Shown: positions 1 through 64,000 of the stretch, piece after piece
Layout of the letters: every line of letters begins with the position of its first letter
Numbering within the stretch: position 1 is the first letter of the stretch
Assembly: GCA_025057115.1 (NCBI GenBank)
Contig: JANWWZ010000003.1
Coordinates: forward strand, 62,001-126,000
Source of the DNA: Bernardetiaceae bacterium
GTDB lineage: Bacteria > Bacteroidota > Bacteroidia > Cytophagales > Thermoflexibacteraceae
Direction of reading: 5' to 3'
DNA: 64,000 nt
Notes under the pieces: model-generated
The model's database searches: none
Told to the model about the DNA's origin: nothing
Seen by the model: only the letters and a program-made list of their open reading frames with translations
Translations under genes and position numbers: made by a program

Positions 1-6
1 AAGACC

Positions 7-14
7 TAACTTTG
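7..14 (+). promoter_or_regulatory. -7 promoter element of thyA
   Basis: TAACTTTG is a perfect match to the Bacteroidota -7 consensus TAnnTTTG. It predicts a transcript start near 18-20 and a leader of about 55 nt before the thyA start. The -33 region lies outside the window. Confidence 0.55.
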
Positions 15-73
15 TAAACCAAATCAAACTGCAACAAACTGTAATAAAAGCGCTAACAAAATAAGGCAGCAAA

Positions 74-868
74 GTGAAACAGTATCACGATTTTTTAAAT
101 TATATCCTTTCCAAAGGAGTGCGCAAGTCGGATAGAACTGGAGTAGGCACGATTAGCGTTTTCGGCTATCAAATGCGCTTCGACCTTGCTGAAGGATTTC
201 CTTTAGTTACTACTAAAAAAGTACATTTTAAGTCAATAGTATATGAATTGCTTTGGTTTCTACGGGGGGAGACTAATGTTGCCTACTTGCAGCAGCACGG
301 CGTAACTATATGGGACGAATGGGCAAACGAGCTAGGTGAACTTGGTCCTATCTATGGCAAGCAGTGGCGGAGTTGGCAAACCGCTGACGGTCGCACTATT
401 GACCAAATTGAGCAAGTGATTAACCAAATACGCACCAATCCAGATTCAAGAAGGCTTATAGTAAGTGCATGGAATGTCGGTGAAATAGACCAAATGGCTC
501 TGCCGCCTTGTCATGTCTTGTTTCAATTCTATGTAGCGGAAAATAAACTTTCTTGTCAGCTATACCAGCGCAGCGCTGACGCATTCTTAGGTGTGCCGTT
601 TAACATTGCTTCGTATGCCTTACTTACCATGATGGTAGCCCAGGTATGCAACTTACAAGTAGGGGAGTTCATTCACACATTAGGCGATGCTCACATTTAT
701 CTCAATCATTTGCAACAAGTAGAATTATTACTTAGCCGTGAGCCACGTCCTTTGCCATGGGTAAAGCTCAACCCCAAAGTCAAGGACATTTTTAGTTTTG
801 GTTACGAAGATATTCACTTGATAAACTATAATCCACACCCAGCTATCAAGGCGCCAGTAGCAGTGTGA
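74..868 (+). CDS. thyA: Thymidylate synthase
   Basis: Makes dTMP from dUMP with methylene-tetrahydrofolate in the cytoplasm. At 264 residues it has the length of E. coli ThyA, and the catalytic Cys in the PPCH motif falls at residue 146, the same number as in E. coli. The N-terminal DRTGVGT segment that contacts the dUMP phosphate and the Arg pair in DSRR (about 125-127) are present. The start is GTG; the protein aligns to the family from its first residues, so this start is well supported. It appears to head a short run with the DUF2452 gene and rsmI. A dCTP deaminase gene lies elsewhere in the window (35.9 kb), so two dUMP/dTMP steps are visible. Confidence 0.97.
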
Positions 869-900
869 ACATTTCTTTTGGCTGTATTGTTTGTAGTTAA

Positions 901-1401
901 ATGTTTCATATAACAATGTCCGAAGCAGAAAACCAACCACTGGGAAAAGCTATAAACATAGAGAACATAGACTTAGAAAAGATGCAAGAAAAAGTAGCGG
1001 CTACTCCCAGCACTCTGCCTTATGCGCATGCAGTGGGTAGCGCGCTCATCAAGCCAGAAGACGAAGGCACTATAAAAGCCAATGCACTGGAAGCTATGCA
1101 CCAACAAACCAGTGCCCAGCTAGCCCAGCTTTACGAACAAATGCAAACTTTGGTCAAGCAAGCAAAGAGCATTCAGGAACGCATTTTGATTTCTGAGCGC
1201 ATCTACCAAGCTGAAATTCGTTTCAACCCCCTTATCGGACAGGTTTACTATCTTTATCAACGCGAAGGACAACGCGATGTACTTTCTCTAATTGCACCTC
1301 ATGAGTGGGGAAGAAGTAGAAAATATTCAAAATTTATCGCTAAAGTTCGCTTATTAGCAGACCACACCTGGGAAGTGCTTGAAATGGGTGAAAACCTCTA
1401 A
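901..1401 (+). CDS. DUF2452 family protein
   Basis: A 166-residue soluble protein that resembles the DUF2452 family of Bacteroidota, whose function is unknown. The recognisable core runs from the LPYAH segment (about residue 39) through a KPEDEG motif, a helical stretch rich in Gln, and the C-terminal HEWG and ADHTWE motifs. There is no signal peptide or membrane segment. An in-frame ATG at 916 (Met-Ser-Glu) is an equally good start and gives a protein 5 residues shorter. It ends 2 bases before rsmI, so the two are almost certainly co-transcribed. I assign the family from memory of its motifs and infer nothing about function. Confidence 0.8.
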   Translation: MFHITMSEAENQPLGKAINIENIDLEKMQEKVAATPSTLPYAHAVGSALIKPEDEGTIKANALEAMHQQTSAQLAQLYEQMQTLVKQAKSIQERILISERIYQAEIRFNPLIGQVYYLYQREGQRDVLSLIAPHEWGRSRKYSKFIAKVRLLADHTWEVLEMGENL

Positions 1402-1403
1402 CG

Positions 1404-2069
1404 ATGCTCTTTGTCGTTCCCACGCCTATTGGCAATTTAGAAGATATTACGCTGCGGGCATTGCGCATTTTAAAAGAAGTAGATTTTGTTATAGCGGAAG
1501 ATACGCGTTTGTCGGGCAACTTATTGAGGCATTTTGGCATTAGCAAACCCCTTGTTAGCTTTCATCTGGCTAATGAACATCAAGCAGTAGAGCCAATTAT
1601 TGCTAAGTTACAACAAGGGCGGAAAGCAGCGCTGGTAAGTGATGCTGGTACTCCAGCTATTTGCGATCCTGGCTTTTTGTTGATTCGCGCCTGCATTCAA
1701 AAAGGAATTGCTGTGGAATGCCTTCCTGGACCTACTGCCTTTGTTCCTGCCTTAGTAGCTTCTGGGTTGCCATGTGATACGTTTACTTTTTGGGGATTTT
1801 TACCGCACAAAAAAGGCAGGCAGACGCAATTACAACAAATTGCTGCTCTCCCCCATACTGTGGTGGTTTATGAATCACCTCACCGATTGTTGCGCTTGTT
1901 GGAGGAATTGCAAGTGCATTGCGGACCAGAGCGCCCTGCTTGCATTGCGCGAGAAATAAGTAAGTTGCACGAGGAGATTGTACGAGGTACTGTGGCTCAG
2001 TTGCTATCGCATTTTAGTCAAAAAACTGTAAAAGGAGAAATAGTAGTAATCATTGCTGGAAAATCTTAA
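1404..2069 (+). CDS. rsmI: 16S rRNA (cytidine(1402)-2'-O)-methyltransferase
   Basis: A SAM-dependent methyltransferase of the tetrapyrrole methylase fold that modifies C1402 in the ribosomal decoding centre. The N-terminal VPTPIGNLEDIT motif, the AEDTR motif near residue 32, the SDAGTPAICDPG loop and the LPGPTAFVPAL segment are all diagnostic of RsmI. At 221 residues it is on the short side: the C-terminal extension found in the roughly 280-residue E. coli protein is missing, as in many Bacteroidota homologues. The ATG lies 2 bases after the DUF2452 stop, implying translational coupling. Confidence 0.95.
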   Translation: MLFVVPTPIGNLEDITLRALRILKEVDFVIAEDTRLSGNLLRHFGISKPLVSFHLANEHQAVEPIIAKLQQGRKAALVSDAGTPAICDPGFLLIRACIQKGIAVECLPGPTAFVPALVASGLPCDTFTFWGFLPHKKGRQTQLQQIAALPHTVVVYESPHRLLRLLEELQVHCGPERPACIAREISKLHEEIVRGTVAQLLSHFSQKTVKGEIVVIIAGKS

Positions 2070-2095
2070 ACATTTGGAAATTTCGTTAAACTAAT

Positions 2096-2121
2096 AAGGT
2101 CGCCCTTTGCAGAGCGACCTT
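2096..2121. terminator. Possible bidirectional hairpin between rsmI and the YeeE operon
   Basis: An 8-bp perfect inverted repeat, AAGGTCGC and GCGACCTT, with a 10-base loop lies between two convergent genes. The T-tract is poor on both strands, so this may be an RNA 3'-end stabiliser rather than an intrinsic terminator. Confidence 0.5.
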
Positions 2122-2152
2122 GTAGCGATAAAAAAATTAAAATTGAAAAAAC

Positions 2153-2677
2153 TCAGTGAGGCAACTTGTCGCGTAAAAAGCCATACACCCACGTACCTAA
2201 AATGGCGCTCAGTAGGGTAATGAGTATTACTGTAGCTCCCGTGCCAATTTGTGCGTAAAGCGGTCCAGGACAGGCTCCAGTCATTCCCCAACCTAGCCCA
2301 AAAATGATTCCGCCGATAATTTGTCCTTTGTTAAATTTTTTAGGCTGCAGCGTAATTGGTTCTCCATCTATTGTTTTGATTTTGAATTTTTTAATTAACC
2401 ACACACTAAGCATTCCCACTGCTACCGCACTACCAATTACTCCATACATGTGGAACGACTCTAGCCTAAACATTTCTTGAATGCGAAACCAACTTATTAT
2501 TTCGGCTTTAACGAATAAGATGCCGAAAATCATCCCCACTGCCATGTATTTGAGGTTGCTATACCACTTTTGTTCAACTTGGCTCGTGTTGACGCACATG
2601 GCATCTAGCGAGCGTACCTCAAAATCATGGTTTTCTACAATTGTCGTTTGTTTTTCTTGTACGTTTTGCTCTATCAT
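2153..2677 (-). CDS. YeeE/YedE-type membrane protein (DUF6691-like), C-terminal half
   Basis: A 174-residue integral membrane protein with about four hydrophobic segments. It carries the GMTGACPGP motif, which holds one of the conserved cysteines of the YeeE/YedE thiosulfate and sulfur-compound transporters. Its partner upstream (2706-3275) carries the other motif, GGCTSGH. In Bacteroidota the transporter is commonly split into two such half-size proteins, and these two very probably form one transporter. It is the last gene of a minus-strand run that also holds thioredoxin and rhodanese genes. The 45-residue hydrophilic N-terminus is cytoplasmic or poorly conserved. The exact substrate (thiosulfate, persulfide or another sulfur species) is not visible from sequence. 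Confidence 0.88.
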   Translation of the reverse strand: MIEQNVQEKQTTIVENHDFEVRSLDAMCVNTSQVEQKWYSNLKYMAVGMIFGILFVKAEIISWFRIQEMFRLESFHMYGVIGSAVAVGMLSVWLIKKFKIKTIDGEPITLQPKKFNKGQIIGGIIFGLGWGMTGACPGPLYAQIGTGATVILITLLSAILGTWVYGFLRDKLPH

Positions 2678-2705
2678 TGCTCTTGATTGTTGTTATGTAA
2701 GACAC

Positions 2706-3275
2706 TTATAAAGCTAGAATGTAAGGCAGTATCAAATGTACCATTGCAAAACCACCCACCATAAAAGAGATGGTAGCAATTAGGGAGGGAAGTTGTAAAT
2801 TAGAAAGTCCCATAATGGAATGTCCGCTGGTACATCCTCCTGCATAACGCGTTCCGAAACCCACCATAAAGCCACCCACTACCATTAGGATAAACCCGCG
2901 CCACGTGGAGAGCGCTTTCCAGTTAAATAGTTGTAATGGCACCAGATGGCTGTAATCAGTAATTCCGTATTTTGCTAAGTCGTTTGCCAAATTCTCATGG
3001 ACCTTGATAGGCTCGGGATTAGGCAACAATACAATCGCAATGATGCTACCTATCAAAATGCCAGCTACGAAAAACAAGTTCCACGCCTCTTTTTTCCAGT
3101 CGTACTTAAAGAAAGGAATGTTAGCTGGCATACAGGCTGCACAGATGTGCCGCAGTGAAGAAGAAATGCCAAAGGACTTGTTACCTAAAATCAACAAGGT
3201 AGGTACCGTCAAACCAATTAATGGACCTGCTACATACCACGGCCACGGTTGTTTAAGTACTTCAAGCGGATTCAT
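2706..3275 (-). CDS. YeeE/YedE family membrane protein, N-terminal half
   Basis: A 189-residue membrane protein with about four or five hydrophobic spans and the conserved motif [13 protein letters not shown] near residue 145. The Cys is a substrate-relay residue in the thiosulfate transporter family. A CAACMP motif near residue 45 adds two more cysteines. I start it at the ATG at 3275 (MNPLEVL). The open frame continues upstream to 3374, but that extension overlaps the trxA coding region and has no membrane or family character. It is paired with the DUF6691-like gene just downstream (28-bp gap). Both are probably co-transcribed with trxA and the rhodanese gene. Confidence 0.87.
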
Positions 3276-3298
3276 ATTCAATGAAAATTGAAAACTTT

Positions 3299-3604
3299 TT
3301 ACGCGTTTTGTTGAGTAAATTGGCGAATTACTCGCAGTAGTTCGTGTTTGGGCACTACTCCTGCTTGTCGCCACAATTCTTTTCCATTTTTAAATAACAT
3401 TAAAGTAGGTACTCCTCTAATGTGGTAGGCTTGTGCAGCAAGCGGATTTTTATCCACATCTACCTTTACAATTTTCACGGTTTCGCCTACTTCTTCTTTT
3501 ACCTCTTCTAGAATAGGTGCCATCATTTTACATGGCATGCACCATGTAGCAAAAAAATCTACCAACACAGGCTTATCACTTCTAATGAGTTCGCTAAAGG
3601 TCAT
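3299..3604 (-). CDS. trxA: Thioredoxin
   Basis: A 101-residue cytoplasmic thiol-disulfide oxidoreductase. The active site is W21-C22-M-P-C25, where the canonical sequence is WCGPC, and the cis-Pro loop GVPT is present near residue 64. The length matches classical thioredoxin and there is no export signal. It lies between a rhodanese and two YeeE-type transporter halves, so it probably reduces persulfides or rhodanese-bound sulfur rather than serving as the housekeeping thioredoxin. That role is inferred from context. The Met in place of Gly in the active-site dipeptide would be expected to alter its redox potential. Confidence 0.93.
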   Translation of the reverse strand: MTFSELIRSDKPVLVDFFATWCMPCKMMAPILEEVKEEVGETVKIVKVDVDKNPLAAQAYHIRGVPTLMLFKNGKELWRQAGVVPKHELLRVIRQFTQQNA

Positions 3605-3623
3605 AATTTACAGCCGTAATTGT

Positions 3624-3992
3624 TCACTGATTGACTAACGCATTCACATTTTGCCAAGTTCCTCCGTTGATAACATTGGTGAAACCATGTTGCTCAAGGA
3701 TAGCTTTGGCTTTACTGCTGCGGTTGCCGCTTCGGCAGAATACCACGATGTGCTTTTTGCCTTTAAAGGCATTTAACTGTTTTTCTATCTGGTCTAAAGG
3801 TATATTGACTGCTCCTTTAGCAGACCCCTCTGCAAATTCTGCGGGGGTGCGTACATCTACTAAAAAAGCTCCTTCTTCAATAGCTGCCTTTAGTGTCTTG
3901 TCTTCAGACTGTCCAAATAGATTTTTAAACAAGCTAAACATGACTATGATAACTATTGTGAAAATGCTTGCTAAAATTAGATGGCGCTGCAT
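3624..3992 (-). CDS. Membrane-anchored single-domain rhodanese
   Basis: A 122-residue protein with one N-terminal membrane span (about residues 5-25) followed by a single rhodanese domain. The active-site loop is C-R-S-G-N-R-S (Cys near residue 86), the usual loop of sulfur-transferring single-domain rhodaneses, and the DVRTPAEF motif is intact. It presumably transfers sulfane sulfur to or from thiols at the membrane, next to the thioredoxin and YeeE-type transporter genes downstream. Upstream lies its own candidate promoter (4008-4015) with a Crp/Fnr-type dyad (4038-4052), so it probably heads the rhodanese-trxA-yeeE-yeeE operon. Confidence 0.93.
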   Translation of the reverse strand: MQRHLILASIFTIVIIVMFSLFKNLFGQSEDKTLKAAIEEGAFLVDVRTPAEFAEGSAKGAVNIPLDQIEKQLNAFKGKKHIVVFCRSGNRSSKAKAILEQHGFTNVINGGTWQNVNALVNQ

Positions 3993-4007
3993 GCTCTTTT
4001 TTTAGTA

Positions 4008-4015
4008 CAAAAGTA
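4008..4015 (-). promoter_or_regulatory. -7 element of the rhodanese-trxA-yeeE operon
   Basis: On the minus strand TACTTTTG matches TAnnTTTG perfectly. It lies 15 bases before the rhodanese ATG and exactly 22 bp downstream of the dyad at 4038-4052. Confidence 0.6.
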
Positions 4016-4037
4016 AACTTATTTTGAGAGCTTTTCC

Positions 4038-4052
4038 GTTACTTTAGTTACA
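4038..4052 (-). promoter_or_regulatory. Candidate Crp/Fnr-type operator upstream of the rhodanese gene
   Basis: The minus strand reads TGTAACTAAAGTAAC. The core has dyad symmetry of the form GTnACTnnAGTnAC. The same 15-mer occurs upstream of tauE at 4907-4921. The spacing to the -7 box is 22 bp, placing the dyad centre near -41.5 from the predicted transcript start. This is a typical activator position for the Crp/Fnr family. Confidence 0.6.
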
Positions 4053-4064
4053 CAAGGCTTGTTA

Positions 4065-4862
4065 TCAGGCAAATAAGGTTTCTTTCACGATGATGTAAAT
4101 TCCCATTACTAGTACAAACCAGCCGAAAGCAGGTTTGAGTTTTTTGCCATCGATGCGTCGAGAAAGGGCTGCTCCTATAAAAATACCGCCTATGGCAAAG
4201 GCAGAAATCTGTAGTAAAAAACCCCAGTTGATAATAGTTTCACTACTTTCGCCAAAAAAACCAATGAGGGATTTGGCAGCAATGATAACCAGCGAAGTCC
4301 CGACGGCTTCTTTCATAGGTAGCCTGCTCAACACTACAAGCGCTGGAATAATCAAAAAACCTCCTCCTGCCCCCACAAGTCCTGTAAGTACGCCTACTAC
4401 TAATCCTTCCAGCAGGATCATCGGATACTTAAACTTTTGTTTGCCTGTTATTTCCACTGATGGAGTAGTATCCTTTTTAATCATGCTGTAGGAGGCAGCA
4501 ATCATGAGGATTGCAAAAAGTACCATTAGTAATATGTTTTTGGTAACGGTGAAGCTACCAACAGAGAATACTTCCTTAGGAATAGCTGGAACAATGTAAG
4601 CACGAGTGAAGAACACAGCAACAATAGAGGGAATGCCAAATACAATAGCAGTGCGAATATTGACTAATCCCTTGCGAAAGTATTCAAAAGAACCTACCGC
4701 ACTGGTCAAACCCACAATAAAGAGAGAGTATGCAGTAGCAGTGACAGCATCAACGGTAAACAAATACACCAGTACAGGAACGGTGAGAATGCTACCGCCT
4801 CCTCCAATTAACCCTAGCGAAATACCTATGAGAATAGAAGCTAAGTAGCCGACGTATTCCAT
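4065..4862 (-). CDS. TSUP-family sulfite/sulfonate exporter (TauE/SafE)
   Basis: A 265-residue membrane protein with about eight hydrophobic spans and the two internally repeated glycine-rich motifs of the TSUP family (GLIGGGGSILTVP near residue 18 and GLVGAGGGFLIIP near residue 160). Members export sulfite, sulfoacetate or related oxyanions. Its position between a Crp/Fnr regulator and a rhodanese-thioredoxin-YeeE operon fits removal of oxidised sulfur. A Crp/Fnr-type dyad at 4907-4921 and a -7-like box at 4877-4884 lie directly upstream, so it can be transcribed separately from the regulator gene. Confidence 0.93.
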   Translation of the reverse strand: MEYVGYLASILIGISLGLIGGGGSILTVPVLVYLFTVDAVTATAYSLFIVGLTSAVGSFEYFRKGLVNIRTAIVFGIPSIVAVFFTRAYIVPAIPKEVFSVGSFTVTKNILLMVLFAILMIAASYSMIKKDTTPSVEITGKQKFKYPMILLEGLVVGVLTGLVGAGGGFLIIPALVVLSRLPMKEAVGTSLVIIAAKSLIGFFGESSETIINWGFLLQISAFAIGGIFIGAALSRRIDGKKLKPAFGWFVLVMGIYIIVKETLFA

Positions 4863-4876
4863 CTACATTTTTTTCG

Positions 4877-4884
4877 CAAATTTG
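4877..4884 (-). promoter_or_regulatory. -7-like element of tauE
   Basis: CAAATTTG differs from TAnnTTTG only at the first base. It lies 14 bases before the tauE ATG and exactly 22 bp from the dyad at 4907-4921, the same spacing as at the rhodanese promoter. Confidence 0.45.
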
Positions 4885-4906
4885 ACCAAGGAGTAGATGG
4901 AAAACA

Positions 4907-4921
4907 GTTACTTTAGTTACA
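4907..4921 (-). promoter_or_regulatory. Candidate Crp/Fnr-type operator upstream of tauE
   Basis: The minus strand reads TGTAACTAAAGTAAC, identical over all 15 bases to the site at 4038-4052. It overlaps the last codon and stop codon of the crp-type gene, so regulator coding sequence and operator share bases. The distance to the tauE start (44 nt) is nearly the same as at the rhodanese gene (45 nt). Confidence 0.6.
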
Positions 4922-5540
4922 GAACAACAATGCGATTGCGGCCAAGTTGTACTACTCCATTCTCTTCTAACCTTTTCAACAAACGCGATACTACTACGCG
5001 AGCAGTACCTAACTCATTGGCAAGTTGTTCATGGGAAACATGTAATACCTTGCTTCCTGTAAGAGCTACTTTCCGATTGAGTAAAGAAACGAGGCGCTCA
5101 TCCACCTTGTGGAAAGCTATTTCATTGATAATTTGCAATAACTCCTCAAAACGCTTGTGGTAAAGTCGAAAGATGTATTCTAACCAGTCGGGAAACTCTT
5201 TAACCAGTAGCAGTGCCTTATCTAAAGGAAGAAAGAGAATTTCTGCATCTTCTTCTACTTCTGCTCGTACTTTGCTTTTTTCGTTGTGAATTCCTCCCAG
5301 TAACGACATGATGCAACTCTCACCCGCTCTAAGATAGTAAAGTAATATTTCTCGACCATCCTCCTCTGAGCGAATGACCCGCACACTTCCTTCCACTACA
5401 ATGGGAATGGCTTTCATGTAAGCATTTTCTCTTAAAATTACCTCTCCCGCTTTATAGTGCTTAATTTTGCTGTATTCATATAATTTAGCCGTTAAAGCAG
5501 GTGAAGACTTAAATGCAGAAATGCTTTCTGATTCGTGCAT
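4917..5540 (-). CDS. Crp/Fnr-family transcriptional regulator
   Basis: A 207-residue regulator with an N-terminal cyclic-nucleotide-type beta-roll (about 20-115), a long dimerisation helix (about 117-145) and a C-terminal winged helix (about 148-205). The recognition helix reads G-T-A-R181-V182-V-V-S-R186. Val182 aligns with E. coli CRP Glu181, and many Bacteroidota relatives have Glu here. There is no N-terminal Cys cluster as in FNR, so a [4Fe-4S] sensor is unlikely; single Cys76 is the only cysteine I see, so a thiol or persulfide switch is possible but unproven. The gene sits directly upstream of tauE and the sulfur operon and is the natural candidate for the TGTAAC sites there. An imperfect -7 match (TTATTTTG, 5563-5570) precedes it. 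Confidence 0.93.
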   Translation of the reverse strand: MHESESISAFKSSPALTAKLYEYSKIKHYKAGEVILRENAYMKAIPIVVEGSVRVIRSEEDGREILLYYLRAGESCIMSLLGGIHNEKSKVRAEVEEDAEILFLPLDKALLLVKEFPDWLEYIFRLYHKRFEELLQIINEIAFHKVDERLVSLLNRKVALTGSKVLHVSHEQLANELGTARVVVSRLLKRLEENGVVQLGRNRIVVL

Positions 5541-5788
5541 AGTGTTTTGTTATTACATGCTGCAAAATAACCAAAAAAGCTGGTTTAGCTTTCACCTGCA
5601 CTTAAATTTGGCGCTTAAGAAATGCTGAGGCAATAAAACGCAAGTAAAGCGGGCTTTGTTCAAGTCATGGTCCTATTTGCTAGCAATTCAGCTAATTGGA
5701 CTTTTAAAGAATGTTTAAAATTTGCTTTGTAGAATTTAGCGCGTTTACAAAATGAGAATGATTTCCTGAAATTTTCCTGTTGAAAGTG

Positions 5789-6691
5789 ATGAAAGCTTAC
5801 CTAGAATTGATGCGCCCGCCCAACCTACCGACAGCTGTTTCAGATATTCTAGCAGGAAGTGCTATTGCAGCATTTTTTGCATATGAACAGTTGCTCGATG
5901 GGGAATTAGTAGCACAACTCTCATGGCAAAGCTTATTTCTGCTTTTGGTATCTACGGTATGCCTTTACGGAGGCGGAGTAGTAATCAATGACGTCTTTGA
6001 TGTAGAAATAGACAAAATAGAACGACCTGAAAGACCTCTCCCTTCAGGAAGGGCATTGCTTCACAAAGCGCGTGCTATGGGATTGACATTGCTCGTTGCT
6101 GGAATACTTACCTCTTTGGCAGTTAATGCTATTTGTGGAGGAGTTGCTTTAGTAATTGCCGTACTTGCTCTTATTTACAATCGCTATGCTAAGCATCATG
6201 CTTTCTGGGGCGCGCTAGTAATGGGACTTTGCCGTGCAGGCAATTTGCTCTTAGGTATGAGTTGGCTCCAGCAATGGCATCCTATTTATCTCCTTATTAT
6301 GACTACACCTCTGGCATACATTGCATCGGTTACTTACATTAGCCGCTATGAGGTACGCGGAGGCAATGCAGTGCAACTTGGTAAAACATTTCCTTTAGAG
6401 TTGTGGGCAATGCTCAATCCATTGTTGCTATCCATCAACATTACAAATAATTGGCAATCGGTTTTGCCTTTTGTGGTGTTGCTTTCCATGCTTACGCTCC
6501 CCCCTTTGATAAAATCCCAACAAGAGCCTACTCCCGAAAATATCAAAAAGGCGGTAAAGGCGCGCATCATCGCTCTTATTGTTCTTAACGCTGCTTGGGC
6601 AGCTACTTTTGGCGGGTGGTGGTGGGGAGTTGCTACTATTGCACTAATGCCCATTTCCAAGTTGCTAGCTAGGGCTTTTGCAGTTACCTAA
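5789..6691 (+). CDS. eboC: UbiA-family prenyltransferase-like protein, EboC type
   Basis: A 300-residue membrane protein of the UbiA superfamily with about eight or nine spans. The first Asp-rich motif is N-D-V-F-D-V-E-I-D followed by ERPERPLPSG. The second region (YNRYAKHH, then GLCRAGNLLLG) is the form I associate with EboC, a member of the ebo metabolite-export or prenylation operon of bacteria and some algae. No other ebo gene is near, so this copy is solitary. The true lipid and acceptor are unknown. I start at ATG 5789; TTG 5780 and GTG 5786 are in frame and add two or three residues. Confidence 0.82.
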   Translation: MKAYLELMRPPNLPTAVSDILAGSAIAAFFAYEQLLDGELVAQLSWQSLFLLLVSTVCLYGGGVVINDVFDVEIDKIERPERPLPSGRALLHKARAMGLTLLVAGILTSLAVNAICGGVALVIAVLALIYNRYAKHHAFWGALVMGLCRAGNLLLGMSWLQQWHPIYLLIMTTPLAYIASVTYISRYEVRGGNAVQLGKTFPLELWAMLNPLLLSINITNNWQSVLPFVVLLSMLTLPPLIKSQQEPTPENIKKAVKARIIALIVLNAAWAATFGGWWWGVATIALMPISKLLARAFAVT

Positions 6692-6760
6692 ATCACTTCA
6701 CTAACGGCAAGTAATGTGGCTTAGAGCATTAAAATTATCGAAGTTCAATAAGATAGCGCT

Positions 6761-7096
6761 ATGCGTTTCACGGTAGTGATTTTATTACTGATTTCCAACT
6801 GTTTTATGACCTACGCATGGTATGGTCATCTAAAAGATTTTAAAGACAAACCTTTGCTTTACGTGATTTTGATTTCTTGGGGTATTGCCTTTTTTGAGTA
6901 CATGATCCAAGTGCCTGCTAATCGCTGGGGTAGTGCTGTGTACAATCCAGTGGAGTTAAAAACGATTCAAGAAGTAGTGAGCTTGGTGATTTTTATGCTT
7001 TTTTCCGTATTTTACCTTAGGCAACCTTTTCAGTGGCAATACCTCATAGGTTTTGCCTTGATTGCTGCAGGAGCCTACTTAATTTTTGCAAGGTGA
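6761..7096 (+). CDS. DMT-family small membrane protein (DUF486)
   Basis: A 111-residue protein with four predicted membrane spans covering nearly the whole sequence. The FMTYAWYGHL segment near residue 16 and the QVPANRWG motif near residue 47 match my memory of the DUF486 family, which belongs to the drug/metabolite transporter clan. It has the size of an SMR-type half-transporter and would be expected to act as a dimer. The substrate is unknown. It lies 69 bases after the EboC-like gene on the same strand with no clear promoter of its own, so it may be co-transcribed. Confidence 0.82.
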   Translation: MRFTVVILLLISNCFMTYAWYGHLKDFKDKPLLYVILISWGIAFFEYMIQVPANRWGSAVYNPVELKTIQEVVSLVIFMLFSVFYLRQPFQWQYLIGFALIAAGAYLIFAR

Positions 7097-7101
7097 TACT
7101 A

Positions 7102-7163
7102 CTAAAAAAAATGCGGAGAATCGGCGAAGACGTTCCTGGTTTTTAGGTTGCCTTTTCTCCGCA
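7102..7163 (-). terminator. Intrinsic terminator of the large TonB receptor gene
   Basis: A 9-bp perfect inverted repeat, TGCGGAGAA (7112-7120) and TTCTCCGCA (7155-7163), with a 34-base loop. On the minus strand it is followed by a run of seven T. It lies between convergent genes and can serve the receptor gene; the loop is longer than usual. Confidence 0.6.
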
Positions 7164-7195
7164 GTTGATCTACTTGCTCGCCAACGTACCGAGAG

Positions 7196-9961
7196 TTAGA
7201 AACTATATGCAATGGTAAAGAAAGTACGACGCGGCAAGAAAGGAATGCCTGGCACTATAGTAGCCCCTTGGTTAGAAGCTACAATTGGACTGGTAATATC
7301 CAACAGCCAGAGAATTTCCTGTGTGTCTGTTAAATTGCTCACCCGAACAGAAATTCGAATGTCGTTGCCGTTTTTAAGTGAAGTCTTGGCAAAGAGATTT
7401 CCATTTAGCAGCATTACATCAGCTAACTTGAATCGGTTCAGTTCATCGCCGTAGCGATTAGCCATATAATTGCCATCAATGCCCAAACCAGCAGTGAATG
7501 ACTTGCCGAATTTCCTTTCATACTGAGCATTGAAATTCCAAATAGTACCCGGCACATTTTTGATTTTTTTGCCCTTCAGCTCTGCTTCGGGAATAGTGAA
7601 AACAGCAGTAAGCCGCAAGCCATTAGGGATAGAAAGGAACTCACTTCTTTGCAAAGTAAGCGAGGTGCGCAACAACAAACCTTTAGCCCATGAAGGAGTA
7701 TAAGTAATGGTTCCTTCAAATCCGCGAATGCCTACCGAGCCTTCGCTAATAGAAGTAGACTGAGGAGGAAAGCCAGGGGCTACATCTCGAAAGCCAGAAA
7801 TAATTCGGTCATTTATTCGCGTATAGTATCCTGCTAGGTCGAAGCTGAGGTCATCATTTAGCAGTGAAGTCCGAAAGCCTACCTCTGCATTATATACTGT
7901 TTCTGGCTTGTCTATTTGAGTCAGGAAAGGTCGGTTGTTAGTGTCAATAGGGCGATAGTTGATCAATCCAGGTCCTAATTGCTCTGGGGGAGGTTGCTGT
8001 CCTGGAACGCCGCGCAGCATATTGACAAATATTTGTTCATCAGGGGCGCGGAAAGCTCGCACAAAGTTGCCATAAACAGCACTGTTTTTGCTCAAGAGGT
8101 AGTTAATGCCTAGGGTAGCACTAAAAGCGCCGATTTCTATCTCGCGGCGGTCAGTAAAGTCAGAAATGAATTGTGGACCCGTTATTTGTCCATTAGCAGA
8201 TTTAGGTAAGAAGTAGAGAATTTTAATCACGCTGTTATCGTAGCGCAAGCCGAAGTTTACTTTGAGTTTGTCATCAACAAAAGATGCCTCGTCGCCGACA
8301 AATACAGAGGTGTTCGTTACTCTAGAGTAAGAATCAGCATTGCGCAGCAAGTTAGTAGTTAAAATTCCTGGAATGGCTCCTGGGAAGGCGGTGCGAAGTT
8401 TAACCGTTCCATCGCTTAAATCAGAAGCTAAGAACACTCCACTAGCAAGAGTGCGCTGTTCATAGTAGCCTAAGTAACCTCCCAAAGTAAGTACGTGCTT
8501 ACTGCTGCCTAGAGTGGCTTCCTTTTTAAAAATTAGCTCGTCAATGATGTCAAACATTACTCGCTTGCCAGTGGAATTGAACACATTGGCAAATAGCTGA
8601 TTGGGATTGTTAGTAGGCACAGTGTAAGCAGTGGCTGTTATAAACTTGGTGCCTAAGTCAGTTCGTTGGTAGCGCAGATTATTCTGTAAAGAGAAGCCTC
8701 TGCCAAAAGAGTAATTAATTCGCAAACCGATGGAGTGCATATCGCTAAAGTTGCCGCGTTTGTTGGCTTCTCCTACATTAACTTGCTCTATGTTATTAGG
8801 ATTTCCGCTAATGGTTTCTGTACTGCCTGGGAAAAGAGGCACACTAGGCACAATAATACCCGTAGGGCGAGTAAAATTCACTGTATTCCACACATCAGCC
8901 CAATCAGTGAAGCGGTTGTTGAAACGCGGGTCGATTTTCATATCACTTAGGCGCGTAGGCACTGCTACGTTGTTGAATATGTCCATGCTTCGCAATGTGC
9001 CGTAGAGCCTAATGGCGCCTTTGTCAAATAAATAGTCAAAATTAGCGCGGAACTGGAAGCCCTTGTCTGGACCCGCTTGTGTGCGAAAACCAGGATCGTT
9101 GAGATAAAATCCTCCTACGTTATAGCGCAGCTTTTGGGTAATAGGTCCATTAATGTTGAAGCCAGTTTGAGTCATCATTCCTCCTTTGGCAGAAGTAGCA
9201 GGAGAAAAAATTTGCTCTACTATTCCGCGAATCTTTTCCCCTCCTACCTTGCTAACTATATTGTACACACCTGCTGCCGCTGAACGACCAAATAAAGTAG
9301 CAGCAGCCCCACGAACTACTTCGATGCGCTCAATGTTAAGGTCTTGTTGAAAATATGCATCATAGGGATTGCCACTACCCGCGTAGGCAGGTAATCCATC
9401 GATGAGCATGGTGGTATATTTATCTTCAGTTCCCAAATTTTCAGGGAAGCCACGCATAATGATGTTAGCACGCACGCGACCCCGTTGAGAGGCTATGAAA
9501 ACTCCTGGGGTAAATCTAAGCGCATCACCAATGGTAGGAGCTACTTGTCTTAGCAATTCATCGGTGTTGAGTACACTTACTGCCGTTGTAGCTTCGATCT
9601 TGCGGACAGGCTGGCGCGTAGCAGAAATTACTACATCGTTCAATACACTGGTTCCGCTGTTAATTGTTACATCCAAAGTGAGAGTTTCGCCTTCTTTTAC
9701 ACTAACACTTTGAACAACCGTTTTGTACCCTACTCCTGAGAACTGCAGTTGTAAATTACCTACTGGAACTGAAAGGGAATAACTTCCGTCGGTTTTTACC
9801 GCTGTCCCGATCGTAGTACCGATTACAATCACGTTTACTCCAGGAACTGGTTCCCCTGTTTCGTCCTTTACTGTACCTTGTACAGTTCCACGTTGTGCTA
9901 AAGCGAGCTGCACAGTCGATAAGCCTACGGCTGTCAGCAGAAGGGTAAAAAGTCGTTTCAT
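7196..9961 (-). CDS. TonB-dependent outer-membrane receptor with carboxypeptidase-like N-terminal domain
   Basis: A 921-residue receptor. The order is signal peptide (about 1-22), a carboxypeptidase-regulatory-like beta domain (about 25-105, GTVQGTVKDETGEPVPGVNV), a plug domain (about 110-240, with the MRGF and ERIEVVRGAAATLFG motifs) and a 22-strand type barrel ending in an aromatic Phe, the usual BAM signal. No SusD-like gene is adjacent, so it is probably not a glycan SusC protein; a siderophore or other small metal complex is more likely but the ligand is not identifiable. The chosen ATG at 9961 puts two basic residues directly before the hydrophobic core; an in-frame ATG at 9970 adds three residues. 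It is transcribed away from a second receptor gene. Confidence 0.93.
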   Translation of the reverse strand: MKRLFTLLLTAVGLSTVQLALAQRGTVQGTVKDETGEPVPGVNVIVIGTTIGTAVKTDGSYSLSVPVGNLQLQFSGVGYKTVVQSVSVKEGETLTLDVTINSGTSVLNDVVISATRQPVRKIEATTAVSVLNTDELLRQVAPTIGDALRFTPGVFIASQRGRVRANIIMRGFPENLGTEDKYTTMLIDGLPAYAGSGNPYDAYFQQDLNIERIEVVRGAAATLFGRSAAAGVYNIVSKVGGEKIRGIVEQIFSPATSAKGGMMTQTGFNINGPITQKLRYNVGGFYLNDPGFRTQAGPDKGFQFRANFDYLFDKGAIRLYGTLRSMDIFNNVAVPTRLSDMKIDPRFNNRFTDWADVWNTVNFTRPTGIIVPSVPLFPGSTETISGNPNNIEQVNVGEANKRGNFSDMHSIGLRINYSFGRGFSLQNNLRYQRTDLGTKFITATAYTVPTNNPNQLFANVFNSTGKRVMFDIIDELIFKKEATLGSSKHVLTLGGYLGYYEQRTLASGVFLASDLSDGTVKLRTAFPGAIPGILTTNLLRNADSYSRVTNTSVFVGDEASFVDDKLKVNFGLRYDNSVIKILYFLPKSANGQITGPQFISDFTDRREIEIGAFSATLGINYLLSKNSAVYGNFVRAFRAPDEQIFVNMLRGVPGQQPPPEQLGPGLINYRPIDTNNRPFLTQIDKPETVYNAEVGFRTSLLNDDLSFDLAGYYTRINDRIISGFRDVAPGFPPQSTSISEGSVGIRGFEGTITYTPSWAKGLLLRTSLTLQRSEFLSIPNGLRLTAVFTIPEAELKGKKIKNVPGTIWNFNAQYERKFGKSFTAGLGIDGNYMANRYGDELNRFKLADVMLLNGNLFAKTSLKNGNDIRISVRVSNLTDTQEILWLLDITSPIVASNQGATIVPGIPFLPRRTFFTIAYSF

Positions 9962-10110
9962 CGCCAACATTTAAATTAGGTAAGTGAATTTTGAACAAAA
10001 AGTTAAAGGTAATTAATGAAATTAACTATTGGGAGCGCGAAAATTTTGCCTCTGTTTGAATAATTGGCACCAATGAAGCCCTCTGAAGTGCTGTTTAGGT
10101 TAGTTTAGAG

Positions 10111-10118
10111 TATGTTTG
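10111..10118 (+). promoter_or_regulatory. -7 element of the second TonB receptor gene
   Basis: TATGTTTG matches TAnnTTTG perfectly and lies 29 bases before the ATG at 10148, in the divergent intergenic region between the two receptor genes. Confidence 0.5.
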
Positions 10119-10147
10119 CTTAATAGCAAGCTCATTTGAGTTGCCAA

Positions 10148-12409
10148 ATGTTTAGCAGGTTGCTCTTCTTATCTCTTTTGTGCGAAGTTCTATATGCAGG
10201 TTTGCTTTATGCTCAAGTAAAGCTGCGCGTGATAGATGCAGAAACTCGCCTGCCTTTATCTGGCACAGAAGTGCGCTCTACACAGCAAAAAACTTTTGCA
10301 GATAATTATGGGAATGTTAGCCTTTCCCTGCGAAAAGGCGATACGGTACAGGTGTTGCGCAAGGGATACGATACTCTTTTTTGGATTGCCCCCGCTTCGG
10401 TAGGGAATTTTACCATTCCGCTTAGTGCGAGTTATCGGCTGCTCAGTGAGTTGCTCATTACAGGGCTAGAAGCAAATGCTCCAGCATTACAAGTTCCAGC
10501 GGCAATAGCAGTGCTTTCTAAACAAGACTTGCAGCGAGATAACAACACCATCGTTGCCCCTGCTCTCAATCGGATTCCAGGTGTGTTCATGCACAACGGT
10601 ACCCTAAACACGAATCGACTGACTATCAGAGGTATTGGCTCGCGTTCTTCATTTTCCACTAATAAAATTCGCGCTTATTTCAATGAAATACCTCTTACCA
10701 CTGGCGATGGAGAAACTACTATCGAAGATATCGATCTAAGCACCATTGAGCGCATAGAAGTAATCAAAGGACCTTCTTCCTCTATTTATGGAGCTGGCTT
10801 AGGAGGTACTCTTTTACTTAGTGCTGCTCGTGCCGATTTTAAAAAGTCGGAAATAGGAAGTGAATACATGGCAGGGAGTTTTGGCTTGCAGCGCGTTTTG
10901 AATTACCTACAGTCAGGCAATGAAAATACTAACCTTCGGTTTGTTCACAGTTATCAAGAAATGGAAGGATTCCGCGAAAACAGTGCCTACTTTCGCCGTC
11001 TTACCATGCTGCACGGACAATTTTACGCAAGTGAAAAAACCGATATTAGCTTGTTGGCAAATCACATCAACGTAAAGGCATACATTCCCAGTTCGATTGA
11101 TGAAGCTACATTTCGCACCAATCCGAGAGCTGCTGCTGCTAACTGGATGCAATTGCGTGGCTACGAAGCCTATCAAAAAGTATTGGCTGGTACTTCAGTA
11201 AATCATCGCTTTACTAATCACTGGGAGTTGGCGGGTAGCATTTTTTTGCACCAGCGAATTAATGACGAACCTCGTCCTTTTAATTTTTTGAGAGAGATAG
11301 CTCAAGCCAGCGGCGCAAGAAGCAAATTGCAGTATCATTTTACTCATGCAGAACGATGGCAGTTAAAGGCACTAATAGGCACAGAATTTTACGGTGAATT
11401 TTACAAATGGCATACCTATCGCAACAACTCAGGTAGGCAAGGAGCTATGTTGAGTGATAATGAAGAACGCCGTCGTTACTTGAATCTTTTTCTACATGCC
11501 GAAGCTACTTGGCGAAAACGGACTACGTTTATTGCTGGCATCAACCTAAACCAAACTGTTTATGAATACATTGATCTTTTCCGAGCCAATGGGCGCGATC
11601 TTTCCGGAAGTAGGCATTTTGGGGCAGTTTTTTCGCCACGTTTTGCTATCAACTACATTTTTGCAAATCAGCAAGCATTTTTTATCAATATCAGTCATGG
11701 ATTTTCGCCTCCCACATTGGCGGAGACTTTAACTCCTGCAGGGCAAATCAATCCCCAAATACGCCCTGAAACAGGAATGAATTACGAAATAGGCTTTCGC
11801 GGCAACTGGAGAAATCTACAGTACGATATTTCCACTTACGCGATGGATATTCGCAATTTGCTGGTAGCCCGCCGCACTAGTGAAGACGCTTTCGTAGGTG
11901 TTAATGCAGGTAGAACCTTGCACACGGGTTTAGAAGTCGGTTTGCAACATACCTTATTGACAAAACATCGCCGCCGACCTGTTTTGCAAACTTTCGCCAG
12001 CTATACATATGCCCCTTACCGCTTTGTAGAGTTTACGGACCTAGACAAAGATTATTCTGGCAATCCACTTACGGGAGTTCCTCGCCATACTTTCGCTGGT
12101 GGACTGGACTGGCAAACTGAAAACGGCTTATATGCTTCAGTCAATCTTCAAGCAGTTAGCTCCATGTCCATGCGCGATGATAATGCTCTCCGCTCTGGTG
12201 CCTATCAGACAGTAAATTGTCGGGTAGGTTACCGCTGTACTTTCTTGAAACATCTGTCTATACACCTTTACGGCGGTGTTTCAAACCTTACTAATGAGCA
12301 TTATGCGGGTATGATTTTAGTAAATGCTATCGGCAATCCTCCACGCTACTACTATCCAGCTGCTCCGCGCAACTTCTTCGGTGGCATGGCTTTCGGCTGG
12401 AAATGGTAG
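10148..12409 (+). CDS. TonB-dependent outer-membrane receptor
   Basis: A 753-residue receptor with a signal peptide (about 1-22), a short carboxypeptidase-like beta domain (about 24-100), a plug (about 105-230, with the TIRGIGSRSSFSTN and ERIEVIKGPSSSIYG motifs) and a beta-barrel. The plug style resembles siderophore, haem or cobalamin receptors rather than SusC proteins. The C-terminus ends in Trp-Lys-Trp, an unusual but aromatic-containing end. It diverges from the 921-residue receptor gene, with 186 bases between their starts, so the two may be co-regulated. The start at ATG 10148 gives a proper signal peptide; the in-frame TTG at 10136 is less likely. Confidence 0.92.
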   Translation: MFSRLLFLSLLCEVLYAGLLYAQVKLRVIDAETRLPLSGTEVRSTQQKTFADNYGNVSLSLRKGDTVQVLRKGYDTLFWIAPASVGNFTIPLSASYRLLSELLITGLEANAPALQVPAAIAVLSKQDLQRDNNTIVAPALNRIPGVFMHNGTLNTNRLTIRGIGSRSSFSTNKIRAYFNEIPLTTGDGETTIEDIDLSTIERIEVIKGPSSSIYGAGLGGTLLLSAARADFKKSEIGSEYMAGSFGLQRVLNYLQSGNENTNLRFVHSYQEMEGFRENSAYFRRLTMLHGQFYASEKTDISLLANHINVKAYIPSSIDEATFRTNPRAAAANWMQLRGYEAYQKVLAGTSVNHRFTNHWELAGSIFLHQRINDEPRPFNFLREIAQASGARSKLQYHFTHAERWQLKALIGTEFYGEFYKWHTYRNNSGRQGAMLSDNEERRRYLNLFLHAEATWRKRTTFIAGINLNQTVYEYIDLFRANGRDLSGSRHFGAVFSPRFAINYIFANQQAFFINISHGFSPPTLAETLTPAGQINPQIRPETGMNYEIGFRGNWRNLQYDISTYAMDIRNLLVARRTSEDAFVGVNAGRTLHTGLEVGLQHTLLTKHRRRPVLQTFASYTYAPYRFVEFTDLDKDYSGNPLTGVPRHTFAGGLDWQTENGLYASVNLQAVSSMSMRDDNALRSGAYQTVNCRVGYRCTFLKHLSIHLYGGVSNLTNEHYAGMILVNAIGNPPRYYYPAAPRNFFGGMAFGWKW

Positions 12410-12511
12410 CTTTATTATGCAGTTGGTAAATATTAATTGCCTCTGCATGCAACTAAATAACTCTTCCTGGTGTTTGGAAAGCGATAGTAAAGGGCAAAAT
12501 GTGCTTTTGCC

Positions 12512-12519
12512 TAACTTTG
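12512..12519 (+). promoter_or_regulatory. -7 element of the HtrA gene
   Basis: TAACTTTG matches TAnnTTTG perfectly, 32 bases before the protease ATG. Confidence 0.55.
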
Positions 12520-12551
12520 GATGATAATGTTTAAATGTAATCCTTGCAACT

Positions 12552-14012
12552 ATGAACTCTTTTGTCAAAACTGTTATTACAGGAGCTATTTCTGGATTTT
12601 TAGGAGCCTATATTTTCCATTGGAGTGGGATTGCTAAACAGCCTTCAGAGATGGGCACAGGCGATACTACTGAGGCTGTGCGTTTTACTGAGTACAAACC
12701 CAACTTCCAAGAACAACCCATACCTTTAGAGCAACGGCGTTTTAACGATATTCCTGCTTTTAACGAGGCTGCGAAAGCAAGTGCTAACAGCGTAGTGTAT
12801 ATCAAAACAACTACTCTTAACCAGCGTACTTATACTTTTTTTGATTGGTTTTTCGATGCCCAGCCTCGATATGATCGCGTAGTGGGCTCTGGATCAGGGG
12901 TTATTTTTTCCAAAGATGGCTATATTATCACTAATAACCACGTAATTGCAAGAGCAACCGAAATTGATGTTGTGTATAATAAACGCACTTATAAAGCAAA
13001 GGTGATTGGTACGGATCCTTCCACCGATTTGGCTTTGTTAAAAATAGAAGCTCAAAACTTACCTGCTATACGCATTGCTTCTTCTGAAACTGTACAAGTA
13101 GGTGACTGGGTACTTGCTGTAGGTAACCCTTTCAATCTTACTTCTACTGTTACTGCAGGGATCGTAAGTGCCAAAGGGCGCAACATCAACATTTTAGAGA
13201 ATACGCCTTTTGCCATCGAGTCATTTATCCAAACTGATGCTGCTATTAATCCTGGCAACAGTGGTGGAGCACTGGTCAATGTACGTGGCGAGTTAGTGGG
13301 AATTAATACAGCTATTCTTTCTCGTACAGGCTCATATGCAGGTTATGGTTTTGCTATACCCTCTGATATTGTTGTAAAGGTAGTGGCAGACTTAAAGAAT
13401 TATGGACAGGTGCAAAGGGCTTTCATGGGCGTAGATGTGATTGAGGTTAATGAGGAAATCTATAAAGAATTGAATTTAGACGATATCTCTGGTGTAGTTG
13501 TTACGTATATAGAACCTAAAGGCGCTGCTGAAAAAGCGGGGTTGAAACGAGGGGACGTAATTGTAAGCATTAATGGAAAACCAGTAGATTCTAAAGTCAG
13601 CTTCGACGAGCAGTTGAGTTACTACCGTCCAGGGGACAAGGTAACTGTGCGCTTTAAGCGAGAGGGAAAAACTATTGAACGCCAAGTAGAACTTACTAAC
13701 ATAGAGGGTACCACTTCCATCTTCAAGCGCGAAATTTACAGAGCAGAGCGCATTGGAGCGGAACTAGAAGCAGTTCCAAAGGCGGAGAAAAACCGCTTGG
13801 GCATAGAAAGTGGAGTGAGAATTACCAAAATCACAGGTGGATTGATGCAACAGATGGGAATAGAAGAGGGTTTTATCATCACTTCTATTAATGAGCGTCC
13901 TATAGATTCGCCAGAGGAGCTCGCTGAAATTTTGGAGCGAATACGCGGCAGAGTGATTATTAAAGGAATTACAAAAAATGGCGCTAAAGGCTATTATTCG
14001 TATATTTTTTAG
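12552..14012 (+). CDS. degP: HtrA/Deg family periplasmic serine protease
   Basis: A 486-residue trypsin-like protease for envelope protein quality control. An N-terminal hydrophobic segment (about 6-27) acts as signal anchor or signal peptide. The protease domain spans about 70-270 with the triad H130 (TNNHV), D159 (STDLALL) and S237 (NPGNSGGA). Two PDZ domains follow (about 285-375 and 395-485); the first has the family carboxylate-binding loop region and the second is more divergent. The architecture is DegP-like (two PDZ) rather than DegS-like (one PDZ). It has its own promoter and is not in an operon. Confidence 0.95.
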   Translation: MNSFVKTVITGAISGFLGAYIFHWSGIAKQPSEMGTGDTTEAVRFTEYKPNFQEQPIPLEQRRFNDIPAFNEAAKASANSVVYIKTTTLNQRTYTFFDWFFDAQPRYDRVVGSGSGVIFSKDGYIITNNHVIARATEIDVVYNKRTYKAKVIGTDPSTDLALLKIEAQNLPAIRIASSETVQVGDWVLAVGNPFNLTSTVTAGIVSAKGRNINILENTPFAIESFIQTDAAINPGNSGGALVNVRGELVGINTAILSRTGSYAGYGFAIPSDIVVKVVADLKNYGQVQRAFMGVDVIEVNEEIYKELNLDDISGVVVTYIEPKGAAEKAGLKRGDVIVSINGKPVDSKVSFDEQLSYYRPGDKVTVRFKREGKTIERQVELTNIEGTTSIFKREIYRAERIGAELEAVPKAEKNRLGIESGVRITKITGGLMQQMGIEEGFIITSINERPIDSPEELAEILERIRGRVIIKGITKNGAKGYYSYIF

Positions 14013-14105
14013 TATATTTCCCAGAGAGTTCGCAATTGCCAGTCTAAGGTAGGCTAATTGTCCGGACGGAGATTGTAAGTTTAGGTTTATTAATAGGTTT
14101 GGGCT

Positions 14106-14141
14106 CTCGCTGTTGCCATTGGCGACAGCGAGTCTTTTTTT
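14106..14141 (+). terminator. Intrinsic terminator of the HtrA gene
   Basis: A 12-bp stem (14106-14117 with 14121-14132, one G-T pair) and a 3-base loop, followed by C and a run of eight T. It is the best-formed terminator in the window; the lipoprotein promoter begins only 3 bases later. Confidence 0.88.
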
Positions 14142-14144
14142 GCC

Positions 14145-14152
14145 TAATTTTG
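14145..14152 (+). promoter_or_regulatory. -7 element of the lipoprotein gene
   Basis: TAATTTTG matches TAnnTTTG perfectly. It starts 3 bases after the T-run of the preceding terminator and lies 23 bases before the ATG. Confidence 0.55.
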
Positions 14153-14175
14153 CGCGGCTTTAAAAGAAAAAAACG

Positions 14176-14688
14176 ATGAAAAAATTAGCTCACTTGCTTG
14201 TAGTAGTTAGCTTATTATTTGCGTTGCTACCAGCGTGCTCTTACTACGACACAGCTGAAGAAAAACTTGACAAATCTTTGCTAGTCCGCCATAGGTGGGG
14301 ATATGATACTATTGCAATGCGGCTGCTTATAGACTCAGTATTTTACGCACACATGTTTTTAAAACCAGAAGATACAGTGGGGATGCATGAACGCATAAAA
14401 AAACTTCAAGTTTTTCAATTCCACATAAAGGATTTTGCGATTGAATTCAAACGCGATGGCACATTTTGGGTAAAAGGAGCAGGTGCAAAAGAAGGCACTA
14501 CAGGCACATGGACTTTAGAGGGCAAAACCATTACTACTGAAATCAAAGGAGATAACGATATCAAGATAAAAGCTGAGATGGAGATTCATCACTTAGATAC
14601 TACTAAGTTCGTAGCCATCAATAAAGCGCTAAAAAACGATTTAGGGCTAACGACTTTTGTGATGAAGCCAATCAAAGAAAAACAATGA
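14176..14688 (+). CDS. Lipoprotein of unknown function, possibly lipocalin-like
   Basis: A 170-residue protein with a lipoprotein signal peptide: the lipobox L-L-P-A-C ends at Cys21, so the mature protein would be lipid-anchored. After a helical linker, the second half (about 95-165) reads as alternating beta strands (KRDGTFWVKGAG, GTWTLEGKTITTEI) like the small lipocalin-type domains common in Bacteroidota lipoproteins. I do not recognise a specific family. It lies alone between a terminator and a convergent SDR gene. Confidence 0.8.
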   Translation: MKKLAHLLVVVSLLFALLPACSYYDTAEEKLDKSLLVRHRWGYDTIAMRLLIDSVFYAHMFLKPEDTVGMHERIKKLQVFQFHIKDFAIEFKRDGTFWVKGAGAKEGTTGTWTLEGKTITTEIKGDNDIKIKAEMEIHHLDTTKFVAINKALKNDLGLTTFVMKPIKEKQ

Positions 14689-14732
14689 GTTTTCAGTTTC
14701 TACGAAAACTAACTAAGGTTTTCTTTGCTTAC

Positions 14733-15491
14733 TCAAGTTTCTTGGCGTTTAACAATTGTGCTAGTGGCTTGAGCAGTAGGCAGTAACAGCACCTCAGCGA
14801 TATTTACATGTGCTGGACGGCTTACTGCAAACCAAATTACCTCAGCTACGTCCTCTGCTGTCAGTGGTGTCATTCCGCGGTAAACATTCTTTGCGCGAGT
14901 ACCATCTCCTTTAAAGCGCACTAAGGAGAACTCTGTTTCTACCAATCCTGGATTAATGCAAGTTACTTTAATGTTATAGGAGTTTAAATCAATTCGCATT
15001 CCTTTGGTAATGGCATCTACAGCGAATTTACTGGCGCAATATACATTCCCATTAGGATAAACCTCCTTGCCTGCCAGCGAACCAATGTTAATAATGTGTC
15101 CACTTTGGCGCTCTACCATTTGAGGAATAATCGCCCTGGACACATAAAGCAAACCTTTTACGTTGATGTCTATCATCGCATCCCAATCGACGAGACTGCC
15201 TTGGTGAATAGGGTCAAGTCCATGAGCATTGCCGGCGTTATTTACTAAAATATCTATTTGTTGAAAATTTTTAGGTAAAGAAGCGATTTTTTCAACTACT
15301 TCGGCATTGTCGCGCACATCAAAAGCTAGTGTATGTACCTGAGTAAGGCTAGCAAGTTCATGAGCAAGTGCTTCAAGCCGCTCTTGTCTTCGACCACAGG
15401 CTATGATGTGCAAGCCATTGCGGGCAAAAAGCCGTGCTGTAGCCAGACCAATTCCAGAAGTAGCTCCAGTAATTAAAGCTGTGCGAGTCAT
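14733..15491 (-). CDS. SDR-family NAD(P)-dependent oxidoreductase, YdfG-like
   Basis: A 252-residue classical short-chain dehydrogenase. The nucleotide motif TGATSGIG (about 8-15), NNAG near residue 88 and catalytic Ser (INIGSLAG), Tyr and Lys (Y-C-A-S-K) are all present. Overall it resembles YdfG-type enzymes, which oxidise serine, allo-threonine or 3-hydroxypropionate. The start at ATG 15491 (MTRTALITG) places the Rossmann strand at residue 3; the open frame extends 12 codons upstream but that part lacks family similarity. Confidence 0.9.
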   Translation of the reverse strand: MTRTALITGATSGIGLATARLFARNGLHIIACGRRQERLEALAHELASLTQVHTLAFDVRDNAEVVEKIASLPKNFQQIDILVNNAGNAHGLDPIHQGSLVDWDAMIDINVKGLLYVSRAIIPQMVERQSGHIINIGSLAGKEVYPNGNVYCASKFAVDAITKGMRIDLNSYNIKVTCINPGLVETEFSLVRFKGDGTRAKNVYRGMTPLTAEDVAEVIWFAVSRPAHVNIAEVLLLPTAQATSTIVKRQET

Positions 15492-15524
15492 TACCTTATG
15501 AGTTAATCTGATAAAAGCCAGTGG

Positions 15525-15532
15525 CAAATCTA
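15525..15532 (-). promoter_or_regulatory. -7 element of the SDR gene
   Basis: The minus strand reads TAGATTTG, a perfect TAnnTTTG match, 33 bases before the SDR ATG and within the divergent region shared with the aminotransferase gene. Confidence 0.5.
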
Positions 15533-15576
15533 CAAAAGATGATTAACTTAGCTAACTATTAAAATCAGCTTTGGTT

Positions 15577-16683
15577 ATGAATCGCAGAAATTGGCTTAAA
15601 ATCAGTGCTTTACTGGGTGTAAGTACTTACTTAGGCACCAGCTATGCCGCTCAAACGGGCTGTTGGTCGCCTGCCTTTTCCGACCTACCGCAAGAATGGC
15701 TCCGACTAGGGTCAAATGAGAACCCTTATGGATGTTCACCCAAGGTGATGCAGGCTATGCAGGCGGCTCTAAAAGAGTGCAACCGATATCCCAATTTCGA
15801 TTTGCTACTACAGAAACTTTCTGATTATCACCAAATTGCCAAAGAACAAATCTGCATTACTGCCGGCAGTTCGGAAGCTCTTGCCTTGGCGGCTATTGCG
15901 TTTGCGCGCAATAAAAGAGAAAATATCATAACGGCAAAACCTACTTTTAATGTCTTTCCTGACATAGCAGAGCGCTTGGGGACAAAACGCATCGATGTAC
16001 CTCTTACTGCAGAAAAAGTAATTGACCTACATGCGATGGCAGCAGCAGTCAACAAGCGCACTGCCGCTGTATATGTCTGTAACCCCAATAACCCCACGGG
16101 CAGCAAATTGGAAACTGAAACCCTGCATAACTTTGTTAGAACCATTTCTCAAAAAACAACGGTAGTAGTAGACGAAGTATATCACGACTTTATTGAGGCT
16201 CCTTCCTTAATTGCTCAGACGGCAAACAATCCGCGTCTAGTTGTTATTCGGTCTTTTTCAAAAGTGTATGGGCTTGCGGGTATGCGTATTGGCTATGCAG
16301 TGGCTCATCCCGACACCATTAAAAAAATGACCGCCTTGATAGCACGCCCAGGAATTTGCATCAGTCAGGCAGGGGTAGCAGGAGCTATTGCCGCACTGGA
16401 AGACCGCGATTTTGTTCGCATGTCAGTGGAAAAGAATCGCGAAAGTCAAGAAATTTTGTATGCTTACTTGCGCCAAGCAGGCATTCGCTATATTCCTTCA
16501 TATGCTAACCTAGTGTATTTCTCTTTAGAGGGCTTTCCCAAAACCTATTTAGAAGACATGAAGGCTCGCAAAGTAATTGTTCGGGAAATAGATGACTATG
16601 GACAGAGATGGTGCAGAGTAAGCATGGGCAGTCCTGAAGAAATGAAGCGCTTTGTAGAAATCCTCAAAAGCATGCGAAGCTAA
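15577..16683 (+). CDS. PLP-dependent aminotransferase (HisC-like) with Tat-type signal
   Basis: A 368-residue class I/II fold aminotransferase. The HisC-like motifs are SNENPYGCSP near residue 47, the N-P-N-N-P-T-G loop near 170, the VVDEVYHDF motif and the PLP lysine in S-F-S-K near 227. Unusually, the first 25 residues are a secretion signal with M-N-R-R-N-W-L-K, close to the twin-arginine consensus, then a hydrophobic core ending near Ala24-Ala25. Export by Tat would let the enzyme carry its PLP cofactor already bound. Substrate and periplasmic role are unknown. The ATG at 15577 is preferred over an in-frame TTG at 15571. Confidence 0.88.
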   Translation: MNRRNWLKISALLGVSTYLGTSYAAQTGCWSPAFSDLPQEWLRLGSNENPYGCSPKVMQAMQAALKECNRYPNFDLLLQKLSDYHQIAKEQICITAGSSEALALAAIAFARNKRENIITAKPTFNVFPDIAERLGTKRIDVPLTAEKVIDLHAMAAAVNKRTAAVYVCNPNNPTGSKLETETLHNFVRTISQKTTVVVDEVYHDFIEAPSLIAQTANNPRLVVIRSFSKVYGLAGMRIGYAVAHPDTIKKMTALIARPGICISQAGVAGAIAALEDRDFVRMSVEKNRESQEILYAYLRQAGIRYIPSYANLVYFSLEGFPKTYLEDMKARKVIVREIDDYGQRWCRVSMGSPEEMKRFVEILKSMRS

Positions 16684-16720
16684 TTCCTGCTTTCTTTTTT
16701 GTTCTAAGGTTTAAAGAAAC

Positions 16721-16755
16721 GCTGAAAAACGAAGTGTATTTTCAGCAGTAAGGTT
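16721..16755 (+). terminator. Possible terminator after the aminotransferase gene
   Basis: An 8-bp perfect inverted repeat, GCTGAAAA (16721-16728) and TTTTCAGC (16739-16746), with a 10-base loop. The following T-rich stretch is interrupted, so termination may be weak. Confidence 0.4.
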
Positions 16756-16840
16756 TTCTTTGCTGTTCGATGCGCCGGGTTGTTGTCAGTCATTTTAAAA
16801 CCTCTCAACTTTGCCCTTAAGAGGCAACTCATCAGGAGGC

Positions 16841-18469
16841 ATGAATGTTACACCTAACTATAACGAGAACTTTATCAAGCAAGCACTTTCTCAGCTTCAA
16901 ACTCGCTACGAAAGAATAAAGTTAGGAGGCGGCGCTAAGAAAATAGAAGCACAACACCAACAAGGAAAACTTACTGCTCGAGAGCGAATTGCCTTGCTGC
17001 TAGACAAAGATGCACCTGTGCTTGAAATTGGCGCTTTTGCTGGAGAGGGCATGTATCTAGAACATGGTGGCTGTCCTTCAGGAGGAGTAGTAGTATGCAT
17101 TGGATACATCTGTGGTAGAATGGCAGTAGTGGTTGCCAATGATGCTACTGTAAAAGCGGGAGCGTGGTTTCCTATTACTGCCAAGAAAAATTTGCGTGCC
17201 CAAGAAATCGCTATGGAAAATCGCTTGCCTATCGTTTATTTGGTTGATAGTGCAGGAGTTTACTTGCCTCTGCAAAGCGAGGTTTTCCCCGATAAAGAAC
17301 ACTTTGGGCGAATTTTTCGCAACAATGCCATTATGTCTTCAGAAGGCATTGTGCAAATTGCTGCTATTATGGGCAGTTGCGTAGCTGGAGGAGCTTACTT
17401 ACCTATTATGAGCGATGAAGCAATGATTGTCGATCAAACGGGAACGATTTTTTTGGCAGGGTCTTATCTTGTGAAGGCAGCCATCGGCGAAAATGTAGAT
17501 AACCAAACTCTTGGAGGGGCTACTACCCACTGCGAAATTTCTGGAGTAACCGACTATAAGTTTCCCGATGACCAAAGTTGTCTTGCTGCCATACGCGACA
17601 TTTTCGACAAAATGGGCGATTTTCCCAAGGCAGGCTTTAACCGAAAGACTCCTTTGCCTCCAAAGCTCAATCCTGAAGAAATTTATAGCTTATTTCCAAC
17701 AGACCGCGCAAAGCCTTATGACATGATGGAAATTATTCTGCGCTTAGTGGACAACTCCGAGTTTCGACCTTACAAGGAACTTTATGGAAAAACTCTCATT
17801 TGTGGACTGGCTCGCATAGAAGGTTGGGCAGTGGGCATTGTAGCCAATCAACGCACAGTAGTGAAAACCAAAAAGGGCGAAATGCAAATGGGTGGTGTCA
17901 TTTATTCTGATGCGGCTGATAAAGCTGCTCGCTTTATTATGAACTGCAATCAAAAACGGATTCCTTTGGTGTTCTTGCAAGATGTATCGGGCTTTATGGT
18001 AGGCAGCCGCGCTGAGCATGGCGGCATTATTAAAGACGGAGCAAAAATGGTCAATGCAGTGAGCAATTCTGTAGTGCCCAAGTTTACTATCATTTTAGGC
18101 AATTCCTACGGTGCAGGCAATTATGCCATGTGTGGCAAAGCCTATGATCCTCGTTTAATTTTTGCTTGGCCGACTGCACAAATTGCCGTCATGAGCGGGG
18201 CTTCAGCCGCTAAAACTCTGTTACAAATTAAAGTCGCTACCATGAATGCTAAGGGCAAGCAAGTAAGTCCAGAGGAAGAAGCAGCTCTGCTCAAGGAGAT
18301 TACGGATAAATACAACGAGGAACTTTCTCCCTACTACGCCGCAGCTCGCCTTTGGGTAGATGGCATTATCGATCCTTTAGAAACTCGCAAGGTTATCAGT
18401 ATGGGAATAGAGGCAGCTAATCATGCTCCTATACGCAAGCGATACAATGTAGGAGTAATTCAAACTTAG
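16841..18469 (+). CDS. Acyl-CoA carboxylase beta (carboxyltransferase) subunit
   Basis: A 542-residue carboxyltransferase of the propionyl/methylcrotonyl-CoA carboxylase class. Two crotonase-like halves are visible. Glycine-rich oxyanion motifs occur at GSCVAGGAYLP in the first half and at GNSYGAGNYAMCG in the second, with the family signature FAWPTAQIAVMSG. The first-half motif CVAGGAYLP and the length fit methylcrotonyl-CoA carboxylase beta (leucine breakdown) somewhat better than propionyl-CoA carboxylase. No biotin-carrying alpha subunit is adjacent. The start is ATG 16841; AGGAGG lies only one base upstream, too close for normal use, and a TTG at 16811 in the same frame is the alternative. 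Confidence 0.93.
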   Translation: MNVTPNYNENFIKQALSQLQTRYERIKLGGGAKKIEAQHQQGKLTARERIALLLDKDAPVLEIGAFAGEGMYLEHGGCPSGGVVVCIGYICGRMAVVVANDATVKAGAWFPITAKKNLRAQEIAMENRLPIVYLVDSAGVYLPLQSEVFPDKEHFGRIFRNNAIMSSEGIVQIAAIMGSCVAGGAYLPIMSDEAMIVDQTGTIFLAGSYLVKAAIGENVDNQTLGGATTHCEISGVTDYKFPDDQSCLAAIRDIFDKMGDFPKAGFNRKTPLPPKLNPEEIYSLFPTDRAKPYDMMEIILRLVDNSEFRPYKELYGKTLICGLARIEGWAVGIVANQRTVVKTKKGEMQMGGVIYSDAADKAARFIMNCNQKRIPLVFLQDVSGFMVGSRAEHGGIIKDGAKMVNAVSNSVVPKFTIILGNSYGAGNYAMCGKAYDPRLIFAWPTAQIAVMSGASAAKTLLQIKVATMNAKGKQVSPEEEAALLKEITDKYNEELSPYYAAARLWVDGIIDPLETRKVISMGIEAANHAPIRKRYNVGVIQT

Positions 18470-18514
18470 CGATGGGGAGTTAAACAAACCCCGCGCCCCC
18501 TTTGTTAAATTGGC

Positions 18515-20050
18515 ATGCAAGTAAGGCAAAAAATACAACGACTTTTAGAGCAACTTTCTAAAGGAATTTACGAAAGAGAAGAAATTATTCGCCTGTCGTT
18601 GCTGGCTGCAGTGGCAGGCGAAAGTATTTTTTTACTTGGTCCTCCGGGAGTAGCCAAAAGTTTAATAGCTCGACGGCTCAAATTCGCTTTCCGAGATGGA
18701 AAATCTTTTGAATATTTGATGAATAAATTTAGCACCCCAGATGAAATTTTTGGACCTGTGTCTATCAAAAAGCTCAAAGACGAAGACCGATACGAACGGC
18801 TTACCGAGAATTATCTTCCTGGGGCAAACGTAGTTTTCCTTGATGAAATCTGGAAAGCAGGTCCTTCTATACAAAATGCCTTGTTGACGGTGCTCAACGA
18901 GAGGATTTACCGCAACGGAGAAACGGAAGTGAAAGTAAACGTCAAGCTCATTATCGGGGCTTCTAACGAGCTTCCTCCTACAGGAGAAGGTTTAGACGCC
19001 TTATGGGACCGCTTCTTAATTCGCACTACAATCAATGAAATTCGGCAAAGTGGCAATTTTATTAGCATGATTCTTAGCTCTGAAGATGTTTACCGCGACA
19101 CTGTGGAAGCAGAAAACAAAATCACACAGCAAGAGTATCTTGCTTGGAGCTCTGCAATTGATCAAGTGCAAGTCCCTCAAGAAGTGGTGAACGTGATTCA
19201 AATGATTCGCTTGAAGTTGGAGGAGTACGATGCTAAAAATGATCCTCCCTTTCGCATTTATGACCGCCGCTGGAAAAAAATCATCCGCCTCTTGCGCACG
19301 GCTGCTTTTTTAAATGGAAGGCAAAAAGTGGACTTAATGGATTGTTTTCTAATAGCGTATTGCCTTTGGTCGCATCCAGAGCAAATTGCACCCGCCAAAG
19401 AGATAGTAGCTGAAACAATTCGTCGGCATGGTTATACATTAGCAGTGAATTTGACCGCGCTGCGCAAAGAAATTGATCAATTTGAGCAAGAAGTTAAGCA
19501 AGAAACTAAAATTCCCAACCCTACATTTGCAGAGGAACTCTACGTTGTCAATCGGCAATATGTGGAAGTGCGGGGCATCGAAAACCATTTTGAGGGTAAG
19601 TACCTCAAGCTCAACGAATTTGAAAAGTTAGGCATCGAAGAATACAGCACTGTAGGCGTGTATGATGAAAATGAAAAGCTCACTTACCGCGTTAAGGCAC
19701 GCAAAGGAAAAAGTGAACACCAGATAGAATTTATTTACAACTCTCAGTCTATTATTTTGCCATTGAAAACCCATAAGGTAGAAAAAGTAAACTACTTGTA
19801 TAAAAAACCTCATCCATTAGTAGAAAAATACTGGGACCAGCACGTAAAAGAACTCATCGACTACATCGATGGCAAGAGAGAAGAGTTGCTCAACCATGCT
19901 CCCGGTGAGCTACAACAAACCCGCGAAAACCTTTTTGTGGATTCTCATTTGGCGGCAATTGTAGAAGCCAATCACCGAGAAACTTTGAACGCATTGAGTG
20001 CCTTGAAACTTGCTGTAGAAAAAATACAATTCTATTACAAAAATATTTGA
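18515..20050 (+). CDS. ravA: MoxR-family AAA+ ATPase, RavA-like
   Basis: A 511-residue ATPase of the RavA branch. Walker A is G-P-P-G-V-A-K-S (about 42-49), Walker B is VVFLDEI (about 105-111), and sensor-type motifs ASNELPP and DALWDRFLIR follow. An extended C-terminal region (about 300-511) contains predicted beta-rich and coiled-coil parts. In enterobacteria RavA works with the VWA protein ViaA as a chaperone-like system linked to respiratory complexes. Here no VWA gene follows; the next gene is an unrelated membrane protein. Confidence 0.85.
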   Translation: MQVRQKIQRLLEQLSKGIYEREEIIRLSLLAAVAGESIFLLGPPGVAKSLIARRLKFAFRDGKSFEYLMNKFSTPDEIFGPVSIKKLKDEDRYERLTENYLPGANVVFLDEIWKAGPSIQNALLTVLNERIYRNGETEVKVNVKLIIGASNELPPTGEGLDALWDRFLIRTTINEIRQSGNFISMILSSEDVYRDTVEAENKITQQEYLAWSSAIDQVQVPQEVVNVIQMIRLKLEEYDAKNDPPFRIYDRRWKKIIRLLRTAAFLNGRQKVDLMDCFLIAYCLWSHPEQIAPAKEIVAETIRRHGYTLAVNLTALRKEIDQFEQEVKQETKIPNPTFAEELYVVNRQYVEVRGIENHFEGKYLKLNEFEKLGIEEYSTVGVYDENEKLTYRVKARKGKSEHQIEFIYNSQSIILPLKTHKVEKVNYLYKKPHPLVEKYWDQHVKELIDYIDGKREELLNHAPGELQQTRENLFVDSHLAAIVEANHRETLNALSALKLAVEKIQFYYKNI

Positions 20051-20088
20051 CTCGACGCAAGCTAACTTTAAAAACACCTCACTTTTTA

Positions 20089-20096
20089 TAATTTTG
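20089..20096 (+). promoter_or_regulatory. -7 element upstream of the GT-C-like membrane protein
   Basis: TAATTTTG matches TAnnTTTG perfectly. It lies 101 bases before the preferred ATG at 20198, so the leader would be long or a second promoter exists. Confidence 0.4.
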
Positions 20097-20197
20097 TGCA
20101 ATTTTTTTCAATAACTTTAAATTCCACTACGGCGATATCATTTTCTTTGACAAGCACATAAATTGCCTATGTGGTAACGCATGCAATAACTTTCGGC

Positions 20198-21322
20198 ATG
20201 CAAACACTTTTTCGATGCAATAATTGGATCGCAGCAGGGGCGGCTATAGCAGTGTATTGGTTTGCCTCAGGGGGAATGTTAGAGCTTACGGTGGATAGTT
20301 ATTTTTACCTTTCTGCTGCTAAAAGCTGGGCAGTCAGCAAACAACTTGTTGATTATCAGGGTAATGTTTATGCAAACTGGCCGCCGCTTTACCCCATTTT
20401 GCTATCCTTGGGCTATCCTGAAATGATGCGTTTTGCTTTTTGGCTTCATGGAATTGCATATGCGATAAGTGCATGGCTTTTTGCTCACTGTCTCGGTCAA
20501 TATTACCCGCGACCTTTGGTGCACCTTGCCGCCGCCTTGAGCTATGCTTTGTATGCTCCGCTGGTAGCCAGCGCAATTTTTCTCTGGTCGGAGATCATTT
20601 TTATGGCAATTTTACCAGCAGCATTTTGGGCTTTTTTGCGCAAAAAAGATTATAAAATGTTAATTATTTATGTAATGCTGGCGAATTTGCTTTGCCTGCA
20701 AAGAAATGCAGGAATTTTTTTCGTTATCGCATGGACTTTTTCAAATATTTGTGAGTTTTATCCATCTTGGCGGCAGATTTTAAAAGCAATTTTGGTTGGG
20801 CTGGCGGCATCCCTTGCTTTTATTTTTTGGCAATGGCGCAATTTGGTTTGGCTTAGCAAGGTTCACGACTTTAGGGAAAATGCGGGATTAATATCATTGC
20901 TGGAAAGCATTAGGCTCAGTTTCTCCGCGATGAGCACTTGGACTATGCCAATTTTATTTCCAGAAGGTTTGAGAATTATCATTTTTGTAATATTTGTCAT
21001 GGTAATGACACTTTTTTTAACTAAACGAAAGCACCCTTGCACGTCATTAAGAGCGTTGGCGCTTACTTTCATTTGCTACTGCGTTGGAATGTGGTCGCTT
21101 CGCATGAACATTCCCAGTGAAAATGATCGATATTTTTTACCGCTTTTTCCTTTCTTTTTGATGAGTTTGGGCTATTTTTTGCAACAAGTTCAGTCAAAAA
21201 AATTAGCAATTGGTTGTATGATGCTGCTAACGCTCTATCACACAGGACGAGGCGTGAAAAATTCCTTGATGTGGCACAATGCTCGATGCTCTAAAATTAC
21301 TACATACTTTCAAATTTTTTAA
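20198..21322 (+). CDS. Polytopic membrane protein, GT-C glycosyltransferase-like
   Basis: A 374-residue membrane protein with about nine or ten hydrophobic spans. In the first periplasmic loop it has T-V-D-S-Y-F-Y followed by N-W-P-P-L-Y-P, an arrangement typical of GT-C fold glycosyltransferases that use lipid-linked sugars, where the loop Asp is catalytic. Beyond that I see no specific family. The codons are visibly more A/T-rich than in neighbouring genes. The start is ATG 20198; an in-frame GTG at 20171 would add nine residues. It is flanked by ravA and the convergent lpxB operon. An acceptor such as lipid A or a protein is possible but unsupported. Confidence 0.7.
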   Translation: MQTLFRCNNWIAAGAAIAVYWFASGGMLELTVDSYFYLSAAKSWAVSKQLVDYQGNVYANWPPLYPILLSLGYPEMMRFAFWLHGIAYAISAWLFAHCLGQYYPRPLVHLAAALSYALYAPLVASAIFLWSEIIFMAILPAAFWAFLRKKDYKMLIIYVMLANLLCLQRNAGIFFVIAWTFSNICEFYPSWRQILKAILVGLAASLAFIFWQWRNLVWLSKVHDFRENAGLISLLESIRLSFSAMSTWTMPILFPEGLRIIIFVIFVMVMTLFLTKRKHPCTSLRALALTFICYCVGMWSLRMNIPSENDRYFLPLFPFFLMSLGYFLQQVQSKKLAIGCMMLLTLYHTGRGVKNSLMWHNARCSKITTYFQIF

Positions 21323-21330
21323 AACTCTGC

Positions 21331-22458
21331 TTATTTCGTTGAAACTGGTGTAAACGATATGGCATATTGTAGGATTAATGCTGCTGCTGTCTCAGAAGCA
21401 CTGAAAGGCATGGCTATTTTTTTTATCAATTCGTTGTAGGCTTGTAAGGTATATTTGCGTTTATGGGTCAATAATTTATGCAATTCTTCTTTAACCTGCC
21501 AAGCAGTGCAATCGCTTTGAAGGAGTTCTTTGACAATTTCTCTGCCAGCGCTTAGATTGACAAGTGACACGAAGGGTAAGCGAATAAAAAGCCAAAAAAA
21601 TAGAGCTGAAATCCAACCTGTGCGGTATAGAACTACCTGAGGCACGCCAAACAAAGCCGTTTCCAAGGTCGCAGTGCCAGAGGCTACCAAGGCTGCTTGC
21701 GCACAAGAAAGCAAGTCATACGTTTTTTCAAAGTACACTGGAATGCCCTCCTGGATTGCTGGAGCGTAAAGCGAGGAAGGCAAGTGGGCTACGCCAGCTA
21801 CGGCAAATTGATAATTAGGGAAAAATTGAGCAGATTTTACCATCACAGGCAAAATATTTTTTACTTCTTGCAAGCGACTGCCGGGCAAAAGGGCTATCAG
21901 TGGGCGGGAATCTCTTTGTATTAAGGCAATAAAATTTGTATCTGGTTGAAAATTTTTTACAGCATCAAACACGGGATTGCCAACATAATCTACTGAGGGG
22001 TACCCTTCTCTGGCATAAAATTCCTTTTCAAAGGGCATGATGACCAGCATTCTATCCACGTATGCCTTAATTTGCCTAATCCGCCTCTTGTTCCACACCC
22101 ATACCTTAGGTGAAATGTAATAAAAAACCTTGCATCCCATTTTTTTAGCAAAAGCCGCTATGCGAAGATTGAAACCTGCATAGTCAATCAAGATGACTAC
22201 ATCTGGTTGAAATTGTTTAATATCTTGTTTGCAAAAATTTATTAGTTGTAAAATTTTTTTCAAATTTGCAATTACTTCACCAATGCCCATGATAGCAGTT
22301 TCTTTAATGTGCTTGACTAGGGTAGCTCCTGCTTGTTGCATGGCATCTCCTCCCCATGCGCGAAAAATTCCATGCGGATCGCGCTTCTTTAAAGCGCGTA
22401 TGAGATTGCCACCGTGCAAGTCACCAGATTTTTCACCTGCTATGAGGTAATATTTCAC
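21331..22458 (-). CDS. lpxB: Lipid-A-disaccharide synthase
   Basis: Joins UDP-2,3-diacylglucosamine and lipid X to form the lipid A disaccharide at the inner face of the cytoplasmic membrane. At 375 residues it has normal family length. The A-G-E-K-S-G-D motif at residues 7-13, GIGEV near residue 58 and the PGSRLQEV motif near 195 are family signatures. The start codon is GTG and lies 26 bases inside the upstream coding region; the family begins with the same short N-terminus, so this overlap appears real. Confidence 0.94.
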   Translation of the reverse strand: MKYYLIAGEKSGDLHGGNLIRALKKRDPHGIFRAWGGDAMQQAGATLVKHIKETAIMGIGEVIANLKKILQLINFCKQDIKQFQPDVVILIDYAGFNLRIAAFAKKMGCKVFYYISPKVWVWNKRRIRQIKAYVDRMLVIMPFEKEFYAREGYPSVDYVGNPVFDAVKNFQPDTNFIALIQRDSRPLIALLPGSRLQEVKNILPVMVKSAQFFPNYQFAVAGVAHLPSSLYAPAIQEGIPVYFEKTYDLLSCAQAALVASGTATLETALFGVPQVVLYRTGWISALFFWLFIRLPFVSLVNLSAGREIVKELLQSDCTAWQVKEELHKLLTHKRKYTLQAYNELIKKIAMPFSASETAAALILQYAISFTPVSTK

Positions 22459-23608
22459 TTTTAAATAACTGTATGTGTTCTTTCAAAAAAATGCTTTTTT
22501 CTAGCGTATCAGTCTCGGCTATTTGTTGATGTAATTTTGATAGTTGGTCAAACAGCTCAGCTTCGCTCTGCAAGGAAGTTAGGTTTTCTTCTAAAGCGCG
22601 TTGGGTATTTTTTTGTTGAAGTTGGTCAATATTTTCAGCAATTTGACTCAGCTGCTTGCGGAGTGCCTCTTTTTGCACTAGCTTTTCCAATTTTTGAGCA
22701 ATACTTTGGTAGGATTCTATGCGAATTTGTATCAAACTCAGGTTGTCTTTTGCAGCTCGGATGAGATTTTCTCCCACTTGTATTTCTTCGGCTTCCACTC
22801 CTGGTTTGTAATCGTGGCTAAAGAAATATATTTTTCTGTCTTGTGCATCGGTAAACTCAGCTATAGGGGTTTTATCTGCCATAGGTATGGGTTCAAATCC
22901 AGTTCTCGGCGTGTAGATCGATTCATATGCTTGTAAAAGAACTTGTTCAAATTGTTGTTTTAATGTAAAATCAGCCTGCAAAAGTTGTTGATTTTCCCAC
23001 ATCAGTTCCCAAATTAACGGCGGAACTCCTTTGCCTTTTTCTTGTAGGTCTCTATTTTTGTTTCTGCTGCTCAAATAGTTGTGCAAATATTCAACAAGTT
23101 GGCAAAAAGTATCTTTATTAGGGAAATATTCAATTCGAAGTGGAATGCTTTTTCCATTTTTTAGGTGTAAATAAGCATCGGCAGAAATGGAAGAGCGTTT
23201 ATCAGATTGTAGCTGTTGCAACAGCTGCTGAAATGATTCCTCTCCTGCTTTCTGGTTTATCCATGTGCGGTATTCAGCAAAGTAATTGAGTTGCAGGAAG
23301 TCTATTTCTGAAAGTGGAATGTGTTGTATTTTAGAAGAAGAGCCTATTGCAAGTTGAAGATTGCTGGGTTTTAGTACTAAAGATTGTATAAAATTCTCTT
23401 TCCACTCTCGGTAGAGTTGACGAAAAGAGACGAACGCTCCTATCACTCCAATCAAGAATCCCACGCGAGAGTAATGAGTAGCAGAATATATTGCAATGCA
23501 AGTGGAGATCACGCCCCAGAACAATTCACTAAAAAAATTTTTAATCAAGTGTGGCTTTTGTGCAAAAGAAACAATGGCTTTGGATTTGGTAAATTCCTCT
23601 GTAGTCAT
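22433..23608 (-). CDS. Unknown membrane protein with PH-like and coiled-coil regions
   Basis: A 391-residue protein that I do not recognise. It has two closely spaced hydrophobic segments (about 27-62), then a beta-rich region (about 72-175) that reads like a bacterial PH-type fold with alternating strands (LVLKPSNLQLAIG, HLKNGKSIPLRIEYF). A linker follows, then a long C-terminal heptad-rich coiled coil (about 270-385, rich in Leu, Gln and Glu). It is translationally coupled to the upstream thioesterase (4-base ATGA overlap) and overlaps lpxB by 26 bases. An envelope role is plausible from this context but not shown by the sequence. Confidence 0.72.
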   Translation of the reverse strand: MTTEEFTKSKAIVSFAQKPHLIKNFFSELFWGVISTCIAIYSATHYSRVGFLIGVIGAFVSFRQLYREWKENFIQSLVLKPSNLQLAIGSSSKIQHIPLSEIDFLQLNYFAEYRTWINQKAGEESFQQLLQQLQSDKRSSISADAYLHLKNGKSIPLRIEYFPNKDTFCQLVEYLHNYLSSRNKNRDLQEKGKGVPPLIWELMWENQQLLQADFTLKQQFEQVLLQAYESIYTPRTGFEPIPMADKTPIAEFTDAQDRKIYFFSHDYKPGVEAEEIQVGENLIRAAKDNLSLIQIRIESYQSIAQKLEKLVQKEALRKQLSQIAENIDQLQQKNTQRALEENLTSLQSEAELFDQLSKLHQQIAETDTLEKSIFLKEHIQLFKSEILPHSR

Positions 23609-24195
23609 AACAAAATATTGTCAGATTTTTCTTCAGCACTAATATCGAAACCGATTTGGCAACGCTCTCGCCGTAGGGATTCAAGTATTTTTTCAAAATC
23701 GTATTTTGCAAATTGTCGCTTTAGTTCATTGCGCATGTTGTTGCGGGCGCGCTTGCGCAGCATGCCTTCAAAAAAACGGCGTACATCATCGTGGTTTTCC
23801 AGTAGTAAAGGAGGTACGGCGGTAATTTCTCCATTTGCATTTTTTGCCACCATGTGAAAATAACTGCTATTGGTATGAAATATTTCCCCTGTGCGAATAT
23901 CTTGTGCATCCACGCGAACCCCTACGATCATCGATGTATGACCTACGTAATTAATGGAGCCTTTCACAATTACAAGGTCGCCTATTTTAACGGGATAGAC
24001 AAACTCTACTTCTTCTATGGATACTGTAACGCAATAGTTGCCCGCGTGTCGGCTTGCACAAGTAAAGGCAACTTTATCCATTAAACTTAACAAAGTGCCT
24101 GCATTAATGCGACCTTCAAAATTGGCATGCAAAGGCGTCATTAACTCGCTAATTACTGTTCGCGAATAACCAACAGAGCGAGCAGCTTGTTGCAT
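23605..24195 (-). CDS. Acyl-CoA thioesterase (hotdog fold, YciA/BACH-like)
   Basis: A 196-residue hotdog thioesterase. The core (about 15-130) has the N-F-E-G-R-I-N-A-G motif, where BACH/YciA enzymes have a catalytic Asn, then LMDKVAFTCASRHAG and the central beta-sheet pattern. The C-terminal 60 residues (about 135-196) form a basic helical extension not seen in short YciA proteins. It hydrolyses acyl-CoA, chain length unknown. It heads an operon with the unknown PH-like protein gene and lpxB and has a clear upstream -7 box. Confidence 0.9.
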   Translation of the reverse strand: MQQAARSVGYSRTVISELMTPLHANFEGRINAGTLLSLMDKVAFTCASRHAGNYCVTVSIEEVEFVYPVKIGDLVIVKGSINYVGHTSMIVGVRVDAQDIRTGEIFHTNSSYFHMVAKNANGEITAVPPLLLENHDDVRRFFEGMLRKRARNNMRNELKRQFAKYDFEKILESLRRERCQIGFDISAEEKSDNILL

Positions 24196-24215
24196 GATGC
24201 AAAAATCCCTTTATA

Positions 24216-24223
24216 CAAAAATA
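24216..24223 (-). promoter_or_regulatory. -7 element of the thioesterase-lpxB operon
   Basis: The minus strand reads TATTTTTG, a perfect TAnnTTTG match, 20 bases before the thioesterase ATG. Confidence 0.55.
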
Positions 24224-24261
24224 AACTTTTTGATAAATTTCACAGCCAAGTAGGAGATAAT

Positions 24262-25290
24262 ATGAAACACCTTATTTGTTTGCTGTTTAGCCTTTGCGGA
24301 CTAGGCATGATGACAAAGGCACAACATCAATCAAAAATTGCCATTGCAGTCCATGGCGGTGCTGGCACTATCTCCAAAGCTAACATGACCCCTGAACTGG
24401 AGAAAGAATATACCGACAAACTAGATGAAGCCGTCTCTGCGGGCTATGCCGTGTTGCAGAAAGGAGGAACCGCATTAGAAGCAGTAGCTACCGCTATTGA
24501 GATATTAGAAAATTCTCCTTTGTTTAATGCAGGCAAGGGAGCGGTGCTGACCAACGAAGGAACTGTAGAACTGGATGCCTCTGTCATGGATGGCAAAACG
24601 CTTTCAGCAGGAGCAGTAGCAGGCGTTACTACTATCAAAAACCCCATCTTAGCAGCTATTGCTGTCATGCAAAAATCCCCTCATGTGATGATGACCGGGC
24701 GCGGTGCGGAGACTTTTGCCCAACAACAAGGACTTGAAATAGTACCTAATTCCTATTTTTTAGAGCAACACCGCTATGAACAATGGAAAAAATTAAATTC
24801 TGGCGATAATCCTGAAAAAGGACATCTTTCTCCTAAGAACCCCCCATCAGAAGACACATCTATCAAAGATGAAAAATTTGGCACGGTAGGCTGTGTGGCT
24901 CTGGACCAATACGGCAACCTCGCTGCGGGTACCTCTACAGGTGGCATGATGAATAAACGCTTTGGGCGCATCGGCGATTCTCCTATTATTGGAGCGGGAA
25001 CATATGCTAATAATCAAACGTGTGCAGTTTCAGCTACCGGACACGGTGAGTACTTCATCCGAGCAGTGGCAGCCTACGATATTGCTGCATTAATGGCTTA
25101 CAAGAAAATGCCATTAAAAAAAGCAGCAGAAGAGGTAGTAATGAAAAAGCTAGTCAAAATGGGCGGACAAGGAGGAGTGATCGCAATAGATAGAAAAGGA
25201 AATATCGCCATGCCGTTTAATTCACAAGGCATGTACAGGGCATGTATTTATCCCGACGGGCGCAAGTACATTGCTATTTACAAAGAATAA
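24262..25290 (+). CDS. iaaA: Isoaspartyl peptidase / plant-type L-asparaginase
   Basis: A 342-residue Ntn-hydrolase precursor that cleaves isoaspartyl dipeptides and asparagine. It self-cleaves before the nucleophile, here Thr208 in F-G-T-V-G. HGGAGT near residue 31 and the NAGKGAVLT motif near 89 are family signatures. A signal peptide (about 1-20, cleavage after K-A) suggests a periplasmic enzyme. The ATG at 24262 is preceded by AGGAGA at 24252-24257; a longer frame from 24187 has no signal peptide and overlaps the divergent thioesterase gene. The linker before Thr208 is of ordinary length. Confidence 0.93.
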   Translation: MKHLICLLFSLCGLGMMTKAQHQSKIAIAVHGGAGTISKANMTPELEKEYTDKLDEAVSAGYAVLQKGGTALEAVATAIEILENSPLFNAGKGAVLTNEGTVELDASVMDGKTLSAGAVAGVTTIKNPILAAIAVMQKSPHVMMTGRGAETFAQQQGLEIVPNSYFLEQHRYEQWKKLNSGDNPEKGHLSPKNPPSEDTSIKDEKFGTVGCVALDQYGNLAAGTSTGGMMNKRFGRIGDSPIIGAGTYANNQTCAVSATGHGEYFIRAVAAYDIAALMAYKKMPLKKAAEEVVMKKLVKMGGQGGVIAIDRKGNIAMPFNSQGMYRACIYPDGRKYIAIYKE

Positions 25291-25292
25291 AG

Positions 25293-25308
25293 TGTAACTT
25301 TTGTTACA
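25293..25308 (+). promoter_or_regulatory. Candidate Crp/Fnr-type operator upstream of the DUF983 gene
   Basis: TGTAACTTTTGTTACA is a perfect 6-bp inverted repeat with a 4-base centre. Written on the plus strand it shares 13 of 15 bases with the sites at 4038 and 4907. From the end of the homologous 15-mer (25307) to a -7-like box at 25330-25337 there are 22 bp, the same spacing as at the two sulfur-cluster promoters. It begins 2 bases after the iaaA stop codon. Confidence 0.6.
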
Positions 25309-25329
25309 AAAGAATACACAGCCGTTAAT

Positions 25330-25337
25330 CATCTTTG
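25330..25337 (+). promoter_or_regulatory. -7-like element of the DUF983 gene
   Basis: CATCTTTG differs from TAnnTTTG only at the first base, the same deviation seen at the tauE promoter. It lies 33 bases before the ATG at 25371. Confidence 0.42.
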
Positions 25338-25370
25338 CAGAAATGTAAGCCTGGCACTTCTCAATTTCAC

Positions 25371-25763
25371 ATGGCAATAGGTTATTGGCAAGCGCTGTTT
25401 TCGGGGAAATGTCCGCGTTGCCGCAAAGGAAATATCTATAAGCACAGTCTCTTTCAACCGCTTAAGTTTACTCAGATGCATTCGCATTGTCCAGTGTGCG
25501 GTCTCAAGTACGAGGTAGAGCCAGGCTTTTTTTATGGCGCAATGTACGTGGGATATGCCATTAGTGTGGCTACGGTCATTTCGGTTTTTACTGCTATCAA
25601 TATTCTCTATCCCAAAGCAAGTCTAACTACTTATATTGTCTCAATTATCGCCGCCCTTCTGTTAATGATACCCATCAATTTTCGCTATTCGCGCATCATG
25701 ATGCTTTATTTTTTCGGAGGAGTAAAATATCAACCTGACTTAATAGAGAAAAAAACGATTTAA
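25371..25763 (+). CDS. DUF983 family membrane protein with two CxxC motifs
   Basis: A 130-residue protein. The N-terminal half has two CxxC pairs, C-P-R-C near residue 15 and C-P-V-C near 42, likely a zinc ribbon. Two membrane spans follow (about 58-80 and 87-107). This is the layout of DUF983. From memory, a DUF983 gene lies in cytochrome c oxidase operons of several alphaproteobacteria, but the function is unknown. The start is ATG 25371; the frame extends to a TTG at 25335 inside the predicted -7 box, so that start can be excluded if the promoter is real. Confidence 0.85.
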   Translation: MAIGYWQALFSGKCPRCRKGNIYKHSLFQPLKFTQMHSHCPVCGLKYEVEPGFFYGAMYVGYAISVATVISVFTAINILYPKASLTTYIVSIIAALLLMIPINFRYSRIMMLYFFGGVKYQPDLIEKKTI

Positions 25764-25852
25764 CCCCCTTCGCCCTTTTTAGAGAAAGGTAATTCTTCTT
25801 TCTTTTCTTTGTTGCACTCACTGGGTTTGTTGAGCATCTGTTTAGTAGCATA

Positions 25853-25860
25853 TAACTTTG
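25853..25860 (+). promoter_or_regulatory. -7 element of proS
   Basis: TAACTTTG matches TAnnTTTG perfectly, 19 bases before the ATG. A TTG at 25830-25832, 20 bp upstream, fits the -33 element. Confidence 0.6.
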
Positions 25861-25879
25861 CGGCTCATGAGTAGCCCAT

Positions 25880-27367
25880 ATGAGCACACAACAAAATAAA
25901 GCCTTGCCTAAGCGAAGCGAAGACTATTCAAGCTGGTATAATGAACTTGTCAAAAAAGCTGACCTTGCTGAACATTCTTCCATTAAAGGATGCATGGTAA
26001 TTAAACCCTATGGATTTACCATTTGGGAAAAGATGCGCGACACGCTGGACAGAATGTTCAAAGAGACAGGACACGTAAACGCTTATTTTCCCCTGTTTAT
26101 CCCTAAATCCTACTTAAGTCGGGAAGCTGCTCATGTAGAAGGTTTTGCTAAAGAGTGTGCTGTGGTAACGCATTACCGCCTCAAAAATGCTCCTGATGGC
26201 AGTGGAGTAGTGGTAGATCCAGAAGCAAAGTTAGAGGAAGAGCTCATTGTCCGTCCCACTTCCGAAACGGTGATTTGGAACACTTATCGCAGTTGGATAC
26301 AAAGCTATCGCGACTTGCCCTTGCTTATCAACCAATGGGCTAACGTAGTGCGTTGGGAAATGCGAACAAGGCTCTTTTTGCGTACAGCTGAATTTCTCTG
26401 GCAAGAGGGACACACAGCCCATGCCACTGCCGAAGAAGCTCGAGAAGAAACCCTGCGGATGCTCCATGTGTACGCTGAATTTGCTGAAAAACACATGGCA
26501 ATGCCTGTGATAAAAGGCATCAAAACTCCTAATGAGCGATTTGCGGGAGCCGTAGATACCTACTGCATCGAAGCTCTCATGCAAGATGGCAAGGCATTGC
26601 AAGCGGGCACTTCGCACTTTTTAGGCCAAAACTTCGCAAAAGCCTTTGACGTCCGCTTTACTACCAAAGAAGGCGTGCAAGAATACGTCTGGGGCACTTC
26701 ATGGGGAGTAAGTACTCGACTCATGGGTGCGCTTATCATGGCGCACTCCGATGACGATGGACTCGTATTGCCTCCCAACCTCGCTCCTATTCAAGTGGTG
26801 ATTGTGCCCATTTACCGAAGCCAAGAAGAAATGCACGCCGTTAACGATAAGGCTGCTCAAATTGCTGCCCAGTTGCGCAAAGCAGGTTTCTCCGTCAAAC
26901 ACGACGACCGAGATACCCATAAACCAGGATTTAAATTTGCAGAGTGGGAGCTCAAAGGCGTGCCCTTGCGCCTTGCCATCGGACCTAAAGACTTGGCAAA
27001 CAATACTATAGAAGCAGCTCGCCGCGACACTAAAGCCAAAGAAATCATTAGTTCAGATAGAGTTTGTGAGTATGTTTCCATGATGATGGAAAAAATTCAC
27101 CAAACTATTTACCAGCGCGCTAAGGATTTCCGCGACAGCATGATTACCTGCGTGGATTCTTATGAAGAATTTAAGGAAGTGCTAGAAACCAAAGGCGGTT
27201 TTATCAGTGCTCACTGGGACGGCACTTCTGAAACCGAAGAACGAATTAAAGCCGAAACAAAAGCTACCATTCGCTGCATTCCACTAAATAATCCACAAGA
27301 AGAAGGTCGCTGTGTCCTCACGGGCAAACCCTCTACCCAACGAGTTTTGTTTGCAAGAGCTTACTAA
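25880..27367 (+). CDS. proS: Prolyl-tRNA synthetase (class II, eukaryote/archaeal-like form)
   Basis: A 495-residue aminoacyl-tRNA synthetase. Class II motif 2 ([20 protein letters not shown]) and motif 3 ([15 protein letters not shown]) are present, and the anticodon-binding domain lies at about 285-385. It ends in a zinc-binding-like C-terminal domain with the final Tyr typical of the archaeal/eukaryotic-type ProRS. The bacterial-type INS editing domain is absent. Such short ProRS enzymes are the normal form in Bacteroidota. Confidence 0.96.
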
Positions 27368-27490
27368 AAAATTCACAGCGCTATTGCTTTTAGGGCTAAT
27401 CAAGCCTGTTGTTAGTTGTTTTCGCACTTGTAGTGATAATGGCAAAAAAATCCGAAAAGTTTTTGAGGGACTTAGTAGCTACCTCGATGT

Positions 27491-28111
27491 TTAAGTGCAT
27501 TCACTAAGTTTTTGGGCTTGGGCTAATAATTGGCGATGAATTGTTAGCACTTGGGGAATAAGCATTTGTTTGCCATCGTTATAAATGACAAAGTCAGCAA
27601 GTTTAATTTTTTCTTTTTCAGGCAACTGACGGCTTATAATAGCTTTTACTTCCTCCACAGTGCGGTAGGGGTCTCGTTGAAGTACTCGGCTAATTCGGAG
27701 GTCTTCGGGAGCGGTAACCACGATGAGCCTATCGAGCTGCTTATAACTGCCCGACTCAATCAATAAAGCCGCTTCCTTTAGCACATAAGATTTGCCAGCC
27801 ATTTTCTGGGCTTCTATCCATGCAGCGGTATCTTCCCTAACACGTGGGTGTACCAAACTATTGAGCAATTGCAATTTTTCTGGGCAATTAAACACCGTCT
27901 GAGCCAAGTAGGAGCGATTGAGAGAACCATCGGGTAGATAGCTTTCTACTCCAAAGTGTTCAATAATTTGCTGGCGAAGCAATTGGTCATGGATTTGGAG
28001 CCATCGAGCGCGCGCATCCGCCTCGTAAATAGGAACGCCTAACAAGGCAAAAATGCGGCATGCAGTGCTCTTACCGCTGCCTATTCCTCCGGTAATTCCT
28101 ACCTTTAGCAT
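27491..28111 (-). CDS. coaE: Dephospho-CoA kinase
   Basis: Performs the last step of CoA synthesis. A 206-residue P-loop kinase with G-G-I-G-S-G-K-S at residues 8-15, the YEADARAR motif and the lid region (RISRVLQRDP) as expected. The start ATG lies 41 bases inside the YbbR-domain gene; because the P-loop begins at residue 8, a later start is impossible and the overlap must be real. It is the third gene of yajC-ybbR-coaE. Confidence 0.95.
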   Translation of the reverse strand: MLKVGITGGIGSGKSTACRIFALLGVPIYEADARARWLQIHDQLLRQQIIEHFGVESYLPDGSLNRSYLAQTVFNCPEKLQLLNSLVHPRVREDTAAWIEAQKMAGKSYVLKEAALLIESGSYKQLDRLIVVTAPEDLRISRVLQRDPYRTVEEVKAIISRQLPEKEKIKLADFVIYNDGKQMLIPQVLTIHRQLLAQAQKLSECT

Positions 28112-29066
28112 ATACTACCTTAAATACAGGAGGCACTATTTGCGGTTCGAAGAAATCTTCTGTAGTAATTAAATCAGGCAACAGCGTTGAATCCTTCCAG
28201 CGAATTTTTCGCCAGTATAACCATAGCCTTATGGCTGCTGTATCGGTAGCAGTTTGGTTTTCTGGCAACGTGTAGTAAATAATCTTGGCAGTGGAGGGCT
28301 GTACTACAACGGAGCTGTCTGATGGAAAGTCTTTTAGCTCAATAGAAACTTGGCGTTCTTTATGAACAAAGTAAGCAGTTTGAAAACTGACATGCACTTG
28401 TTCGAGAGAAGGAGTAATAAAGCTATTAGCTGGGAAGTAAATCCGTACCACTTGGTTAAAGTTGCCGCTGAGTTTGTCAGGAAATTCGTATCTGATGAGC
28501 TTGGCAGCTTGCTTGAGCATAGAGGGCGGACCGTAGATTTTAATCCGCTTGGGATTGACCTTAGGAGGATATAAAAAGCGATGTCCTTCTGCAAGCGGAA
28601 TGTATTCATAGCCTATGGGCAAGGTGAGTTCATATTCCTGAATGGGTTCAAAATGGAAATAGAGGGTATCTTGCTCGCAGCGCTCTATTTTAGCACTAGG
28701 GAGAGACTCTGCTATCTGCGGAATAAGTCGGCGTGTTAAAAGGTAGGGAGTTTGCAAGGGATTTTTAATTTCAAATGCGATAGGGGGGATTTTGTCGCGA
28801 AATAATGTTTTTATCAGTCCCCACCCTGTGCCAGTGATGTATAATTCAAGGGTTTTTGGCAAAGGCTCAAGCGATACTACGCGGGGTACCTTGACGAGAA
28901 ATTCTACAGGTACGACAATGGTAGTAGTATAGGTTTTGTTGAGGGCGTTAAAAAGCCATATTAAAGTGGCAGCAATGAAGCTAAGAGTGATAGCGCTCCA
29001 GTCCCATCGACCGAAATTAGTCAGTTCTTGCCGTATTGCTTTCCATATCGCTGAGCTAGTTTTCAA
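28071..29066 (-). CDS. YbbR-domain (CdaR-like) membrane-anchored protein
   Basis: A 331-residue protein with a short cytoplasmic N-terminus, one membrane span (about 24-43) and an extracytoplasmic region containing about three YbbR-type beta repeats, recognisable by V-P-V-E-F (about 54) and the repeated P-K-x-I-x-I-Y-G style strand pattern. In Firmicutes, YbbR/CdaR controls a c-di-AMP synthase; no cyclase gene is near this copy. The start is TTG, since no in-frame ATG precedes the membrane segment; it lies 11 bases after the yajC stop. Confidence 0.85.
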   Translation of the reverse strand: MKTSSAIWKAIRQELTNFGRWDWSAITLSFIAATLIWLFNALNKTYTTTIVVPVEFLVKVPRVVSLEPLPKTLELYITGTGWGLIKTLFRDKIPPIAFEIKNPLQTPYLLTRRLIPQIAESLPSAKIERCEQDTLYFHFEPIQEYELTLPIGYEYIPLAEGHRFLYPPKVNPKRIKIYGPPSMLKQAAKLIRYEFPDKLSGNFNQVVRIYFPANSFITPSLEQVHVSFQTAYFVHKERQVSIELKDFPSDSSVVVQPSTAKIIYYTLPENQTATDTAAIRLWLYWRKIRWKDSTLLPDLITTEDFFEPQIVPPVFKVVYAKGRNYRRNRQR

Positions 29067-29077
29067 GGCATGCTTAA

Positions 29078-29407
29078 TCAGTTATTAACAGAAGGATTGC
29101 CTTGTCCTTTAGTTTGCTCAAGTGAGATGGCACTTTTTTCAAACTTGAGCGTAACGCCTTTGTCTGCTTCTAGCAAAACTGTATTGCCTTCTATAGCAAC
29201 AATTTTGCCGTGTAAACCGCCTATGGTAACTACGTGATCCCCTACAGAAAGATTTTCTAAAAATTTTTTCTGTTCTTTTTGGCGTTTTTGCTGAGGGCGA
29301 ATCATGAAAAAGTAAAATACAAGAATAATCCCTGCAATAAAGATTAAGTTAGCAATTCCTGCGGCACCCCCTCCGCTTTGCAGTAGAATAGCTGTCAGTA
29401 CTTGCAT
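29078..29407 (-). CDS. yajC: Preprotein translocase subunit YajC
   Basis: A 109-residue Sec-associated protein with a single N-terminal membrane span (about 15-37), the F-F-M-I-R-P-Q-Q-K-R-Q-K-E motif just after it, and an SH3-like C-terminal part (VGDHVVTIGGLHGKIVAIEGNTVLLE). The length is typical. It heads the yajC-ybbR-coaE operon, an order found in many Bacteroidota. Confidence 0.95.
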   Translation of the reverse strand: MQVLTAILLQSGGGAAGIANLIFIAGIILVFYFFMIRPQQKRQKEQKKFLENLSVGDHVVTIGGLHGKIVAIEGNTVLLEADKGVTLKFEKSAISLEQTKGQGNPSVNN

Positions 29408-29432
29408 GCAACTGTAACATTTGAGACACTTG

Positions 29433-29440
29433 CAAAGTTA
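29433..29440 (-). promoter_or_regulatory. -7 element of the yajC operon
   Basis: The minus strand reads TAACTTTG, a perfect TAnnTTTG match, 25 bases before the yajC ATG. Confidence 0.6.
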
Positions 29441-29464
29441 ATAGCCTGCAAGGTTTTGTTAAGC

Positions 29465-29472
29465 TAATTTTG
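29465..29472 (+). promoter_or_regulatory. -7 element of the ABC transporter gene
   Basis: TAATTTTG matches TAnnTTTG perfectly, 42 bases before the ATG, back to back with the yajC promoter. A second near-match (GAACTTTG, 29475-29482) lies 2 bases further on. Confidence 0.5.
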
Positions 29473-29514
29473 AAGAACTTTGCACTTCTTCCGCCCTTTT
29501 GACTCAATAACTTT

Positions 29515-31281
29515 ATGGCGCTTCAAGAAACAACTTCAGGGCAAATTTTTGATCGCAAGATACTTTCCAGCATTTTCCAATTTGTTAAACCCTACATTTG
29601 GCAGTTTTACTTGCTAATTTTACTTACTCTGCTTGCTGGTGGACTTGCTCCTCTGCGTCCTTACCTAGTGCAGTACACCATTGACCATCCCATAGCTTCG
29701 GGAGACCTCAACGAACTAGTAATCATGGTGTGGATAATGGTAGGACTGGCTTTTCTCCAAGCGATTGTAGAATTTAGCCATTCTTACCTTTCGGATTGGC
29801 TAGGGCAGCAGGTCATCCGAGATATAAGAATTACCCTTTTCCGTCATTTGCTTTCTCTTTCCACTCAATACTTTGACCGAACTCCCATCGGAAAGTTAGT
29901 AACGCGTAACATTTCCGACGTGGAAACTTTGAATAATGTATTTACAGAGGGTTTAGCTGCTATTGTAGGCGACCTGTTGCAATTAATTTTTATTCTAGCG
30001 CTAATGACCTATACCGACTGGAGACTCACCTTAGTGAGCCTTAGTACTTTTCCAATTTTAATTGCCGCCACTTACATTTTTAAAGAAAAGATTAAAAAGG
30101 CATTCAATGCAGTCAGGACGGCTGTGGCGAACTTAAATGCCTTTGTGCAAGAGCACATCACAGGTATGAGCATCGTGCAAATTTTTAGCAGTGAACAACG
30201 CGAATTGGAGCGATTCCGCCAAATCAATAGTCAACACAGGCGCGCGCATCTCAAATCAGTGAAATACTATTCTATCTATTTTCCAGTAGCTGAAGTGATA
30301 GGGGCTATTTCTACAGGACTGATAGTGTGGTATGGAGCGCGTGAAGTATTAGCCGAACATCTCACTTTAGGCACCCTGGTAGCATTTATCATGTATATTT
30401 CCATGTTTTTCCGACCCATTCGCCTAATTGCTGACCGTTTCAATACGCTGCAAATGGGCATTGTAAGCGGCGAGCGCATCATGACCATTCTCCGCACCAG
30501 CGAACATATCCAAAATACAGGTACCTACCGACCTACTGTTATTAAAGGCGATTTAGCATTTGAAAATGTGTGGTTTGCCTATAACAAAGATGAATACGTA
30601 CTAAAAAACATCAGTTTTGAAGTTCATCGCGGCCAAACGGTAGCATTGGTAGGAGCTACAGGAGCAGGAAAGTCTTCCATAATTAATCTTATCAGCCGCT
30701 TCTACGAGATTAACAAAGGACGAATTTTGATAGATGGCATAGACATACGCCAATACGAACTGAACTTTTTACGCAGCCGAATTGGGCTTGTAATGCAAGA
30801 TGTTTTCCTATTTTCTGGTAGTATCATGGAAAACATCACGTTGGGCAATAAAAAAATTACTTATGAGCAAGTTCGCCAAGCTGCAGCGTTAGTGGGAGCG
30901 TTGTCATTTATAGAACGCTTGCCAGGTGGATTTAACTATAATGTAATGGAGCGCGGAGCAACGCTTTCTGTAGGGCAGCGCCAACTTATTTCCTTTGTCC
31001 GCGCAATGGTTTACAATCCTGATATTATCATTTTGGACGAAGCTACTTCTTCAATCGATAGCGAAACAGAGCAACTTATTCAAGCAGCCATTACTCAGCT
31101 TATGAAAGGCAGAACTGCTATTATTATTGCCCATCGGCTGGCTACTATCCAGCACGCCGACCAGATTATCGTATTGGACAAAGGAGAGATTAAAGAAAAA
31201 GGAACACATGAGGAACTACTTTCCTTAGGAGGCTACTACGCTCATTTGTACAAAGTTCAGTACAAACAAGTGCTCGCTTAG
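29515..31281 (+). CDS. ABC exporter, fused permease and ATPase (MsbA/MdlB-like)
   Basis: A 588-residue half-transporter with six membrane spans (about 25-310) and a nucleotide-binding domain (about 345-580). Walker A is G-A-T-G-A-G-K-S, the signature is L-S-V-G-Q-R-Q (Val where Gly is usual) and Walker B is IIILDEAT. It would form a homodimer or pair with a partner. The substrate is not predictable; lipids, peptides and drugs are all carried by this class. Its stop codon overlaps that of the convergent PorG-like gene. Confidence 0.93.
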   Translation: MALQETTSGQIFDRKILSSIFQFVKPYIWQFYLLILLTLLAGGLAPLRPYLVQYTIDHPIASGDLNELVIMVWIMVGLAFLQAIVEFSHSYLSDWLGQQVIRDIRITLFRHLLSLSTQYFDRTPIGKLVTRNISDVETLNNVFTEGLAAIVGDLLQLIFILALMTYTDWRLTLVSLSTFPILIAATYIFKEKIKKAFNAVRTAVANLNAFVQEHITGMSIVQIFSSEQRELERFRQINSQHRRAHLKSVKYYSIYFPVAEVIGAISTGLIVWYGAREVLAEHLTLGTLVAFIMYISMFFRPIRLIADRFNTLQMGIVSGERIMTILRTSEHIQNTGTYRPTVIKGDLAFENVWFAYNKDEYVLKNISFEVHRGQTVALVGATGAGKSSIINLISRFYEINKGRILIDGIDIRQYELNFLRSRIGLVMQDVFLFSGSIMENITLGNKKITYEQVRQAAALVGALSFIERLPGGFNYNVMERGATLSVGQRQLISFVRAMVYNPDIIILDEATSSIDSETEQLIQAAITQLMKGRTAIIIAHRLATIQHADQIIVLDKGEIKEKGTHEELLSLGGYYAHLYKVQYKQVLA

Positions 31282-31988
31282 TGGCTGTCAAAAGGTTCTG
31301 CACAACGGACAGAGTAAAACACATAGCTCAGAGTAATGCTTGCAAAATAGTACATGTCCTTGCTGTAGGGATTGCTTTGGCGAAATTTCGGGTCAATGGA
31401 GTTGAACTCTATGCCATCTATGCGGTCAGTGAAGGTTTTGCGCGTTCCAAATTCAATGCTCACGTTCCAATTTTGATGCAAATAGTGTTTTACTCCTATG
31501 CCAAATGGAATTGTAATATGCGTTCCAGCGTAGTTGTGCTTTTCCAGGTAATTATTTTTACCGTCATAATTAACTAACGCTACTCCTCCAAGCAAAAAAG
31601 GACACCATTTTTCCATCTTGCGGCGAGTAGTTTTGCGCAGATTAAAAAAGTTGTACTCGGCTATAAGGGCTAACTCGCGCAAGTTGCTTCTGAAGTAGAA
31701 ATTGCGCTTTTGCTGGAAGGGATCTTCGAAAATGCTGTCGCGCCCTTTTAAGTCCATTACCATGCAATTGGTTCGCAAAGTGAGGTAATAAGTAGGATTG
31801 TAGCGAAAAAATATACTTCCGCCAAAGGTTGAATTTTCTATCCTAAAACCAGGAGCTACATCGCCTTTGTAATTGCCTGCTCCTATGCCTGCTCCTATTT
31901 CAAAACGCTGTCCGAAAACCAATGCGGTATTTACAATACATGCAACCGCCTGCAAAAGCAGGCTGCGGGAAACTAACGCAAACCTCAT
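31278..31988 (-). CDS. Outer-membrane beta-barrel protein, PorG/DUF6089-like
   Basis: A 236-residue protein with a signal peptide (about 1-26) and an eight-strand beta-barrel pattern (alternating aromatic strands such as GGSIFFRYNP and HITIPFGIGVKHY). The start of the mature part (EIGAGIGAGNYKGDV) is characteristic of DUF6089/PorG-like proteins, some of which are T9SS components. The T9SS link fits the type B cassette at 45-52 kb but is not proven. It converges with the ABC exporter gene, sharing four bases (stop codons TAG and TAA overlap). Confidence 0.75.
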   Translation of the reverse strand: MRFALVSRSLLLQAVACIVNTALVFGQRFEIGAGIGAGNYKGDVAPGFRIENSTFGGSIFFRYNPTYYLTLRTNCMVMDLKGRDSIFEDPFQQKRNFYFRSNLRELALIAEYNFFNLRKTTRRKMEKWCPFLLGGVALVNYDGKNNYLEKHNYAGTHITIPFGIGVKHYLHQNWNVSIEFGTRKTFTDRIDGIEFNSIDPKFRQSNPYSKDMYYFASITLSYVFYSVRCAEPFDSH

Positions 31989-32057
31989 GTGATTGATAGA
32001 AATTGCTAAGAATTCTCAGTAGGGGTGTTGCATGCAGAAGAGTTGCCGATAGCTAGC

Positions 32058-32065
32058 CAAAATTA
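32058..32065 (-). promoter_or_regulatory. -7 element of the PorG-like gene
   Basis: The minus strand reads TAATTTTG, a perfect TAnnTTTG match. It lies 69 bases before the ATG at 31988, so the leader is about 65 nt. Confidence 0.5.
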
Positions 32066-32081
32066 GTGCCATGTTTACAAT

Positions 32082-33176
32082 TTACAATACGCCTTTAGTG
32101 CTTGGGATGCTCAAGTCATGGGGGTGTAGTTTGATAGCCATGCGTACTGCTCGAGCAAAGGCTTTGAACAAAATTTCCACCTTGTGATGTTCATTTTGTC
32201 CTTCTACTTGCAAATAGAGATTGCAGCGAGCAGCATCGGCAAAGGACTTGAAAAAGTGATATACCATTTCTGTGGGCATTTGACCAATGGTTTCGCGGCT
32301 AAAGTGCACTTTCCAGTTAATCCAAGCTCGTCCAGAGAAATCTACAGCTACCTGTGCCAGCGCATCGTCCATAGGGAGTAGGGCAAAACCATATCGTTCA
32401 ATGCCTCTTTTATCGCCTAAGGCGCGGGCAAAGGCTTCACCCAATGCTATGGCAGTATCTTCTATGGTGTGATGCTGGTCGATATGTAAATCTCCCTGAG
32501 CTTGTATTTCTAAATTACATCCAGAGTGTCGAGCTAGTTGTTCTAGCAAATGGTCGAAAAATCCTATTCCTGTTTGAATGTGGGCTTTTCCTTTGCCTTC
32601 CAATACAAGCTTTACGCGTATGTTAGTTTCATGGGTTTGGCGGTGTACATAAGCGCAGCGCTGATTTGCTCCAAGTACAAAGTCGGCAATTTGATGCCAG
32701 TCAGTAGTACACAGAACGGCTCTGGGATCTGTTTTGCCTATTAAGATGGCTCGGCAACCTAGATTTTCTGCCAGTTGCACATCAGTGATTCTATCTCCGA
32801 TGACAAAACTATGAGCAAGGTCATATGCTGGGCTCATGTAAGCGGTAAGCATTGCCGTTCCTGGTTTTCTGGTGGGGAGGTTCTCGTGAGCGAAAGAGCG
32901 ATCTATGTGAATGGCATCAAAGTGTATGCCTTCAGCGGCAAGTATTTCTAGCATCTTGTTATGAGCAGGCCAAAAATTTTCTTCTGGAAAACTAGGTGTT
33001 CCTAGTCCGTCTTGATTGGTTACCATCACTAATTGATACATTCCTGAATGGGCAATGCGGGATAGGGCGGTAATGACCCCTGGCAAAAAGGACAGTTTTT
33101 CCAGCGAATCAATTTGTTCATCTGGGGGCTCAACAATAATGGTGCCGTCTCGGTCAATGAAAAGCACTTTTTTCAT
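32082..33176 (-). CDS. hisB: Bifunctional histidinol-phosphatase / imidazoleglycerol-phosphate dehydratase
   Basis: A 364-residue fusion of two histidine-biosynthesis steps. The N-terminal HAD phosphatase (about 1-165) has the nucleophile motif F-I-D-R-D-G-T; the IGPD half (about 175-364) has [14 protein letters not shown] and [14 protein letters not shown], the manganese-binding His motifs. The fused form is the E. coli type and also occurs in Bacteroidota. No other his gene adjoins; it is solitary here. The start is ATG 33176 ([11 protein letters not shown]), as the upstream in-frame codons do not resemble the family; ATG 33182 is also possible. Confidence 0.94.
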
Positions 33177-33240
33177 TTGCATTTTAAATAGCTTTGCATA
33201 ATTAGTATATTCTTTTGTATGAACCAATTACCCCCAACCG

Positions 33241-34506
33241 ATGAAAAGTTCACTAATTTGCATGGTAGTTTTTTTATGCAACGCTATAATCAATTTAGCA
33301 TGGGCGCAAAGAAAAAATAATAAACTTGACTCTTTGGAAGATGAAAGAGGGAAAAATCTCAGGAAAATAGATGAAATCAACCATGCCATTTGGTCTAATA
33401 ATCTTACCAAAGAAGCTACACTAAGTCGATACCTTGCCCGCAAGGCATTAGTGGAAGAGCATGAAAAACAAATTAGATTAATTCAAGAGCAAAAAGAATG
33501 GTTCAAACAACAACTTGAGTCTACAGAAAAAATTATAGAATCCCTCCAAGCCGACGAAGAAACCTTTCGCAAAGAATATCAATACATTATTAAAGAACAA
33601 TCCAAGCTATCCAATCAAGAGCTGTCATTTATCAATATAATGGCTTTTGAAACAGTTAATGAAATAGTTCAACGGCGGGCGCAGCTGTCTCAATATGAAA
33701 GGCGGCGCCGCGAGCAAATTGCGAGCATCAATGCAGTTATTAAAAAACTTTCTGAAAGTAGGAGCAAGTTTGTTCAATTAGAACAAGAGTATCGCAAGCG
33801 CGAAGAGCTTCTCAAAAGCGAACTAGAACACCATAAAATAATGCGCAAGAAATTGGAAAGTGAATATCAAGAACTACAGAAAAATGAGAAAACATTAAAC
33901 GCTCGTCGGCAAGAAATAGAACGAATTAATCAGTTTATTACTGAAGAAGTCGGCAAGTTAATTGCTGCTAACCATCAAAAAATCAATTCTAACCCTGCTG
34001 CAGAAGAATCCAATTTGCTTGCAGAAAACAGATCACTCGGTGAAAATTCTAAAAATACAATTATCGCCCCTCCCTCTGGAACTATTCGCAGCCATTTATT
34101 TGCTGAACACAAATCATTACTCCCTTGGCCGGTAAACAGGTTTATTTTTATTGCTTCCCGCTTTGGCATGCAACATTATCCTGGCAGCCAAGTACCTGTC
34201 GAAAATCTTGGCATCGAAATATGTACCCCGCACAATGAACAAGTATATAGCATTTTTGAAGGGCGCGTGTTAGCCTTGTATCAAGATCCTTTTTTAGGAG
34301 GGTGGATTGTTATCCTTCAGCATGATGATTATTTCAGTGTGTATGCCCCTTTGCAAAATATCAAGGTAAAGGTAGGAAATTTTGTAAAAGTGCATACTTT
34401 GCTAGGTACTGTTAAAGTGAATCAAGATGGGTACTCTATCTTGAAGTTTCAGATATGGAGGCAAAAGCAAAAACTCGACCCAGAAGAATGGCTAGCAAAG
34501 TATTGA
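33241..34506 (+). CDS. EnvC-like coiled-coil protein with degenerate LytM (M23) domain
   Basis: A 421-residue exported protein: signal peptide (about 1-22), a long charged coiled coil (about 25-245), a low-complexity linker and a C-terminal LytM/M23 fold (about 300-415). The metal-binding residues of active M23 peptidases are replaced: the H..GIDI site reads N-L-G-I-E-I, the second His motif reads Y-A-P-L instead of Y-A-H-L, and the LHFEI His reads L-K-F-Q-I. This matches EnvC-type amidase activators, which bind and switch on cell-wall amidases during daughter-cell separation. It diverges from hisB. Confidence 0.85.
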   Translation: MKSSLICMVVFLCNAIINLAWAQRKNNKLDSLEDERGKNLRKIDEINHAIWSNNLTKEATLSRYLARKALVEEHEKQIRLIQEQKEWFKQQLESTEKIIESLQADEETFRKEYQYIIKEQSKLSNQELSFINIMAFETVNEIVQRRAQLSQYERRRREQIASINAVIKKLSESRSKFVQLEQEYRKREELLKSELEHHKIMRKKLESEYQELQKNEKTLNARRQEIERINQFITEEVGKLIAANHQKINSNPAAEESNLLAENRSLGENSKNTIIAPPSGTIRSHLFAEHKSLLPWPVNRFIFIASRFGMQHYPGSQVPVENLGIEICTPHNEQVYSIFEGRVLALYQDPFLGGWIVILQHDDYFSVYAPLQNIKVKVGNFVKVHTLLGTVKVNQDGYSILKFQIWRQKQKLDPEEWLAKY

Positions 34507-34536
34507 ATCAACTTGCAAACCCACTGACAAATAGCA

Positions 34537-34544
34537 TAATTTTG
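34537..34544 (+). promoter_or_regulatory. -7 element of the ATP-grasp gene
   Basis: TAATTTTG matches TAnnTTTG perfectly. It lies 27 bases before the TTG start at 34572, which supports that start as the true one. Confidence 0.55.
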
Positions 34545-34571
34545 CCGCAGTAACTTTAAATACACACAGCT

Positions 34572-35657
34572 TTGAAAAAAATTGGCATTCTATACGGAAA
34601 GGAAAGAACCTTTCCAGAAGCGTTTGTGGAGCGCGTGAATCAGAAGACCAAAGGCAAAGGAATTGTAGCTGAACCTGTTGCAATAGAGAGCTCTTTTCAA
34701 GGAGAGCCTTCACCTTACGCAGTGATTATTGACCGCATATCCCAAGATGTGCCTTTTTACCGCGCCTACTTAAAAAATGCTGCCCTTAACGGAACTGCAG
34801 TGATTAATAATCCCTTTTGGTGGAGTGCGGACGAAAAATTTTTTAACAACTGTCTTGCCACAAAGATAGGCGTACCTGTACCCCGTACAGTGCTACTCCC
34901 TTCCCACCGCATGCCTCCAGATACTAATGAACAATCCTTCACTAACCTGTTTGGTTACTACGATTGGAAAAAAGCATGGGATACAATTGGCTTTCCAGCT
35001 TATATGAAGCCACATGCAGGCGGTGGCTGGAAACACGTGTACAAACTTTACCACATTAATGATTTTTACGCCAAACACCCCGAAACAGGTGAGTTGGTCA
35101 TGCTTTTGCAAGAAGAAATTCATTTTACGGATTACTTCCGCTGTTATTGCATCGGACAAAAACAGGTGCGCATTATGCCCTATGAACCGCGCAATCCCCA
35201 TCATTTGCGTTATGTAGCCGAGATGAAAGCCACAGGACCAGCCGCTGAAAAACTCTTAGCCACTATTGAAGAATATGTCATTCGCATCAACAAGGCTCTA
35301 GGCTACGATTTTAATACAGTGGAATTTGCTGTGCGCGATGGAATTCCCTACGCCATAGATTTTTGCAATCCCGCTCCAGATGCAGATTTGCACTCGGTAG
35401 GGCAAGAAAATTTTGAATGGGTAGTAGAAGCAGCCGCCAACATGGCTATTGAGCGAGCTAAAAAGCACAAAGAAGGACAAATGAACCTCACCTGGGGCGA
35501 GTTTGTTACGCAAGCATGTGCAGGGCTTTTAATTGGAGCGGAAAAAAATCAGCCGAGAAGCTCTTCTAAGCGCAGCAAAACCACTAAAAAAGCAGCACAG
35601 CCGTCTCATTCCGCTCCAGAAATAAATGCCTCTTCCGATACTTCGCCAGTGAATTAA
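34572..35657 (+). CDS. ATP-grasp superfamily protein (RimK/glutathione-synthase-like)
   Basis: A 361-residue soluble protein that looks like an ATP-grasp ligase: an N-terminal Rossmann-like part (MKKIGILYGKE), the central P-A-Y-M-K-P-H-A-G-G-G-W (about 140) glycine-rich ATP-binding loop, and a metal site late in the domain (TVEFAVRDGIPYAIDFCNPAPD, about 255-280). The last 45 residues are a basic, Ser- and Lys-rich tail. Substrates are unknown. The start is TTG; the next in-frame ATG is about 90 codons on, and the conserved first strand needs the TTG. It is a single gene with its own promoter. Confidence 0.82.
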   Translation: MKKIGILYGKERTFPEAFVERVNQKTKGKGIVAEPVAIESSFQGEPSPYAVIIDRISQDVPFYRAYLKNAALNGTAVINNPFWWSADEKFFNNCLATKIGVPVPRTVLLPSHRMPPDTNEQSFTNLFGYYDWKKAWDTIGFPAYMKPHAGGGWKHVYKLYHINDFYAKHPETGELVMLLQEEIHFTDYFRCYCIGQKQVRIMPYEPRNPHHLRYVAEMKATGPAAEKLLATIEEYVIRINKALGYDFNTVEFAVRDGIPYAIDFCNPAPDADLHSVGQENFEWVVEAAANMAIERAKKHKEGQMNLTWGEFVTQACAGLLIGAEKNQPRSSSKRSKTTKKAAQPSHSAPEINASSDTSPVN

Positions 35658-35696
35658 GGCTATTTAAAAAAATGGCGAAATAATAGCCCATTTTGT
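35658..35696 (+). terminator. Possible terminator after the ATP-grasp gene
   Basis: Inverted repeat GGCTATT (35658-35664) and AATAGCC (35682-35688) followed by CATTTTG. The stem is short and the loop 17 bases. Between here and the dcd promoter (about 220 bp) I see no ORF or further structure. Confidence 0.4.
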
Positions 35697-35915
35697 CGAC
35701 ATTTTTACGCAAAACTGATTTCAAAGCTAAAATTATTTATGTCGTTTTTAGTTGCGGATTAAGTGTACAGTCAATTTTTCTTGATTGCTTTTGTAATTTT
35801 CGCTAAGGGTAGATAAAATCAGTTTCTTTATTGACGTTGAAAGTATAAGTATTGCACACTTGCCTGTATAGATTTTAGCCATCCCCAAGCTTTAATGCTT
35901 TGTGGGAAGTTAACT

Positions 35916-35923
35916 TAACTTTG
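35916..35923 (+). promoter_or_regulatory. -7 element of dcd, leaving almost no leader
   Basis: TAACTTTG matches TAnnTTTG perfectly and ends only four bases before the dcd ATG, so the predicted transcript starts at or next to the ATG. Confidence 0.55.
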
Positions 35924-35927
35924 CTCT

Positions 35928-36464
35928 ATGATACTGACTGATTTGGAAATACTCAAACACATCCAGGCAGGCAATATTGTCATAGAACCTTTTCGCGAGG
36001 AATGTCTTGGAACAAATTCATATGACGTGCATTTGGGCAAATGGCTTGCCGTGTACAACGATGAAATTTTAGATGCACGCAAACACAACACAATTACTAC
36101 CTTTGAAATTCCCAAAGAAGGATATGTTCTCGAGCCTAATAGGCTATATTTAGGAGTTACAGAAGAATACACTGAAACACATGCACATGTTCCTTTCTTG
36201 GAGGGCAAGTCAAGTGTAGGCAGGTTGGGCATTGACATTCATGCTACCGCAGGCAAAGGCGACGTAGGTTTTTGCAATCATTGGACATTGGAAATATCAG
36301 TCTCCCAAAAAGTGCGCATTTACCCAGGCATGCCTATCGGGCAGTTAATCTTTTTTGCTGTTCAGGGTGAAATTAGGAACTATTACAATCGCAAGCCTAG
36401 TGCAAAGTATAACAACCGCTGCGACAAACCAATAGAATCTATGATGTGGAAAAACAAATTTTAG
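35928..36464 (+). CDS. dcd: dCTP deaminase
   Basis: Converts dCTP to dUTP, feeding dUMP to thymidylate synthase. The 178-residue protein has the family motifs: the ECLGTNSYDVHLG N-terminal segment, the E-G-K-S-S-V-G-R-L-G loop (about 90-100) and G-D-V-G-F-C-N-H-W-T-L-E-I, which carries the catalytic Glu. It lacks the fused dUTPase signature features as far as I can tell. The window also has thyA, so two steps of the route are visible. Confidence 0.95.
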   Translation: MILTDLEILKHIQAGNIVIEPFREECLGTNSYDVHLGKWLAVYNDEILDARKHNTITTFEIPKEGYVLEPNRLYLGVTEEYTETHAHVPFLEGKSSVGRLGIDIHATAGKGDVGFCNHWTLEISVSQKVRIYPGMPIGQLIFFAVQGEIRNYYNRKPSAKYNNRCDKPIESMMWKNKF

Positions 36465-36615
36465 TCTTGTCTTTGCCGCATATCATTTTAAAAAAATCTT
36501 CTCAAACTTAAATTTTAGCGCATATAATTTGCTCGAAAGGCACGCGCTTTTACAAGGGGACCCAAATGGTAACAAAAAATTTTTCAAAATTGCTCAAGAC
36601 TGCACACCTAAAAAA

Positions 36616-37884
36616 ATGAAAAATGCTACATTAAAATTAAGACGCATGTTGCTGCTTGGTTTGATTGCAAGTAGTAGTGCAGCGATAGCTCAAAACTCTA
36701 ACTTGTTGCAACAACTTTTAGCAAGTCGCCCTGACCTTTTTGGAACAGTGTTGCAAAATCCCGCCAAATACGAAGTGCAAATTATTTACACGCAAATTGA
36801 CCGCGATAAGAACAACCGCCCCATTTTTACAGATTACACCTATCGCTTAGATGACAAGGAATATTTCTATCCTGCCAGTACAGTGAAACTACCTGCGGCT
36901 ATTGTGGCTTTAGAAAAAATTAATCGGCTGAATATCAAGGGGCTAACTCGTGATACTCCCCTTCGGATCGATAGTGCTTTCACAGGTCAAACTGCTGTCC
37001 AACGCGATAGTACTGCTCCCAATGGGTTGCCTACTATTGGTCACTATATTAAAAAAATCCTGTTAGTAAGCGACAATGATGCCTACAATCGCCTTTATGA
37101 ATTTATAGGACAAAAAGAGCTTAACCAATCTCTACAAAGCAAGGGATTTAACTTGCGAATTGTTCACCGCCTTTCCGTAGGAGATACGCCTGAAACTGCT
37201 CGGCACACCAATCCTTTTGTATTTTACCAGGGCAATCGAGTAATTTACCAGCAGCCGCTTGCAAGCAATGACGAAACCTATCCCAATCCATTAACTACTA
37301 CGCGCAAAGGCAAGGGGTATATTTCTTACAAAGACAATCCCTCTGGTGAGCTCATAGCGCAGCCAATGGATTTTTCCCAGAAGAATTACTACCCTCTTTC
37401 CACCATGCATCAACTCCTTAAAACACTTATATTTCCAGAAAGCGCATTACCTAGCCAGCGCTTTCAGCTTACCGATGAAGACTATCGTTTTTTGTACCGC
37501 TACATGAGCATGTACCCCAAAGAAAGCAAGTATCCTGCTTATACTGACACGTGTTGTAACTACGATAGCTATTGTAAGTTTTTCATTTTTGGTGATAGTA
37601 AAAAACCTATTCCGCGCCATATTCGCATTTTCAACAAAGTAGGTCAGGCTTATGGTTATTTGATAGATAACGCTTACATTGTGGATTTCAAAAACAAAGT
37701 GGAGTTTATGCTCAGTGCTGTCATTCATGTGAATGAAGATGACATTTTGAATGACGATGTCTATGAATACGACAGCATCGGTTTTCCATTTTTGGCTAAT
37801 TTGGGTCGCGTTATTTATCAGTATGAACTACAGCGCAAGCGTCCTCGCAAACCTGACTTGAGCAAATTTAAATTCACTTACTAA
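36616..37884 (+). CDS. Class A beta-lactamase-like serine hydrolase
   Basis: A 422-residue exported protein with a signal peptide (about 1-26). It has the penicillin-recognising motifs S88-T-V-K91 (SxxK), S152-D-N154 (SDN) and a K-V-G-Q sequence in the place of the KTG box. The mature protein is longer than class A beta-lactamases by about 130 residues, with an insertion between SDN and the third motif containing a CC...C cysteine group (TDTCCNYDSYC). Function may be a D,D-peptidase-like enzyme or beta-lactamase relative; resistance cannot be concluded. The ATG at 36616 gives the signal peptide; a TTG at 36529 would not. Confidence 0.85.
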   Translation: MKNATLKLRRMLLLGLIASSSAAIAQNSNLLQQLLASRPDLFGTVLQNPAKYEVQIIYTQIDRDKNNRPIFTDYTYRLDDKEYFYPASTVKLPAAIVALEKINRLNIKGLTRDTPLRIDSAFTGQTAVQRDSTAPNGLPTIGHYIKKILLVSDNDAYNRLYEFIGQKELNQSLQSKGFNLRIVHRLSVGDTPETARHTNPFVFYQGNRVIYQQPLASNDETYPNPLTTTRKGKGYISYKDNPSGELIAQPMDFSQKNYYPLSTMHQLLKTLIFPESALPSQRFQLTDEDYRFLYRYMSMYPKESKYPAYTDTCCNYDSYCKFFIFGDSKKPIPRHIRIFNKVGQAYGYLIDNAYIVDFKNKVEFMLSAVIHVNEDDILNDDVYEYDSIGFPFLANLGRVIYQYELQRKRPRKPDLSKFKFTY

Positions 37885-37887
37885 ATT

Positions 37888-38274
37888 ATGAACCATTTGC
37901 CTATCGATACAGAACGCAGTCAAGGTGCTGTGTCGGCAGAGCTGAAACGGCTCAGTGAAGGGCTATTGCTGCTTAGTGAATCAGAAGCGCCGTTTGAAAT
38001 TGTTGCACTCACGCATTTGCCACCTTGTCCAGAAGACATGGAAGAGATCAGCTTGGAAGATGTATTAGGCTATCCTTCTACTGTTCAGCCGTGGCACACA
38101 AAAGAAGAAAAAGCTACGGTAGCCCGTTTTGTTGCCTTTAAACAAGCCATTGAATCAAACTTGCACAATATACATGTTTACAAAACCCTTCAAAACGGAC
38201 TAAAACAAGTGTGGATTATCGGTCAGAGCCAAGAGGGTTGTATTGGAATCCTGACCACTGTAGTAGAAACGTGA
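37888..38274 (+). CDS. Nuclease A inhibitor (NuiA)-like protein
   Basis: A 128-residue protein that begins 3 bases after the serine hydrolase stop. The L-S-E-G-L-L-L-L-S-E-S-E-A-P-F-E segment (about 22-37) resembles the core of NuiA, the inhibitor of the sugar-non-specific nuclease NucA of Anabaena. There is no signal peptide. No nuclease gene is seen nearby. NuiA-like domains occur widely in Bacteroidota and cyanobacteria without a known partner, so the name describes the fold, not a proven role. Confidence 0.72.
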   Translation: MNHLPIDTERSQGAVSAELKRLSEGLLLLSESEAPFEIVALTHLPPCPEDMEEISLEDVLGYPSTVQPWHTKEEKATVARFVAFKQAIESNLHNIHVYKTLQNGLKQVWIIGQSQEGCIGILTTVVET

Positions 38275-38315
38275 GATTTTTTCCGCTGATGTTGTATTTG
38301 TATTTATTTTATGAG

Positions 38316-38323
38316 TACATTTG
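38316..38323 (+). promoter_or_regulatory. -7 element of rpsO
   Basis: TACATTTG matches TAnnTTTG perfectly. It leaves a leader of about 70 nt before rpsO, long enough for S15 autoregulation, though I see no defined pseudoknot. Confidence 0.5.
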
Positions 38324-38395
38324 CAGCCAAATTTGATTTATTGTGGGCTTTCAAACCAAAGAGCAAAGCTAATTGAAGTAGTAATTTAGACAGTC

Positions 38396-38671
38396 ATGTA
38401 CCTGGATAAAGAAGCAAAGCAGGAGATTTTCGCTAAGTACAGTTTTTCCAAGTCCGCTACTGATACTGGCTCACCAGAGTCACAAATAGCATTGTTTACG
38501 TATCGGATTAACCACCTCACTGAGCATTTGAAAGTACACAAAAAAGATCATTCCACGCGTCGGGGATTGATGAGATTAGTAGGTAAACGGCGCAGTTTGC
38601 TTGATTACTTACAGCGCGTTGATATAGAGCGCTATCGTGCTATTATCGCAGAACTAGGAATTAGAAAGTAA
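38396..38671 (+). CDS. rpsO: 30S ribosomal protein S15
   Basis: A 91-residue helical ribosomal protein with the conserved [16 protein letters not shown] segment (about 22-37) and the H-x-K-D-H-S-x-R-R-G-L motif that contacts 16S rRNA helices 20-22. Followed by pnp with a terminator-like hairpin in between, as in many bacteria. Confidence 0.98.
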
Positions 38672-38680
38672 TCGGTCAGT

Positions 38681-38713
38681 AGGGAGCTTCTCACAAAGTT
38701 CCCTTTAATTTTT
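38681..38713 (+). terminator. Terminator or attenuator between rpsO and pnp
   Basis: A stem of 9 bp (AGGGAGCTT with AAGTTCCCT, one G-T pair) and a 6-base loop, followed by a T-rich tract (TTAATTTTT). It may partially end transcription or act as an RNA processing site between the two genes. Confidence 0.65.
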
Positions 38714-38828
38714 CCATTGCCCAACTCAAAGCTTTAATGGATTTATCCACTGTTCCCACCAATTTGTAAATCCTTGTAACCCTGCAGTAAAAAAATCTGT
38801 TCATTAAAGAGAAGTCGCCAAAATTAAC

Positions 38829-41021
38829 ATGCAGTTCAATACGGTTACAAAAACGATTGTCATGCCTGACGGTAGACAGATTATTATAGAAACAGGCAAA
38901 CTTGCCCGTCAGGCAGATGGTGCTGTAGTAGTGCGAACTGGCAATATGATGTTGCTAGCTACAGTGGTCTCTTTGCCAGAGGCCAAAGAAGACCAAGACT
39001 TTTTCCCTTTGTCGGTGGACTATCAGGAAAAGTTTGCCGCTATGGGAAAAATTCCAGGCAGTTTCCAGCGCCGAGAAAGTAAACTCTCTGATTACGAAAT
39101 ACTTATCAGTCGGCTGGTGGATAGGGCTATCCGTCCCATGTTTCCTGAAGATTATTTAGCAGAAACTCAAATTAATGTAATTCTCATCTCGGGGGATCCA
39201 GAAATCATGCCTGATAGCTATGCTGCTTTAGCTGCCTCTGCAGCCATTGCTGTTTCTGATATTCCTTTCAACGGACCCATTTCCGAGGTGCGAGTAATCA
39301 AATACCAAGGACAGTACTTAATCAATCCCAAGGCCGATTTAATCAAAGACGCTGATATCGATCTGATTGTAGGAGCGTCCTATGACAACATCGTCATGGT
39401 AGAGGGAGAAGCCAACGAATGCTCAGAAACTGAACTGCTCGAAGCTCTTAAAGTAGCGCACCAAGCCATTAAGATTCAAGTCCAAGCCCAGCGCGAACTC
39501 ACTGAAATGGTAGGCAAAACCCAAAAGCGCTCCTATCAGCACATCAAGCACGATCCTGAACTGGAAAAGCAACTCTTTGAACGCTTCTACGATGCTTATT
39601 TCAAAGTAGCCAGCACCCCTGCTTCTAAACAAGAGCGCACTGCTGCTTTTCAAGCTATTAAAGAAGAATACCTCAACAGCCTTCCGGAAGATTCGCCAAT
39701 AGATAAAAAACTAGCAGCCCGTTATTTTGAAAATATTAAGTGGAAAGCAGCGCGTGATTTGGTTTTGAATCACCATGTGCGTTTAGATGGTCGGCGCCCT
39801 GATGAAATTCGCCCTATCTCTTGCGAAGTGGACTACTTGCCCTCTACTCACGGCTCGGCACTCTTTACTCGCGGGGAAACCCAGTCACTTACTACCGTTA
39901 CATTAGGAACTAAGCTGGATGAACAAGTAATTGACGGAGCGATGATTGAAGGCATAAGCAAATTTATGCTTCACTATAACTTTCCTGCTTTTTCTACGGG
40001 AGAAATCAAGCCTAATCGAGCCCCTGGGCGTCGCGAAGTAGGTCATGGCAATCTTGCAAGTCGCGCACTTAAGAAAGTAATGCCTCCTGATGAAGATAAT
40101 CCCTACACTATTCGCGTAGTGTCTGATATTTTGGAATCCAATGGCTCATCCTCTATGGCTACTGTTTGCGCTGGCTCGATGGCTTTAATGGATGCGGGAA
40201 TCAAACTCAGAGCACCAGTAGCAGGTATTGCTATGGGACTGGTTACTGACAGCCAAACTGGTAACTATGCCATTCTTTCCGATATTCTAGGGGATGAGGA
40301 TCACTTAGGCGATATGGACTTTAAAATCGCTGGGACGGAAAAAGGCATCACCGCTTGTCAAATGGATATCAAAGTGGCAGGACTTTCTTATGAAGTGCTA
40401 GCCGAAGCCTTAGAGCAAGCTCGTCGCGGCAGGTTGCATATTCTCAACCAGATGGCAAAGGCAATCTCCGAACCTCGCCCTGATCTTAAACCTCACGCTC
40501 CTCGTTGTATCTCCTTGCGCATTCCAAGCGATATGATTGGCTCTGTTATTGGTCCTGGAGGTAAGATCATTCAGGAAATTCAGCGCAACTCAGGCACTAC
40601 TATCCACATTGAAGAGGCAGGCAGCGAAGGCATTGTAACTATTTATTCAGCAAATAAGGAATCATTGGACATGGCACTGCGCGAAGTGAAATCCATCGTT
40701 GCAGAACCCGAAATTGGTGAAGTTTATACAGGGATTGTCCGCTCTATCCAGCCTTTTGGTGCCTTCGTAGAATTCATGAAGGGAAGAGATGGACTGCTGC
40801 ATATTTCTGAAATCAAGTGGGAGCGCATAGAGTCGATGGAAGGAGTATTAGAAGTGGGCGAAGAAGTACAAGTGAAACTCATCGATATTGACAAAAAGAC
40901 TGGCAAATATCGCCTTTCGCGCAAAGTATTGCTTCCTAAGCCAGAACCACCAAGCAACAAAAACAAAGCCACCAATGACAAAAACCGTCGCCCCAATAGT
41001 AACAATAAGCGCATGCGTTGA
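38829..41021 (+). CDS. pnp: Polyribonucleotide nucleotidyltransferase
   Basis: A 730-residue 3'-5' exoribonuclease that phosphorolyses RNA. Order: RNase PH domain 1 (about 12-140), linker helices, RNase PH domain 2 (about 310-540, with the F-T-R-G-E-T-Q and H-Y-N-F-P motifs), KH domain (about 555-615, [11 protein letters not shown]), S1 domain (about 625-695) and a basic tail. In other bacteria it acts with an RNase E-type protein; no such gene is in this window. Confidence 0.98.
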
Positions 41022-41114
41022 GTCTTTTTCACCTTTTTGGTTTTGTTCTCAAAGCAATAAATAAAACCGCGTATTCTTTGTAGCCAATCGGAATTCACTA
41101 ACTACTACTAAAAG

Positions 41115-41147
41115 CCCTTTACTAAAGAGTGAAGGGATTTTTTGCTT
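41115..41147 (+). terminator. Terminator of the rpsO-pnp unit
   Basis: Stem CCCTTTAC with GTGAAGGG (one G-T pair) around a 6-base loop, followed by A and six T. It ends about 120 bases after the pnp stop. Confidence 0.75.
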
Positions 41148-41175
41148 TTATGTCAGGTTTGTACAAGTTATAATA

Positions 41176-41183
41176 TACCTTTG
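41176..41183 (+). promoter_or_regulatory. -7 element of guaB
   Basis: TACCTTTG matches TAnnTTTG perfectly. It is followed at once by the dyad at 41187-41205. Confidence 0.55.
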
Positions 41184-41186
41184 CCT

Positions 41187-42677
<1,491 letters not shown>

Positions 42678-42774
42678 TAAAAGGCAAACTAAAACTTACA
42701 CTTGTTCTAGCGAGAATTGTTTTTTTGCAAATTAAAAAAACAAGACTATATCTATTGCAACTTTTTCCAACTTT

Positions 42775-43764
42775 ATGAAAGTTCTCTGCTACTCTCTCAA
42801 GCCCTTTGAACGCCCTGAAATGATGCGGGCTAACAACAACCAGCACGAATTAATTTTCACTGAACAGAGTTTATCACTAACAACCGCAGCCCTTGCAAAG
42901 GGATGCAAAGCCGTTTGTATTTTTACTAATGACGACGCTTCAGGGCAGGTTTTAGAGGCACTGCATGAGCTAGGGATTGTTTACATAGCGACTCGCTCAG
43001 CAGGTTATAACCACATAGCGCTTTCTGTAGCGAAAAAGTTGCAAATGCGCGTGGCTAATGTTCCCTCTTATTCGCCCAATGCCGTAGCGGAACATGCAGT
43101 AGCATTGTTAATGGCGCTCAACCGTCGCCTTGTAGAAAGCCAACTTTTGATGCAAATGCAAGATTTTCGCTTAGATGCTCTGGTAGGATTTAACATTCAT
43201 GGCAAGACGGTAGGAGTAATAGGAACGGGACAAATTGGCTTTGCATTTGCCAAAATTATGCACGGCTTTGGAACTCGTTTGCTCGGATTTGACCCTCAAC
43301 CTCACCCCCAAGCCTCTAGCATTGGACTTGCTTATGTTTCTTTAGAAGAACTCTTGCGCCAAAGCGATATCATTTCTATTCATTGCCCCCTTAATGAACA
43401 TACCCAATACATGATAGACGAGGCTCAATTTGCTATCATGAAGCAAGGAGCTTACTTGATCAATACAGCACGAGGAGGAATTATCCGCACTTCTGCTTTG
43501 ATTAAACATTTGGCTTCTGGCAAATTGGGCGGGGCATGCTTAGATGTGTATGAGCGCGAACACGGATTGTTTTTCCACGACCATCGGCATGCTATCTTGC
43601 AAGATGAAGCCTTTATTCGCCTGCGCAGCTTTCCCAATGTTTTAATTACGGGACATCAAGCATTTCTTACCGTTGAAGCATTGCGTAATATTGCACAAAC
43701 CACTATCGATAACCTTAATGCATGGGAACAACAAGGACGTTCACTTAATGATTTATATGACTAA
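42775..43764 (+). CDS. ldhA: D-lactate dehydrogenase (2-hydroxyacid dehydrogenase family)
   Basis: A 329-residue NAD-dependent D-2-hydroxyacid dehydrogenase. The nucleotide fold G-T-G-Q-I-G (about 147-152), the N-T-A-R-G-G catalytic Arg (about 230), and the V-Y-E-R-E (Glu) and G-H-Q-A-F-L-T (His) motifs are present. The DVYEREHGLFFHD segment is specific to the LdhA branch, which reduces pyruvate to D-lactate. Divergent members act on other 2-ketoacids, but the motif match makes LdhA most likely. The M50 protease gene starts 12 bases later. Confidence 0.92.
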   Translation: MKVLCYSLKPFERPEMMRANNNQHELIFTEQSLSLTTAALAKGCKAVCIFTNDDASGQVLEALHELGIVYIATRSAGYNHIALSVAKKLQMRVANVPSYSPNAVAEHAVALLMALNRRLVESQLLMQMQDFRLDALVGFNIHGKTVGVIGTGQIGFAFAKIMHGFGTRLLGFDPQPHPQASSIGLAYVSLEELLRQSDIISIHCPLNEHTQYMIDEAQFAIMKQGAYLINTARGGIIRTSALIKHLASGKLGGACLDVYEREHGLFFHDHRHAILQDEAFIRLRSFPNVLITGHQAFLTVEALRNIAQTTIDNLNAWEQQGRSLNDLYD

Positions 43765-43776
43765 TTTCTACGACTT

Positions 43777-44859
43777 ATGAAATACTCCCTCTCCTTAGGT
43801 AAAATTATGGGTATTCACGTCCAAATTCACTGGACGTTCTTGATTTTAATCGGCTGGATTATATACAAGAACCTTAGTGCTGGCAGAACAACGGAAGAAA
43901 CAATTTTTGCAGTATTATTTATACTGATAATATTTGTTTGTGTAATACTTCACGAGTTTGGTCATGCTTTGGCTGCTCGGCATTATGGCATTGAAACACG
44001 TGGAATTACAGTGCTTCCTATCGGTGGAGTAGCAGAGCTAACTGAAATTCCGGAAAAACCACGTGAAGAGCTTATAGTAGCCCTAGCAGGTCCAGCGGTG
44101 AATGTGATTATATCTTTCATCATTTATCCTTTTCTAAACATTACAAAAGAGACAATTGCTGCCATGCAATGGCCCTCTGTGGATGCCAATACTTTTTTGT
44201 TAAATCTGATGGCTGTAAATCTTTGGCTAGTGCTGTTCAACATGATTCCTGCTTTTCCGATGGATGGAGGTAGGGTACTGCGTGCCTTGCTATCTTTCCG
44301 CATGGATCGGGTTGTTGCCACGCGGATTGCGGCAGGTATTGGACAATTCCTAGCTATTGGATTTGTTATATTAGGTTTTCTTGGAAATCCTTTTATGATT
44401 TTCATCGGTCTTTTCGTTTTTTTGGGTGCTCAAAACGAATCTGAAGTAGTCAAAACTAAATCAGCTTTGCAAGGCTATCGCGTAGCAGATGTATTAATGC
44501 GCGATTTTAGCGTATTGCAGACGCATCAACCTATTCAAGCGGCTGTAGGTTTATTACTCAATGGTCAGTCGCGCAATTTTTTGGTAATGGAAGGAGAACA
44601 ACCTGTAGGTACTCTTAGCCGCGATGAGATTGTGAAAGCCTTGTCTCAATACGGCATTGATGTCCCTGTAGGGCAAGTAATGAATACAAACGTTACATTC
44701 CTGCATGCGGAAATGCCTTTGGGAGAAGCATGGCAGAAAATGCAGCAATATGAGATAGAATTTGCTCCTGTGATGCATGGGTATCATCTAGTAGGGGTGA
44801 TAGATGTGGAAAATATTGCCGAGTTTATGATGGTTCAAAATGTTACCAAGTCATCGTAG
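43777..44859 (+). CDS. Site-2-type M50 zinc metalloprotease with C-terminal CBS pair
   Basis: A 360-residue intramembrane protease of the Rip3 / S2P subgroup. Six membrane segments (about 12-220) hold the zinc motif H-E-F-G-H (about 63-67) and the third ligand site N-M-I-P-A-F-P-M-D-G-G (Asp). A CBS pair follows (about 232-350), probably sensing an adenine nucleotide. It begins 12 bases after ldhA, so the two are probably co-transcribed. The substrate could be an anti-sigma factor but none is visible here. Confidence 0.92.
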   Translation: MKYSLSLGKIMGIHVQIHWTFLILIGWIIYKNLSAGRTTEETIFAVLFILIIFVCVILHEFGHALAARHYGIETRGITVLPIGGVAELTEIPEKPREELIVALAGPAVNVIISFIIYPFLNITKETIAAMQWPSVDANTFLLNLMAVNLWLVLFNMIPAFPMDGGRVLRALLSFRMDRVVATRIAAGIGQFLAIGFVILGFLGNPFMIFIGLFVFLGAQNESEVVKTKSALQGYRVADVLMRDFSVLQTHQPIQAAVGLLLNGQSRNFLVMEGEQPVGTLSRDEIVKALSQYGIDVPVGQVMNTNVTFLHAEMPLGEAWQKMQQYEIEFAPVMHGYHLVGVIDVENIAEFMMVQNVTKSS

Positions 44860-44976
44860 TAAGTGATATGTAATGCAGTAATTTTTTATACTTTTAGCTG
44901 GTGCTGTGTAGTTTAGGTATAATTTTTATGGTAATTATGCCTAAGGGGTATTTTAGGGAAATATCGCGTTAGTGTT

Positions 44977-47900
44977 ATGGCAAGAGATTGCGTCCAGAGA
45001 TGGCTGATGGTTAGCTTTTGTTTAGTTGCCTATTCTACATTAGCACAAAGCCCTACGCAGCAGCAACGGCAGCAAGAATTAAGCGTTTTGCAAGCCCTAT
45101 TTAATCAGTTGGGGGGAGCCAATTGGAGTGGTCCTGGAATGCCTTGGCCAGTGAATGCTCCTAATGCTGCCTCTACTTTTCACACTTGGCCAGGTATCAC
45201 TTGCCAGCCTAATGATACCACAGGAAGAATTATTAAAATCACTTTACCAGGGCGGAATCTCAAAGGGGTGTTACCCGCTGACATAGGCAAACTCACCGAA
45301 CTGCAAGAACTTGACCTTTCCAATAACCAAATTAGTGGAGAAATACCTTCTCAGCTAGCTTCTCTGCCTAAGATCAAAGTAATTAACTTGAGTAAAAACC
45401 GCATCACTAAAATTCCTAGCTTTGCAGCCAATACTTCTTTGCAGAATCTCAATGTTTCAGAAAACCGCTTAGAATTTGACAGTTTTGAACCTAATGTAGG
45501 TCGAGGTTTTACCCTTGTACCTCAAGATAGTATTGGACGAGATACAGTCATTGTACTAAATGAAAAAGATGCTTTTAAGTTTGAAGGCAAAATTGGCGGC
45601 TCTGCTAACATATACCAATGGCTAAAAGATGGGCAGCCTTTCGGCACAGCGAGCCCTAATGCTAGTGCACTGGACTTTCCTGACGTTACGCGCAACCTGC
45701 ATCAAGGCAGATTTGTTTTGCGCATCACTAACCGCGTAGTGCCCGGAGTTACTCTATTCCGCCGAACAATTCGCATCATTGTCAATCCCTGTTTTATTAC
45801 TGGTTCTATCATCAAACCCGCTAAAACAATATACTGTGAAGGAGATAAACCTCCTACCTTTACAGGAGATCCAGCCAGTGGAGCAGTAGGTACATTGCGG
45901 TACCAATGGCAGCGCTCTACTGATAGCACTAACTGGACAAATGTCGGACCTAATAGCAAAGATTACACTCCTAGTGTCATTGGGCAAAGCATCTACTTGC
46001 GGCGCTTAGCCATAGACGAACGCTGTGTGAATGATACCAGCAACGTCATTCGCGTCATTTTTGTACCTAAAATTCGCAACAATACCGTTGAGCCTTCTTA
46101 TATTTATTGTCCAGGAGACAGCATCCGTACTTTTAGAGGTCTTCGCCCTGTAACGGGAGGAGACGGCAACTATCGCTACCAATGGCAAAGCTCTAAAAAT
46201 CTTAAAGACTGGACAGATGAGGATGCTACGATGAACTTTCGTCCCCAAGCCCTAAAAGACACTACTTATTTCCGACGGATCGTTACTGACCGTTCTTCTT
46301 GTGCAGGAGATACTAGCAATGTGCTTAGGGTGATTGTAGCTCCTAAATTTGGTCCTAACATTGTTGGTTTTGATCAGGTGATATGTCCGGGTCAGCGCCC
46401 TCGTGCCCTCCGCGATACAGTTCGGCTCGACTCTACCACCGTGCGCGATACGGTAACTTTTCGCTTTTTATGGCAACGCTCTACGAATGGTCGCAACTGG
46501 GTACGCGCCGACTCCATCACCCGCGCCGATACGTTTACCGTCTTTCAACCACGTGCACTTACTTCAACCACTTTTTTCCGCCGACTGGTGATTGGACCTT
46601 GTACCACCGACACAAGCAACGTAGTAGCCATTACTGTAGCTCCTCCCATTCAAGGCAATTTCATAGAAGCTGACCGACAAACTCTCTGTGACAAGGATAC
46701 CCTTCCCGTTAAACTAAGGGGAGTTATTCCCGTGCCTAAAGGGGGAGGAGGGGAATATACGTACATATGGCAAAGTTCGCTTAATGGGAAAGATTGGAAT
46801 GACCGCGCCACGAGTGATACGCTAGATTTGTTCATCAAAGACATTTCCGATACTACTCTAATACGCCGCATTGTGCGCAGCCGATGCTATACCGATACAA
46901 GCAATGTAGTACAAATTAACCGAGCTTTTGACTTTGGAGAAAACAAGGTAGTAACCACTAGCCGATTAGTTTGCTTTACCGACCGCCCTCCTACTATTCA
47001 AGCCACCCGACCTGCGGAACGCGGTAGGTTCACCATTCAATGGCAAATTTCACCCGATTCTATTAACTGGGCTAATGTGGATTCTACTTTAAGCCGACGC
47101 GATCTGGGCAAAGGAGTGGACTATACTCCCGATACTTTGCGTTTACCATTACAGTACTTCCGAAGACTTATCAGCAATGGATGCCGCACCGATACTAGCA
47201 ACGCCATAGCTTTTCGCGCTTTCTCGCCTTTAAGTGGCAACCGCATAGGACCCCTTACCCAAGAAGTCTGCGAAGGAAGCCCCATAACTCCCATTCGCGG
47301 GCAAGAGCCTCTTCGCGGAGCTGGTAGAAATTACCGCTATCGTTGGGAAATTTCTTATGATAGCATCCGCTGGGCACTGGCAGATACTACAGAAGTATTT
47401 CGTCCTGAAGGACTGGTGCGAACTACTTTGGTGCGTCGCGTTGTTCAAGGTGCTACTTGCAAGTCCGATACTAGCAATATTGTCCAAATACGCATCATCA
47501 ACCGACTGGAAAATAATCGCATTCGCGACAATCAAGAAATTTGTTTTGGCAAAGCTCCAGACACATTGCGCGGTAGCATACCTACAGGTGGCAATGGAAA
47601 ATATACCTACATTTGGCAGCGCGAAGTTCGACCTGATGTATGGGTAACCGTAGGCTCAGGGCAAGACCACTTCCCTGATGTAGTGCAATCAACTCGCTTT
47701 AGGCGAATTGTTTTAACGCAATGTTTTGCCGATACTAGCCAAGCAGTCAATGTGTTTGTAACCCGTCCTATTCGCAATAATCGCATTCTCACTACTAACT
47801 TGACTGTATGCCGTGGAGTGCAGCCTGATACCATCAAAACCACCTTGCCCGAAGACGGAACGGGGGTATTTGAGTACCAATGGCAAGTTTCTGCTGACCG

Positions 47901-48546
47901 AGTAAATTGGCGGAACTTGCCTCGTGAAGTAGGTCCTATTCTAATTCCTCCTATAGCGGACTCTACGCGTTTCTACCGGCGAATAGTGCGCAATAAGTGT
48001 TTTAGCGATACAAGTCTTTCTGTTCCTGTGCGGGTATTGCCGCCGCCTCGCGTAGATGCGGGACCTGATACCAGCGTAATATTTGGCAGAAGTGTACGGC
48101 TGCGCGCAACAGGTGCCCTAAGATATGTTTGGACTCCTAAAGATGGTTTAGATAACGACTCCATTGCTACCCCACTGGCGAGCCCGAGAATAACAACGCG
48201 CTATATCGTACGAGGGGTAGATGCTGCCGGCTGTGTAGGGCAAGATACCGTAGAAGTGCGCGTTATTACTGACCCCGAAAAGCTGGTGGAAATTGTAGAA
48301 GTAATTACTCCTAATGGCGATGGATTGAACGATTTCCTATATGTGAAAAACTTAGAACTTTATCCGCAAAATACGCTTATCATTTTCAACCGATGGGGAC
48401 AGGAGATTTTCCAACGACGCAATTACGCCAATGATTGGGACGGTACTATAGACGGAAAGCCGCTGCCTACAGGAGTGTATTTCTATATTTTCCGCATAGA
48501 AGGTAACCCGCGTCCCAAAACGGGCTCATTCACAATACTTAACTAA
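44977..48546 (+). CDS. Large secreted adhesin-like protein: LRR, eight Ig-like repeats, T9SS type B sorting domain
   Basis: A 1189-residue exported protein. Order: signal peptide (about 1-23), plant-type leucine-rich repeats (about 85-170, NLSKNRI and LDLSNNQISGEIP), an Ig-like spacer, eight tandem Ig-like repeats of about 90 residues (about 268-1022), a PKD-like domain (about 1025-1095) and the C-terminal gliding-associated type B signal (TPNGDGLNDF and N-R-W-G-Q-E-I-F, about 1105-1189). The type B domain is the T9SS export signal used by SprB-like adhesins. It is followed directly by PorP/SprF and OmpA genes, the usual partners. Function is probably surface attachment or gliding. Confidence 0.92.
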   Translation: MARDCVQRWLMVSFCLVAYSTLAQSPTQQQRQQELSVLQALFNQLGGANWSGPGMPWPVNAPNAASTFHTWPGITCQPNDTTGRIIKITLPGRNLKGVLPADIGKLTELQELDLSNNQISGEIPSQLASLPKIKVINLSKNRITKIPSFAANTSLQNLNVSENRLEFDSFEPNVGRGFTLVPQDSIGRDTVIVLNEKDAFKFEGKIGGSANIYQWLKDGQPFGTASPNASALDFPDVTRNLHQGRFVLRITNRVVPGVTLFRRTIRIIVNPCFITGSIIKPAKTIYCEGDKPPTFTGDPASGAVGTLRYQWQRSTDSTNWTNVGPNSKDYTPSVIGQSIYLRRLAIDERCVNDTSNVIRVIFVPKIRNNTVEPSYIYCPGDSIRTFRGLRPVTGGDGNYRYQWQSSKNLKDWTDEDATMNFRPQALKDTTYFRRIVTDRSSCAGDTSNVLRVIVAPKFGPNIVGFDQVICPGQRPRALRDTVRLDSTTVRDTVTFRFLWQRSTNGRNWVRADSITRADTFTVFQPRALTSTTFFRRLVIGPCTTDTSNVVAITVAPPIQGNFIEADRQTLCDKDTLPVKLRGVIPVPKGGGGEYTYIWQSSLNGKDWNDRATSDTLDLFIKDISDTTLIRRIVRSRCYTDTSNVVQINRAFDFGENKVVTTSRLVCFTDRPPTIQATRPAERGRFTIQWQISPDSINWANVDSTLSRRDLGKGVDYTPDTLRLPLQYFRRLISNGCRTDTSNAIAFRAFSPLSGNRIGPLTQEVCEGSPITPIRGQEPLRGAGRNYRYRWEISYDSIRWALADTTEVFRPEGLVRTTLVRRVVQGATCKSDTSNIVQIRIINRLENNRIRDNQEICFGKAPDTLRGSIPTGGNGKYTYIWQREVRPDVWVTVGSGQDHFPDVVQSTRFRRIVLTQCFADTSQAVNVFVTRPIRNNRILTTNLTVCRGVQPDTIKTTLPEDGTGVFEYQWQVSADRVNWRNLPREVGPILIPPIADSTRFYRRIVRNKCFSDTSLSVPVRVLPPPRVDAGPDTSVIFGRSVRLRATGALRYVWTPKDGLDNDSIATPLASPRITTRYIVRGVDAAGCVGQDTVEVRVITDPEKLVEIVEVITPNGDGLNDFLYVKNLELYPQNTLIIFNRWGQEIFQRRNYANDWDGTIDGKPLPTGVYFYIFRIEGNPRPKTGSFTILN
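45781..48033 (+). repeat. Eight tandem Ig-like repeats of about 90 residues
   Basis: Each repeat begins near a Cys-x-G/D motif, has a central Tyr-x-W-Q pattern (for example Y-Q-W-Q) and ends with C-x-x-D-T-S-N. Two Cys per repeat suggest one disulfide per domain. The protein repeats are clear, but the DNA has diverged, so they are old rather than recent copies. Confidence 0.85.
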
Positions 48547-48548
48547 GT

Positions 48549-49607
48549 ATGAGAAACATCTTTTTTCTAGGGTGGTGTCTGTTGAGTTGGAAGGTTTTCG
48601 CTCAACAGATACCGTTATATAGTCAGTATTTTCACAATCCCTTTATCTACAATCCTGCTTGGGCTGGATTGGATAAGTTTGCTTCTGCTAATTTGACTTT
48701 TCGCCGCCAATGGGAAGGGTTGGAAGGTGCTCCGCAAACTATTTTAGCTACTCTTGACTTGCCTTTTTATGAGTACAGAGCAGGCTTTGGCATCAATGTC
48801 TATCAAGACCGCATAGGAATTTTCCAGCAAAATAAAGTGCAGTTTAGCTATGCCTATCACTTGTTTGAGCTCTATGAAAATAGTTCTATATTTTCCTTTG
48901 GGCTCACGGGAGGGCTCATCACTAACCGCATTGATTTTGCTAATGCCTTTATTCTCAACCCTAACGACCCTCACATTCTCAACAATACAGGCAATTATCA
49001 AGGCATGGAGTTTACCTTTGGCATGAATTACATCTTTCAAGATAAATTTCAGCTGGGTTTCACCATGCCTCAATTTCTCACCACTGGCATTAGAACGATA
49101 GATAACGGCACTAATAATATCGGTTTAAAACCCCATTTTTTGTTTGCTGCTAAGTGTACATTAAAAACTTATGACGAAATTCATCGCATTGAACCCATGT
49201 TAATGTTGCGCAAGGTGGGTAACGTACCTATTCAGTTTGACGTAGGAGCGCAATACACATGGAATAACACGCTTTGGTTTAATGCTGCTTTTCGCACTAG
49301 CTACAGTGCAGTAGCAGCAGTGGGAGTAAATTTGAGGAATTTCCGCGTAGGACTTGCGCGAGATTTTCCTATTTCAGAATTACAAGGAGCTGTGGGAAGC
49401 ACTAATGAAATTATGGTGGGCTACAAGTTCAACCACCTGAAAACAAAAGTATATGGGGCACCTAAAGGGCGCGCCAATACTAATATTCGCCGTAAAGTAG
49501 AACATCCTTCTAAACCTGGACCAGTGTATCGTCCTAATAATATTCATTTAAAAAAGACCCCGAAGAAAAAACCTAAGGTTTTACGCTCACGTCGAAGAAT
49601 GCGGTGA
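48549..49607 (+). CDS. PorP/SprF family type IX secretion membrane protein
   Basis: A 352-residue outer-membrane beta-barrel protein with a signal peptide (about 1-18). The mature start I-P-L-Y-S-Q-Y-F-H-N-P-F-I-Y-N-P-A-W-A-G is the PorP/SprF hallmark. The C-terminal 50 residues are a basic Lys/Arg-rich tail, probably periplasmic. SprF-type proteins are needed for surface delivery of their adjacent type B adhesin, here the 1189-residue protein 2 bases upstream. Confidence 0.93.
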   Translation: MRNIFFLGWCLLSWKVFAQQIPLYSQYFHNPFIYNPAWAGLDKFASANLTFRRQWEGLEGAPQTILATLDLPFYEYRAGFGINVYQDRIGIFQQNKVQFSYAYHLFELYENSSIFSFGLTGGLITNRIDFANAFILNPNDPHILNNTGNYQGMEFTFGMNYIFQDKFQLGFTMPQFLTTGIRTIDNGTNNIGLKPHFLFAAKCTLKTYDEIHRIEPMLMLRKVGNVPIQFDVGAQYTWNNTLWFNAAFRTSYSAVAAVGVNLRNFRVGLARDFPISELQGAVGSTNEIMVGYKFNHLKTKVYGAPKGRANTNIRRKVEHPSKPGPVYRPNNIHLKKTPKKKPKVLRSRRRMR

Positions 49608-51754
49608 TGATTATGCGGATAGTCTTGCGGATGTATCTGCTATGGACTGCCTTTGTACCGATTATTGCAAATGCACAGAATGAAGAAGGGCGTTTTAAAA
49701 TCCGACTGTTGCCTCTTAATACTTCTCGCGATGAAATCTTTCCTACCTTTTACGGCAATCAGTTGTATTTTATTTCGGCTCAAAAAATTAAATCTCCTAT
49801 CATAGGTTCGGGCAATGAACTTAATTATTACTTATTGCCTCATCCAGATAGTAGCTATCTATTTCGCAAACGCATTTTTTTAGCGCAAAAGAAACAGGAG
49901 CAAGGTTCCTTGCTAGGAGCATCTTATTTAACTGCCACTAATACTATTTTTTATGCTCGTCAGCTTGCCAAGCGAAAGGGCGTCCACCTTTATGCGGCTC
50001 ACGTTTCAGATAATGTGTGGTATAGCGTAGTCCCTATACTTGACTATTTGCCTGATACAGTGGTATTGTGTTGTCCTTCTGTTAGCCAAGATGGGCGTAT
50101 GCTGTATTTTGCCGCCCATCTACCTGAGGGCATGGGTGGTATGGACATTTACGTGATGGTAAAAGATAGCACAGGCAAGTGGTCTGAACCTTTCAACTTA
50201 GGTCCCAGTATTAACTCTCCTTACGATGAAATTACCCCTTTTATACATTCAGAGGGAAATTTGTACTTTTCCTCCAACCGACCTAATGGCTTTGGAGGGT
50301 ATGATATCTACGAGTCGCCTTTTGTTGCAGGTAAATTACAAGAAGGGAAGCTGATGCCTCCACCTTTCAATTCCGATAGGGATGATGTGGCTTTGATTAT
50401 GAGCGAGTCCCAGCGAGTGGGTTATTTCTCCTCTAATCGAAGGGGAAATTATGACATTTATGCGGTGCAGGTAGAACTCTTGCATGTCTCTCGCCATCTA
50501 TCTGAACAAAGTGGAAACTTTTACCGACAGTTTGACATGGAATTAAGCGGCACTGTCATAGATACTGCTAATCGGCAGCCTATTCGCGGGGCTTTAGTCA
50601 AACTGCGCGACCTCTATGACGACCAAATTCGCATTACGTTTACCGATAACATCGGCAATTACCACTTTACTATTAAAAACGACCACAAATATGAAATAGG
50701 AGTCTCTAAAGTGGGTTACCGAAGTAGTGAAGATATAGAATTTTCTACCATTGGCATCACTGAGCCTATTTCTCTTAACATTAACTTGCTAATGGCTCTT
50801 CCCCTTTATCGCCAATCGCTGCGAGTGCAAGTATGGGAAGCAGATGTTTTTCAGAAAAGTTACAAAACTCCTATTAGCGATGCCATTTTAGTGCTAGAAG
50901 ACATAGGGAGCGGGGAAAGATATGAGAAGCGTAGCCAACCTGATGGATCTTGTACTTTTATCATAGAACAAGGCAGAACTTACAAATTATTTGCAGAAGC
51001 TGCGGGATATCGAAGAAGTTTACCTTATCGAATCGTAGCTCATCCGCGCACAGGGCAACTCATAGAGATGAATGTTGAACTACCCCGCGAAGAGGTTACT
51101 GATGACCCTTCCAGTCGTTATATCAAAACCATTGTAGTCAATCAAGATAGTAACAAACCACTTGTAAACGCTATTGTTTACCTCACCAATCCTGCCACAG
51201 CAGAAACGCGCTTTCTATATACGGACATGGAAGGAACAGCAATCTTTAAGGCTGACTCCAATGCAGTGTATAAGATAGAAGCACAACTTGCTGGCTATCA
51301 AATGGAAGACTACATGATTTTTGCAGGAAAAGACATAGACCCTGGCAAAACTCAAGAACTCCTCCTGCCGCTTAAGCCAGTTGAGTACAATCCCATTCCG
51401 CTGGATGTTACTCTTCCTACTATTTACTACAATGCTGACCGAGAAATTTTAAGTGAAGAAGTAAAAAATCAACTTACGCGCGTATTACAACTTATGAAGG
51501 AGTATCCAGGCATTAGAGTAGCAATAGAGGCACATGCAGGTACTCACGAGGCAAAAAATGTGTATGAAATAGCTCTAAAAAGAGCCAATGCAGCAGCAGC
51601 GTACTTATTCAAAAATGGCATTGCACGCCAACGCGTTGTGGCAATTAGAAGTTTCGGAGCTGAACGCCAGCGCTATAATTGCCAGCGCAAGGAATGTACT
51701 CCAGAACAAAAGCGCGCCAACCGGAGGGTGGAGTTTATTATTGTTTACCGCTAG
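49607..51754 (+). CDS. OmpA-family protein with PD40 (WD40-like) repeats and CarboxypepD_reg-like domains
   Basis: A 715-residue exported protein: signal peptide (about 1-22), WD40-like PD40 beta-propeller repeats (about 35-290, motifs S-Q-D-G-R, F-S-S-N-R), two or three carboxypeptidase-regulatory-like beta domains (about 310-600), and a C-terminal OmpA peptidoglycan-binding domain (about 605-715, R-A-N-R-R-V-E-F). This is the PE-type partner found downstream of PorP/SprF genes in Bacteroidota. The start ATG overlaps the upstream stop by one base (TGATG). Its stop overlaps that of the convergent isochorismate synthase gene. Confidence 0.9.
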   Translation: MIMRIVLRMYLLWTAFVPIIANAQNEEGRFKIRLLPLNTSRDEIFPTFYGNQLYFISAQKIKSPIIGSGNELNYYLLPHPDSSYLFRKRIFLAQKKQEQGSLLGASYLTATNTIFYARQLAKRKGVHLYAAHVSDNVWYSVVPILDYLPDTVVLCCPSVSQDGRMLYFAAHLPEGMGGMDIYVMVKDSTGKWSEPFNLGPSINSPYDEITPFIHSEGNLYFSSNRPNGFGGYDIYESPFVAGKLQEGKLMPPPFNSDRDDVALIMSESQRVGYFSSNRRGNYDIYAVQVELLHVSRHLSEQSGNFYRQFDMELSGTVIDTANRQPIRGALVKLRDLYDDQIRITFTDNIGNYHFTIKNDHKYEIGVSKVGYRSSEDIEFSTIGITEPISLNINLLMALPLYRQSLRVQVWEADVFQKSYKTPISDAILVLEDIGSGERYEKRSQPDGSCTFIIEQGRTYKLFAEAAGYRRSLPYRIVAHPRTGQLIEMNVELPREEVTDDPSSRYIKTIVVNQDSNKPLVNAIVYLTNPATAETRFLYTDMEGTAIFKADSNAVYKIEAQLAGYQMEDYMIFAGKDIDPGKTQELLLPLKPVEYNPIPLDVTLPTIYYNADREILSEEVKNQLTRVLQLMKEYPGIRVAIEAHAGTHEAKNVYEIALKRANAAAAYLFKNGIARQRVVAIRSFGAERQRYNCQRKECTPEQKRANRRVEFIIVYR

Positions 51755-52953
51755 CTACGAAGAACTTTTAATAAAGTATCGCACTTCATTTCCGTTTCTT
51801 GCCATTCTTTTTCAGGGTCTGAGTCTTCCGTAATGCCTGCTCCTGCATATAGAATCACATGATTGTGTTGTAATTGCAAGCAGCGCAGGTTGACAAAAAG
51901 GTGGCTCTCGTTTTCTATATTGACACAGCCAAGGTAACCGCTGTATAAGGAACGGTCATAGTGTTCATATTGGTAAATAAAAGCTGCTGCTGGCTCTTTT
52001 GGCATGCCGCACACCGCAGAAGTGGGATGCAAAAGGGAAAGCATTACCGTTCCTAGCTGGGGGAAGTTAGTAGCTCGCATATCTACTTCAAAATCAGTCC
52101 TTAGGTGAATTAACTCGCCAGCAGCTACTGTGCGCGGTCCATATTCTTCAAACTCGCGCAATCGGATTTTTTTAAAACAATTAATGATGTAGCGGCTCAC
52201 CATGGCTTGCTCACCGATTTCTTTTTGCGTCCACGTAGCTTGTTGCAAATTAGTGAGTCCGTTGCGGGCTTTAGTGCCTGCCAGTGCCATTGTGCGAAAA
52301 ATTTGATGCTTATCCACACTTACCAGCAGTTCGGGACTTGCTCCTATCCATACACCTACTTCAGGAATGGCTACTAGAGAGACAAAAGCCGAAGGGTATC
52401 GATAAGTAAGCCGCAGAAAAAAGTCAATAGGATGGAACTCTTTTTCTAGCAAGATGCACTTCTGCCGAGAGAGAACTACCTTTTGAAACTCGTGTCGTTC
52501 AATAGCGCGTATTGCTTCGCTAACAATCAATTGAAACGACTCAGGAGTATGTACGGATATAGTGGTGGGAGATAAATAGCCTTTGAAATGATCTATTTGT
52601 AGTGGTGTCAGAAGGGAGGATTGCTGTTCAAACAGTTGGATTGAATTAGCGCTGACCAGTTGACCAGTATTTTTTTCGGGGAACATTTCCCACTTGTATT
52701 GCTCATCAGCGGGAATAAAATACACGCCTTTTCTTACATCGAAAGGTGCTACCAGAAAGCCAGCGGGAAGAATTTCTAAATCTGCTTGGTCATAATGTTT
52801 CGGCGAAGAAGAAAAAGATGCTACTAAGTAGAGATATTTGTTCTCTGGCATCCTCCAAAGTGCAAAAGAACGCTGGGCTTGGCAAAGATTAGAGACAACT
52901 CGGCTCAGTTGGGCGGACAAATCTATTGCTACAGTATCACAAACAGACAACAT
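51751..52953 (-). CDS. menF: Isochorismate synthase
   Basis: A 400-residue chorismate-utilising enzyme of the MenF/EntC/PabB fold. The E-F-Q-K-V-V-L-S-R motif near residue 180 and the late H-P-T-S-A-V-C-G-M-P and P-E-K-E-W-Q-E-T motifs support isochorismate synthase, for menaquinone. Other men genes are not adjacent. The ATG at 52953 gives the normal family N-terminus; a TTG at 53079 would add 42 unrelated residues and is rejected. The stop codon overlaps that of the convergent OmpA gene. Confidence 0.9.
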   Translation of the reverse strand: MLSVCDTVAIDLSAQLSRVVSNLCQAQRSFALWRMPENKYLYLVASFSSSPKHYDQADLEILPAGFLVAPFDVRKGVYFIPADEQYKWEMFPEKNTGQLVSANSIQLFEQQSSLLTPLQIDHFKGYLSPTTISVHTPESFQLIVSEAIRAIERHEFQKVVLSRQKCILLEKEFHPIDFFLRLTYRYPSAFVSLVAIPEVGVWIGASPELLVSVDKHQIFRTMALAGTKARNGLTNLQQATWTQKEIGEQAMVSRYIINCFKKIRLREFEEYGPRTVAAGELIHLRTDFEVDMRATNFPQLGTVMLSLLHPTSAVCGMPKEPAAAFIYQYEHYDRSLYSGYLGCVNIENESHLFVNLRCLQLQHNHVILYAGAGITEDSDPEKEWQETEMKCDTLLKVLRS

Positions 52954-53084
52954 AAGGCGGACAAAGTTCTCAAAGAAAAAACCTATTGATAAATTCAGTT
53001 GTTGGGCAAACCGAATGGTAAAAAACGGCAATCTAAAATAGTTTTTAATGTTGGCTAAGGCAGGTAAACCCTTTGACAATTTGC

Positions 53085-54182
53085 TTAATGGGCTATTGCT
53101 ACAGAAACAGGAGGATTTAATTCCATTTTTTGCGCTAGCTGCAATATGTCCTCTACCACCATTTCATTAAGTGGAATGCCCTTGAGGCGCCTGATTGCTT
53201 CTGTCTCCCGTTCAGGGTCGCCAGGAATGAGCACTCGCTCATAGCCTTCCACAGGTTGCGCACTGCGAAATCGGGTAATCCACTTATCCATGTGATACTT
53301 AAACTCTTCTACTGGGCGAAAAGCATCGATGCGCATAGCACCGAAGAAATGTCCCAGACCTTGCCCTACTGGGTCAGCAGGCAAAGGCAAAAAACTAACG
53401 AAGGGAGGTGCCCACGGACCATATCCCGCTCCAGAAAGTACCGCCGAGAATATGTCTACGATAGCCCCTAAACAATACCCTTTATGACTTCCATGTTCTC
53501 TATCAGAACCAAGGGGCAGCAGGGCTCCTCCTTTTTTGAGAGCATTGGGATCAGTAGTGGGTTTGCCTGTGCTATCTTGCACCCAACCCAAAGGGGCTTG
53601 TGCATTTTTGCGTTGAAGGATTTCTAACTTGCCATTGGCAGCTGTGGTGGTAGCAAAGTCGGCTACCAGCGGCGGTTGAGTCCCAGCAGGAATAGCTACT
53701 GCAATAGGGTTAGTACCTAAAAGCCGCTCTGTGGAGAAGGTGGGAGCTACTAAGGGACTGGCGTTAGTCATGGCAATGCCGATCATGTCGTAGGAAAGTG
53801 CCTGCATGGCATACTGTCCCGCAATGCCAAAGTGATTAGAATTGCGCACACTCACCCAGCCTGTTCCTACCTGTTGTGCTTTTTGGATAGCTATTTGCAT
53901 AGCTTGAGAGGCTACTACTAAGCCCAAACCCGCGTCTCCGTCCACAGTAGCGGTAGAGGAAGTTTGGTAAAGGATGCGTATAGAGGGCGTAGGGTTAATT
54001 CGTCCTGCTTCCCAGAGGCGCACATATCCCGAGAGGCGGGCAATTCCGTGAGAGTCGATGCCGCGCAAATCTGCTGCCAGTAAATTTTGAGTAGCTACTG
54101 CTGCATGAGAAGACGGGCAACCTATTCGGCAAAAAATCTGATAAACAAACTGATAAAGAGACTCGTAAGAAAAAACTCTCAT
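53085..54182 (-). CDS. Ldh_2 family malate/L-lactate/ureidoglycolate-type dehydrogenase
   Basis: A 365-residue NAD(P)-dependent oxidoreductase of the Ldh_2 family, a fold distinct from the Rossmann lactate dehydrogenases. Motifs: D-S-H-G-I-A-R (catalytic His, about 45), N-S-N-H-F-G-I-A-G-Q-Y-A (about 117) and N-P-I-A-V-A-I-P (about 160). The exact substrate (malate, 2,3-diketogulonate, ureidoglycolate or an L-lactate analogue) is not resolvable by eye. It lies between isochorismate synthase and the ribosomal protein operon on the minus strand. Confidence 0.9.
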   Translation of the reverse strand: MRVFSYESLYQFVYQIFCRIGCPSSHAAVATQNLLAADLRGIDSHGIARLSGYVRLWEAGRINPTPSIRILYQTSSTATVDGDAGLGLVVASQAMQIAIQKAQQVGTGWVSVRNSNHFGIAGQYAMQALSYDMIGIAMTNASPLVAPTFSTERLLGTNPIAVAIPAGTQPPLVADFATTTAANGKLEILQRKNAQAPLGWVQDSTGKPTTDPNALKKGGALLPLGSDREHGSHKGYCLGAIVDIFSAVLSGAGYGPWAPPFVSFLPLPADPVGQGLGHFFGAMRIDAFRPVEEFKYHMDKWITRFRSAQPVEGYERVLIPGDPERETEAIRRLKGIPLNEMVVEDILQLAQKMELNPPVSVAIAH

Positions 54183-54193
54183 ATGTTCACAAG

Positions 54194-54236
54194 AAAATTG
54201 CGGGTTCGGGTTTTACGACCCTTTACCCGCAATTTT
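54194..54236 (-). terminator. Terminator of the rpsF-rpsR-rplI operon
   Basis: A 12-bp perfect outer stem (54194-54205 with 54225-54236) and an inner 4-bp stem. On the minus strand it leads into TTTTCTTG. It lies 23 bases after the rplI stop. Confidence 0.7.
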
Positions 54237-54258
54237 AAGCGCTATTGACTTAGTTTGA

Positions 54259-54702
54259 TTAACCTGCTACTACGTCGATAACAATTTCTTTTTTTACTTC
54301 TTTGTGAAGGTCTAGCACGGCAACATACTGCCCCAGCATTTTAATTTCGGTTTTGAAAGAAATTTTTCTGCGATCAATTTCAAAACCTTTTTCGCGCAGT
54401 GCTTCAGCTACCTGAGTAGTTGTAACAGCACCGAAGATTTTACCACTTTCGCCGGCTTTAGCTACAATTTGTATAACAGTGTCTCCAATTTGTTCGGCCA
54501 GTTGTTGGGCTTGTTGTTTGATTTTTTCAGCTTTATGAGCTGCTTGCTTGATATTTTCTGCGATAATTTTTTTGTTAGATGCCGTGGCAGGTATTGCTAA
54601 ACCTTTAGGAATGAGGTAATTACGCGCATAACCGGGCTTAACGTTAACAATGTCATTCTTGTAGCCCAATCCTGCTACATCTTCTTTTAGTATTACTTCC
54701 AT
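54259..54702 (-). CDS. rplI: 50S ribosomal protein L9
   Basis: A 147-residue ribosomal protein. The N-domain motif D-V-A-G-L-G-Y-K-N-D-I-V-N-V-K-P-G-Y-A-R-N-Y-L is followed by the long helix connecting to the C-terminal domain (about 40-147). This is the family length and the last gene of the operon. Confidence 0.97.
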   Translation of the reverse strand: MEVILKEDVAGLGYKNDIVNVKPGYARNYLIPKGLAIPATASNKKIIAENIKQAAHKAEKIKQQAQQLAEQIGDTVIQIVAKAGESGKIFGAVTTTQVAEALREKGFEIDRRKISFKTEIKMLGQYVAVLDLHKEVKKEIVIDVVAG

Positions 54703-54728
54703 AACAGTTGAAGGAGTATTGAAACAGT

Positions 54729-54983
54729 TTACTTGAGCGAATCGGCTATGTAAGGTAGTAATGCCAAGTGACGGGCTCGTTTGATGGCTTTGGCTAAACG
54801 GCGTTGGTATTTAAGGCTTGTTCCTGTTAGGCGCCGTGGCAAAATTTTTCCCTGCTCATTGACGAACTTGAGCAAGAAATTCGCGTCTTTGTAGTCTATG
54901 TACTTAATGCCACTTTTTTTGAAGCGGCAGTATTTTTTCTTGACTTCTGGATTTCTAACAACGGGCTCGTTAATTAGTGTCAT
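54729..54983 (-). CDS. rpsR: 30S ribosomal protein S18
   Basis: An 84-residue basic ribosomal protein with the [20 protein letters not shown] segment and the T-G[17 protein letters not shown] motif. The single Cys at 20 (KKYCRF) is in place for binding S6. Confidence 0.97.
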
Positions 54984-54989
54984 GGCTGA

Positions 54990-55376
54990 TTAGGTTTCTG
55001 TAGAAGTTTCTAGTTCAGCAGTGATAGTTTCTATTTTTTTGTTGAACAGACCTTTGCGGCGTTTTTCGTTGTATTCTATAGCATGTTTATCCAGCTTAAC
55101 GGTTAAAAAGCGCATAACGCGTTCATCGCGCCTTAGCTCGGTTTCAAAGGTTTTGATTACTTCAGGCATGGCTTTAAATTCAAACAAGGTGTAAAAGCCT
55201 GTGCTTTTGTGTTGAATAGGATAAGCTAATTTTTTCAATCCCCAGTCTTCGTGGTGGTAGACTTCCGCCCCCAGTGAGGCAAGCACTTGTTTAAATTTCT
55301 CGACTGTATCCTTCATCTGAGCTTCAGATAAAACGGGAGTTAAAATGAATACAGTCTCATAATGGTTTGGCTTCAT
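54990..55376 (-). CDS. rpsF: 30S ribosomal protein S6
   Basis: A 128-residue ribosomal protein (beta-alpha-beta fold, [14 protein letters not shown] at the start) that forms a heterodimer with S18. An acidic and basic tail (about 100-128) is longer than the E. coli core. It heads rpsF-rpsR-rplI; the -7 element TAATTTTG precedes it. Confidence 0.97.
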
Positions 55377-55401
55377 AAAGTTAGAGACAGTTTTGAGCTG
55401 G

Positions 55402-55409
55402 CAAAATTA
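55402..55409 (-). promoter_or_regulatory. -7 element of the rpsF operon
   Basis: The minus strand reads TAATTTTG, a perfect TAnnTTTG match, 25 bases before the rpsF ATG. Confidence 0.55.
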
Positions 55410-55440
55410 GCGGAAAATACATAAAAAGCAATTGCCTGAT

Positions 55441-56388
55441 TCACTGGGCGTATACACCCATGTTAGCAAATTTTTTTATTCTTTGTTCAATGCGCTGATG
55501 AGGCGGAATTTGGCTAAGTTCCTTGAAGTGGTAAAGAATAGCGTTTTTGACTGCCTGTATGGCTGCTTGTTTGTCTTTATGTGCTCCACCTAAGGGTTCT
55601 TCTATAATGCCGTCTATTAATCCAAAGCCGAGCATATCACTAGCAGTGAGTTTAAGCGCTTCAGCAGCTTGTTCTTTGTAGTTCCAACTACGCCAAAGGA
55701 TAGAAGAGCAGGATTCTGGAGAGATTACAGAGTACCAAGTATTTTCCAGCATCAGTACGCGGTCGCCGATAGCAATTCCGAGGGCTCCCCCTGAGGCTCC
55801 TTCACCGATAATGATGCAAATTACGGGTACTTCAAGCATGAACATTTCGCGCAAATTATAAGCGATAGCTTCTGCTTGCCCGCGTTCTTCGGCTTCAATT
55901 CCTGGGAAGGCTCCTGGGGTATCAATGAAGGTAACGACAGGTTTGTTAAATTTTTCAGCTAATTTCATCAAGCGAAGAGCTTTGCGATATCCTTCAGGGT
56001 TAGCCATGCCAAAGTTGCGCAGTTGGCGTTCTTTAGTATTGCGCCCTTTTTGTTGTCCGATGAGCATAAAGGTTTGTCCTTCAATGGTGCCTAGCCCGCC
56101 TACCATTGCTTTATCGTCAGCTATTCGGCGGTCGCCAAATAGCTCTATAAAATCAGTAGTTATGCCATAGATGTAGTCTAAAGTATAGGGGCGATCTACG
56201 TGTCTGGAAAGTTGTACTCTTTGCCAACGAGTGAGATTGCGATAAGTTTCCACTTTGAGTTCATTGATTCGCCGCTCTAAATCTTTAATTGGCTCTGATA
56301 CATCCACCCCGTTTTCGCTGGCGAGTTTTTTCATTTCAGCCAGCTTTTCTTCCAGTTCAGCGATTGGTTTTTCAAAGTCAAGAAGCAT
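55441..56388 (-). CDS. accA: Acetyl-CoA carboxylase carboxyltransferase subunit alpha
   Basis: A 315-residue alpha half of the carboxyltransferase that makes malonyl-CoA; it needs AccD, which is not in this window. The N-terminal helix ([20 protein letters not shown]), the R-P-Y-T-L-D-Y motif and the [10 protein letters not shown] oxyanion region (about 195-205) are typical. Co-transcribed with rho (12-base gap). Confidence 0.96.
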
Positions 56389-56400
56389 GTTGAATAAAGA

Positions 56401-58146
56401 TTAACTGTTCATGCTAAGCAAAAATTCTTCATTGTCCTTTGTTCCGCGCATGTTGTTGAGCAAAAATTCCATGGCTTCGCTAGAGTTCATATCTGCCATG
56501 TATTTGCGCAATATCCATACGCGTTGCAAGGTATCCTTGTCCAGGAGCAAGTCTTCGCGCCGCGTACCAGAAGCAGGGATGTCTATAGCAGGGAAAATGC
56601 GTTTGTTTGCCAGCTTGCGGTCCAGCTGCAATTCCATATTGCCTGTGCCTTTGAACTCCTCAAAAATGACTTCGTCCATTTTAGAACCCGTGTCTATCAA
56701 AGCGGTAGCGATAATGGTCAGAGAGCCTCCGTTTTCCACATTGCGTGCAGCACCAAAGAAGCGTTTAGGTTTGTGCAACGCGTTGGCATCTACTCCTCCA
56801 GAAAGGATTTTACCTGAAGAAGGCACTATAGTATTATAGGCTCGCGCTAGTCTTGTGATGGAATCTAGTAAGATAACTACGTCATGTCCACACTCTACCA
56901 TGCGCTTAGCTTTTTCCAGTACGATGGTAGAAACTTTTACGTGGCGTTCTGCTTGTTCGTCAAAGGTAGAGGCAATTACTTCTGCGTTTACGCTGCGAGC
57001 CATATCTGTTACTTCTTCAGGGCGCTCATCTATGAGCAAAACAATCAAATACACCTCTGGGTGATTTTTAGCAATCGCATTAGCTATTTCTTTAAGTAGG
57101 ACTGTTTTACCTGTTTTGGGTTGAGCCACAATCATGCCGCGCTGACCTTTTCCAATAGGAGCAAATAGGTCTAGCAAGCGCGTGGAATATTCATTAGGGT
57201 TATGGCTTAGCTTAAGTCGTTCATTGGGGAATAAAGGAGTAAGGTATTCAAATGGCACTCGATCGCGCACTTGGTCGGTAGTCTTGCCATTGACAGTAAT
57301 GACGCGCAACAAGGCAAAATATTTTTCTCCCTCCTTCGGAGGGCGAATCGTGCCGCGTACTGTATCCCCAGTTTTAAGTCCGAAAAGTTTGATTTGCGAA
57401 GGAGAGACGTAAATATCATCGGGACTTGCCAAGTAGTTATAGTCGGAGGAGCGCAAGAAGCCATAACCATCTTGCATGATTTCTAAAACTCCTTCGTTTT
57501 CAATTACTCCATCAAAGTCGCGGACTGTGTATTTAGCAGGATATCGCATTGTGCTTTTAGACTGGCTCGAGGTAGCACTGCCGTTAGTGCGTTCGTTTTC
57601 CAAACGAGCCTGCACTGGTTCCTCCATCATAGAGGAGGCTTCTGTGGGCAAGTTTTCAAATGGAGCCTCCTGAACGGCAATTTCAGCGAGTGGATCATGT
57701 AAAAGAGTTGGGGGTTCCACTATGGGAAAACCTTCCTCTACAGGAGGAGCTGGCGGGTCTTCAAGAGAAACAGCAGGGGATTGTGCTGATACAGTAGCAT
57801 CGTTCTTTTTACTAATTCGCGTGCGCTTTTTAGGAGCAGGAGGCTGCTCGCCTTGCTGTTCAGGACTAGCTTGGCTTTCGGTGAGAGTTTCTTTGGCAGT
57901 TGGTGTTACATTTTGGCGCTCTCGGCGCACCTTAGAAGGAGTTGCAGGAGGTGGAGTTTCTTGCTCGATAGGAGAAGTAACATCCTGCTGTTGCGTAACT
58001 TGTTGTGCCATGGCAGCCTGATGCTCTAAAATCTTGGCTATGAGCTCTTTTTTGGTGGGCTTGCCGGTAACTTTTAAACCCAATTCTTCAGCTAATTGTC
58101 TGATTTCCGACAAGAGTTTCAGGTTTAACTCTTCAATGGTATACAT
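56401..58146 (-). CDS. rho: Transcription termination factor Rho
   Basis: A 581-residue hexameric RNA helicase. The N-terminal Rho_N helix region (about 1-45) is followed by an insertion of about 140 residues rich in Pro, Glu and Gln, common in Bacteroidota Rho, then the cold-shock-like RNA-binding domain (G-Y-G-F-L-R-S, about 230) and the RecA-like ATPase (Walker A Q-P-K-T-G-K-T about 345, Walker B ILLDSITR about 425). It starts the rho-accA pair. Confidence 0.97.
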
Positions 58147-58354
58147 ACGGATTCGGAAAATAATTTAAAAACTGCGTGCAAGTTTTCGGCAGTGGGAAGG
58201 ATTGGTAACTAGCAATGGACAGTACTAAAAGCTTTTGCCAGAGAAACAAAAAGGAATAGTTGCGCAATAATAAGGGCTTTGCTGATAATAAGCAAACTTT
58301 ACAAGTGTTTTTGTGCAATATTTTTTGTTTGATAGCTTTATTCTAACATTGCAC

Positions 58355-60178
58355 ATGCGAGTTTTCTGGCGCATTCTTTCCTTTTCCAATGCGTGGGCAC
58401 GTTGGTTGCCGCTTTACGTGATAGTTCTTTTTTTATCAGTCATCTTTGGCGCACTTAATTTTTCCTTGCTCATCCCGCTGTTTGATGTACTATTCCAACA
58501 GTTTCCAACGGGAAATACATCGCCCTCTACGCCATCGTTTACTGGCAACTTAATTTTTGATGCCAAAACTTACTTCAACTACTTGCTTCAAACTACACTT
58601 CTCCAGTACGGACCGCTGCGCTCTTTACAATTGGTATGCGCAGTTCTTATTTTGTCGGTATTTTTATCTAATTTGTTTGTTTTTTTATCGCAGTGCGTTA
58701 TGAACCAGCTTTGTTATTCGTTAATCAACAACCTTCGCTTGGCTATTTTTCAGCAATACACTTGCTTGCACATAGGCTTTTTCAAAAAAGAAAAAAAGGG
58801 GGATTTGCTTGCTCGCCTCACTGGCGATGTGCAAGAGATTGAGTTTACCGTCGTAACGGTAATGAAATCTATTATCAAAGAACCAATTACTATTTTAGTG
58901 TTTTTTGGTGCTTTACTGTACCTGTCGGTGGAATTAACTGTCTTTACTTTGCTTTTCTTGCCCGTAAGCGGGGCGTTAATTGCTGAAATTAGCAAACGAC
59001 TGCGCCAAGAAGGACGTCAGCGCCAAGATATGTTAGGAAACATCGTCAGTATTGCCGATGAGGTGTTAAGTGGTATTAAGATAGTCAAAGCATTTAATGC
59101 AGTGGCATATGTAAACAAGAAGTTTGCTCAAAAGAATCAGGCTTACAAACAACTTACGTTGAGCATTGAAAACAAACGCGATCTGGCTTCGCCTCTTTCG
59201 CAAGTGCTTGGGGCAATTGTGGTAGGTGGAATTTTGCTCTATGGCGGACAAATGGTTTTTAGCGGAGCCTTAGGGGCTTCTTCTTTTCTTGCTTATATTG
59301 CCTTTTTTACTCAAATCCTTACTCCTGCCAAATCAGTTGCTACGGCTTTTAGTACTTTGCAGCGCGGTGTAGCTTCTATGGAGCGCGTCTTGCAAATTAT
59401 TGATGCTCAGCCTGCTATTACTTCTTTGCCCAATGCCAAAGTAGTCAATACATTTGAGCATGCCATTCAATGGCACGGAGTCTCTTTTTCCTATGGTCAG
59501 CAAAAGGTGCTCAACAACATTAACTTAACCCTTAAAAAAGGCAAATCATTGGCATTAGTGGGACCTTCGGGAGGCGGAAAAACTACTCTTGCTGACTTAT
59601 TACCTCGTTTTTACGACCCTACAGAAGGCTACATTACTCTGGATGGGATCGACATTCGCCAAATAGAAATTAACTCTTTGCGTGCTTTGTTTGGCATTGT
59701 AACTCAAGAGCCTATTATTTTTAACGATACTGTATTTAACAACATTGCTTTCGGCATGCCCCAGGCCACACGCGAACAAGTAGAGCACGCTGCCCGTGTT
59801 GCCAATGCGCACGATTTTATTATGCAACTAGAAAGCGGTTATGACACCCTTCTGGGAGATCGAGGCAGCCGACTTTCTGGAGGGCAGCGGCAGCGCATTA
59901 GCATCGCACGAGCTATTTTGAGAAATCCGCCTATTTTAATTTTAGATGAAGCTACTTCGGCTCTGGACGCTGAGTCAGAAAAGGCAGTCCAAGATGCTCT
60001 AGAGCGCGCCATGGCAGGTCGTGCTACACTCATAATTGCGCATCGGCTCAGTACGGTAAAAAAAGCTGACGAAATCGTAGTTATTCAAGATGGCACCATT
60101 GTGGAGCGCGGCTCTCACAATGAATTAATAGCTCAACAGGGAATTTATAGCCGCTTGACGCAACTGCAAAATTTTTGA
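58355..60178 (+). CDS. ABC exporter, fused permease and ATPase (MsbA-like)
   Basis: A 607-residue half-transporter: six membrane spans (about 15-330) and an ATPase domain (about 360-605) with Walker A G-P-S-G-G-G-K-T, signature L-S-G-G-Q-R-Q-R and Walker B ILILDEAT. It resembles MsbA-type lipid A or lipid-linked exporters and lies 600 bp upstream of an LpxL-like acyltransferase. The ATG at 58355 starts the hydrophobic region (MRVFWRIL); the frame begins at a GTG at 58313 that adds 14 residues. Confidence 0.92.
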   Translation: MRVFWRILSFSNAWARWLPLYVIVLFLSVIFGALNFSLLIPLFDVLFQQFPTGNTSPSTPSFTGNLIFDAKTYFNYLLQTTLLQYGPLRSLQLVCAVLILSVFLSNLFVFLSQCVMNQLCYSLINNLRLAIFQQYTCLHIGFFKKEKKGDLLARLTGDVQEIEFTVVTVMKSIIKEPITILVFFGALLYLSVELTVFTLLFLPVSGALIAEISKRLRQEGRQRQDMLGNIVSIADEVLSGIKIVKAFNAVAYVNKKFAQKNQAYKQLTLSIENKRDLASPLSQVLGAIVVGGILLYGGQMVFSGALGASSFLAYIAFFTQILTPAKSVATAFSTLQRGVASMERVLQIIDAQPAITSLPNAKVVNTFEHAIQWHGVSFSYGQQKVLNNINLTLKKGKSLALVGPSGGGKTTLADLLPRFYDPTEGYITLDGIDIRQIEINSLRALFGIVTQEPIIFNDTVFNNIAFGMPQATREQVEHAARVANAHDFIMQLESGYDTLLGDRGSRLSGGQRQRISIARAILRNPPILILDEATSALDAESEKAVQDALERAMAGRATLIIAHRLSTVKKADEIVVIQDGTIVERGSHNELIAQQGIYSRLTQLQNF

Positions 60179-60437
60179 CTACTCTCTAGTAACACCTAAT
60201 TGGCGAGTATACTGTTGGGAAAGTTTGCCAGTAGTGTATCCATCTGTGAAAATAAATTTACTCCTTTGTCTATAAGTCTTTGCACGTTGCTTGCGATACA
60301 TAAAAATTTTTCTTGTTTTAAAAATAGCCTATCGAAGCCAGATGAGTTTTATACTCTCTCAAGATAAACCAACTCTCAATCCCTCTTTCAATATTAACTG
60401 GCGAGCTAAAAAAAAATAGATGAGAAGAAAGGCAGGG
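60179..60437. other. Non-coding stretch after the ABC exporter gene
   Basis: About 260 bases with no supported ORF, hairpin or promoter motif. It separates the ABC exporter gene from the tRNA terminator. Confidence 0.5.
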
Positions 60438-60480
60438 CAAAATAAAACCGCCAAACGCTTTCCTCATAGCCTTTGGCGGT
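60438..60480 (-). terminator. Terminator of the tRNA-Met gene
   Basis: A 9-bp stem (ACCGCCAAA, 60447-60455, with TTTGGCGGT, 60472-60480). On the minus strand it leads into TTTTATTTT. It begins only three bases after the tRNA 3' end. Confidence 0.85.
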
Positions 60481-60483
60481 AGG

Positions 60484-60557
60484 TGGGCCCAACAGGATTC
60501 GAACCTGTGACCCCCTGATTATGAGTCAGATGCTCTAACCGGCTGAGCTATGGGCCC
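60484..60557 (-). tRNA. tRNA-Met (anticodon CAT), elongator type
   Basis: A 74-nt cloverleaf on the minus strand: acceptor GGGCCCA with TGGGCCC, D-arm with GGTTAGAGC, anticodon stem TCTGA with TCAGG around CTCATAA, and T-arm ACAGG-TTCGAAT-CCTGT. The anticodon is at 60521-60523. The first acceptor pair is G-C, unlike an initiator. The loop and variable region (GGGGGTC) resemble elongator Met rather than lysidine tRNA-Ile2, which shares the CAT anticodon. CCA is not encoded (the genome has CCT). Confidence 0.93.
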
Positions 60558-60566
60558 TTTTGGGTG

Positions 60567-60574
60567 CAAATATA
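60567..60574 (-). promoter_or_regulatory. -7 element of the tRNA-Met gene
   Basis: The minus strand reads TATATTTG, a perfect TAnnTTTG match, 9 bases upstream of the mature tRNA 5' end. Confidence 0.6.
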
Positions 60575-60774
60575 CACTTTTGCAATTTTGATTAAATACT
60601 CAGGAGCTTTTTATTTTAGTCGTGCTAACTGATAAAAAAGTGCATTACAATTTGACTTAGCTTGTAATAATTTTTCACAACAAGACAGCAAAACGCAATA
60701 ATCGAATTTTTTTTGGTTTGGCGTCGCATAAAAGTATATTTTTCTTCGCTATGCCGGAGGTCATTCCGCTGGAT

Positions 60775-60782
60775 TAATTTTG
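60775..60782 (+). promoter_or_regulatory. -7 element of the LpxL-like gene, leaving almost no leader
   Basis: TAATTTTG matches TAnnTTTG perfectly and ends four bases before the ATG at 60787, the same geometry as at dcd. Confidence 0.55.
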
Positions 60783-60786
60783 TAGC

Positions 60787-61629
60787 ATGTTTTTGGTTAG
60801 ATGGGTATCGAGATTGCCTTGGAAAATAATTTACACCCTCAGCGACTTGTTATTTTTCATTGCATATTACCTATTGCAATATCGCAAAGATGTAGTGAAA
60901 AACAACCTTATGCTAGCTTTTCCAGAAAAAAGTCAGCAAGAGCGCAACATAATTGCCAAACAGTTTTACAGAAATCTCTGCGATGTCATCCTTGAAATCA
61001 TCAAAACCCTTACTATTTCCGTTGAAGAACTCAACGAGCGCATTCGTGTGGCTAATCCTGAATTATTGGAAGAATATCTACAAAGTAACCAATCTGTTAT
61101 TGTTATGACAGGGCATTTGGGAAATTGGGAATGGATTCCGCAAGTGTTAAAACCCATGTTTCCGCAGTATAGCTTTTGCCCTGTGTATAAACAACTTTCA
61201 GATGCTTTCTCCAATAATCTCATGTTGCAAATTCGCTCTCGTTTTGGTATAGAGCCCATTTTGAAAGAGCACACCCTTAGAGAAGTAGCAAAGCGGCGGA
61301 AAGCAGGGCAAGTATTTTGCTTAGGCTTAGTAGCCGATCAAAGTCCAGCAAAGCACGAGTTAGAGTTTAAGACTAATTTTTTCAATATTCCGACCTATTT
61401 TTATACAGGAGGTGAAAAGCTAGCCCGTCAAACTGGCTTTCCCGTCCTTTACGCAGTAGTACAGCGCCTCAAACGGGGTTGTTACGTTCTTGAATTTGAA
61501 AAACTTCAGCCCTCGTTGCAGTCTTCAAACCAAATAATTAAGACTTATGTGGATTTGTTGGAAAAATCTATTAAAAAACAACCAGCTGATTGGCTCTGGA
61601 GCCATAAACGATGGAAGTTTAGCTACTAA
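60787..61629 (+). CDS. LpxL/HtrB-like lysophospholipid or lipid A acyltransferase
   Basis: A 280-residue membrane-associated acyltransferase. An N-terminal hydrophobic helix (about 10-30) precedes the catalytic H-L-G-N-W-E motif near residue 112, the HxxxxE form used by LpxL-type late acyltransferases. Bacteroidota homologues of this short type add the secondary acyl chain of lipid A. Start at ATG 60787. Confidence 0.9.
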   Translation: MFLVRWVSRLPWKIIYTLSDLLFFIAYYLLQYRKDVVKNNLMLAFPEKSQQERNIIAKQFYRNLCDVILEIIKTLTISVEELNERIRVANPELLEEYLQSNQSVIVMTGHLGNWEWIPQVLKPMFPQYSFCPVYKQLSDAFSNNLMLQIRSRFGIEPILKEHTLREVAKRRKAGQVFCLGLVADQSPAKHELEFKTNFFNIPTYFYTGGEKLARQTGFPVLYAVVQRLKRGCYVLEFEKLQPSLQSSNQIIKTYVDLLEKSIKKQPADWLWSHKRWKFSY

Positions 61630-61642
61630 GGTAATCTTGCTT

Positions 61643-62812
61643 ATGACTTTTGTAATAAAGCCTCTTTTTCTGCTAGCTCAAGGGTTTTCTTCAACTCCCA
61701 CGGGCATTCAATTTCAAAAGTATAGTTGGATTGAAGTACTCAAGCATGCCAAAGCTAGCAACAAGTATATTTTTGTAAGTGTATATGCCGAGTGGTGCGC
61801 CCCTTGTAAAAAAATGCATCAGGAAGTTTTTACAAACCTCAGCGTAGCTAATTTTTTTAACAACAATTTTGTAAATTTTAGAATAAATGCCGAAGAAGGT
61901 GAAGGCATAGAATTTTCTAGCGTATTTGAGGTAGATGCCTACCCAAGTGCTTTGTTTTTTTCTCCTGAGGGTAAATTAGTGCACCGCCTGGTGGGATATT
62001 TTGATGCAGAGGCGTTTTTGCAAGGAGCTAAAAATGCTCTCAACCCTGACTATCAACTAGTTACGCTAAAAAACAAGTACGAAAGCGGCGACCGCAGTCA
62101 AACAGTAATGCGCCAATACGTATATGCTTTGCTCAATGCTGGCGACAGCAAAGCATCCTCCGTAGCCAGAGAGTTATTGCAGCAACAAACTTCCTCTCGC
62201 TGGCATGAACCTGATAATTGGGCGCTAATTCAAAAAACAGAATTAGACATAAATAGCCCTGTTTTTGATTTTGTTGCTAAAAATCCTCACTTGTTTGCCA
62301 TCTATGAGCCTGAATACAGCCACTACATTCATTTAGTAACAGGAAGGGCAATGTTTAAAGTCAGTCGCAGCCAGCAGCTCAAGCAACTGCAACTGCTTAA
62401 GCAAGTTTTAAAGCACTATTTTCCAAAAGATTCAGCCAGATATCTAGCAAGGGCTGATTTTTATTTTTACACCATGGGCAACCACGATGAAAAAAAATAC
62501 GCCGCCTCAGCGCGCTATTTGGACCACTACTGCAACGACTGGCAAGAACTCAATGAAATAGCATGGAGTTACTACGAACAAGAAACTTCCTTGGACAAAC
62601 TCCAAAAAGCGCTTCAATGGGTAGAAAAATCTATCCAGCTAAAAGAAACCTACTCAAACTTGGAGACGAAAGCTCATTTGTTATACAAGCTAGGTCGCAG
62701 CAAAGAGGCTTTAGAGGTAGCTCAAAAAGCAATCTCTATCGGCAGGTTGCAAAAGTTAGACACTTCTTTGGTTGAGGAATTAATATCCATTATTAGGCAA
62801 ACAAAGCGATAA
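61643..62812 (+). CDS. Exported thioredoxin-fold protein with helical repeat C-terminus
   Basis: A 389-residue protein with a short signal peptide (about 1-13). The thioredoxin-like domain (about 20-135) has active site W51-C52-A-P-C55 and a cis-Pro near 100 (V-D-A-Y-P-S). The rest (about 140-389) is helical and ends in TPR-like pairs, a layout common in Bacteroidota (DUF255/thioredoxin_7 group). It probably acts on disulfides or protects proteins in the periplasm. The start at ATG 61643 lies 13 bases after the LpxL-like stop; an overlapping longer frame from 61547 is rejected. Confidence 0.85.
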   Translation: MTFVIKPLFLLAQGFSSTPTGIQFQKYSWIEVLKHAKASNKYIFVSVYAEWCAPCKKMHQEVFTNLSVANFFNNNFVNFRINAEEGEGIEFSSVFEVDAYPSALFFSPEGKLVHRLVGYFDAEAFLQGAKNALNPDYQLVTLKNKYESGDRSQTVMRQYVYALLNAGDSKASSVARELLQQQTSSRWHEPDNWALIQKTELDINSPVFDFVAKNPHLFAIYEPEYSHYIHLVTGRAMFKVSRSQQLKQLQLLKQVLKHYFPKDSARYLARADFYFYTMGNHDEKKYAASARYLDHYCNDWQELNEIAWSYYEQETSLDKLQKALQWVEKSIQLKETYSNLETKAHLLYKLGRSKEALEVAQKAISIGRLQKLDTSLVEELISIIRQTKR

Positions 62813-62837
62813 CCTTCATCAAACTTTGGCAAGCAAA

Positions 62838-64000
62838 ATGAAAGTAATGAAATTCGGCGGCACTTCTGTGGGAAGTGCTCAGAGAATTCAACATGTAGCA
62901 AATCTAATTAATACGCCTGAAAAGAAAATTGTAGTGCTTTCTGCTATGTCAGGTACTACCAATGCGTTGGTGCAGATTGGGGAGGCATTGTACGCAAAAA
63001 ACTATCCAGAAGCCCATCGGCGCATAGACGAGTTAGAAGCAAAGTACCATCAAGTAGTAGCAGAACTTTACACCAGCCCAGAAGCAGCCAACAAAGCTAA
63101 ACGACTTATTTACGATCACTTCGGCTACATGCGCGTTCTTGCCAAAAACATGTTTAACACGCGCAAGGAAAAAGCAATGCTCGCCGAAGGAGAAATCCTC
63201 TCCACACATTTGATGTTTTACTATCTGGAAGAAATTGGCGTGCCAGTTATTCTGCTCGATGCACTGGACTTTATGCGAATTGATGAAAACGAAGAACCCG
63301 ATTTGCCCTTTATTACCGAACACCTACAAGCTGAACTACACAAATACCCCGAAGCTAATTTATTTCTCACGCAAGGATACATTTGTTTAAATTCTTACGG
63401 AGAAGTAGATAACCTCAAGCGCGGCGGTAGCGACTACACGGCTTCTCTTATCGGGGCTGCTATTATGGCAGAAGAAGTCCAAATTTGGACTGATATAGAT
63501 GGCATGCACAACAACGATCCTCGCGTGGTGGAACGCACTGTTCCCGTTGCTGAGCTTTCTTTCGACGAAGCTGCCGAACTGGCTTACTTTGGCGCCAAAA
63601 TTCTCCATCCTCAAAGTGTCAATCCTGCTCGGATGAAAAAAATTCCCGTCCGCTTGCTCAATACCATGCAGCCTGAACAGCCTGGCACACTCATCACAGA
63701 ACGCTCTAACGGCAAGGGAATCAAGGCGGTGGCGGCTAAAGATGGCATTACAGCTATTCGCGTCCAATCAGGACGCATGTTGCTTGCTTATGGGTTTTTG
63801 AAAAAGCTCTTCGAAGTATTCGAGCGCTACAAAACTCCTATCGACATGGTAACCACTTCGGAAGTAGCCGTATCCCTCACCATAGACAACCCTAAGCATC
63901 TGCAAGAGATTGTAAAAGAACTACAACAGTTTGCAACGGTGGAGGTAGAACCCGACCAAACTATTATTTGCGTTGTTGGCGATATGATGGAGCAGAAACA
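62838..64000 (+). CDS. lysC: Aspartate kinase, cut by the window end
   Basis: The first 387 residues of a lysine/threonine/methionine-pathway aspartate kinase; the C-terminus lies beyond the window. The M-K-F-G-G-T-S-V-G start (catalytic Lys), R-G-G-S-D-Y-T-A-S (about 196) and the kinase core are intact. The first ACT domain (about 310-387 onward) is partly visible. It begins 25 bases after the thioredoxin-fold gene. The open frame has no stop before the edge. Confidence 0.95.
   Translation, partial: MKVMKFGGTSVGSAQRIQHVANLINTPEKKIVVLSAMSGTTNALVQIGEALYAKNYPEAHRRIDELEAKYHQVVAELYTSPEAANKAKRLIYDHFGYMRVLAKNMFNTRKEKAMLAEGEILSTHLMFYYLEEIGVPVILLDALDFMRIDENEEPDLPFITEHLQAELHKYPEANLFLTQGYICLNSYGEVDNLKRGGSDYTASLIGAAIMAEEVQIWTDIDGMHNNDPRVVERTVPVAELSFDEAAELAYFGAKILHPQSVNPARMKKIPVRLLNTMQPEQPGTLITERSNGKGIKAVAAKDGITAIRVQSGRMLLAYGFLKKLFEVFERYKTPIDMVTTSEVAVSLTIDNPKHLQEIVKELQQFATVEVEPDQTIICVVGDMMEQK

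Follow-up and report, generated by a model that had tools for sequence, protein, structure and literature searches.

The window, by which we mean the whole stretch of 64,000 nucleotides that was analysed, comes from a Bernardetiaceae bacterium whose genome measures 3.0 Mb in 86 contigs. It contains a gene for a Crp/Fnr-type regulator that is followed on the same strand by a cassette of sulfur-related genes, and these features are as follows.

4917..5540, minus strand: Crp/Fnr-type regulator, 207 amino acids (open reading frame, Pfam matches, orthologs)
5313..5315, minus strand: codon of Cys76, the sole Cys of the regulator, in a GESC motif (sequence and alignment)
4992..5000, minus strand: codons Arg181-Val182-Val183, CGC GTA GTA (position computed from the open reading frame and checked on the sequence)
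4065..4862, minus strand: TauE/SafE-type exporter (open reading frame and profile match)
3624..3992, minus strand: rhodanese-domain protein (open reading frame and profile match)
3299..3604, minus strand: thioredoxin (open reading frame and profile matches)
2706..3374, minus strand: YeeE/YedE-type half (Pfam Sulf_transp), also with a weak match to the thiosulfate transporter TsuA that lies below the TsuA cut-off
2153..2677, minus strand: second YeeE/YedE-type half (Sulf_transp, DUF6691; open reading frame and profile matches)

The regulator and its gene neighbourhood

The regulator consists of a cNMP-binding-like domain (residues 27-110) and a Crp-type helix-turn-helix (HTH) domain (residues 149-207). 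Its matches to Pfam cNMP_binding (PF00027), HTH_Crp_2 (PF13545) and Crp (PF00325) are all above cut-off and place it in the Crp/Fnr superfamily. It is not a member of the cAMP-type CRP group, as it scores 62.3 bits against the NCBIfam CRP equivalog PRK11753 with a cut-off of 266, nor is it an NtcA protein, with 37.4 bits against TIGR03697 and a cut-off of 244.95. Among named relatives the closest, with 87% and 86% identity, come from a Bernardetiaceae MAG and an uncultured Cytophagales MAG, respectively.

The recognition helix region of the regulator reads GTARVVVSRLLKRLEE, where R is residue 181 and V is residue 182, and the HTH can be aligned free of gaps with the Pfam profile, with PDB chain 3dv8 and with the NtcA PDB chains. 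The base-contacting residues of E. coli CRP are Arg180, Glu181 and Arg185 (PMC12531629, in excerpt). Since the R-x-x-x-[SG]-R frame is kept in the window regulator, Val182 occupies the position of CRP Glu181. The original prediction was thus right in this assignment and in its helix numbering, as well as in the coordinates and strand of the 207-residue reading frame.

Judged by its gene content, the downstream cassette looks suited to sulfane sulfur or sulfite-like compounds. When 75 loci were compared with the proteins of the window, many orthologs were likewise found to have rhodanese, thioredoxin, TauE or YeeE/YedE genes downstream, and some loci, for example L041, L049, L051 and L084, had no cassette gene at all. 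Cys76 is invariant, being present in all 244 orthologs and in all 75 more distant relatives (319 of 319 rows). The type of cassette together with this invariant residue makes a reactive sulfur signal the first guess for the effector. The nearest PDB chain, 3dv8, which falls outside the regulator's group, also has a Cys at this position, so that Cys76 alone is no proof of sulfur sensing. From these sequence features we infer that the regulator probably senses a sulfur species and that it perhaps does so via Cys76.

Predicted operators and promoter geometry

A pattern scan of the window located two candidate operators, each in front of a cassette gene and each followed by a promoter-like box. 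Bases are counted from the first T of the operator, which is base 1.

4907..4921, minus strand: operator 1 (predicted), TGTAACTAAAGTAAC, before the TauE-like gene
4877..4884, minus strand: -7 box CAAATTTG, bases 38-45 counted from operator 1 (box as defined in PMC9723704)
4038..4052, minus strand: operator 2 (predicted), TGTAACTAAAGTAAC, before the rhodanese gene
4008..4015, minus strand: -7 box TACTTTTG, a full TAnnTTTG, bases 38-45 from operator 2

Operator 1 ends 44 bp before the TauE start codon and operator 2 ends 45 bp before the rhodanese start codon, and the left half of operator 1, TGTAA, ends in the regulator's own TAA stop codon (4917-4919). Exact matches to GTWACTNNAGTWAC occur only twice in the window, at 4038-4051 and 4907-4920, and both read GTTACTTTAGTTAC. 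When up to two mismatches are allowed the window holds 18 matches against a shuffle mean of 8.2, a number that was reached in 1 of 100 shuffles. The symmetric pattern TGTAAN6TTACA shows no enrichment: at two mismatches or fewer the window contains 56 matches, where a mean of 44.6 is expected, and both operators need two mismatches to fit it. The earlier description of these operators as TGTAA half-sites applies to one half of each; the other half, read on its own strand, is GTTAC with T at the base in question. A de novo scan of 52 Val loci that took in upstream stretches too returned GTAAC-N4-GTTAC as its top dyad, in 23 loci against 0.4 in shuffles.

The motif TAnnTTTG is a promoter box at -12 to -5 in a flavobacterium (PMC9723704, in excerpt). 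A box at this location would centre both dyads of the window at -41.5, which is the position of a class II activator. In the relatives described below the TTTG starts at base 42 in 204 of 230 sites, as it does in both window promoters, and because the sites were chosen blind to the box region this spacing is an independent sign of real promoter elements. The position of the site relative to the -7 box is a comparative result, from which transcription starts 10 and 11 nt before the TauE and rhodanese start codons would be predicted.

Relatives and their sites

Relatives were drawn from whole genomes, named contigs and gene neighbourhoods, with orthologs defined as scoring 200 bits or more against a panel of five proteins and more distant relatives as scoring below that. 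Duplicates with identical C-terminal 150 or 120 residues were removed. This left 322 distinct proteins, which were reduced to 319 rows by taking out one protein without an aligned residue 182 and two fragments shorter than 150 amino acids (L009 and L130, both of which have Glu and a G-containing site). Residue 182 is Val in 193, Glu in 38, Ala in 6, Thr in 5 and Ser in 2 of the 244 orthologs, and it is Glu in 47 and Val in 30 of 77 more distant relatives. The family of genome G083 yielded an ortholog in only 1 of 349 genomes. Three close orthologs (L194, L213 and L214) lie on contigs titled Candidatus Planktophila or uncultured Chlorobiales, which may reflect mis-binning or transfer.

Sites were sought near the regulator stop codon with the pattern TGTNAN6TNRC, which is blind to the tested base in both halves. 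An initial version with TNAC as its right half, which matched in 52 of 139 Val loci, was widened to TNRC after the sequences had been viewed; the pattern was thus refined on part of the data, though at no time at the tested base. With the final pattern a site lies beside the regulator gene in 230 of the 319 rows, with 89 rows lacking one by this definition. Among the orthologs, sites were found in 162 of 193 Val rows and in 32 of 38 Glu rows, where shuffled sequences predict 14.6 and 2.9 matches, respectively. Upstream of the genes of distant relatives, sites occur at close to the chance rate, with 4 against 3.6 expected for Val proteins (two with G) and 6 against 3.2 expected for Glu proteins (four with G in both halves, one palindrome being counted twice), and so these relatives provide no case for autoregulation.

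Residue 182 and the key base

In the set of 319 rows, 168 of the 173 Val rows with a site lack G at the key base on both sides of the dyad. Of the 46 Glu rows with a site, 42 show G on one side or both, as do 6 of the 11 rows with Thr, Ser or Ala. The same rule is seen among the distant relatives alone (below 200 bits), where on the regulator strand G occurs in none of 19 Val rows as compared to 13 of 14 Glu rows, and where a count of both strands, with palindromes counted twice, gives G in 0 of 24 Val sites as compared to 17 of 19 Glu sites. Most of the signal resides in the right half, which has G in 38 of 46 Glu rows versus 5 of 173 Val rows.

The original prediction had paired Val with TGTAA and Glu with TGTGA. 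A TGTAA left half turned out to be common to both, as it is present in 98% of Val sites and also in 78% of Glu sites, and we have rejected it as a signature of Val; what does separate the two groups is whether either half contains a G, as is the case for 42 of 46 Glu rows but for just 5 of 173 Val rows. In 36 of 46 Glu sites just one of the two halves carries G, which a symmetric reading of the operator does not predict. A strict pairing of Val with A fares no better, since the right-half key base of the 162 Val ortholog sites is T in 107, A in 33, C in 16 and G in 6. Val is paired with the absence of G rather than with A alone.

Replacement of Glu181 in CRP by Val, Leu or Lys gives altered-specificity phenotypes. 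The central idea of the prediction, that Val182 and its operators fit each other in the manner of these mutants, is strongly supported by the covariation of Val and Glu with the key base. Taking a Val at this position together with sites that lack G as the mark of a natural altered specificity of the Val181 type, both the window operators and 168 of 173 Val rows bear it. As a natural case it is not singular, for Val is the usual residue in orthologs (193 of 244) and also occurs in NtcA and CprK.

Relatives with Val and G-containing sites, which would speak against the pairing, do exist but are few (5 of 173). They comprise L106, with G in both halves, and L117, L122, L125 and L181, with G in one half. 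L203, a further Val protein with a G half among the ortholog matches, owes its site, at +355, probably to a chance match. The Glu proteins without G are L054, L070 (on a long branch), L180 and L315. L180 represents a reversal to Glu with a Val-type site, which indicates that the residue is able to change without the site.

Overlap of the operator with the stop codon

As in operator 1, the final three bases of the left half double as the regulator stop codon in 150 of the 205 sites found in orthologs (Val 114 of 162, Glu 27 of 32, and Thr, Ser or Ala 9 of 11), and this overlap ties the choice of stop codon to the sequence of the operator. The overlapping stop codon is TGA, giving a TGTGA half, in 6 of the 9 Thr, Ser or Ala proteins versus none of the 114 Val proteins. 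About five substitutions from Val to a small residue have occurred, as judged by eye on a weakly supported ortholog tree.

Discrimination at this base is lost in the Val181 and Leu181 mutants of CRP. One may thus ask if Val182 is simply non-discriminating, with A or T being set by DNA bending, by the TAA stop codon or by the AT-richness of promoters. The mixed right halves of Val ortholog sites fit such a reading, as does the fact that 114 of their 162 left halves overlap a TAA stop codon. However, G is also rare in those left halves of Val ortholog sites that are free of the stop codon (1 of 48), and its complete absence downstream of the regulator in the 19 rows of distant Val relatives makes it rarer than indifference predicts. 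We regard an indifferent Val182 as the less likely reading.

Covariation on the phylogeny

A tree of 181 orthologs was built with the tested column left out. On this tree Glu proteins form a basal grade and Val proteins a large derived clade, inside of which there is one reversal to Glu (L180, L209) as well as several changes to Thr, Ser and Ala, with many inner branches weakly supported. The distribution of Val and Glu in orthologs amounts to roughly one deep split plus the L180/L209 reversal. On the joint tree, the rows with sites show 15 changes between Val and non-Val and 6 between Val and Glu. Independent pairs across well-supported branches (n = 6) differed in the predicted way in 4.1, in the opposite way in 0.1 and not at all in 1.8 cases on average, with a median p of 0.125; six pairs are too few for a sign test. 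Fisher's test, which ignores relatedness, was not relied on.

A Pagel-type test of correlated evolution gave a likelihood ratio (LR) of 41.1, a value that none of 172 null simulations reached (99% quantile 13.7, maximum 14.7). The LR was 23.4 when only Val and Glu rows were used, and with a tree of the sensor domain only it was 45.8 for all rows and 26.8 for Val and Glu rows. The 33 rows of distant relatives alone gave an LR of 14.8 (p = 0.005).

This correlation is focused on residue 182. In a scan of protein columns on the same tree, which was begun nearest to residue 182 and in which 275 of 335 splits were finished with columns 1-34 not reached, column 182 ranked first of the 275 splits (41.0 for Val against the rest and 23.6 for Glu against the rest), the next column reaching 21.6. 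APC-corrected mutual information between protein columns and 24 DNA positions placed the pair of V182 and base 13, which is the right-half key base, at the top under two of three weightings. Under the remaining one it came second to L207 and base 0, a pair in which the codon overlaps the site. Several pairs, such as S4 and base 13, exceed that of V182 and base 13 in raw mutual information. When protein columns were scored against the G trait, V182 came first at all three weightings, closely followed by T161 and L120. Taken together, the column ranking and the mutual information point, from sequence alone, to the contact made by CRP Glu181.

These results bear on the view that shared ancestry alone is responsible, with Val and G-less sites inherited in the same clades without any direct link. 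Such a view draws on the single deep split in orthologs, on the one reversal having kept a Val-type site and on the low power of the independent-pair tests. It is nonetheless very improbable, given that the more distant relatives follow the rule as well, that the LR of 41.1 lies above the highest of 172 null simulations (14.7) and that residue 182 beats every other finished column on the same tree.

Extent of the predicted regulon

In the organism's own genome, an operator followed by 26 bp and TTTG has three exact matches, which are the two window operators and a site at 25293.

25293..25308, plus strand: possible third operator, a perfect dyad TGTAACTTTTGTTACA with TTTG at bases 42-45, before a DUF983 gene that starts at 25371

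This dyad lies directly after an Asparaginase_2 gene. A similar site precedes a DUF983 gene (L473) of the same-genus genome G003. Exact matches to operator plus -7 box also lie before the TauE gene in the same-genus genomes G001, G002 and G003. In G001 and G002 they additionally precede the rhodanese gene, a gene of the 1-Cys peroxiredoxin type and one for an MFS transporter (the last two being L474, L475, L477 and L478).

Allowing one mismatch raises the number of matches in the own genome to 11 against 10 for a reversed-pattern control, so that it is the exact matches alone that stand out. The operator with box gave 13, 12 and 11 matches with one mismatch in three further genomes of the genus, compared to 19, 29 and 25 for the control, and the short operator pattern with one mismatch is not enriched genome-wide (100 against 425 for the reversed control). 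As matches to operator and box exceed the control by no more than one in any of the four genomes, we have rejected a large regulon as something to be read from sequence alone.

That the dyads belong to another regulator of the same genome and merely lie near this gene is the least probable alternative, one that we consider highly unlikely: the genome does encode one or more further full-length Crp/Fnr proteins, among them the paralog L465, and GTAACnnnnGTTAC is the site of HcpR2 proteins in other organisms (PMC1274295, in excerpt), but the helix of L465 differs (GTVKETAIRV), and from relative to relative the dyad base varies with residue 182 of the protein encoded next to it.

Discussion

We propose that the window regulator is probably a class II activator of the Crp/Fnr type that controls the adjoining sulfur cassette, and that its Val182 has co-changed with the key base of its dyads. 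Comparison yields the covariation and its concentration at residue 182, the position of the site relative to the box, and the gene neighbourhood; DNA binding, activation, the transcription start and sensing are the properties that these would predict. In the proposed mechanism the regulator would bind dyads of the form TGTAAC-N4-GT(A/T)(A/G)C centred at about -41.5 and would thereby activate the TauE, rhodanese, thioredoxin and YeeE/YedE genes. Val182 would be unable to make the cytosine contact of CRP Glu181 and the key base would mostly be A or T, with the sites of Glu relatives retaining G on one side or both. Joint changes of residue and base would have happened more than once.

The chemistry of this position offers a rationale. 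CRP Glu181 uses its carboxylate to contact the cytosine in the G-C pair of TGTGA. A Val cannot accept that hydrogen bond, which would leave the sites of Val proteins with mostly A or T. Glu181 has been placed beside the mutated base (PMC3265434, in excerpt). The CprK counterpart of FNR Glu209 and CRP Glu181 is Val192. It goes with an A-T pair in place of the G-C pair of FNR-type sites, and its contact to the thymine on the other strand is hydrophobic (PMC2610375, in excerpt). A similar contact would explain the A in TGTAA. It does not account for the T in most Val right halves, where loss of discrimination may be the explanation instead; moreover, the CprK Val is said to need a pyrimidine opposite, and the usual right half here has A in that place, which counts against our reading.

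Comparison with known systems shows how far the likeness goes. E. coli CRP (CAP, Glu181/TGTGA) shares with the window regulator a common fold, the R180..R185 frame, the TGTNA-N6-TNACA register and, presumably, the residue-base contact, and the window regulator differs in its natural Val, its invariant sensor-domain Cys and its downstream sulfur cassette. CprK/RdhK of Desulfitobacterium, which uses the dehalobox TTAAT-N4-ATTAA, likewise has Val at the equivalent position, but its preceding residue is His191 rather than Arg, its ligands are chlorophenols and it is distant in sequence (22-23 bits). NtcA of cyanobacteria has the helix RVTVTR with Val at the same position (alignments with PDB 2xgx and 8h3v), and it recognizes GTAN8TAC in nitrogen control by 2-oxoglutarate (PMC3898017, in excerpt); it differs in this control and is likewise distant in sequence (36-37 bits). 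Rodionov 2005 reported that positions 180 and 181 of CRP/FNR proteins correlate with motif bases (PMC1274295, in excerpt). The excerpt names bases G3 and A6, and by count of its consensus the difference between GTAAC and TTGAC falls on the fifth base. The same source describes HcpR2 of Bacteroides and others, which has Pro181 and regulates hcp, the gene for the hybrid cluster protein; its consensus, GTAACnnnnGTTAC, is the same as that of the window regulator, and the correlated position 181 holds Pro and not Val. The specificity of CRP/FNR proteins has been engineered from such correlations (Desai et al. 2009, as cited in PMC5045206, in excerpt).

The recognition principle is therefore already known, with CprK and NtcA as Val members. 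Among the literature matches listed, judged by title and abstract in a search that most subscription papers lay outside of, there was no paper on the Bacteroidota sulfur-cassette Crp/Fnr regulator. What the analysis adds is this regulator, its predicted operators, their fixed promoter geometry, the overlap with the stop codon and a phylogenetically controlled test of the pairing.

For the biology of the Bacteroidota, operators, promoters and a small regulon are now predicted for a sulfur-cassette regulator. For the family, the relatives provide a large, phylogenetically controlled natural data set on recognition of one base by one residue in a textbook protein family, and the classical genetics of CRP Glu181 becomes testable in a natural system. 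It is also possible, though we put it forward tentatively, that the regulator gene holds both ends of the recognition pair, codon 182 and a stop codon within an operator half, that these have coevolved, and that the regulator and its first operator form a self-contained module. If so, the regulator and operator 1 could shift specificity, and be transferred between species, as one unit.
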